This document shows positions 1 through 27,357 of a stretch of DNA of 27,357 nt, one piece after another. A model generated the notes under the pieces. The model made no database searches. It was not told where the DNA came from and saw only the letters and a program-made list of their open reading frames with translations. The stretch spans positions 1 to 27,357 of the IMG/VR virus record IMGVR_UViG_3300038566_000279. One strand, written 5' to 3'. Within the stretch, counting starts at the first letter, position 1. Each line of letters begins with the position of its first letter. Source of the stretch: a virus. Position numbers and translations under genes: made by a program.

Positions 1-17
1 GTTTCCCAGTCACGATC
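1..17. other. SISPA / random-PCR primer remnant
   Basis: The first 17 bases, GTTTCCCAGTCACGATC, are identical to the fixed part of the primer used in sequence-independent single-primer amplification (derived from the M13 -40 forward primer). This is not phage sequence. The reading frame of the first gene runs straight through it, so the gene is cut by the amplification end. The reverse complement of the primer is not present at the right end of the window. Confidence 0.93.
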
Positions 18-18
18 C

Positions 19-222
19 GCAGGTGGCGGAGTGGGTGCTAGTTTTTTTTTAATCAGATGGGTTATTTCAAATGAAGTCAGAAAGTCCGAAGATAAAATAA
101 AAAAAGAATTGATTAGTTATGTCGATAAAAAACATACGGGCGTTGTAGATCAACTAAATGATATTAAAGAAATGTTAAACAGAATCGACCAGAGGATGTT
201 TGAAATTATAAAAAACAAATAA
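19..222 (+). CDS. Truncated small membrane/coiled-coil protein (5' end missing)
   Basis: Function not recognised. The frame stays open upstream into the primer remnant, so the true start lies outside the window. The GTG at 31 is only an internal candidate. The visible part begins with a glycine-rich hydrophobic stretch (GGGVGASFFLIRWVIS), which looks like the end of a transmembrane helix. About 45 charged, heptad-like residues follow and suggest a coiled coil. One N-terminal helix plus a coil in front of lysis genes fits an inner-membrane spanin-like or tail-associated membrane protein, but no family motif is visible. It ends 44 bp before the next gene; a short hairpin (TGGTCG/CGGCCA) lies in that gap. 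Confidence 0.6.
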   Translation, partial: AGGGVGASFFLIRWVISNEVRKSEDKIKKELISYVDKKHTGVVDQLNDIKEMLNRIDQRMFEIIKNK

Positions 223-266
223 CAGATAACTGGTCGGATAAAAACGGCCAACTAAAGGAGAGAATT

Positions 267-536
267 ATGAAGCACGGAATTAAGGAAACAATGGAGTTAA
301 TTGATGGTTTAGAAGTAGCACTAGTTGGTGTTATCGGAATTGCAAAAGATGGTTTTAGTCTTGAGCAAGACCTTCCTAAATTGTTGGCTCTTGCAGGTGA
401 AGCTCAAAAGCTTAGCGATGCAGTTGCAGATGTGACTAAGGCTAAAGATGAGTTAATGGATATTGATGTAGAGGAAGCTAAGCAATTAGTTGATAGGCTT
501 TATAAAATGGCCGGAGCTATTGCGCTAGTAAAATAA
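267..536 (+). CDS. Small helical protein, unknown function
   Basis: An 89-residue protein I do not recognise. The start is supported by a strong Shine-Dalgarno (AAAGGAGAG, 254-262) just upstream of the ATG. Residues 15-30 are moderately hydrophobic (ALVGVIGIAKDG). The rest is predicted to be helical and rich in Ala, Leu, Asp and Lys, ending in a second short hydrophobic stretch (AGAIALVK). There is no signal peptide and no cysteine. It lies rightward between the truncated membrane protein and the endolysin genes, and a terminator at 588-629 follows. A role as a minor virion or lysis accessory protein is possible from position only. Confidence 0.6.
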   Translation: MKHGIKETMELIDGLEVALVGVIGIAKDGFSLEQDLPKLLALAGEAQKLSDAVADVTKAKDELMDIDVEEAKQLVDRLYKMAGAIALVK

Positions 537-587
537 TTATATTAAACTAGTTATATCTACATGTCCTTTGTGGTGTACTTTGTTTTA

Positions 588-629
588 GGGCTAGAAGTTT
601 TCCTATTAGACTTCTGGCCCTTTTTATTT
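588..629 (+). terminator. Rho-independent terminator
   Basis: An 11-bp stem, GGGCTAGAAGT (588-598) with ACTTCTGGCCC (610-620), has one T-G wobble and an 11-nt loop. TTTTTATTT follows directly. It separates the 267-536 gene from the lysis cassette, whose first Shine-Dalgarno overlaps the end of the T tract. Confidence 0.85.
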
Positions 630-642
630 AAGGAGGTGGGCA

Positions 643-954
643 TTGAAAGAAACTATTATTAAACTTGCTGTAGAACAGTTTATGAAGTGGCTACTAGTTA
701 AGCTTCCTTTTTTATCTTTTGGACCACTTAATTATATTACTAGTTATATTATGGAAAAGGTAATTACTAAGGTAGTTGAGCAGACTATTTTAGGTGTGAA
801 GATTATGAACATAACTAGGGAAGTTAATGATCAGGTTAAGGAAGTAGAAAAGGTAGTAGAAAAAATAAAAAATAAAGAGATTTCAAAAGAAGAAAGGGAG
901 AGTTTAGATGCTGAACTTGAAAAACGGGTTAGTGATCTTATTAAGTTTAATTAG
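643..954 (+). CDS. Lysis-cassette protein, possibly holin-like
   Basis: A 103-residue protein starting with TTG. A near-perfect Shine-Dalgarno (AAGGAGGT, 630-637) fixes this start. Residues 1-50 are hydrophobic to amphipathic (KWLLVKLPFLSFGPLNYI), followed by a highly charged helix rich in Lys and Glu that looks like a coiled coil. It is the first gene of a three-gene group ending in an endolysin, and the next gene overlaps its 3' end by 47 bp in another frame. A membrane role in lysis (holin, or a partner of the downstream lipoprotein) is inferred from place and hydrophobicity. There is no clean transmembrane helix, so a peripheral membrane protein is an alternative. Confidence 0.6.
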   Translation: MKETIIKLAVEQFMKWLLVKLPFLSFGPLNYITSYIMEKVITKVVEQTILGVKIMNITREVNDQVKEVEKVVEKIKNKEISKEERESLDAELEKRVSDLIKFN

Positions 955-1231
955 TTTTGGCTGCGCTTTAGTGCCTCCTAATGTTGAAGGCTGTGGAATA
1001 CTGTCTGAAGGTGCGGCATGTGCTTATACTATTGATGGCCCTTCTAGGCGTTTGAGCCAGTTAGAGTGGGATGAAAAGAAGTTAGGCAATATTTGTTTTG
1101 GCCCGCAAGAATTTGGTGAGATTAAAAAATTTTTATTACAGGCTTGTGTAAAGTCTAAGAAGTGTGACATTAAAAAGGTTGAAGAAAGAATAGTAGAATT
1201 AAATGAGGTGATTCATGAAGTGGTTAATTAG
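908..1231 (+). CDS. Small lipoprotein nested over the preceding gene (spanin-like?)
   Basis: A 107-residue protein with an N-terminal signal of the form Lys, hydrophobic core, then ISFG-C. This suggests lipid attachment at Cys19, although the lipobox is imperfect (Ser at -3, Phe at -2). A Shine-Dalgarno (GGGAGAG) precedes the ATG. The mature part has five further cysteines and a charged C-terminal helix. It overlaps the upstream gene by 47 bp in another frame and the downstream endolysin by 17 bp. Such nesting is typical of Rz/Rz1 spanin pairs, so an outer-membrane spanin role is plausible. Classical Rz1 proteins are shorter and proline-rich, so this is not a confident assignment. Confidence 0.6.
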   Translation: MLNLKNGLVILLSLISFGCALVPPNVEGCGILSEGAACAYTIDGPSRRLSQLEWDEKKLGNICFGPQEFGEIKKFLLQACVKSKKCDIKKVEERIVELNEVIHEVVN

Positions 1232-1715
1232 GATTAAGAAGTTTATACAGGGATTATTTAGGCGTAAACCAATATTAGATGTGGATTATGTTGATCTTGC
1301 CCCTGCTTGGGCAAAAATTGCTTATAAAGAAATTGGCGTAAAAGAAGTTTCTGGTAGGGGGGATAACCCTAGGGTTGTTGAATACCATAAGAGTACTAAT
1401 ATGGGCGAGAGTGCTGATAGCGTGCCATGGTGCTCAAGCTTTGTTAATTGGTGTTTTACTCAAGCTGGAATTAAGGGCACCCACAAAGCCAGTGCAAGAA
1501 GTTGGCTTAAGTGGGGTATTAAATTAGATAAGCCTCTTCCTGGCTGTGTGGTAGTCTTTTGGCGCGGCAGTAAAGAATCATGGCAGGGCCATGTAGCTTT
1601 TTATGTTGGTGAAAATAAGCACTATATAAGTGTGCTTGGTGGCAATCAGCACGACGAAGTGTGTTTACAGAATTATCATAAAGATAAAGTGCTGGGCTAT
1701 CGGTGGCCCAAGTAG
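1215..1715 (+). CDS. Endolysin / cell-wall peptidase, TIGR02594-like CHAP-NlpC/P60 fold
   Basis: A 166-residue cysteine peptidase-like protein expected to cleave peptidoglycan. After a basic N-terminus, the domain starts near residue 30 (PAWAKIAYKEIGVKEV). The presumed catalytic cysteine is in VPWCSSFVNWC, the histidine in WQGHVAFYVG, and a polar residue in VLGGNQ. This is the Cys-His-Asn layout of the TIGR02594/CHAP group common in phage lysins. The ATG overlaps the lipoprotein gene and has GAGGTG just upstream. There is no clear signal peptide, so it probably needs a holin or similar to reach the periplasm. It is the last gene of the rightward lysis block, and a terminator overlaps its stop codon. 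Confidence 0.83.
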   Translation: MKWLIRIKKFIQGLFRRKPILDVDYVDLAPAWAKIAYKEIGVKEVSGRGDNPRVVEYHKSTNMGESADSVPWCSSFVNWCFTQAGIKGTHKASARSWLKWGIKLDKPLPGCVVVFWRGSKESWQGHVAFYVGENKHYISVLGGNQHDEVCLQNYHKDKVLGYRWPK

Positions 1716-1730
1716 GCCACCTTAGATTTT
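1702..1730 (+). terminator. Rho-independent terminator after the endolysin
   Basis: A perfect 7-bp stem, GGTGGCC (1702-1708) with GGCCACC (1715-1721), has a 6-nt loop containing the endolysin stop codon. TTAGATTTT follows. It lies between convergent gene blocks. The minus strand lacks a T tract here, so it probably works only on rightward transcripts. Confidence 0.75.
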
Positions 1731-1732
1731 AC

Positions 1733-2131
1733 TCATTCACTTTTATAAAGACACTCAACAAGATCAACACAAACAGTTTCTGACCATTTAGAAGTAAGTC
1801 CATTAGTATCTGTTACATTTATTTTAAAGCATTGGTTGCCTGTTTTTAGGTCAGTCATAGCAAAGGCCAGGCTTTCTATAACGCTTTCATCGCCAAGACT
1901 TATTTTTTTATTTATATAAGCCTCTTCATCCATGCTTTCCATTACTTCTACAGTGTAATGAGCTATTTCGTGCATGTATAACTCTGTACCATCTTCTCTT
2001 TTGGTTGGCGTGTCCCATGATAGTAAAACGTCCCTACATTCTTTTGCAGTTATGTTGTTATTAATAGTTGTGGTTATTTCATCACAAGCCACTAGGCCAA
2101 TTAAGGCCATAGCTATAATTAGTTTTTTCAT
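1733..2131 (-). CDS. Lipoprotein with fibronectin-III-like fold, paralogue 1
   Basis: A 132-residue lipoprotein. The start is the ATG at 2131 because GGAGGGG lies directly upstream and a canonical signal follows (MKKLIIAMALIGLVAC, lipobox LVAC, Cys16). The open frame extends further upstream but without a signal. The mature domain carries LLSWDTPTKREDGTE and a C-terminal INVTDTNGLTSKWSE, which resemble the first and last strands of FN3 domains, and three more cysteines. It is a clear paralogue of the 2580-2975 gene, sharing AKECxDVLLxW, ETP/DTP, SFAMTxLKTG and CFKINVTD. A surface or periplasmic role such as receptor masking or superinfection exclusion is inference only. It is the last gene of the leftward block. 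Confidence 0.78.
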   Translation of the reverse strand: MKKLIIAMALIGLVACDEITTTINNNITAKECRDVLLSWDTPTKREDGTELYMHEIAHYTVEVMESMDEEAYINKKISLGDESVIESLAFAMTDLKTGNQCFKINVTDTNGLTSKWSETVCVDLVECLYKSE

Positions 2132-2150
2132 TCGTTCCCCTCCAGGTCTG

Positions 2151-2552
2151 TTAAATTTCGTTTTTTCCCTCAACATTTCTTTTGATTCTGTCCATAGTTC
2201 TTTTTTCTTGCCACATTAAAGCCTCTTCAAGCTTAGTTATGCTTATTGCATTTTCTCTGCACGGAAATTTAGCATTTAAATATTTAAGCATTCTTAAACC
2301 GATTCTAATAAACACTGTCCATTGGCAACCTTTACCACCTTCACTTGCTGGTTTAGTCATCATGGTGCAAGACACTGAATCAACATCATGCCTGATATAG
2401 ATCTTATGATGTGGCCTAATGTCTGTCTCAAACCATTTATAATCCATTGCTCCTGACTCATTGAACATGTCTGGATATTGCTCACGCAAGTCATCCATAA
2501 CGATAACTCTATTGCCTTCTACTTCTGTCATACCTTTTAATGAATTTAGCAT
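2151..2552 (-). CDS. Acb2/Tad1-hairpin-domain-like protein (candidate anti-CBASS/anti-Thoeris sponge)
   Basis: A 133-residue protein. Residues 77-133 match the pattern I know for the phage Acb2/Tad1 hairpin family: a GCQ turn (75-77), a first helix, then FPCREN (96-101), ITKLEEALMWQEKRT (105-119) and a closing RNVEGKN. Family members sequester cyclic nucleotides or gcADPR signals made by CBASS and Thoeris defence systems. The N-terminal 75 residues (DYKWFETDIRPH, IYIRHDVDSVSCTM) look like a short alpha/beta region preceding the hairpin. AAAGGAAAT supports the start at 2552. It lies between two paralogous lipoprotein genes with 20- and 27-bp gaps. The assignment rests on remembered consensus, and ligand binding has not been shown. 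Confidence 0.66.
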   Translation of the reverse strand: MLNSLKGMTEVEGNRVIVMDDLREQYPDMFNESGAMDYKWFETDIRPHHKIYIRHDVDSVSCTMMTKPASEGGKGCQWTVFIRIGLRMLKYLNAKFPCRENAISITKLEEALMWQEKRTMDRIKRNVEGKNEI

Positions 2553-2579
2553 TTTATTTCCTTTCTACTAATTATTAAA

Positions 2580-2975
2580 TCACTTATCTTCATAAATACA
2601 TTTTTCAAGGTCTATACATGCTTCTTCAGACCAAGGTGAGGTCTGCTGATCGATATCAGTCACATTGATTTTAAAACAATTCTTACCTGTTTTAAGATAG
2701 GTCATTGCAAACGAAAGCATTTCTACCACGTTGTCAGCTTCGTCACGCATAACATCTTGAGTGAGGTATGATTCGGTTTCATCATTAAGTCTTGCTTGTA
2801 TTCTAAAATGGTCTACTTCAAATAAGTGGAAGTTTGTGCCGTCCATTCTAGACATAGGTGTTTCCCATTTTAAAAGCACGTCTTTGCATTCTTTTGCAAT
2901 TGGTAATTCTGTATTGTAGTAGTTTTTTTCACACGCTGCAGTTAGTACAGCTAGTATTAGTATTAGTTTTTTCAT
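2580..2975 (-). CDS. Lipoprotein with fibronectin-III-like fold, paralogue 2
   Basis: A 131-residue lipoprotein with signal MKKLILILAVLTAAC (Cys15; TAAC at the cleavage site is acceptable but less canonical than its paralogue's LVAC). AAAGGAT precedes the ATG. The mature part shares AKECKDVLLKWETP, RMDGT, MLSFAMTYLKTG, CFKINVTD and a WSEEAC ending with the 1733-2131 product, and keeps the same cysteine positions. The motifs fit a single FN3-like beta sandwich held by a disulfide. The two copies have diverged in the middle third, which suggests an old duplication under different selection. Attachment to the outer membrane is expected; the function is unknown. Confidence 0.78.
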   Translation of the reverse strand: MKKLILILAVLTAACEKNYYNTELPIAKECKDVLLKWETPMSRMDGTNFHLFEVDHFRIQARLNDETESYLTQDVMRDEADNVVEMLSFAMTYLKTGKNCFKINVTDIDQQTSPWSEEACIDLEKCIYEDK

Positions 2976-3005
2976 TATTTTTATCCTTTGTGATTTGTAT
3001 CCTAG

Positions 3006-3269
3006 TTAGGATAGTTGTTTTTCATTAATAAATTCATAACTTTGTTCAAATATATCTGGCTTACATGGATAAAATTCGCCTTCTAAGCCTTTGATTATCC
3101 AGTAGCCCTTACCAACTTCTTTATATCCTTCAAGTGTAATTACGTTTGGATAGTTGAGTGTATTATCATAATTTTCTTTACCAATAAATTGCTCGCATTC
3201 AGCATGGTTGGAACCGTTAAATTGAACAGCATATTTTTCTGTAATTTTATTTCTGATTTTTTTGATCAT
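3006..3269 (-). CDS. Small conserved phage protein (GEFYPCKPDIFE motif)
   Basis: An 87-residue soluble protein. It has the pattern YAVQFNG near the N-terminus, then KGYWIIKGLEGEFYPCKPDI and a terminal FEQSYEFI. I have seen this layout (a short beta segment, WI-KG, GEFYPCKPDIF, YE) in small hypothetical proteins of many unrelated tailed phages, where no function is established. Its start has only a weak purine stretch upstream (GAGTTT). No membrane segment is visible. It belongs to the leftward chain of short accessory genes. Confidence 0.65.
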   Translation of the reverse strand: MIKKIRNKITEKYAVQFNGSNHAECEQFIGKENYDNTLNYPNVITLEGYKEVGKGYWIIKGLEGEFYPCKPDIFEQSYEFINEKQLS

Positions 3270-3309
3270 TTTAAACTCTCATTCACTGCAAGACTCACTA
3301 AGATAAATC

Positions 3310-3459
3310 CTATAAATTGGGCCGCAGATAATACAAACCCCAGCCAGTATAATTATTCTGAAATAGATATTGAATACCGAAAGGCATAATTGTGTAAAAT
3401 GCCATCGCTTGAAAACTGTTGAATAAATTCATTTTGTTACCACCTATTTTTTTAGCCAT
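3310..3459 (-). CDS. Short hydrophobic protein (49 aa), translationally coupled
   Basis: A 49-residue open frame starting MAKKIGGNKMNLF. The Shine-Dalgarno AGGAGATTTAA is strong, and the ATG overlaps the stop of the preceding gene by 8 bases (ATGGCTAA), as expected for coupling. The middle is hydrophobic (AMAFYTIMPFGIQYLF). In the +1 frame the downstream DNA encodes a better transmembrane helix (YFRIIILAGVCIICGP) ending in a TGA near 3277. The gene may therefore be a two-helix membrane protein broken by a one-base error, or a natural frameshift. Function unknown. Confidence 0.5.
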   Translation of the reverse strand: MAKKIGGNKMNLFNSFQAMAFYTIMPFGIQYLFQNNYTGWGLYYLRPNL

Positions 3460-3646
3460 TTAAATCTCCTACGAACATCCAATGTTCCCTCTCAATATAT
3501 TTATTGAAATATTCTACAGTAAAAGTTCTATTTGGCGGGTTGCCAAAAGTAAATTCAGTCTGAGGTTTAAAGTATCCAGGAATACCGGGAATATGGCTTA
3601 CAATCACAAAATCTTCTTCTATTTTTCTGTAATATAATTTTTCCAT
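3452..3646 (-). CDS. Small protein, unknown function
   Basis: A 64-residue protein from the ATG at 3646 (MEKLYYRKIEEDF). A GTG five codons upstream is possible, but the Shine-Dalgarno AAGGGAG touches it with no spacer. Neither choice has ideal spacing. The sequence is mixed beta with several Pro and Phe (PGIPGYFKPQTEFTFGNPP) and a C-terminal EHWMFVGDLNG. No domain is recognised. It is coupled at its 3' end to the 3310-3459 gene, and its Shine-Dalgarno overlaps the stop of the 28-residue membrane protein upstream. Confidence 0.55.
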   Translation of the reverse strand: MEKLYYRKIEEDFVIVSHIPGIPGYFKPQTEFTFGNPPNRTFTVEYFNKYIEREHWMFVGDLNG

Positions 3647-3665
3647 ATTTTTATTTCTCACTCCC

Positions 3666-3752
3666 TTAAAAACTTGAATAAATATAAATACAACTAACTA
3701 TAATTATGCACCAAGCGGTTAGGCACCAAGATGCTACTATAAACTCATCCAT
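3666..3752 (-). CDS. 28-residue single-helix membrane micro-protein
   Basis: A tiny frame that begins directly after the stop of the phosphoesterase gene (TAAATG). It has a Shine-Dalgarno-like GGGAGTGAG seven bases upstream. It encodes MDEFIVASWCLTAWCIIIVS then CIYIYSSF, one transmembrane helix with three cysteines. Its stop codon lies inside the Shine-Dalgarno of the next gene, so the three genes read as a coupled series. Phages often carry such membrane micro-proteins, some acting in host takeover or lysis control. No function can be assigned here. Confidence 0.5.
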   Translation of the reverse strand: MDEFIVASWCLTAWCIIIVSCIYIYSSF

Positions 3753-4367
3753 TTAATTCTCACTCCCTAATTTCACGTCACTAAACCCTCTAGGATAAAC
3801 CTTTAGAGTTAAACCATTTCCTAGATCAACTATGGTTAATTCCTTAACGTGGACATGGCCACAATGATAAGTAGTACATCCCTTTTCAATTAATAATTTA
3901 CGAACGTTCTTTTTCATTTTGCGAGTTACTCGGTTAACTCCGAATTGCTCAGCCCATTCAATTAATGGGATAATAAATTTACGCTTAAACTTGGATGCGC
4001 CATGGGGTTTAGCCCTATATTTCATAGATTTCTTTTTACCCCACTTGATCTCATCACCATGACCGAATAAGTCGTCATTAATTCTGTAGTATTTATCTCT
4101 TGGCTCTACCCGACCATGATTGCCATCTCTATATCTTTTGCCTAACTTTTCTAATAACCAAAGTCTGAGTTGTTTTAATTCTCCCAGGTCATTCTCTTCA
4201 GCCCCTGCGAGGTCTACGTTATCGCCGAGATCTATGTACAGCACTCCGTTACGTTCAAACCACATAACCTTTGTTTTATACTGAGCTATAGTTAGTAGCT
4301 CGATCGGCGAACCGCAATGATTGTCTGCACCTACTTTTATATTTTGTCCTGTGTACTCTATACTCAT
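3753..4367 (-). CDS. Calcineurin-like metallophosphoesterase
   Basis: A 204-residue soluble phosphoesterase with the full metal-site series: Asp15-x-His17 (GADNHCG), GDNVD (48-52), GNHGR (82-86) and GHVH (170-173). The last two are separated by a basic insert at about 100-160. The family hydrolyses phosphomono- or phosphodiesters (nucleotides, RNA ends, proteins) using two metal ions; the substrate cannot be read from sequence. AGGAGAT precedes the ATG. It ends one base before the membrane micro-protein start and begins just after the HNH gene upstream. In this accessory setting, cleavage of host signalling nucleotides or RNA repair are both reasonable but unproven. Confidence 0.85.
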   Translation of the reverse strand: MSIEYTGQNIKVGADNHCGSPIELLTIAQYKTKVMWFERNGVLYIDLGDNVDLAGAEENDLGELKQLRLWLLEKLGKRYRDGNHGRVEPRDKYYRINDDLFGHGDEIKWGKKKSMKYRAKPHGASKFKRKFIIPLIEWAEQFGVNRVTRKMKKNVRKLLIEKGCTTYHCGHVHVKELTIVDLGNGLTLKVYPRGFSDVKLGSEN

Positions 4368-4368
4368 T

Positions 4369-4782
4369 TTATCTCCTAATATTTTTACAGTTTTCTGACA
4401 TAGTTACCCAACGCATATTCTCTATTTTGTAACCAAGTTCTGAATTTATTCTATCAACCGATGGCGCAAGTGTTCTCTTGTACCCCGAAGATTCCCATAC
4501 TCTAAATAGTGAATGAAACTTTTTAGACTGTTTTGCCCACTCATAAAACACTTCCTTTTCAAGAAGTTCCTTTCCTGCATACAAATGAAACTTCGCTGCC
4601 TGCACTCCTGTTACTCTAGATTTCATATTTCTATACAGTCTCATCAAAAAACCATTTTTTGTTTTTTCATATTTCTTTGTGTGTAAATTATCATTTTTTG
4701 CTCTAGCTATTTTTTGATATTTATTTGTCCGATTACGAAATTCTCTATATTCTTTATGTGATTCAAATGATCTCACTCCCAT
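4369..4782 (-). CDS. HNH-type homing endonuclease-like protein
   Basis: A 137-residue basic protein. The C-terminal part, LAPSVDRINSELGYKIENMR followed by WVTMSENCKN, is the typical tail of small phage HNH endonucleases (S-x-DRI-N...GY...N-RWVT...N). The N-terminal 60 residues are very Arg/Lys-rich (RNRTNKYQKIARAKNDNLHT), as in DNA-contacting regions. The first histidine of the HNH motif is not obvious, so activity is uncertain. AGGAGAG supports the ATG at 4782. Directly upstream lies the structured segment 4811-4966. The gene is probably a free-standing mobile element within the accessory block. Confidence 0.7.
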   Translation of the reverse strand: MGVRSFESHKEYREFRNRTNKYQKIARAKNDNLHTKKYEKTKNGFLMRLYRNMKSRVTGVQAAKFHLYAGKELLEKEVFYEWAKQSKKFHSLFRVWESSGYKRTLAPSVDRINSELGYKIENMRWVTMSENCKNIRR

Positions 4783-4810
4783 TTCTATTTTCTCTCCTAT
4801 AAAAAAATGA

Positions 4811-4966
4811 ACTCAAGCGCGGGCCATCGCTACTGGCGGTTTGGCATTTACCTCAAGCATTCACGTGCTTGCTCTTTGGTCACATCTCACTCGACTGCGC
4901 GTGTGTCGGGCCAACTTCCAGAGGTTTTTTTTAGTGCTCTTGCACCGCCGCGCTTAAATTCAAGCG
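4811..4966 (-). ncRNA. Candidate structured RNA upstream of the HNH gene
   Basis: A 186-bp gap between genes is richer in G and C than its surroundings and folds, read leftward, into nested compatible helices. P1 is AAGCGC (4955-4950) with GCGCTT (4820-4815). P2 is GGCGGT (4949-4944) with ACCGCC (4840-4835). P3 is TTGGC (4914-4910) with GCCAA (4845-4841). Two hairpins lie inside: CGAC/GTCG (4908-4905, 4895-4892) and CAAGCA/TGCTTG (4871-4866, 4859-4854). P1, P2 and P3 continue with little gap on one strand. An alternative hairpin GTGC-AAGA-GCAC competes with the end of P2. No known RNA class is recognised. The direction is inferred from neighbouring genes. Confidence 0.45.
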
Positions 4967-4968
4967 TG

Positions 4969-5298
4969 TTAAATCTTATTTAATTCATCAATATATCTTT
5001 TGTTTGCCGCAGTAATAAATAAATCATCATGATATTCAAATTCGGATTCCATTAAATGTGCCTCGGCTTTTCGTTGCGCCTGATTAAAACCATGCACAAC
5101 TTCTTCTTTTGATATTATTCTTAAGTCATACTCGTCTAACTCAAATGACTTTTGTTTTATATTTATCGTGTCTTCCTCTGGACCACTGCACACTAAAGTT
5201 ATTTCTGTTTTTGTTTCAGATACAACAAAACCGATAAACACGTTAGCTCGACCTCTTTTAACGCGTTCAATTAATTCAACAAATTTCTTTTGTTTCAT
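4969..5298 (-). CDS. Small protein, unknown function
   Basis: A 109-residue soluble acidic/basic mixed protein. Residues 1-45 (VELIERVKRGRANVFIGFVV, then SETKTEITLVCSG) suggest a small beta barrel, and the C-terminal half is helical (FNQAQRKAEAHLMESEFEYH). No domain is recognised. Its ATG overlaps the stop of the upstream gene in an ATGA arrangement (5295-5298), so translation is probably coupled. It is the last gene before the structured segment 4811-4966. Confidence 0.6.
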   Translation of the reverse strand: MKQKKFVELIERVKRGRANVFIGFVVSETKTEITLVCSGPEEDTINIKQKSFELDEYDLRIISKEEVVHGFNQAQRKAEAHLMESEFEYHDDLFITAANKRYIDELNKI

Positions 5299-5492
5299 TC
5301 CAAACCCTCCTCATACCTCTTTTTCAATTGCTCCATACTATCAAGACAAACCTTAAACCCATCTTGATGTTCGCAGACATGAAAGTAGTATTCGCATCTT
5401 AGTTGTGCAGTTCGTGGATCATCAATTGCGGTTTGAAATACTTCCTGGTTTTGGAAACACCATAGGTTTATTGCTAGTAGTATTGTTGTCAT
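5295..5492 (-). CDS. Small protein with hydrophobic N-terminus
   Basis: A 65-residue protein starting MTTILLAINLWCFQNQEVF. The first 13 residues are hydrophobic but have no basic residue, so they make a weak signal or membrane anchor at best. Four cysteines are present (positions 12, 33, 40 and 49), which could form disulfides if it is exported. A charged C-terminal helix (EQLKKRYEEGLE) ends the protein. The start follows immediately after the stop of the upstream gene (TAAATG), with GAAGGGGG as Shine-Dalgarno, and its stop overlaps the next start. Function unknown. Confidence 0.55.
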   Translation of the reverse strand: MTTILLAINLWCFQNQEVFQTAIDDPRTAQLRCEYYFHVCEHQDGFKVCLDSMEQLKKRYEEGLE

Positions 5493-5678
5493 TTAGTTAC
5501 CCCCTTCCTTGATTTTCCATTGATAATAATCTCTGTACGGAAAACTTTTTTCAAAATAAGTTCCGTCATCTAAAGTATAACCACCGAGGAATAAAAGTTT
5601 GCCGATACCTAAAACTGTTAGGTTATAAAAAACTACTCCCTCAATCACATCGCCTATTTTTATGTCTGTTGGTTTCAT
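5493..5678 (-). CDS. Small beta-rich protein, unknown function
   Basis: A 61-residue protein starting MKPTDIKIGDVIEG. The IKIGDVI-G opening followed by alternating hydrophobic residues suggests a small SH3-like beta barrel. The C-terminal part is aromatic (FEKSFPYRDYYQWKI). No family is recognised. It is coupled by an ATGA overlap (5675-5678) to the peptidase-like gene upstream and abuts the next gene downstream. Confidence 0.55.
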   Translation of the reverse strand: MKPTDIKIGDVIEGVVFYNLTVLGIGKLLFLGGYTLDDGTYFEKSFPYRDYYQWKIKEGGN

Positions 5679-6028
5679 CTATTAACCTCCCATTTCTTCA
5701 GCACATATTTATTAAACCAGTCTTGAAAATCATCGTCATAGATATTTGACTGCACAAGATAAGCTTCAAATTCAAAAGATATTGAATGATAAGCATCACT
5801 CCAATTTCGATACTCAATAAAGCCCAGAATAAATTCATAAACATATGATAGATAAAACTTAACTCTGCCTAGTCTTTCCATTTGTTTTAAGTGTTCGTAC
5901 TCATGCCTCAATAGACGCATATCTGCATCAAGGCCCACTATATAAATATTCGGATAGATAGTAATGGCTTCAATGCGCATCCAATTTGGGAATAGCCTTG
6001 GGAGCCAGTGGTTATATTTTATTTTCAC
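5675..6028 (-). CDS. HExxH zinc-metallopeptidase-like protein
   Basis: A 117-residue protein with a gluzincin-type zinc motif. HEYEH at about residues 42-46 lies in RHEYEHLKQMERLG, and a later Glu in SFEFEAYL (about 84-91) is a candidate third ligand. This H-E-x-x-H...E layout is common in small phage and bacterial proteins of uncertain peptidase activity. Aromatic residues between the motifs (FYLSYVYEFILGFIEY) suggest a hydrophobic core or membrane contact. The start overlaps the HNH gene stop in an ATGA arrangement. Cleavage of host or virion proteins is possible; the substrate is unknown. Confidence 0.6.
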   Translation of the reverse strand: MKIKYNHWLPRLFPNWMRIEAITIYPNIYIVGLDADMRLLRHEYEHLKQMERLGRVKFYLSYVYEFILGFIEYRNWSDAYHSISFEFEAYLVQSNIYDDDFQDWFNKYVLKKWEVNR

Positions 6029-6507
6029 GCCAACCCCTCGTCGTTTTCTTGAGCTACTTTTGCCATTAAAAAAGCTTTATAGATTTGCTCCAATAAATAC
6101 CTAGTAGCAATTGCATCCTCTTTATCTTGAAAGCTTCCAATATGAACATTAAAGCCGTTTACAACTAGAGACGATAACCATTTATTTTGATTCTTATGAT
6201 AATAAACGCCCTTAAAACCTGATGTATTATTCCTAAATACTCTAGTATTTAATATTTGAAGCTGCTGCGGTGCCCACCTACAATTATCTTTATAATATCC
6301 CTTTGTATTGTCAATTCTGTCGAGGCTCATGCCCTCATGTCTTCTGCCCATATCTTTAAGAAAATCTTTAAAACTATTTTTCCACGCAAAACACACTCTT
6401 ATCTCAGAATAGTAACCAGTTGTTTTTTTATCTCTATCAAGCATTGTTCTCCATGAGTTGTACTCTCTAGACCTAAAACTTCTCAACGAATGTCCGTGCC
6501 TATACAT
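6025..6507 (-). CDS. HNH endonuclease with AP2 DNA-binding domain
   Basis: A 160-residue homing-type endonuclease. I place the start at the ATG at 6507 (MYRHGHSLRSF) because GAGGG lies nine bases upstream and the ATG overlaps the preceding 26-codon frame by 8 bases (ATGTATAG). A TTG at 6540 or ATG at 6528 are alternatives without a good Shine-Dalgarno. The N-terminal half has HG-S...EYNSWRTMLDR and MSLDRIDNTKGYYKDNCRWA, the degenerate HNH pattern. The C-terminal half (SGFKGVYYHKNQNKW, then HIGSFQDKEDAI) is an AP2 domain, which binds DNA through a three-stranded sheet. It probably moves by homing between phage genomes. Confidence 0.85.
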   Translation of the reverse strand: MYRHGHSLRSFRSREYNSWRTMLDRDKKTTGYYSEIRVCFAWKNSFKDFLKDMGRRHEGMSLDRIDNTKGYYKDNCRWAPQQLQILNTRVFRNNTSGFKGVYYHKNQNKWLSSLVVNGFNVHIGSFQDKEDAIATRYLLEQIYKAFLMAKVAQENDEGLA

Positions 6508-6580
6508 ATTCTTTGCCCTCAATCTCATATGCCCAACCAATGTCTTTGCAATCTTCTGGTTTTATGTAATATGTTTTCAT
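6500..6580 (-). CDS. 26-codon frame, possibly a gene interrupted by the HNH insertion
   Basis: A short frame starting MKTYYIKPEDCKDIGWAYEI and stopping at a TAG that overlaps the HNH start. The residues look like the beginning of a normal small soluble phage protein and not random sequence: balanced charge, Tyr/Trp-rich, no rare residues. It may be the 5' stub of a gene cut when the HNH gene arrived, or a functional mini-protein. The ATG lies one base after the stop of the membrane micro-protein upstream (TAAGATG), with GGGAAAT as a weak Shine-Dalgarno. Confidence 0.4.
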   Translation of the reverse strand: MKTYYIKPEDCKDIGWAYEIEGKEYV

Positions 6581-6581
6581 C

Positions 6582-6683
6582 TTAATTTCCCATAATTTTC
6601 AAAGTCACTGCAAGCCACAATATTAATGTGACAGTGCCTAGGGTTAATAAGAAAGCTATTGTGTGAATTAATAAATTACTCAT
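6582..6683 (-). CDS. 33-residue membrane micro-protein
   Basis: A 33-codon frame with a good Shine-Dalgarno (AAAGGAATTAACAAG before the ATG at 6683). The product, MSNLLIHTIAFLLTLGTVTL then ILWLAVTLKIMGN, is almost entirely one transmembrane helix with a short polar head and a Lys near the C-terminus. It fits the gap between the coiled-coil gene and the 26-codon frame with only a few bases on each side. Role unknown; holin-like or host-membrane effects are possible. Confidence 0.55.
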   Translation of the reverse strand: MSNLLIHTIAFLLTLGTVTLILWLAVTLKIMGN

Positions 6684-6696
6684 CTTGTTAATTCCT

Positions 6697-6960
6697 TTAT
6701 TTGTCTTTAAATTTTTCACGATTCAAACCTTCCATGTGACTCAAGATAATCCGTCTCTGCTCATCGATTCGGTTATATAAAAACGTCAACTCGCAATGTT
6801 GAACCAAAGCGTATTTTTCGGCGTCGTATGACTTCTGTTCGCGCAAGTCAGCACGTAGATCGTTAACTGTAACCACAAGCTCCCTTACCCTGGCCTGTGC
6901 ATGGCCAAGGTTAAAAGCAAGCCTAGCATTTTCTTCTTCAAGCGCAGCAATTGTAGACAC
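6697..6960 (-). CDS. Coiled-coil protein
   Basis: An 87-residue protein made almost entirely of heptad-like helix (ALEEENARLAFNLGHAQARV, then ELVVTVNDLRADLREQK), so a dimeric or trimeric coiled coil is likely. It starts with GTG in a TAGTG overlap with the stop of the upstream gene, and GGGGAAG lies just before. No catalytic motif or membrane segment is visible. Small coiled-coil proteins next to phage replication genes may be scaffolds or host-factor binders; nothing more specific can be said. Confidence 0.6.
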   Translation of the reverse strand: MSTIAALEEENARLAFNLGHAQARVRELVVTVNDLRADLREQKSYDAEKYALVQHCELTFLYNRIDEQRRIILSHMEGLNREKFKDK

Positions 6961-7388
6961 TATTTCTTCCCCATTAAAATATTTCTCATAGGATTTTTGT
7001 AGTCTCCTTCTGACACACCTGGTGTCCTTAAATGTATTTCTATTCCGCTAAATAAAAAACTCAACGGTTTAGGTCTCATATTCATATAATAACTAAGACA
7101 AGCTGTTTTTAGACCAAATAAATCTAAACCTTCAGAAGTCGAGCGCGCAGCAACTTTACCTGGCGCTCTCATCTCAATATATACCTTGCGAAAAGACACA
7201 CTCCTAACGTCCATTTTATCTTGTCCCTTGCTAGATAGCTCTACGGTAGCAGCAAAGTTGTTCGGGTAAATATTTCTCATGTAAGACTCAGCAAGTATTT
7301 TAAACGAGAAAGGGTTTAAGCCAAACTTATTCATGGTTTGAAAGCTTACTTCTCTCTCTGAGAGTGATTCTCTAGTATCAAATGCCAT
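6960..7388 (-). CDS. Conserved-looking phage protein, unknown function
   Basis: A 142-residue soluble protein I do not recognise. It begins MAFDTRESLSEREVSF and has alternating beta and helix segments (YPNNFAATVELSSKGQDKMD, RSVSFRKVYIEMRAPGK, FLFSGIEIHLRTPGV). No catalytic signature stands out. It overlaps the nuclease gene upstream by 11 bp and the coiled-coil gene downstream by one base, so it is part of the replication/accessory operon. A DNA-metabolism role is suggested by position only. Confidence 0.6.
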   Translation of the reverse strand: MAFDTRESLSEREVSFQTMNKFGLNPFSFKILAESYMRNIYPNNFAATVELSSKGQDKMDVRSVSFRKVYIEMRAPGKVAARSTSEGLDLFGLKTACLSYYMNMRPKPLSFLFSGIEIHLRTPGVSEGDYKNPMRNILMGKK

Positions 7389-7689
7389 CGGTTAACTCCT
7401 TTAACTTTTTAAAAATCTCTTCGTAATTTTCTGGATAAATAAACTCCGCAAAACCACCAGCTTTTTTTATTTTATTTAACTCATGTGCTTGCAGTTTCTC
7501 ACGTCCTTTTTTAGCGGTCCATGAATCCCTGTCCTTTTTAAACTCTAGCGCCACAAAAGTCCCTGCTATAACGCCTATCCGGTCAGGTAAAGCTCTTATG
7601 GAGGAGTGTTCTGTTTTCATAAACCAATATGATAATGGTATTTCCTTAAAAACTTTCATGGCCTTGCGTTCAAAAACAATTTCTAACAA
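7378..7689 (-). CDS. VRR-NUC-type PD-(D/E)xK nuclease
   Basis: A 103-residue nuclease. The pattern LPDRIGVIAGTFVALEFKKD (Asp, Glu-x-Lys), then a downstream Gln/His helix (GREKLQAHELNKIKKAGGFA) and a final strand is that of VRR-NUC/Holliday-junction-resolvase-like enzymes, which cut branched DNA. The likely start is the TTG at 7689: GAGGGG lies five bases upstream and it overlaps the polymerase stop (TTGTTAG). A GTG at 7713 is possible but lacks a Shine-Dalgarno. Next to DNA polymerase, it may resolve replication intermediates or trim concatemers before packaging. Confidence 0.75.
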   Translation of the reverse strand: MLEIVFERKAMKVFKEIPLSYWFMKTEHSSIRALPDRIGVIAGTFVALEFKKDRDSWTAKKGREKLQAHELNKIKKAGGFAEFIYPENYEEIFKKLKELTDGI

Positions 7690-8864
7690 GCTAACCCCTC
7701 TTTCATATCCCACACCGCAAGCGATGTAAAGCTATGTTCTATTGACGCGGTAAGTTTTATATCACTAAACCCTTTATATATGTCAGCCATAACTTCTGCG
7801 TACTTCTCTGCAAGCTCCATGTGCTCAGGCTTGAGTTCAGTTAACAATTCATCATGGATCAGGGCTATAACTGGAAAGTAGTCTAGTTTATTTTCTTTAT
7901 ATATACGCGTGAAAGCATACTTTAAAGTATCGGCCCCTGTACTTTGAATTAGATGGTTAACTGATTTGTAGCTCTCACCCCTTCTGAAGTGTAGAATCCT
8001 GCCGTACTTATTTTTTATATATCCTCTGGAATTTGCCACTTCTTTGACTTTTTCCATAAACCTCTTAACGTTGGGAAGTCTTGCGTAATATAGCTCTCTC
8101 ATATAAACAGCTTCTTTTAATGATACGTCTAGCATCAAGGCAAGCTTTTCATTGCCTGCCCCGTATAACAGAGCAAAAGAAATATTTTTGGCTTTTTTTC
8201 TACTTACGCCTAGCATATCTGCCACTGTTTGATGTACATCCTCTCCGTCCATAATTGATGCAATCACTTTCTCCTCGCGAGCATAATCCATAAATAGTTT
8301 ATACTCTTGTTGCCTGTAATCGATCGGTACAAAAGCATTTCCATCACGAGGCTCGAAGCAACCACGTATGTGATATTTATTATATTTGTCTTCCTCACTG
8401 TCTTCTTTAGATAACTGCTGAAGGTTAGGGCTACGGTACGCAAAGCGTCCGGTGACAGTGCCTCCTGCGTCGGCGTCGGCGTGAATTATATTATTAGCGT
8501 CGGCTCTATGTAGAAATGTTGTGTAAAAGGAGCTTATTCTTTTTTCGAAAAATCTTACTCTGTTGATAAGACTAGCCGTCGGCGTCTTGATTTCCTTAAG
8601 TGCGTCCGCTCTGAACGAGGGATTTCCTTTGTCTGTTCTTGGATACCGCTCTCCAGCTGCGTCAAATATTTCTGTAAATAATTTTGGTGAGTCTTGATAT
8701 GGTCGGCCTGTGATCTTCTTAAAATCTTTCTCTGCATCTTCTTTTTTTCCGATCTCATATTTCATTGCCTCGGCTGTGTACTCACGTCTTAATCTGATAC
8801 CACGAGCACGCATTAATAAACAAGGCTTAACCAAGGTTATCTCATTCCTATAAATGTTAGCCAT
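7683..8864 (-). CDS. Family A DNA polymerase, polymerase domain only
   Basis: A 393-residue polymerase. It has the template motif GTVTGRFAYRSPNLQQ, motif A as FVPIDYRQQEYKL (catalytic Asp and steric-gate Glu kept, but the usual DYSQIELR is altered), motif B as RKKAKNISFALLYG (Arg, Lys, Phe, Tyr in register), QSTGADTLKYAF, and motif C as IHDEL. There is no exonuclease domain in this protein; it is encoded by the gene immediately upstream, with an 8-bp overlap (ATGGCTAA). AGAGGAATTGT before the ATG supports independent initiation. The Phe in motif B predicts discrimination against dideoxynucleotides. It replicates the phage genome together with the primase-helicase. Confidence 0.92.
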   Translation of the reverse strand: MANIYRNEITLVKPCLLMRARGIRLRREYTAEAMKYEIGKKEDAEKDFKKITGRPYQDSPKLFTEIFDAAGERYPRTDKGNPSFRADALKEIKTPTASLINRVRFFEKRISSFYTTFLHRADANNIIHADADAGGTVTGRFAYRSPNLQQLSKEDSEEDKYNKYHIRGCFEPRDGNAFVPIDYRQQEYKLFMDYAREEKVIASIMDGEDVHQTVADMLGVSRKKAKNISFALLYGAGNEKLALMLDVSLKEAVYMRELYYARLPNVKRFMEKVKEVANSRGYIKNKYGRILHFRRGESYKSVNHLIQSTGADTLKYAFTRIYKENKLDYFPVIALIHDELLTELKPEHMELAEKYAEVMADIYKGFSDIKLTASIEHSFTSLAVWDMKEGLAC

Positions 8865-9477
8865 ACAATTCCTCTCGCTGGCTTAAACCTATTTTTAAAT
8901 GAAGTTCTGCGTCAACCTCTGCGTACTCCGCAAGAAGCTCAAAAGGAACTTTCTCGAAATGTTTTCTTTTTGTTTTTGTTTTTTTCCCTGGCGTTTCAAC
9001 CATCGTATAGAGCCTGTTCTGTGTGATGCACTCCTCAACGATGTCTAGCTTATTTAAACCCCTTCTCTCTGCACACTTTGAAAGGGAATAGTCTTTAGGA
9101 CCAAGGTTATTCCTTAAGATTCTCTCACTATTTTTTGTACAGATAACGTCACCAAATATTTCAACACCTTCTAGTAAGAGCTTTTGCGTGTCATAAGAAG
9201 CGTTATGGATAAACCATGTAGTTTTTGGATTATAGAAAACTGGAGCAAGCTCTTTGAGAACATCGTAAGGAAGTACGTACTCGCTTGGCGTGTAGTTACC
9301 AAGATAATCAACACCGCCAAAGAAATTGAAATAGTACGACTTAGTCATAGTTGCAAACGATAAAGCAAAAAGCCTATCGTCAAAGTCAACTCCGAAGCCT
9401 TCAGAATCAAGACCAATGTAATCCCATCCCCGAAGGCTATCGAGAGCCTGCTCCAAATTTTCCATTGTTATTTTCAC
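8857..9477 (-). CDS. DnaQ/PolA-type 3'-5' exonuclease (detached proofreading domain)
   Basis: A 206-residue DEDD exonuclease. Exo I is IGLDSEG (Asp24, Glu26), Exo II is WFIHNASYDTQKL, and Exo III is LAEYAEVDAELHL (Tyr-x3-Asp). This matches the N-terminal proofreading part of phage family A polymerases, where the exonuclease and polymerase are normally one chain. Here the frame ends with TAA just after the exonuclease fold, and the polymerase gene begins inside the last codons. A Lys/Thr-rich loop (PGKKTKTKRKHFEK) precedes Exo III. It overlaps the RHH gene upstream by one base. It presumably associates with the polymerase after translation. Confidence 0.88.
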   Translation of the reverse strand: MKITMENLEQALDSLRGWDYIGLDSEGFGVDFDDRLFALSFATMTKSYYFNFFGGVDYLGNYTPSEYVLPYDVLKELAPVFYNPKTTWFIHNASYDTQKLLLEGVEIFGDVICTKNSERILRNNLGPKDYSLSKCAERRGLNKLDIVEECITQNRLYTMVETPGKKTKTKRKHFEKVPFELLAEYAEVDAELHLKIGLSQREELYG

Positions 9478-9680
9478 TACTTTGCTTTCTTATTAGATTT
9501 TAGCGCTTTGAAGCCTTTAATACCTTCTTTTAGTAGAGCATTAATAAACTCACCACGCGACTTAAAGCCTTCAAAACTATAAAACTTCTCGATATGCTTA
9601 ATAAATGACTCATTAATGCCACGGACATATAAAGTTTTTTTACTTACTTCTTCTTTTACAACTGTTTTCCTCTTCTTCAT
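9477..9680 (-). CDS. Ribbon-helix-helix DNA-binding protein
   Basis: A 67-residue basic protein. After a Lys-rich head it shows KKTLYVRGINESFIKHIEKF followed by FKSRGEFINALLKEGI, the strand-helix-turn-helix of Arc/MetJ-type (RHH) dimers. In such dimers the strand (TLYVRGI) enters the major groove. It probably acts as a small transcription regulator or an architectural factor in replication. It overlaps both neighbours by one base, so it is made together with the exonuclease. Its operator is not known; the repeats at 16692-16833 and 17686-17703 are candidates. Confidence 0.72.
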   Translation of the reverse strand: MKKRKTVVKEEVSKKTLYVRGINESFIKHIEKFYSFEGFKSRGEFINALLKEGIKGFKALKSNKKAK

Positions 9681-9934
9681 TATTTCCCTCTTCTATCATT
9701 ATGAAACTTCGTTAATAAAGTCACTGCACTTGCCAATTTTGTAATGGCTAAACTTAAGCCATTTTCTCTCTCATCAGAGGGAAGGTTAAGTTCATACTCT
9801 GAAAGTTCACTGTGAAATGTTGCAATCACAGGAAGCATTTTCTTAATATCAAGCATAGAAAATTTCTGCGGAACTACATCTAAATTTCCTTCGACTTCTT
9901 CAACTGTTGTTACTTCTTTTTTCTTCGGCTTCAT
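9680..9934 (-). CDS. Small helical protein, unknown function
   Basis: An 84-residue protein with a Lys/Glu-rich head and two predicted helices (SMLDIKKMLPVIATFHSEL and GLSLAITKLASAVTLLTKF). No signal, membrane segment or catalytic motif is seen, and I do not recognise the family. It lies between the RHH gene (one-base overlap) and the candidate ssDNA-binding gene (9-bp gap) in the replication operon, which suggests a small adaptor. Confidence 0.6.
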   Translation of the reverse strand: MKPKKKEVTTVEEVEGNLDVVPQKFSMLDIKKMLPVIATFHSELSEYELNLPSDERENGLSLAITKLASAVTLLTKFHNDRRGK

Positions 9935-9943
9935 TTCTTCTCC

Positions 9944-10720
9944 TTAGTATTTACCAATATTCTCTGCGTGATTTTTAACTTCACGATCTGGATTTTCTTG
10001 TGATTTATCTGTATTATCTGCAACCGCAGCGCCTTTTTTTACCATTTTAAACCATGATAATGCCTCTGCAATTTCTTCTTTTGTAGACATTCTCGCAACC
10101 GACACATCTTGTACGCAAAAATCTCCGTCATCATTTGAAACACTTTCAATGTTTAGATCTAAAGTCTTGGCTGGTGGCACAAGGCCTTCGGCTCTATTGT
10201 TAATGTAACAAACTGTAGCTAGTTTTTTTCCTGCACGTAGTGATGAACGCCTAAAATCTAAAACATATGGCAAACTCACGCCTTCTGCTAATTTACTAGG
10301 GAGTAAAACGTAGAAAAGCATAACTCTGTCTCTTGAGATAGATCCAGGCCCCTTACCTTCGTTATTAGGAAGGTCATCGTTATACCCTGGAAGCAATGGG
10401 TTATCTTGGATATCATAGGTACTATTGTAGTCACGTTTTCCTTTTGCGTTTATTGTGTATTCCACCCAATTTTTTTCCAAATGAAACGGAATGAATTGTA
10501 CTGGATGTTCCATATTCCCAAAAATCTCACCATTTACTGAATCGTATATGTCACCGTAAGCACATTTACCATCTTTCAATCTTTTAGAGGTGTGTTGTGT
10601 TACCAAAATTTTCGGAATTAAAATATCTTCCGAGGTCACTGTCGGTGCTACCCCCCATGCATCCATGTCTACTGCTTCTGCAATTGCATTTGATTCTTTT
10701 TTCTTTACTTCTTTTGCCAT
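9944..10720 (-). CDS. Putative phage ssDNA-binding / replication accessory protein
   Basis: A 258-residue soluble protein. After a low-complexity Lys/Glu head, it shows TSEDILIPKILVTQHTSKRL and YGDIYDSVNGEIFG, then HPVQFIPFHLEKNWVEY and a charged tail. I associate this layout (D-I-x-I-P-K-I, G-x-x-x-D-S-x-x-G-E-x-x-G, P-x-x-F-I-P) with conserved proteins in replication modules of many phages that are often suspected to bind ssDNA. No OB-fold motif can be proven by eye. It precedes the exonuclease and polymerase in the same operon. A recombination function is the main alternative. Confidence 0.5.
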   Translation of the reverse strand: MAKEVKKKESNAIAEAVDMDAWGVAPTVTSEDILIPKILVTQHTSKRLKDGKCAYGDIYDSVNGEIFGNMEHPVQFIPFHLEKNWVEYTINAKGKRDYNSTYDIQDNPLLPGYNDDLPNNEGKGPGSISRDRVMLFYVLLPSKLAEGVSLPYVLDFRRSSLRAGKKLATVCYINNRAEGLVPPAKTLDLNIESVSNDDGDFCVQDVSVARMSTKEEIAEALSWFKMVKKGAAVADNTDKSQENPDREVKNHAENIGKY

Positions 10721-10731
10721 TGTCTTGCTCC

Positions 10732-11253
10732 TTATTTACTTTTTCGAAAACTCGTTGATTTTTGTATCGTTGGTTCTTCTAACGGAATATCAAACACAAC
10801 ACCTTGCATGTCAACACCATCTTGCACTGCCTGCTCTTTGCGACATAAGAAGTCGTCATATTCTTTATTATAAAAAGAATTTAATGTGGCATGGTTCACA
10901 GTGATAAGAGATGTCAGAAAATCGTCTCCGTATTTATTCTTTACCCACTCAAAAAGTTTTTTCTTTTCTTCGATGGTTTTACACACCTTAACTACTTGTT
11001 TATGTACAATAGAAAATGTTCCTAAGCCCTCGACTGAATATTTCTTTTTACCTGCTGCCTCTAGGGCTTGCATTACCTTGCTCTCTAAAGCGCTAAATTC
11101 TTTATAAAGCCCTGTTGATTCTTTCTTTTTTTCTTCGTAAGCCTCTTTAGCTGTACGCATTTCTTTAATTAATGCGTCCATTTCACCCAAAGAAAGCTCT
11201 TTTTCTTCTAGGCCCCAGTCGCCAAATTCAGGGTTTACAGACGTTTCTTCCAT
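10732..11253 (-). CDS. Coiled-coil phage protein of the replication module
   Basis: A 173-residue protein. Residues 20-65 form a charged coiled coil (LIKEMRTAKEAYEEKKKEST). A compact region follows with the recognisable pattern GKKKYSVEGLGTFSIVHKQ and TIEEKKKLFEWV, seen in hypothetical proteins beside helicase or ssDNA-binding genes of other phages. Biochemical function is unknown. It overlaps the helicase gene upstream by 19 bp and ends 11 bp before the candidate ssDNA-binding gene. Confidence 0.6.
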   Translation of the reverse strand: MEETSVNPEFGDWGLEEKELSLGEMDALIKEMRTAKEAYEEKKKESTGLYKEFSALESKVMQALEAAGKKKYSVEGLGTFSIVHKQVVKVCKTIEEKKKLFEWVKNKYGDDFLTSLITVNHATLNSFYNKEYDDFLCRKEQAVQDGVDMQGVVFDIPLEEPTIQKSTSFRKSK

Positions 11254-12686
11254 TTTATTATCTCCTCTGATATCTTTTGTTTTTTCTCAAGTGCTTCACA
11301 CACCAACTCATCAATAGTGCCAGGTGACACTATATTAATTCTTGTAATTTTATCGTGTATTTCAGAGCCTTTTCTGTAATTCCTGGCTTCTGATTGAATA
11401 TCAGAACCAAGTTTAAAGTCTCTTGAATAGTAAATAGAATAGTTAGAAGCCACCAAATTTACGCCAATACCTAAGCTTGCTTGATTCCCAATCATCACTC
11501 TACAACCCACATCGTTATTAAATTTGTCTATATTAAGTTGTTTATTTTTAGCACTAACGCCCCCGTGCCCCTCGGTGTAACCAAGGCCCAAGTCTTTACA
11601 AACACTGGCTATTTGTTTGTAGTTAAACTTAAAATTGGCCCATACAATTACTTTACTGTTTGGTGCAATTTCTTCTAGTAAGTCTTTTAAAATCTCTAAG
11701 CGAGGATTCTTCTTAATCTCTATTTCCTCGCCATCTTCTGTCTTTACGAAACCAGTAACTACCTGCTGCAAGCGTAAGGCCTTCGTAATCGCAAGCTGTG
11801 CAATAACAGCCTTTGGCTCGCCACTAACGTCAAGCTCATCAAGATACGCAATAAAGTCCTCTTTTAGCTCTTTATAAACTTTCTTTTGGTCAGTAGACAT
11901 CAGCGCATACCTATACTCAACTGTGAGGTCTGGAAGATCTGTTAAAACATCCTTCTTTTTTACCACCATCATTTTTTTAGCAATAATGTCAGAAATAACC
12001 CCATATGTAGACACCCTGGGCTGCCAATCAGGGAAATGATTCTGGTTCCCTGACCAAGAAGCATTTTTATCTTCAAAATATGTATTTCTAAACCAGAAAA
12101 AATTACGTCCAAATGTTGAAAACTTATCTAGATACCCGTCCATCGCTCGGTACTGCATAAACAAGTCCATTGCATTATTTAATATTGGCGTACCAGATAA
12201 CAAGTACCTATGCTTGCAGTAAGCACTATCTGCAATGGCTACAACCGCTTTTGCGCGTGTCGACTGCGGGTTCTTGATTAGATGAGCTTCATCCAACACA
12301 CTTATCTCGATCTTATGCCTAAGTAACGCGTTTAAAAGGTCTTTGTTGTTCATAACATCATAGTTTGTAATAAAAATAGTAGGAAAACCCTCACGGGCTT
12401 GAACCATGGAAATTCTTTTTTTCACCGAACCTTTTAGTACCACAATACTTGATTTAGGGATCTTAGAGAATAACTCAAACTCACGCTTCCAGTTCTCCAA
12501 CACCACTAAAGGCGCAAGAACCAAGGTGTTCATTATCCTATCGTTTTCAGCAAACCTTGCACGTAACATCTGAATTACGGCGCAAGTCTTCCCAAGGCCA
12601 GGCTCCCAGGCTAAGTAAAGGTCACTCTGGTAAGAAGACCTAGATAGTATTTCTTTTTGGTGTTCCATTAACTCAAATCTAATCAT
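11235..12686 (-). CDS. SNF2-family DEAD/H helicase-like ATPase
   Basis: A 483-residue two-lobe ATPase. Lobe 1 has Walker A EPGLGKT (about 28-34), motif Ia LAPLVVLENWKRE, DEAH (133-136) and SGTP (165-168). Lobe 2 has VIVWANFKFNYKQI, motif V GIGVNLVASNYSIYYSRDF and motif VI QSEARNYRKGS with the expected Gln and Arg residues. This is the SNF2/ERCC3-like group that translocates on double-stranded DNA, as found in many lytic phages near polymerase genes. The ATG at 12686 has no clear Shine-Dalgarno, and an internal ATG at codon 7 (MEHQKEIL) is possible. It probably remodels DNA or proteins during replication or recombination. Confidence 0.88.
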   Translation of the reverse strand: MIRFELMEHQKEILSRSSYQSDLYLAWEPGLGKTCAVIQMLRARFAENDRIMNTLVLAPLVVLENWKREFELFSKIPKSSIVVLKGSVKKRISMVQAREGFPTIFITNYDVMNNKDLLNALLRHKIEISVLDEAHLIKNPQSTRAKAVVAIADSAYCKHRYLLSGTPILNNAMDLFMQYRAMDGYLDKFSTFGRNFFWFRNTYFEDKNASWSGNQNHFPDWQPRVSTYGVISDIIAKKMMVVKKKDVLTDLPDLTVEYRYALMSTDQKKVYKELKEDFIAYLDELDVSGEPKAVIAQLAITKALRLQQVVTGFVKTEDGEEIEIKKNPRLEILKDLLEEIAPNSKVIVWANFKFNYKQIASVCKDLGLGYTEGHGGVSAKNKQLNIDKFNNDVGCRVMIGNQASLGIGVNLVASNYSIYYSRDFKLGSDIQSEARNYRKGSEIHDKITRINIVSPGTIDELVCEALEKKQKISEEIIKWKKRL

Positions 12687-12739
12687 TTAAACATAGTACC
12701 TTATAGTTGAGAGCAGTGCAATCATTAATTTCACTGCTT

Positions 12740-15130
12740 TCAGATACCGTATTCATTCTCAACTAGTTTTAAACCTCTGAACCCCCGTATAAGTTTTCCT
12801 CTATGGTCTCTTATTTTTACATCTTTTGCCACAACTTCGCCCTCACCGTTCTTATCAAGTATTCTTTGTACCTTTGTGTTCAACTCCCTTGAGAATTTTC
12901 GCTGAGAATATGAGCCACGAACCCCAGTGTTTTTTAAATAGTGCAAATAATTGCGATGCAGTACTGTATAAGATGTGATTGTGTTCATATCGTCGCAGGA
13001 TGTCCATTCTGTTTCAGCCTCCAACCATTGAGCTAATGTGTCATTCTCATCTATAATATCCTCTAGTGTCTGACTACTGGTTTTAGGAACAATGAAGTGA
13101 CCTCTTTTTTTAAGGTTTTTGTATGCATCAATCAGAGTGTTAAAGATGCCTGGTGCTTCTTCTGCAAGTATTTTTTGCGCAAGGTATGGGTCTCTTTTGG
13201 AGATAGGTACAAAATAATCAAAGTTGATAAAGAGTAAACGCCTCCTAAGTCCACCCGTTCTGTCTAAAATAACAGGAGGCTCATTCATGGCTACAAATAA
13301 GACCGATGTCCAATGAACTGACATACTTTTTCCATACAACTCTCTTACATCAACAATACCGCCACCCGACATATTCTTTAAAACACTTGCCACCTTCTTT
13401 GTAATTCTACCGTCTGACTCCTCACAAATATTCATTGGCTTATTAAGAGCCTCGAATCTCACACCTTCTTTACTGGCTAGTGCCTCCAGAGGATAGCCAC
13501 TAACCGCATTCTCAAAAAATAAACCTCGAATAATATTAAGGTAAACAGACTTTCCGTTCGCCCCATCACCAATTAAAATAGCGATCTTCTCATAATTAGC
13601 GCCCTCACTTGCTACGCCATAACCAGAAAACTCCTTCAAAGTCTGGATACGTTCTTCATCACCTTCTAGAACCTCGTTCACAAATGCATCGAATTTTGGA
13701 CATAGAGCCTTTGGGTCATAATTAAAATTTGTCTTAAAAAAGAAGTAATTATCTGGGCTATGCTCTGTCACCTCACCCGTGCGCATATTATAAACGCAAT
13801 CCTTCATGTTTACCTTGCCTTCTATACTCTTCTCGGCAACTTCTTTTGAGACAATATTATTCACACGTACCTTGTTGTCAAACTCACGCCGATGCATATC
13901 CTTACAAGATGGGTTAAAATGTTTCTCAGCAAATATCATTGGAAATTTAGAACCCATCGGAACCCATACACCGTCCTCATACCTAAAAAGCCTGTTATCC
14001 TCTTCAAAGCACACATATCTATGCTTTTTCTTGAAGTACTTAAGCAAATCTTCATAATTAGGCGTCCTGGAAATAGATCCATCTTTTCGTATCTGGATAT
14101 TGTAAAAACCTGTGTCCTTAGTTCCAATATAGTCATCACCCTTAATCGTTACAGGTGACTTCTGCTTACCGTAAAACTTACAGTTATGACAATTGGCCCA
14201 TATACTATTTATGTTCTGGCAAGTCCTGGGACCAGAAGAAGTCTTAGCCTGCTCAAACTTGTCATTCGTATCCTCTCTTGTGTAACTACTAGCTCCTTTT
14301 GAATACTCATGAGCCAGTGTCAAGCCGTCACGTAGAGGTGCAAGAATACTCAACATTGCATACCATTCAGGCTCCGCAATCTTGTCTGGGTTTTCTTTGC
14401 AGTGTTGTAAAAAAGCACAGCCCTCTAGTACCGAATCAGTATCATGCTTAAAACTACTCAAAAATGATGGATCAATTTGATCGCTCAGCGCAACAACTGG
14501 TATCCCGCTGGCCTCTCGAAGATTAAACCCCTGGCACTCCATATGCCCCTGAATTATATGCGCCATTCTTTCCGGCTTATTAGGCTTCTTATTTACTGTA
14601 TTAGGCATTCGCATTAACCGTGCACCACTAAACACACTAGAATCAAGGTCCCCTGCCAGTCCTCCCTCGCGCAAAGCCTCATTAATCCTCTGACACATAG
14701 CCTTGTAATATGGCCTCTCAGTCTCAAAGTACTTAGGAGTATCTATGGCTTCTTCCAGTAAAATAAACATCTGCAAGCCATTACCAGAAAAAACTACTGC
14801 CGTCTTATTATAGTCCGCACCCATTGCGAGGCAGGCAACCTGTGCCGTCTCTTCTTTTTTCTCTACATTTATATGGTCAATATCTATAGGTATAGCCATT
14901 TGATAATGGAAGTCACGCGCACGCTCGCCATGACAATTAGCCACAGTAAAATATAAATTCCAGCGCTCAGATTCAGGGATTTCAGCCAAGTATTTACTAG
15001 GATCCGCCATAAGTGCTATCACACTAGGCGCTGTCCAGTTCTTCTCGAAAAATCTATGTGTCTTTACTTGCTTGTTTTTTGCCTTGTCGAAATAATCACG
15101 GAGCCCAAGTATCTGGATCAATTTAACCAC
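12740..15130 (-). CDS. Primase / SF3 helicase fusion
   Basis: A 796-residue replication protein. The N-terminal AEP-type primase has IPIDIDHI (Asp83, Asp85), SGNGLQMFI (about 115-123; Gln where many AEPs have His) and VFSGARLMRMPNTVN. Cysteines at 238, 244, 304, 314 and 317 may form a metal cluster. The C-terminal SF3/D5-like helicase has Walker A GDGANGKS (521-528), acidic Walker B in MNICEESD, the sensor Asn in LFVAMNEPP and Arg-rich GGLRRRLLFINFDYF, ending in a winged-helix-like tail. It would prime and unwind the origin. The GTG at 15130 abuts its Shine-Dalgarno, so the TTG at 15121 (after AAAGGTGG with proper spacing) may be the true start. Confidence 0.9.
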   Translation of the reverse strand: MVKLIQILGLRDYFDKAKNKQVKTHRFFEKNWTAPSVIALMADPSKYLAEIPESERWNLYFTVANCHGERARDFHYQMAIPIDIDHINVEKKEETAQVACLAMGADYNKTAVVFSGNGLQMFILLEEAIDTPKYFETERPYYKAMCQRINEALREGGLAGDLDSSVFSGARLMRMPNTVNKKPNKPERMAHIIQGHMECQGFNLREASGIPVVALSDQIDPSFLSSFKHDTDSVLEGCAFLQHCKENPDKIAEPEWYAMLSILAPLRDGLTLAHEYSKGASSYTREDTNDKFEQAKTSSGPRTCQNINSIWANCHNCKFYGKQKSPVTIKGDDYIGTKDTGFYNIQIRKDGSISRTPNYEDLLKYFKKKHRYVCFEEDNRLFRYEDGVWVPMGSKFPMIFAEKHFNPSCKDMHRREFDNKVRVNNIVSKEVAEKSIEGKVNMKDCVYNMRTGEVTEHSPDNYFFFKTNFNYDPKALCPKFDAFVNEVLEGDEERIQTLKEFSGYGVASEGANYEKIAILIGDGANGKSVYLNIIRGLFFENAVSGYPLEALASKEGVRFEALNKPMNICEESDGRITKKVASVLKNMSGGGIVDVRELYGKSMSVHWTSVLFVAMNEPPVILDRTGGLRRRLLFINFDYFVPISKRDPYLAQKILAEEAPGIFNTLIDAYKNLKKRGHFIVPKTSSQTLEDIIDENDTLAQWLEAETEWTSCDDMNTITSYTVLHRNYLHYLKNTGVRGSYSQRKFSRELNTKVQRILDKNGEGEVVAKDVKIRDHRGKLIRGFRGLKLVENEYGI

Positions 15131-15139
15131 CTTTTGAAA

Positions 15140-15152
15140 AGAATACTATTCT
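15140..15152. promoter_or_regulatory. 13-bp palindrome upstream of the primase gene
   Basis: AGAATA-C-TATTCT is a perfect inverted repeat just ahead of the primase start. A TTGACT hexamer lies upstream on the minus strand but has no good -10 at the right distance. The palindrome could be an operator for the phage RHH protein or another regulator. Confidence 0.3.
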
Positions 15153-15218
15153 CTTGTTTTTTCAAAATTAGTCAAGTATTATCCGTGATGTTGCGTCCCA
15201 AGCGTGACCACCTACTCA

Positions 15219-15257
15219 GCACACTACATTATCACATGGTGTAGTGTGCAATTTTTT
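15219..15257 (+). terminator. Plus-strand terminator inside a leftward operon
   Basis: A perfect 10-bp stem, GCACACTACA (15219-15228) with TGTAGTGTGC (15240-15249), has an 11-nt loop and is followed by AATTTTTTC. The T tract is only on the plus strand, so it would stop rightward transcripts that run antisense to the replication genes. It overlaps the last codons of the small gene 15232-15366. Confidence 0.7.
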
Positions 15258-15366
15258 CTAGTAGGTCGATGAATCTTGTATCAACAACAAAGTCACTACC
15301 CGTTATATTCTTGAAAGCATCGCGCACAACGCTTGTCTCATCATCTAATATTATATTTCCAGCCAT
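15232..15366 (-). CDS. 44-residue acidic protein, unknown function
   Basis: A short frame with a very strong Shine-Dalgarno (TTAGGAGGT, 9 bases before the ATG). The product begins MAGNIILDDETSVVRDAFKN and continues with a mixed beta/helix segment ending LLEKIAHYTM. It is acidic and soluble, without cysteine or membrane segment. It lies between the clamp-like gene and the primase gene in the replication operon. Its 3' end forms part of the plus-strand terminator stem. The start quality argues it is really translated; a small regulator of a replication enzyme is one guess. Confidence 0.6.
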   Translation of the reverse strand: MAGNIILDDETSVVRDAFKNITGSDFVVDTRFIDLLEKIAHYTM

Positions 15367-15431
15367 ACTAAAATACCTCCTAAGTGTTTAACTTAAAAGG
15401 TATTCATACTAAACTAATATTGTATTGACCA

Positions 15432-15929
15432 TTAGAAACGAAGCGGCATAACCAGTAAATAATCCGTCTCGTTAAGAAGTATCTGCACCACACCCCGTCT
15501 AGAATCTGGGCTTGATAAAGCAACTGCTACCTTGCGCCCTGCGATCTCACGTAGAAAATAAGGGTTCAAGCTTACAAGAGAATCCTTAGTCTCCGAAAAA
15601 GTCCAACTGCAATCGCCATTTAAATATATACGCATCTTGTGGCTATTCTTAGTCTTGATGCTACCAAATAATAAAGGGATCTCTACACCCTTAAGTTGCT
15701 TGCCCGTAGGAACTATACCCAACTGCTTTATAACACCAACATTAGCCTCGTCCGAACACTTAGCCACTGTTCCTGGTAAATACACCCCATCCATTAGCTG
15801 TGTTTCTCGGATCAAGGCCCGGTGCCCGTCCGTAGTTATTTCCTTATTGTCTGATACATGGCTATAAGCCAAATGCGGCCTAGTCTCGTCCTTACCCGCA
15901 AAATTCCTCACTTCCTTATCCAATATCAT
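15432..15929 (-). CDS. Small sliding-clamp-like (DnaN-fold) protein
   Basis: A 165-residue protein with features of bacterial beta clamps: VSDNKEITTDGHRALIRET resembles the clamp segment reading ATDGHRL. The C-terminal third (LNPYFLREIAG, then VAVALSSPDSRRGVVQI and the final LLVMPLRF) resembles the last clamp domain, which ends in a VMPMRL-type tail. A full clamp chain is more than twice as long, so this would be a reduced form, or a single clamp-like domain that oligomerises or binds the polymerase. It is coupled by an ATGA overlap with the upstream gene. Assignment is by eye and moderate. Confidence 0.48.
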   Translation of the reverse strand: MILDKEVRNFAGKDETRPHLAYSHVSDNKEITTDGHRALIRETQLMDGVYLPGTVAKCSDEANVGVIKQLGIVPTGKQLKGVEIPLLFGSIKTKNSHKMRIYLNGDCSWTFSETKDSLVSLNPYFLREIAGRKVAVALSSPDSRRGVVQILLNETDYLLVMPLRF

Positions 15930-16294
15930 CTCACACCCCCCAATCCTTCAATTTCACCCAAAACCCGCTCATATTCCTCGCGCAAATACTCCTCCACATC
16001 CGTCTCCAATGATTGTAAGTCACCGTCTTCTAGTACATATGAAGGGATTAACAACACACGGCTGCCAGCAAGAATCCACTCAATTACATGCACCTCAACG
16101 CTCGGACTATAACCAACCCCTACCTCAGGCTCCGGTGGCTGTACCTCGTTATGACCATATATATTAACCATTTGGTCGCCAAAAATACCCATATCCAATG
16201 AATATTCACTCACTATTATGCGGGTCGGATGCTCCGACTGCTCTTTTGGAGACTGTTTTGAGACTTTGTTGCCCGTTTTGTTACTCGTATTCAT
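15926..16294 (-). CDS. First gene of the leftward operon, unknown function
   Basis: A 122-residue protein from the ATG at 16294, chosen because AAAGGAAACAAGT lies directly before it; the ATG eight codons upstream has no Shine-Dalgarno. The N-terminal 30 residues are low-complexity Ser/Lys/Gln/Asn (MNTSNKTGNKVSKQSPKEQS). The rest is acidic, with a beta core (VEVHVIEWILAGSRVLLIPS) and a Glu-rich C-terminal helix (VEEYLREEYERVLGEIE). No domain is recognised. A 16-bp segment of its 5' coding region (16240-16255) is repeated in the next frame upstream. A TATAAT-like -10 lies about 38 bases before the start. Confidence 0.58.
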   Translation of the reverse strand: MNTSNKTGNKVSKQSPKEQSEHPTRIIVSEYSLDMGIFGDQMVNIYGHNEVQPPEPEVGVGYSPSVEVHVIEWILAGSRVLLIPSYVLEDGDLQSLETDVEEYLREEYERVLGEIEGLGGVR

Positions 16295-16509
16295 ACTTGT
16301 TTCCTTTCGTTTAGCCATAATTGGCCGTTAAATTATATATTTTAGGTGAAATTAATTAAGGCTAGTTTAACCAACTCGAATAAAACAACAGAGGAGGGTA
16401 AGCCAGTAACTGAAAAACCATAAGGTAGCGGTCTGGGAACTCGATCAGTAGCAACTGACAAGCGTAGGACATAAGATTTTCAGGGAAAGTAAAGCTCTTT
16501 TGGAGACTG
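16240..16509. repeat. 16-bp direct repeat pair in operon leader
   Basis: GCTCTTTTGGAGACTG occurs at 16240-16255 and again at 16494-16509. Each copy lies 39 to 47 bases inside a minus-strand frame that starts after a similar GAAAGGAAA Shine-Dalgarno. This suggests a partial duplication of the operon's first gene. Confidence 0.6.
16332..16359 (-). promoter_or_regulatory. Possible sigma70-like promoter of the leftward operon
   Basis: On the minus strand a perfect TATAAT (16337-16332) is preceded at 16 bases by TTAATT, a poor -35. The start point would fall about 30 bases before the ATG at 16294. The region is generally AT-rich, so a chance match is possible. Confidence 0.35.
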
Positions 16510-16556
16510 AGCTGTGACTGATTTGGACTTGATGAGGGGTTTGTTAGGTGTTTCAT
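16362..16556 (-). CDS. Doubtful 64-codon frame with duplicated leader
   Basis: A frame starting MKHLTNPSSSPNQSQLSLQK with a good Shine-Dalgarno (AAGAAAGGAAAAAC before the ATG). The C-terminal part is oddly hydrophobic and Pro/Tyr-rich (LLAYPPLLFYSSWLN) and does not look like a normal soluble domain. A 16-bp block (16494-16509) and the Shine-Dalgarno context match the start region of the 15926-16294 gene, but in another frame. It may therefore be the decayed remains of a duplicated gene start. A longer version beginning at 16856 would run through the repeats and is rejected. Confidence 0.3.
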   Translation of the reverse strand: MKHLTNPSSSPNQSQLSLQKSFTFPENLMSYACQLLLIEFPDRYLMVFQLLAYPPLLFYSSWLN

Positions 16557-16691
16557 GTTTTTCCTTTCTTGGGTTTTATGCGGTGCGATTGGTTCATGGT
16601 TCAGGGTTAAAGTCAATAGGCTAAAATAGCCGTTTTTTCGTACAATGCAAGAGGTGCAAGATTGATGCTCCGCGCTCATACGGTGTGTTAT

Positions 16692-16785
16692 GTGACAATT
16701 TACGGCTGCCCGCTGTGTCACGAGTGACAATTTACGGCTGCCCACTGTGTCGTAAATTGTCGATTTTCTTATGTACACTGTGTCA
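16692..16785. repeat. Iteron-like direct repeats
   Basis: Two 28-bp direct repeats with one mismatch occur at 16692-16719 and 16724-16751, each starting GTGACAATTTACGGCTGCCC. An inverted partial copy (CGTAAATTGTC, 16751-16761) follows. A third copy of the tail (ACTGTGTC) sits at 16777-16784. The three tail copies are spaced 32 and 33 bases apart, close to three helical turns, which fits binding sites on one face of the DNA. The location, upstream of the leftward replication operon, suits an origin or operator. Confidence 0.75.
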
Positions 16786-16788
16786 ATG

Positions 16789-16833
16789 CCCACTAATACA
16801 ATGCATAAAAAACTTAGTGGGTTCATTAGTGGG
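16789..16833. repeat. CCCACTAAT inverted and direct boxes
   Basis: CCCACTAAT (16789-16797) and ATTAGTGGG (16825-16833) form a perfect 9-bp inverted repeat. A further TTAGTGGG at 16814-16821 makes a 12-base-period direct repeat with the second arm. Another CCCACTAA occurs at 17064-17071 in the loop of the plus-strand terminator. Probably a protein-binding cluster. Confidence 0.6.
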
Positions 16834-17190
16834 TTGAAAAACGCCAACAAAACCAATCATTTAACATAAAAACCCGTTAACCCTTTGTTTTTTTTATAAT
16901 TCTCTCAAAAAAGAATATAATAGTTAAATAATGTAACATAATAATATCGTAAAAAAGTCGTAAAAATTAAAAAGTTTTGAAAAGTTGTGTACGGGTTGAG
17001 GTTACATGGCGCATAAACCTTGTAGCTGCTTAAAAACATTGGCTTTTTCGAGGCACCCGTAAACCCACTAAGTTAACGGGTTTTTTTTGGTACCCCTGTA
17101 CACCCTCTCAGTTCATTCTCAAATCGAAATCGGCTTTTTTCGACCTTTTTTTTGAAAAACACGAAAAAACTATTTTTCACGAATCTTTAT
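16834..17190. other. AT-rich control region, no convincing gene
   Basis: This gene-free stretch holds a very AT-rich core (about 16885-16980, with runs such as TATAATTCTC and AATATAATAG). The core is framed by a perfect 14-bp inverted repeat, AAAAACCCGTTAAC (16868-16881) and GTTAACGGGTTTTT (17072-17085). Several -10-like hexamers are present on both strands without strong -35 partners. Together with the repeats to the left, it is the most origin-like region of the window. Past the terminator at 17056-17088, the remainder is T/A-rich with no recognisable signal. Confidence 0.5.
17056..17088 (+). terminator. Plus-strand rho-independent terminator
   Basis: CCCGTAA (17056-17062) pairs with TTAACGGG (17073-17080), with one bulge and a 10-nt loop. 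Eight T residues follow. No plus-strand gene precedes it, so it may end a short RNA made from the AT-rich region, or shield the region ahead of the late operon. Confidence 0.7.
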
Positions 17191-17191
17191 T

Positions 17192-17635
17192 TTATTTTAA
17201 TTTCCCTGATTCTTGCTTCAAGAACTCCCAAACTGTGTTTAAAATCTCAGAAATATGTAGATAGCACCCCATGGCTAGGCAGTCTTGAATAGTGGCGTTT
17301 TCAGGAAGGTTATCAATTTTGGCATCTTCGGCGTATTCTGGGAACTCATTGAAATGTGCTCTTTGGCTGCGGTAGTCAATTGGCATGAGATATGCATCGA
17401 TCATATCCCCTTGGAACTCGTCGAATTGGCCTTGATCTTTGATTCCCCATTCTTTAAGCGCGCCTAGGCAGTGGTATACAATTTCATGAATAAAGTCGCT
17501 AGGCAGCGCTTCATGATGTATGTCGCAAATAAGCTGTTTAAAGCATGGTGAGACTTTTTCGTTGAATACGTATATATTGCGTGGGTTATTGTTATCAAAG
17601 CCGTTGATAAGTTTATTAATAGATTCTTGGTCCAT
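17192..17635 (-). CDS. Leftward early gene, unknown function
   Basis: A 147-residue acidic protein from the ATG at 17635 (MDQESINKLINGFDNNNPRN), chosen for AAAGGAAAGAG just upstream; longer frames reach 17698 without a Shine-Dalgarno. It has several His/Cys residues (CFKQLICDIHHEALPSDFIH) and a helical middle (FIHEIVYHCLGALKEWGIKD). It ends Lys-rich. No domain is recognised. Strong acidity and expression alone from a sigma70-like promoter beside the putative origin fit an early host-takeover or DNA-mimic-like protein, but this is inference. Confidence 0.65.
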   Translation of the reverse strand: MDQESINKLINGFDNNNPRNIYVFNEKVSPCFKQLICDIHHEALPSDFIHEIVYHCLGALKEWGIKDQGQFDEFQGDMIDAYLMPIDYRSQRAHFNEFPEYAEDAKIDNLPENATIQDCLAMGCYLHISEILNTVWEFLKQESGKLK

Positions 17636-17668
17636 GTATCTCTTTCCTTTGTTATTGATTCGTTGTTT

Positions 17669-17698
17669 AGTATAGCAAGAACCGTGCAAGCACTGCAA
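17669..17698 (-). promoter_or_regulatory. Sigma70-like promoter for the 17192-17635 gene
   Basis: On the minus strand TTGCAG (17698-17693) and TATACT (17674-17669) are 18 bases apart, with a TG-type extended -10 (TGCTATACT). The start point would be about 25 bases before the ATG at 17635. Host RNA polymerase could use this directly. Confidence 0.6.
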
Positions 17699-17703
17699 GC
17701 ACT
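17686..17703. repeat. Tandem 9-bp repeat over the -35 element
   Basis: GCAAGCACT occurs twice head-to-tail (17686-17694 and 17695-17703) and covers the -35 hexamer and spacer of the leftward promoter. The position suits a repressor or activator site. Confidence 0.55.
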
Positions 17704-17766
17704 ATATTTCATTTGACGCGGTATTGAACCTTGGGCCGTGAAGAAAGTACAAGGGATGTGTGTATT

Positions 17767-17880
17767 ATGTGCATGGTTGTGGTGGCTGGGATGTTGATGT
17801 GTTGCGCGTGGTATGTGATCCCTGGTGCTAGTGTGTTGGTTCTTGGTGCGTGTGTGGTGTGGCTATATATAGAGCGCTGA
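17767..17880 (+). CDS. Possible 37-residue two-helix membrane micro-protein
   Basis: In a G/T-rich stretch a plus-strand frame encodes MCMVVVAGMLMCCAWYVI, a Pro-Gly turn, then a second hydrophobic run (ASVLVLGACVVWLYIER). Two short transmembrane helices and a charged C-terminus look like a small holin-type or effector protein. The Shine-Dalgarno (AAGGG) is 11 bases before the ATG, which is long, and a GTG three codons upstream is also possible. G/T-rich DNA yields Val/Cys/Gly/Trp frames by chance, so confidence is low. Confidence 0.3.
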   Translation: MCMVVVAGMLMCCAWYVIPGASVLVLGACVVWLYIER

Positions 17881-18191
17881 TCCCTTGCGCCTAGTGTGGC
17901 GGTGCTTGGTCCTAGGTCCAGGGAGTAGGGCATTCTTATTTGTTGTCGGGTCAGGGGTCAGGGTTTATTTTATTGAACCTTGGTCCAGGGACCTATGTAA
18001 AAAAAGAGGGGGGGTACCCCCAAATTACTCTAGGGGCGGGGGGGCGTATATAGTTCAGACCTGTCTCCGAAAACCAAATTCCTCAAATAAATTGACGCGC
18101 TCCATCAGAGTTTTTCCTTTAAAGCCACCTCACTAATTGCTAGGATCACTCTTCGCGAAACGTATACGATCACAGAGGAGTTTTACAGAGC
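17881..18191. other. Leader region of the late operon, possible packaging site
   Basis: No convincing gene. It contains a direct repeat GGTCCAGGGA (17915-17924, 17982-17991) and a tandem GGTCAGG pair near 17949-17962. ATTGAACCTTGG is shared with 17723-17734 (second copy 17972-17983). A perfect palindrome GGGGGTACCCCC lies at 18010-18021, within a G-run cluster (18008-18014, 18033-18036, 18038-18044) that could form a quadruplex on the plus strand. A TTGACG hexamer near 18091 lacks a good -10. GAGGAG before 18192 serves the terminase gene. Position next to the small terminase suggests a pac/cos or late-control site. Confidence 0.45.
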
Positions 18192-19007
18192 ATGGCTGAC
18201 GAACTTGACCCAGGACCCCAGGCCCCAAACTCTCCAAAAGAACCCCTTCAGACCTCCGTACAAGCTCCAAAAGAGCTTACCTCACCTATACCTCCCGCAG
18301 TCACTCCCTCCCCGCATCTCTCAGACGCGCACGGCTCGGAGTACATCACATTGAACGCTGATGGTTTATTGGAGTCGGTAAATTACCACACAGGTGTCCG
18401 TAGGCCCTTGGAGCAGTCACCTAACAGTGATTACTTGGAGAACCCTCGCGACCGTTATATGCGCATTACGAATTCAGATGGCGAGTTGGTGTGGGTCCCA
18501 AAGACGGCGTCGGCGGAGGACTTGAGATTTCTTCAGGGCGGCCGTTATACTTTTCCTTATAGTTTATTAATGGCTGACCGAATATGTGAGTTATTGACGA
18601 GTGGCAAGTCTTTGACGGAGATTTGTCAGTTACCGGATTACCCGAGTTATTCAGAGTTGTGTAAATGGCGCAGGCAATATCCTGAGTTCCGCGAGGCATT
18701 GGCTGATGCCCGTAGTGACCGAGCTGAGTTGATGTTTGACAAGGCTGTGAAGGTGGTTGAGGACGCGGGTTCTGACCGCGACGAGATAAACTTGGCTAAA
18801 GCACGCAGTGATATTTACAAGACGGCAGCGAAAGTTTACAGTCCGAAGGATTTCGGCGATCGGCAGCAGATAGACGCAAGGGTTGCAACTACAAGTTTTG
18901 TGGTTGATTCTGGTATTAGGAGACCTGGTGATGCTGGATATCATGCGGATCAAACGGCTAAGATACGTGAAGAAGAAGAAAGACTTATAGAGGGGGGTGA
19001 AGAGTGA
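18192..19007 (+). CDS. Terminase small subunit
   Basis: A 271-residue DNA-packaging recognition protein. Residues 1-50 are Pro/Ser-rich and probably disordered (SPIPPAVTPSPHLSDAH). The core, about 120-235, has YSLLMADRICELLTSGKSLT, a winged or HTH-like segment (PSYSELCKWRRQYPEF), REALADARSDRAELMF and the hallmark KTAAKVYSPKDFGDRQQIDA. This pattern is common in small terminases of podoviruses and Mu-like or Sf6-like phages. It would bind the packaging site, probably the repeat-rich leader just upstream. GAGGAG lies 11 bases before the ATG. Its stop overlaps the next start (GTGA). Confidence 0.85.
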   Translation: MADELDPGPQAPNSPKEPLQTSVQAPKELTSPIPPAVTPSPHLSDAHGSEYITLNADGLLESVNYHTGVRRPLEQSPNSDYLENPRDRYMRITNSDGELVWVPKTASAEDLRFLQGGRYTFPYSLLMADRICELLTSGKSLTEICQLPDYPSYSELCKWRRQYPEFREALADARSDRAELMFDKAVKVVEDAGSDRDEINLAKARSDIYKTAAKVYSPKDFGDRQQIDARVATTSFVVDSGIRRPGDAGYHADQTAKIREEEERLIEGGEE

Positions 19008-19249
19008 AAGCATTAGTTCAAGACGAGGATTACAGTCAGCAAATAGAGGCAAACATAGAGGCTGAAGGCAGTGCAATGACTATAACGTTAAAGACTCAGG
19101 ATTCAAGTGAGTTAGTCGTTGAGGGATGCATAGAGACATTACTGGCGTGTGCATCTCAGATGGCCCATAATTACGATATTGATTTCCAGGTTATTGTAGA
19201 TGAGTTTATGTTAGAGGCAGTTCGCGGCGAAGAAGAGGGTGTGCATTGA
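19004..19249 (+). CDS. Small acidic protein between terminase genes
   Basis: An 81-residue protein starting with GTG in a 4-bp overlap with the small terminase stop. It is acidic (EDYSQQIEANIEAEGSAM) with a short beta hairpin (TITLKTQDSSELVVEG) and a helical tail. No domain is recognised. Its stop overlaps the TTG start of the HNH gene in a TTGA arrangement. It may be a packaging accessory protein or simply a morphogenesis-operon filler gene. Confidence 0.55.
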   Translation: MKALVQDEDYSQQIEANIEAEGSAMTITLKTQDSSELVVEGCIETLLACASQMAHNYDIDFQVIVDEFMLEAVRGEEEGVH

Positions 19250-19740
19250 AAGACAGGCAAGCATTAGTCGATGTTGAGTCAAAAGATATCAAGAGGTTTA
19301 CCGAAAAAGTGGAGAGAAAGCCTAACGGTTGTTGGTTATGGACTGCTGCAAAAAACCGTAAAGGTTACGGGCAGTTTCGATATAAAGGCACGTTATACAT
19401 CGCTCACAGATTTAGTTTTGAGTATTACAAGAAAGAGAGTTTAAGAGATCTCCATATCATGCATACGTGCGACACACCATCATGTGTAAACCCAAAGCAT
19501 TTAAAGGCTGGCACGAACCAGGATAATGTTGACGATAAGATGGCGAAAAAAAGAGATAAAAAGAATACTATTACACACTGCAAGAACGGTCATGAATTTA
19601 CTGAGGATAACACACGAATAAGAAAGTCTGACAACTCAAGACAATGTAGAACATGCGAAAGAAAAAACTGTAGTGATTACTACTGGAATAGAGGCGGAAA
19701 AGCCAAAAGACAAACCTACGATAAACTAAGAAGATCTTAG
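19246..19740 (+). CDS. HNH homing endonuclease with zinc-ribbon tail
   Basis: A 164-residue free-standing endonuclease. The HNH_3-type domain reads GCWLWTAAKNRKGYGQFRYK, IAHRFSFEYY, MHTCDTPSCVNPKHLKAG and NVDDK, with both His residues and the zinc Cys pair in place. A second metal-binding part follows (HCKNGHEFTEDNTR, QCRTCERKN), as in other phage homing enzymes. Translation starts at a TTG overlapping the preceding stop. It lies between the small and large terminase genes, a frequent homing site in phages. The adjacent terminase gene is frameshifted in its P-loop. Confidence 0.9.
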   Translation: MKDRQALVDVESKDIKRFTEKVERKPNGCWLWTAAKNRKGYGQFRYKGTLYIAHRFSFEYYKKESLRDLHIMHTCDTPSCVNPKHLKAGTNQDNVDDKMAKKRDKKNTITHCKNGHEFTEDNTRIRKSDNSRQCRTCERKNCSDYYWNRGGKAKRQTYDKLRRS

Positions 19741-19753
19741 AAAGGAGGAACCG

Positions 19754-21089
19754 ATGAATGCAGTTGAAAGAATAGTCACTGGCTATTTTCCAAGAAAACA
19801 CCAAGAAGAACTTCATAGAAGTATGAAACGTTTTAATGTGATTGCAGCTCATCGGCGTTAGCTTCGGTAAGACTTGCGCCGCAATCAATGACATGCTTGA
19901 TTTCACCTTACGTTGTAAAAAAAGAAACCCACAAGCTGCATATCTTGCGCCGACATACTCGCAAGCAAAGCGTGTAGCTTGGCAGTATATAAAAGACTAC
20001 ACCAAGAGTATTCCTGGCGTTAAAGTAAACGAATCAGAGTTAAAGATAACTATAGAGCGGGAAGACGACAGGATAACATTTTTTTTACTTGGCGCTGAAA
20101 ACCCAGATAGTTTAACGGGTATTTACTTGGATTATGTAATCTTAGACGAGTATGCAATGTGTAATCCTTCTGTATGGACGACGGTATTGCGTCCTGCACT
20201 TTCTGACAGGAAGGGAAGCGCTACGTTTATTTCCACGCCTCGTGGGTCAAACTCTTTTCATAAGATGTATCTTTACGCTAGAGAGCAGATGAAAAAGGGG
20301 GATGCTAGTGATTGGTTTGCGGCTATTTATAAAGCTTCTCAGACTGGGATTATACCACGAAGTGAGTTAGAGGCCGCCCGTGCTACCATGTCGGAGGAAG
20401 AATACTTACAAGAATTTGAGTGCGACTTTTCAGTAGCAAATATCGGTGCTTACTACAAGTCTCAGTTTACTTTAATAGATAAGCAGAAGCGTGTAACGAG
20501 TGTGCCTCACGAGTCTGGTTTTCCTGTAGACATAAGTTTTGATCTAGGAATAGATGACAGTTCTGCGATTTGGTTTATCCAGACTATAGGCCGTGAGCGT
20601 CGCGCGATTGATTACTTGGAGGTCAGTGGCAAGGGGCTGGACGATATAGTGAAGTTGGTCTTAGCAAAGGGTTATTTGCTACGATATGCTTACTTGCCTC
20701 ACGATATTAAGGTGCGTGAGTTATCATCTGGCAGGACAAGGCTTGATACTTTGAGAAACTTAAATTTGCTCTCAAAAAGAAATAACTATATAGTAGTGCC
20801 TAAGCATCGTGTTGAGGATGGTATAAACCAAGTTCGGATGATGTTGAGTACATTTTGGTTTGACGAGCATAATTGTATTTATGGTGTAGAGTGTTTGAAG
20901 GCTTACGAGCGCATTTTTGATAGTAAAGAAGGTGTGTTTAAGGGCAAGCCTCGCCACAACTACGCTTCACATGCGGCGGATAGTTTCAGATATTTTGCAA
21001 TGGGGCATTTTTCTGAACAGGAGATAGATGGCCGAGATGATTTACCGGACTCGCTTGAGACGGAGTATGATATTTTTGGAGGGATGTAA
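19754..21089 (+). CDS. Terminase large subunit, reading frame broken in the Walker A motif
   Basis: The ATPase-nuclease motor of packaging. AAAGGAGG precedes the ATG at 19754. The first frame gives MNAVERIVTGYFPRKHQEEL, then FNVIAAHRR and a TAG at 19859-19861. The continuation is in another frame, starting FGKTCAAINDML at 19863 and running to 21089. Joined, they restore AHRRFGKT, a normal terminase Walker A, if the four bases TAGC (19859-19862) are removed. Later motifs are intact: Walker B YVILDEYAMCNP, ISTPRGSNSF, nuclease Asp in ISFDLGIDDSSA and ASHAADSFRYF. This may be an assembly or amplification error, a damaged genome, or recoding. The joined product would be about 443 residues. Confidence 0.88.
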
Positions 21090-21514
21090 TGCCTAGTATA
21101 TTTGAAGATTTTTTTCAGGGATCGAATGATTTCCTGGATAGTACTGTAAACTTGTTTACGACTGGTGATTTTGCGACAAGTAGGCGTCGCGCTCGTGAGA
21201 AGGAAAAAAAGCAGCAAGGTAAGGAAGCTGCGGTAGCCAGGACTAACGAACAGCTGTTTACACAGATATTAAAGGACCCGACTATTTCAAATGTGACAAG
21301 GGGCGAGTTATTAAGTTCTTTTTCAGCTAGTGGCGAGCAAATAGTGGCATCTGATTTTGGGTCAATTGAGTCGACTTTTTTAACGGCACAGGCAGGCGTT
21401 GCGCCGACGTTCAAGGCGAGGCAGAAGACAGAAGAGTTTTTGCGCGTGACACGAGATAAGCCAGGGGCTTCCCAGACAAGGTTTGTGGATAGTGTAAGGA
21501 ATGTGGGGATATAA
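21089..21514 (+). CDS. Virion-module protein, unknown function
   Basis: A 141-residue protein with a TAATG overlap to the terminase stop. It has a basic segment (ATSRRRAREKEKKQQGKEAA) followed by a Ser/Thr/Ala-rich region with no hydrophobic helix. Proteins of this size between large terminase and portal are common in podoviruses of this type and may be minor head or internal proteins. No motif decides its role. It ends two bases before the portal start. Confidence 0.6.
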   Translation: MPSIFEDFFQGSNDFLDSTVNLFTTGDFATSRRRAREKEKKQQGKEAAVARTNEQLFTQILKDPTISNVTRGELLSSFSASGEQIVASDFGSIESTFLTAQAGVAPTFKARQKTEEFLRVTRDKPGASQTRFVDSVRNVGI

Positions 21515-21515
21515 T

Positions 21516-23150
21516 ATGAAAATGACAGCGGAGCAGATAATAGAGCGGGCTCAGGCCTTAAAGGCAGAGCGTGGTGTATGGGAGGACCACTGGCAGGATA
21601 TAACTGATTATATGTTGCCGAGGAAAGATGAGATCATCCGTACTGATCAGGCAAAGGGTCGCAAGAAGGGTATAGAATTATATGATAATACGGCACTTAA
21701 TTCAGCGGAGTCTTTGGCTGGAGCGCTGCATAGTCTGCTGACAAACCCTCAGCAGCAGTGGTTTGAGTTAACAACTGGTAATGACATCTTGGATGATGTG
21801 GATGAAGTGCGTCTTTACCTGCAGCAGTTATCGCGTGCAATGCACAAGGTTCTTAACAATTCTAATTTCCAGACTGAAGTGCATGAGTTGTATTTAGACC
21901 TTGTTACTTTAGGAACAGCGTTTGTTCATATGCTAGAGGACAAGACATCGGTGGTACGTTTCCAAGCGAACCATATAGCTGAGATGTTTGCTGCGGAGGG
22001 GAACAAGGGTTTTATAGATGAGATTTACAGAAGGTTTAATTGGACAGCCAGGCAGATAGTACAGGAGTTTGCTCCTGAATTGGCGAATGAGAAGGATGAG
22101 GCAGCGCTTGAGGCTAAGGTAGGCCGAGCGGTAGCGAAGGCATTTCTTTCTTTTAAGCAGGACAGGTTTTTGATTATCCATGCAGTATATAGGTCTGATT
22201 TTAATGAGTTAGCGAAAAAGCCTTTTTCATCGCAGTATGTTTTAGATGTTGATAAGAAGGAGTTACGGGAGGGTGGATTTAGAACTTTCCCTTATTTAGC
22301 GCCTCGCTGGACTAAGGTCACAGGCGAGACCTATGGACGGTCTCCTGGGATGAATGCACTGCCGGAGGCAAAGACTTTAAATGTAATGAATTTGGCAATG
22401 ATTAAGGGAGCACAGAAGACAGTAGACCCTCCTTTGCAGGCCCCTGATGATGGGTTTGTTAGACCTAAGCGAGCAACCCCTGGCGCGATTCTTTATTATA
22501 GAGCTGGATCTAATGACAGAATCCAGCCTGTTTTTAATGACACCAGGTTAGATATTGGAATTGATGTAACTAGGGACCGTCAGGCTAGGGTCCGTGAGTC
22601 TTTCTTCGTGGATCAGTTGCGATTACGTGAAGGTCCTCAGATGACAGCGGAGGAGGCAAACATTAGGAACAACGACAACCGTCGTTTCTTGAGTCCGATG
22701 TTGGGTCGTCAGAACAGCGAATTTTTGGCACCATTGATTGAGCGATTATTTGATATTATGGAGAGAAGAAATTTAATTGGCGAGCCACCGGAAATACTTG
22801 GCGGTGCTGAGATCAAGCCGAAGTATTCGTCAGCGCTTGCGCGTGCTCAGAGGATAGATGAGGGAAATAATACTTTGCGGGCTTTTCAGGCGACGGCTCC
22901 TTTTCTGGATCAGAATCCAGAAGGGTTTGACATCATAGATGTTGAGAAGGTATTGCGTGAGAACTGGAGAAACTATGGAGCTTCTCAGACGGTACTTCGG
23001 ACTAGAGAAGAAATTAAGCAGATTAGGGATGCACGAGCTGAAGCACAGCAAGCAGCGTTAGAGCGACAACAAAATCTTGACGGGGCCGATGTAATGAATA
23101 AAGTTGCACCTGCGGCTGCAATTCAGCAGGGCGGACAGACGGGTGGTTAA
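21516..23150 (+). CDS. Portal / head-tail connector protein
   Basis: A 544-residue dodecameric connector expected at the capsid vertex. The start is the ATG at 21516 (MKMTAEQIIERAQ), with GTGGGGA upstream; the open frame begins five codons earlier without support. Family signs of the T7-type connector (PF12236) include WEDHWQDITDYMLPR, LYDNTALNSAESLAGALHSL followed by LTNP, WFELTTGND, LYLDLVTLGTAFVHMLED, ETYGRSPGMNALPEAKTLN and a polyglutamine-like tail. Length matches the family. It follows terminase and precedes scaffold and capsid, as expected for this phage type. Confidence 0.93.
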   Translation: MKMTAEQIIERAQALKAERGVWEDHWQDITDYMLPRKDEIIRTDQAKGRKKGIELYDNTALNSAESLAGALHSLLTNPQQQWFELTTGNDILDDVDEVRLYLQQLSRAMHKVLNNSNFQTEVHELYLDLVTLGTAFVHMLEDKTSVVRFQANHIAEMFAAEGNKGFIDEIYRRFNWTARQIVQEFAPELANEKDEAALEAKVGRAVAKAFLSFKQDRFLIIHAVYRSDFNELAKKPFSSQYVLDVDKKELREGGFRTFPYLAPRWTKVTGETYGRSPGMNALPEAKTLNVMNLAMIKGAQKTVDPPLQAPDDGFVRPKRATPGAILYYRAGSNDRIQPVFNDTRLDIGIDVTRDRQARVRESFFVDQLRLREGPQMTAEEANIRNNDNRRFLSPMLGRQNSEFLAPLIERLFDIMERRNLIGEPPEILGGAEIKPKYSSALARAQRIDEGNNTLRAFQATAPFLDQNPEGFDIIDVEKVLRENWRNYGASQTVLRTREEIKQIRDARAEAQQAALERQQNLDGADVMNKVAPAAAIQQGGQTGG

Positions 23151-23401
23151 TGCTTAAACAAACAAAGTATACAGAGCTTGAGTTAGTGACAATGTTCCAA
23201 CAATTATTTAGCGGTAAGGCGGGCGAGGCAGTGAAAGACTGGCTTGACCATGCTTACGGAAAACTTAGTTACGTCCCTAGTGATCCTCACGGGACTAGTT
23301 TTAATGAAGGGCAGCGTTCAGTTCTTCTTCAGATAGATCAGTTTCTTAAGGTAGATATAAAAGAATTAGAAGACATACAAAAGGAGACAGAGGATGTTTA
23401 A
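23150..23401 (+). CDS. Bbp19-like structural-module protein
   Basis: An 83-residue protein with the pattern KLSYVPSDPHGTSFNEGQRS and IDQFLKVD, which matches the small Bbp19-type proteins found between portal and scaffold in BPP-1-like podoviruses. Function is not established. It starts at a TAATG overlap with the portal stop and overlaps the scaffold gene start by 8 bp, so translation is probably coupled. Confidence 0.65.
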   Translation: MLKQTKYTELELVTMFQQLFSGKAGEAVKDWLDHAYGKLSYVPSDPHGTSFNEGQRSVLLQIDQFLKVDIKELEDIQKETEDV

Positions 23402-24248
23402 GCAGTTTTATTTACGCAGGGATGAAGCAGGAGACGGCGACGGAGGCGGTGCGGGCGGAGACGGCGGCGACAAAGTATTTGAATTACCAGCGTGGGATGA
23501 CGTAAGAAAAGCATTACCAGATGACATAAGAGATTCGGAGATGTTTAATAATGTGACTTCAGTTGAGGGCTTGGCTAAATCTTATATGCACGCTCAAAAG
23601 AGTATGGGTAAAGATAAGATTGTTGTTCCTGATAAACATGCATCATCTGAGGATTACAGACAGGTAATGTTCAAGCTTGGTCTTTCTGAGAAGTTAGAGG
23701 ATTATAAGTTCAATGTTCCAGAGGGTGTTGAGAAGGGCGATGATTTCGTGAAGGAGTTCACACAAGCCTCTCATAAAGCTGGTGTGCTTCCGCATCAAGC
23801 AGAGGAAGTATTTAAGTGGTACCGTGATTACACGACAGATGTTGTTGACGGCCACAAAGCCAAATTGACTGCACAGCTTGCCGAAGATGAGCAGAGCTTA
23901 CGTGCAGCCTGGGGGCAGGCGTATGATGATAATTTACAGCGAGCAGACATCGCACTGAAGGAATTAATTCCGGATGATGCGGAGAGAAAAGAGTTAGTTG
24001 ATTCTGGAATAGCTAAGAACAAGAGTATTTTAAAACTATTGGCTAGTGCTTCTAAATTTTTTGATGAAGATACTATTGTTGGTCAGGGCGGGAATAAATT
24101 TAGTTCTCTTTCACCGGATGATGCGCTGGCGAAGGCTCGTGATATCCAGGGAAACATGGAGCATCCATATAGAAACCCGAGTCACCCGAACCATGCGGCT
24201 GCACAGAAGGAAGTCCAGAACTTATACAAAATCGCATACCCTACATAA
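23394..24248 (+). CDS. Capsid scaffolding protein
   Basis: A 284-residue acidic, helical protein. It has a glycine/aspartate-rich linker at residues 13-26, then a region typical of phage scaffolds (SVEGLAKSYMHAQKSMGKDK and VPDKHASSEDYRQVMFKLGL), and a long charged helical C-terminal half ending AAAQKEVQNLYKIAYPT. No catalytic residues are seen. It lies directly before the major capsid gene, the usual place for the assembly scaffold, which leaves the head before DNA packaging. Its start overlaps the Bbp19-like gene. Confidence 0.85.
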   Translation: MFKQFYLRRDEAGDGDGGGAGGDGGDKVFELPAWDDVRKALPDDIRDSEMFNNVTSVEGLAKSYMHAQKSMGKDKIVVPDKHASSEDYRQVMFKLGLSEKLEDYKFNVPEGVEKGDDFVKEFTQASHKAGVLPHQAEEVFKWYRDYTTDVVDGHKAKLTAQLAEDEQSLRAAWGQAYDDNLQRADIALKELIPDDAERKELVDSGIAKNKSILKLLASASKFFDEDTIVGQGGNKFSSLSPDDALAKARDIQGNMEHPYRNPSHPNHAAAQKEVQNLYKIAYPT

Positions 24249-24253
24249 TAGAC

Positions 24254-24281
24254 TTGACAGAAGTCCCTAGGCATCTATTAT
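24254..24281 (+). promoter_or_regulatory. Consensus-like sigma70 promoter for the capsid gene
   Basis: A perfect TTGACA (24254-24259) and TATTAT (24276-24281) lie 16 bases apart just after the scaffold stop. The transcript would have a leader of about 115 bases before the capsid ATG. This would give extra transcription of the most abundant virion protein. Confidence 0.6.
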
Positions 24282-24391
24282 GAGCTTAGGGGCAATCTAT
24301 CGCTGAGATCCTTGCTATATGCGTGAATCCTACTGGGACAACTCCGAAGCGAAAAATAAGCTAAAACTTAATTTTTTATTTTTATTTTAAA
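24282..24391 (+). promoter_or_regulatory. Capsid mRNA leader, possibly structured
   Basis: The leader contains AGCTTA (24283-24288) and TAAGCT (24357-24362), able to close a 70-nt domain. CGCT (24301-24304) and AGCG (24348-24351) are nested inside. An A/T-only stretch follows, then the Shine-Dalgarno GGAGG. The helices are short, so structure is only suggested. Confidence 0.35.
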
Positions 24392-24403
24392 TTGGAGGAC
24401 AAT

Positions 24404-25327
24404 ATGTCTACAGAGATTACTACGGCTTTTGTAAAGCAGTATAGCGCAGAGGTTTTTCATTTATCCCAACAAAAGGGGTCACGTTTACAAGATAAAGTAA
24501 GACGTGAGACTCAGAAGGGTAAGTCTGCATTTTACGATAGAATTGGTTCTGTAACGGCTCAGAAGAAAGTTTCTCGTCATTCAGACACGCCACAAATCGA
24601 CACACCACATTCCAGACGTCGAGTTACTTTGAGTGATTACGAGTGGGCTGATTTAATTGACAAAGAAGATCTTCGTCGTTTACTTCAAAATCCAGCTGGT
24701 GATTATGCATTAGCTGCTATGTGGGCAATGGGCCGCGCTAAAGATGACGAGATCATTGAAGCTGCAAACGGTTCTGCTTACGGCGGAGAAGAGGGCGGAA
24801 CAGAAGTTGCATTGCCTAATACTCAGAAGCTTGCTTCTGTAAGTTCTGGTTTTGTTGACATGAATGTTGGTTTACTTCGTGGGATTAAAAAGATTTTTGA
24901 TGCTGGTGAAGTTGAACCTTCAATAAAGCGTTATTGTGCTTTCACATCAAGTCAGTCAGAGTCTTTACTTAGCGAAACAGAAGTAACAAGTTCTGATTTC
25001 AATACAGTTAGAGCTTTGGTCATGGGCGACATCAATACATTCTTAGGTTTTGAATTTGTAATGACTGAGCGTTTAGACACTCAAGTTGATGCATTATCTG
25101 CTAATACCACTACAGGTGTTGTTGGATCGGGATCGAGTGTAATTGGTCAAAGGCGTTGTGTTTTCTGGGCGAAGGATGGATTATTGTTGGCAACTGCTGA
25201 TGATGTTCAGGCTGAGATCGAGAGACGTTCTGATAAATCTTACTCTACTCAAGTATATGTGTCGATGGGAATTGGTGCTACACGAATGGAAGAGAAGAAA
25301 GTTGTTATCGGACTTTGTGCTGAGTAA
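24404..25327 (+). CDS. Major capsid protein
   Basis: A 307-residue HK97-fold-type capsid protein of the Phage_capsid_2-like group. The ATG at 24404 (MSTEITTAFVKQYSAEVFHL) follows TTGGAGGACAAT; a TTG within that Shine-Dalgarno is not a likely start. Recognisable segments are QKGSRLQDKVRRETQKG, TPHSRRRVTLSDYEWADLID, AMWAMGRAKDDEIIEAANGS, FLGFEFVMTERLD and the C-terminal RSDKSYSTQVYVSMGIGATR followed by MEEKKVV. Length and order (scaffold before, cement protein after) fit BPP-1-like phages. It is bracketed by a promoter and a terminator, which suits its high copy number. Confidence 0.92.
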   Translation: MSTEITTAFVKQYSAEVFHLSQQKGSRLQDKVRRETQKGKSAFYDRIGSVTAQKKVSRHSDTPQIDTPHSRRRVTLSDYEWADLIDKEDLRRLLQNPAGDYALAAMWAMGRAKDDEIIEAANGSAYGGEEGGTEVALPNTQKLASVSSGFVDMNVGLLRGIKKIFDAGEVEPSIKRYCAFTSSQSESLLSETEVTSSDFNTVRALVMGDINTFLGFEFVMTERLDTQVDALSANTTTGVVGSGSSVIGQRRCVFWAKDGLLLATADDVQAEIERRSDKSYSTQVYVSMGIGATRMEEKKVVIGLCAE

Positions 25328-25338
25328 ACAAATTAATT

Positions 25339-25359
25339 GAGGGCATTTTGCCCTCTTTT
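25339..25359 (+). terminator. Terminator after the capsid gene
   Basis: GAGGGC (25339-25344) pairs with GCCCTC (25350-25355) around an ATTTT loop, followed by TTTT and AATT. It is a weak to moderate rho-independent terminator that would let some transcription continue into the cement gene. Confidence 0.75.
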
Positions 25360-25385
25360 AATTAAATTTTAAGGAGATTATTTTT

Positions 25386-25877
25386 ATGGCTACTTTATCT
25401 GGAAATTTGTATGGAACAGAGTTCAACAACACATATGTTGCTGAGCCTGAAGTAAAAAATGATGTGACTCTACAGCATGGTCGTTTACGTTACCTTTCAG
25501 GTACGTACACAATTCCATCTGGTGACGTTATTGGAACATCTGCTATTATCAAATTGTTTAAATTGCCTAAGGGCGCACGAGTTATTGAGTGTCTTGCGAC
25601 AAGTGATGACTTGGGGACAACAGGCGATTTGAATATTGGTTGGGCTGCTTCGGAAGAAACTGATGAGAACGATGTTGTTTTAGAAGCAGCAGATGAAGAC
25701 GGTTTCTTTGTTGCACTAGATGTTAATGCAGGGGCAGTAAGTAGAACAGCAATGGCTTCAACAGTTGCGGGATACCGTAAGAAATTTGATGCGGCAGTAG
25801 ATGTTCAAGTTCAACCTTCAGAGATTACAACTGGTGCTGGTGATATTTTACTAGAGATGTATTACGTTTTAGATTAG
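25386..25877 (+). CDS. Bbp16-like capsid cement/decoration protein
   Basis: A 163-residue beta-rich protein with no helix or membrane segment. It opens MATLSGNLYGTEFNNTYVAE and includes the segments SGDVIGTSAIIKLFKLPKGA followed by RVIECLATSD, TGDLNIGWA and GDILLEMYYVLD. The layout and position directly after the major capsid gene match the cement protein of BPP-1-type podoviruses (Bbp16 family), which stabilises the head from outside. AAGGAG lies well placed before the ATG. Other phage decoration families are possible alternatives. Confidence 0.75.
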   Translation: MATLSGNLYGTEFNNTYVAEPEVKNDVTLQHGRLRYLSGTYTIPSGDVIGTSAIIKLFKLPKGARVIECLATSDDLGTTGDLNIGWAASEETDENDVVLEAADEDGFFVALDVNAGAVSRTAMASTVAGYRKKFDAAVDVQVQPSEITTGAGDILLEMYYVLD

Positions 25878-25894
25878 AAAATTAGGGGGCTCCA

Positions 25895-26473
25895 ATGGCT
25901 GCAAGTCCAGTTGATATTTGCAATTCGGCTCTTATAAAAATTGGAGCTTTACTTATTTCTTCTTTATCAGATAGTACGAAGGGCGCTAGATTATGTAACG
26001 CCCGTTATAATACGTTAAGAAAAAAATTACTTCGTGGTCATCTTTGGAACTTTGCGATGTCTCGCAAGTCTTTGGCTGCGACAGTAAACACACCTTCTTT
26101 TGAATTTACGAATGAGTTTCTTTTACCTAGCGATGTTCTTCGAGTGATAGAGACAGACCTTACGGTAGGTTCTCACTGGTCCATAGAACAGAACACGGAC
26201 GGCAACAAAGTTTTACTTTGCAATTCAGCTTCTGTTAAAGTTTTTTACATAAAAGATGTGACGGATACTACTCTATTTCCCCAGGATTTTGAAGAGTCTT
26301 TGTCTTATTTGCTTGCAGCGGATCTTGCGTTTGCAATGACTCAGTCGCGTGCACTGCAGAGAGACATGTTTACTCTTTACAAAGCAGAGGTTGCGGAGGC
26401 TAGATCTTTCGATGCACAAGAGCATTCATTGCAAGAGGTCGATGCGGATTCGTGGATTGACGTGAGGGTATAA
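25895..26473 (+). CDS. Tail tubular protein A-like head-tail adaptor
   Basis: A 192-residue tail-joining protein. It has DICNSALIKIGA near the start, CNARYNTLRKKLLRGHLWNF AMS, a beta section (EFTNEFLLPSDVLRVIE), VKVFYIKDVTDTTLFPQDF, and a helical end with AADLAFAMTQS. This is the typical layout of T7 gp11-like adaptors, which bind under the portal. A GGGGG run lies before the ATG. Its stop overlaps the start of the next gene in a TAATG arrangement. Confidence 0.85.
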   Translation: MAASPVDICNSALIKIGALLISSLSDSTKGARLCNARYNTLRKKLLRGHLWNFAMSRKSLAATVNTPSFEFTNEFLLPSDVLRVIETDLTVGSHWSIEQNTDGNKVLLCNSASVKVFYIKDVTDTTLFPQDFEESLSYLLAADLAFAMTQSRALQRDMFTLYKAEVAEARSFDAQEHSLQEVDADSWIDVRV

Positions 26474-27357
26474 TGGCAAAGTTTAATGACATAGTTCATA
26501 ACTTTATCAATGGCGAAGTTAGTCCTCGTATGTACGGACGTGTTGATACGGACGTTTATCGTAGAGCGTGTAAGAATTTAAAGAACATGCATGTATCAAT
26601 GCAAGGACAGGCAAGGCGAAGGCTTGGGACTGAGTTTCTAACTGACACTATTTTTGATGGTACCGACTATGTTGCTTTCGGTGAGAATTGCCATCTAGTG
26701 GATTTTGAATATTCTGATAACGAGAAGTACACTATTATATTTCCTGGTATTACAGCAAGCAGTGTTAATGTGATATGGGTTTACAATAATTCAACAGGAG
26801 TGCTTTCTATTGTTGGTTATGGGTCTGGGGCTTATAGCTCAGCTACTAATCAGACAACTTCTAATCTTCGTGACATAGATATTTTAAGGGAGATGAGTGT
26901 TTCTCAAAACGGTAGGGTTTTAGTTTTTGCGCATAAAGATTTAGTTCCTTTTATGATCACTAGAGAGGATGAGAACACTTTTCTTATGAGTGATTATTAC
27001 AGTCAGGTAGTCACGATTGAGACATTTGCAGCAGTGAAGATGGTTCCTTATCAGACGTTGAACATCACGAGCACGACGCTTAATTTTAGCGCTGCGACAG
27101 GTAGCGGTATCACACTTACAGCGAGCACAGGTATTTTTAATGTGGGTCATGTAGGAGCTTTTTTTGCAGTACAAGACTCTGGCGCTTTTGGTACGGCCTA
27201 TGTAACAGGCTACACGAGTGCTACAGTTCTAACTGTAACTGTTGTTCAAACAATTCCTGCGGCAGCAGTGGGTGGAAGCTCAAGTACTCAGTGGTACGAG
27301 AGCGCATGGTCTACTTATAGAGGCTGGCCTAGAACATGTGCTTTCTGGAACTCTTCT
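26473..27357 (+). CDS. Large tail/tubular-B-like structural protein, cut by the window edge
   Basis: The first 295 codons of a longer gene starting at the ATG at 26473 (TAATG coupling). It opens MAKFNDIVHNFINGEVSPRM followed by YGRVDTDVYRRACKNL, then QGQARRRLGTEFL. This is the characteristic start (G-E-x-S-P...GR-D...Y...RR-GT-F) of a large podovirus tail protein family. At the right end WYESAWSTYRGWPRTCAFWN matches the conserved W-E-x-A-W...RG-P-R...FW segment. A beta-rich Thr/Ser stretch (NFSAATGSGITLTASTG) lies between. It would build the tail tube below the adaptor. The 3' end is outside the window. Confidence 0.82.
   Translation, partial: MAKFNDIVHNFINGEVSPRMYGRVDTDVYRRACKNLKNMHVSMQGQARRRLGTEFLTDTIFDGTDYVAFGENCHLVDFEYSDNEKYTIIFPGITASSVNVIWVYNNSTGVLSIVGYGSGAYSSATNQTTSNLRDIDILREMSVSQNGRVLVFAHKDLVPFMITREDENTFLMSDYYSQVVTIETFAAVKMVPYQTLNITSTTLNFSAATGSGITLTASTGIFNVGHVGAFFAVQDSGAFGTAYVTGYTSATVLTVTVVQTIPAAAVGGSSSTQWYESAWSTYRGWPRTCAFWNSS

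Follow-up and report, generated by a model that had tools for sequence, protein, structure and literature searches.

The window analysed here, the whole 27,357-nt stretch of IMG/VR record IMGVR_UViG_3300038566_000279, carries a small gene whose product ends in a helical hairpin of the type found in phage cyclic-nucleotide sponges. The question raised by this locus is to which sponge family the product belongs, and what the long region in front of the hairpin represents. The first-pass annotation gave no strand for the open reading frame at 2151-2552; over this range the plus strand contains eight stop codons, and the frame is open on the minus strand only (Table 1). Both motifs that it had quoted were located in the translation, the FPCREN...ITKLEEALMWQEKRT...VEGKN pattern at residues 96-131 and IYIRHDVDSV at residues 51-60.

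Table 1. Coordinates of the sponge gene, its parts and its two flanking genes in the window
Feature	Position	Strand	Basis or remark
Tad1-like sponge protein (putative), ORF of 133 aa	2154..2552	-	Stop codon 2151-2153; ATG at 2552
Ribosome-binding site AAAGGA, 6 nt before ATG	2559..2564	-	Sequence
Residues 1-18, N-terminal helix and strand beta1	2499..2552	-	Common to relatives without the insert
Residues 19-47, helical insert of this lineage (MDDLREQYPDMFNESGAMDYKWFETDIRP), in the loop joining beta1 and beta2	2412..2498	-	AF2 helices; shorter or absent in near relatives; no Tad1 homology
Residues 48-77, beta2-beta3 hairpin and loop, counterpart of Tad1 HxF..V...FQxGPxxExGxNG	2322..2411	-	hhalign
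Residues 78-124, Acb2/Tad1 helical hairpin, CREN...ITKLEEALMW..KRT	2181..2321	-	PF24729, PDB Tad1, AF2 helices
Residues 125-133, C-terminal tail with the R-x-VEG motif that Tad1 conserves	2154..2180	-	Alignments
Small lipoprotein-like gene, upstream neighbour, paralogue of the downstream one	2580..2975	-	45% identity
Small lipoprotein-like gene, downstream neighbour	1733..2131	-	Start 2131; a start at 2176, as listed for a longer frame, would run into the sponge gene

Tad1 was the top match by sequence, by profile and by fold, in agreement with the earlier placement in the Acb2/Tad1 hairpin family. The HMM comparison that had been proposed as a check of that placement gave a match of residues 87-114 to PF24729 (E=2.7e-5) that, at 24.7 bits, stops just short of the curated cut-off (27). 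The experimentally defined Tad1, that of SBSphiJ7, itself scored only 34.2 on this model, and 18 of 21 family members matched it at E<=1, some of them (e.g. L013) above the cut-off. The relatives, 40-68% identical, are encoded at 48 homologous IMG/VR loci and were collected using the seeds MDYKWFE and P[ED]KFNES; a family scan of genome contigs and plasmids found none in host genomes or on plasmids. Single-sequence phmmer against the PDB returned Tad1 chains at 6e-10 to 1.5e-7 (CmTad1 6e-10, CbTad1 1.3e-7), while the family profile reached the PDB Tad1 chains at 2e-17. In PHROGs the window protein matched phrog_2428 at 2.2e-15, a group that SBSphiJ7 Tad1 covers end to end (8e-47), and the two proteins are 49% identical over residues 68-132 (tblastn, 8e-10). 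Profile-profile comparison (hhalign) of the full alignment with that of eight Tad1 or Tad1-like phage proteins gave a match over residues 47-133 (E=1.2e-26, prob 99.7). The VEG of the tail lies at residues 127-129, its E and G being invariant among the family members that reach that far. A single-chain AF2 model (pLDDT 90.5) was compared with the PDB using Foldseek; the 13 best matches were all Tad1, and the best CmTad1 chains superposed at 1.9-2.0 A over 77 columns. Differences in the N-terminal third keep the TM value down to about 0.5. A chance resemblance to the hairpin family was ruled out by the Pfam, PHROG and PDB sequence and profile matches.

The approximately 75 residues in front of the hairpin had been read as an extension that short Acb2 proteins lack. 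That premise was wrong because the comparison had been made with Acb2 only: most of the region is the ordinary front half of Tad1, to which residues 47-77 align, and the part of the claim that stands is a short insert that is indeed unusual. In the review PMC12043709, and among the aligned phage proteins, Tad1 proteins are 120-142 aa long with an N-terminal beta domain of similar size. The AF2 model likewise predicts an N-terminal antiparallel beta domain before the hairpin, with strands at residues 14-18, 51-54 and 59-62; the first two are separated by helices at 19-25 and 38-48, and a long helical hairpin follows at 78-95/99-124. The Tad1 beta domain is described in that review with four strands, where the model of the window protein has three. 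When the N-terminal halves were aligned alone (residues 1-74), the hhalign match began at residue 47 and covered 29 columns (E=4.5e-6). Residues 1-46 found no partner by hhalign among the eight Tad1 and Tad1-like phage proteins, and gave no known domain and nothing beyond chance in Pfam, PHROGs, PADLOC or the phage collection. Judged from these alignments and the predicted fold, the window protein has the Tad1 architecture of beta domain, helical hairpin and VEG tail. An anti-CBASS sponge of the Acb2 type with an acquired N-terminal domain would also account for the Pfam hairpin model, which is common to Acb2, but the PDB matches include Tad1 chains and no Acb2 chain, and the beta hairpin, the position of the FQxGP-type loop and the VEG tail all align to Tad1. 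This origin is very improbable: residues 47-77 and the tail align to Tad1, and on that ground an Acb2 with an added domain was rejected.

The unusual part is a segment of about 25-30 residues (FNESGAMDYKWFE..IRP) between beta1 and beta2, for which no homologue was detectable in Tad1 or elsewhere; by the sequences compared, it is specific to the lineage of the window protein. A second search for relatives, seeded in the hairpin core only, retrieved proteins with the same core and differing N-termini. In two of them, L119 and L123, the N-terminal MALxTLK..I.G..V strand and the beta hairpin are present and the helices between them are missing. The model of L119 (pLDDT 93.4) has the same three strands, at 15-19, 30-33 and 38-41, and fits CmTad1 slightly better than the window protein does (TMq 0.62). 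Over the last 60 residues the insert-free L119 is 83% identical to the insert-bearing L014. By core, the nearest proteins to that of the window are L068 and L072, with L002; L068 and L072 carry a shorter segment, L068 having GEVDWESFDSMRDEFP in place of GAMDYKWFETDIRPHHK. On a rough core tree of 78 columns the long-insert label requires 12 changes, at least five of them forced by well-supported branches, these counts lying at the upper end since labels assigned by pattern misfile a few rows (e.g. L052 and L129). In close relatives with up to 83% identity over the C-terminal 60 residues the insert is shorter or absent, and the segment has thus undergone repeated change over a conserved core, by swapping through recombination or by repeated insertion and loss, two routes that the data do not tell apart. 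Neither the insert nor its variability was found described in the portions of the literature searched.

On the contig of L014 (G004) there are two Tad1-like paralogues separated by about 4 kb, L145 and L148 (1492-1827, minus strand); one has the insert and the other lacks it.

Conservation within the insert bears on whether the hairpin is the functional part at all. Residues 19-47 form the lowest-entropy stretch of the family, with a mean of 0.57 bits against 1.48 for the second helix, a figure that was given reduced weight, being inflated by family-search seeds that lie inside the insert. Furthermore, in L053, L054 and L055 the FNESGAMDYKWFE-type N-terminal half is kept, the CREN and VEG motifs are gone and the Pfam hairpin model no longer matches. 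Both observations fit a protein that works through its N-terminal segment in some role other than sequestering a signal, with the hairpin only a scaffold for oligomerisation. The core-seeded search, biased in the opposite direction (toward kept cores), instead gave cores that are kept and N-termini that vary, and we regard such a role as improbable. It is also unlikely that the beta1-beta2 loop of this Tad1 branch is a variable selectivity cassette, in which one hairpin core is retained while the helices are replaced or resized to track the immune nucleotide of the host. If so, the clade would hold sponges for signals outside the known gcADPR/CDN/CTN set.

In the pocket, Tad1 residues N92 and R109 align with N101 and R118 of the window protein, each kept in 39 of 41 family members. 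At the position of Tad1 F82, the aromatic residue that stacks on gcADPR, the window protein has L92, and Leu stands there in 35 of the 41 members; the aromatic residue, a feature of the gcADPR-binding subset of Tad1, is absent. A one-residue deletion before CREN converts the FQ region to L-N. In the window subclade (14 rows on the core tree), MxTKPxSEGG mostly stands in place of the Tad1 FQxGPxxExGxNG, and in the window protein itself the FQxGP motif is lost and the loop reads MMTKP. The Leu at the F82 position and the changed loop suggest an altered pocket. To our knowledge, none of the Tad1 homologues that have been tested comes from the clade of the window protein. These changes, and an insert that differs among relatives with near-identical cores, would be expected had the Tad1-type fold been kept and retargeted, the insert and loop fitting another nucleotide (e.g. 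only cyclic trinucleotides, or an undescribed isomer). The Leu at the F82 position lowers only the gcADPR claim. Against retargeting, the L-N form is common to many Tad1-like proteins, and binding of CTN and gcADPR is reported as conserved among tested Tad1 homologues (PMC12043709). Retargeting is a tentative possibility, and a sub-case of a Tad1 sponge rather than exclusive with it.

The homology, predicted fold, conserved core and VEG tail together indicate that the window gene probably encodes a Tad1-family nucleotide-signal sponge. Weighing against this are the Pfam score below the cut-off, the TM value near 0.5, the Leu at the F82 position and the loss of the FQxGP motif in the window subclade. 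Its location as such a sponge is most likely cytoplasmic, and its ligand could be gcADPR, cyclic trinucleotides or another nucleotide. Assembly state, binding and ligand are inferences here. On the pattern of the solved Tad1 structures, protomers would pair through their helical hairpins and assemble further, probably as a hexamer (in Tad1 a trimer of dimers). Cyclic signalling nucleotides would be held in pockets to which one protomer contributes its hairpin and another its loops and VEG tail, following the Tad1 pocket anatomy given in the review PMC12043709. The concentration of free signal would fall without the signal being destroyed, and it is proposed that Thoeris and/or CBASS effectors are consequently not switched on during infection. 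The insert is predicted to lie beside the beta hairpin, where its likeliest effect is on ligand choice or subunit packing.

The sponge gene sits in a run of minus-strand genes of a short-tailed phage contig, whose portal protein shares 40% identity with the portal of Pelagibacter phage Greip and resembles the portals of other HTVC010P-like phages. Its position between two secreted lipoprotein genes, as previously described, was borne out in that both flanking genes are small and lipoprotein-like; they match no family, and superinfection exclusion as their role is no more than a guess. Next to related sponge genes, homologues of the flanking lipoproteins and of most nearby genes are absent, and thus there is no conserved operon. 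Two HNH-type homing endonuclease-like frames (4369-4782 and 6025-6540, both minus strand) were recognised by eye among the early genes of the window.

A Tad1-type sponge at this locus would widen the range of the family to include short-tailed relatives of the Pelagibacter HTVC010P group, and would define a branch with a fixed core and a changing segment beside the beta hairpin. Should ligand choice depend on the insert, the insert-free and insert-bearing relatives with 83% identity over the C-terminal 60 residues would form a natural test set for sponge retargeting.

Among known proteins, the viral protein A0A516MPI8 (BFVD, 135 aa) matches the window protein over its whole length with 69% identity and TM 0.96; no name or functional description was found for it in the tables searched, and its prior deposition means that this variant was not previously unseen. 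A Tad1-like C-terminal core also stands behind other N-terminal sequence in phiKZ-group gp184 (8y6v) and in a fusion of Burkholderia phage FLC9, but these N-terminal parts have no resemblance to the insert. The FLC9 fusion (L060, 718-1731, plus strand) joins a cyclophilin-type prolyl isomerase (PF00160, 2.5e-44) to the core in one 338-aa frame. Short Tad1-like proteins with a reduced N-terminus, annotated as hypothetical, occur in Brochothrix and Shewanella phages (L026, 1953-2192, 79 aa; L027, 1881-2198, 105 aa). Acb2 is a protein of about 94 aa with a short N-terminal helix and no beta domain. It shares the Pfam hairpin model with the window protein, which differs in its 133 aa, in predicted beta strands that align to Tad1 and in having no Acb2 among its PDB matches. 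Tad1 (SBSphiJ7 Tad1; CbTad1 7uav, 7uaw, 8smd, 8kbe and 8kbf; CmTad1 8kbb, 8kbc and 8kbd) has the same size and order of parts, shares the core CREN...ITKLEEALMW..KRT..R..R.VEG and is the best match by sequence and fold; in contrast to it, the window protein adds a helical insert of about 28 residues between beta1 and beta2, lacks one residue before CREN and, with its subclade, shows TKP where Tad1 has the QxGP loop.
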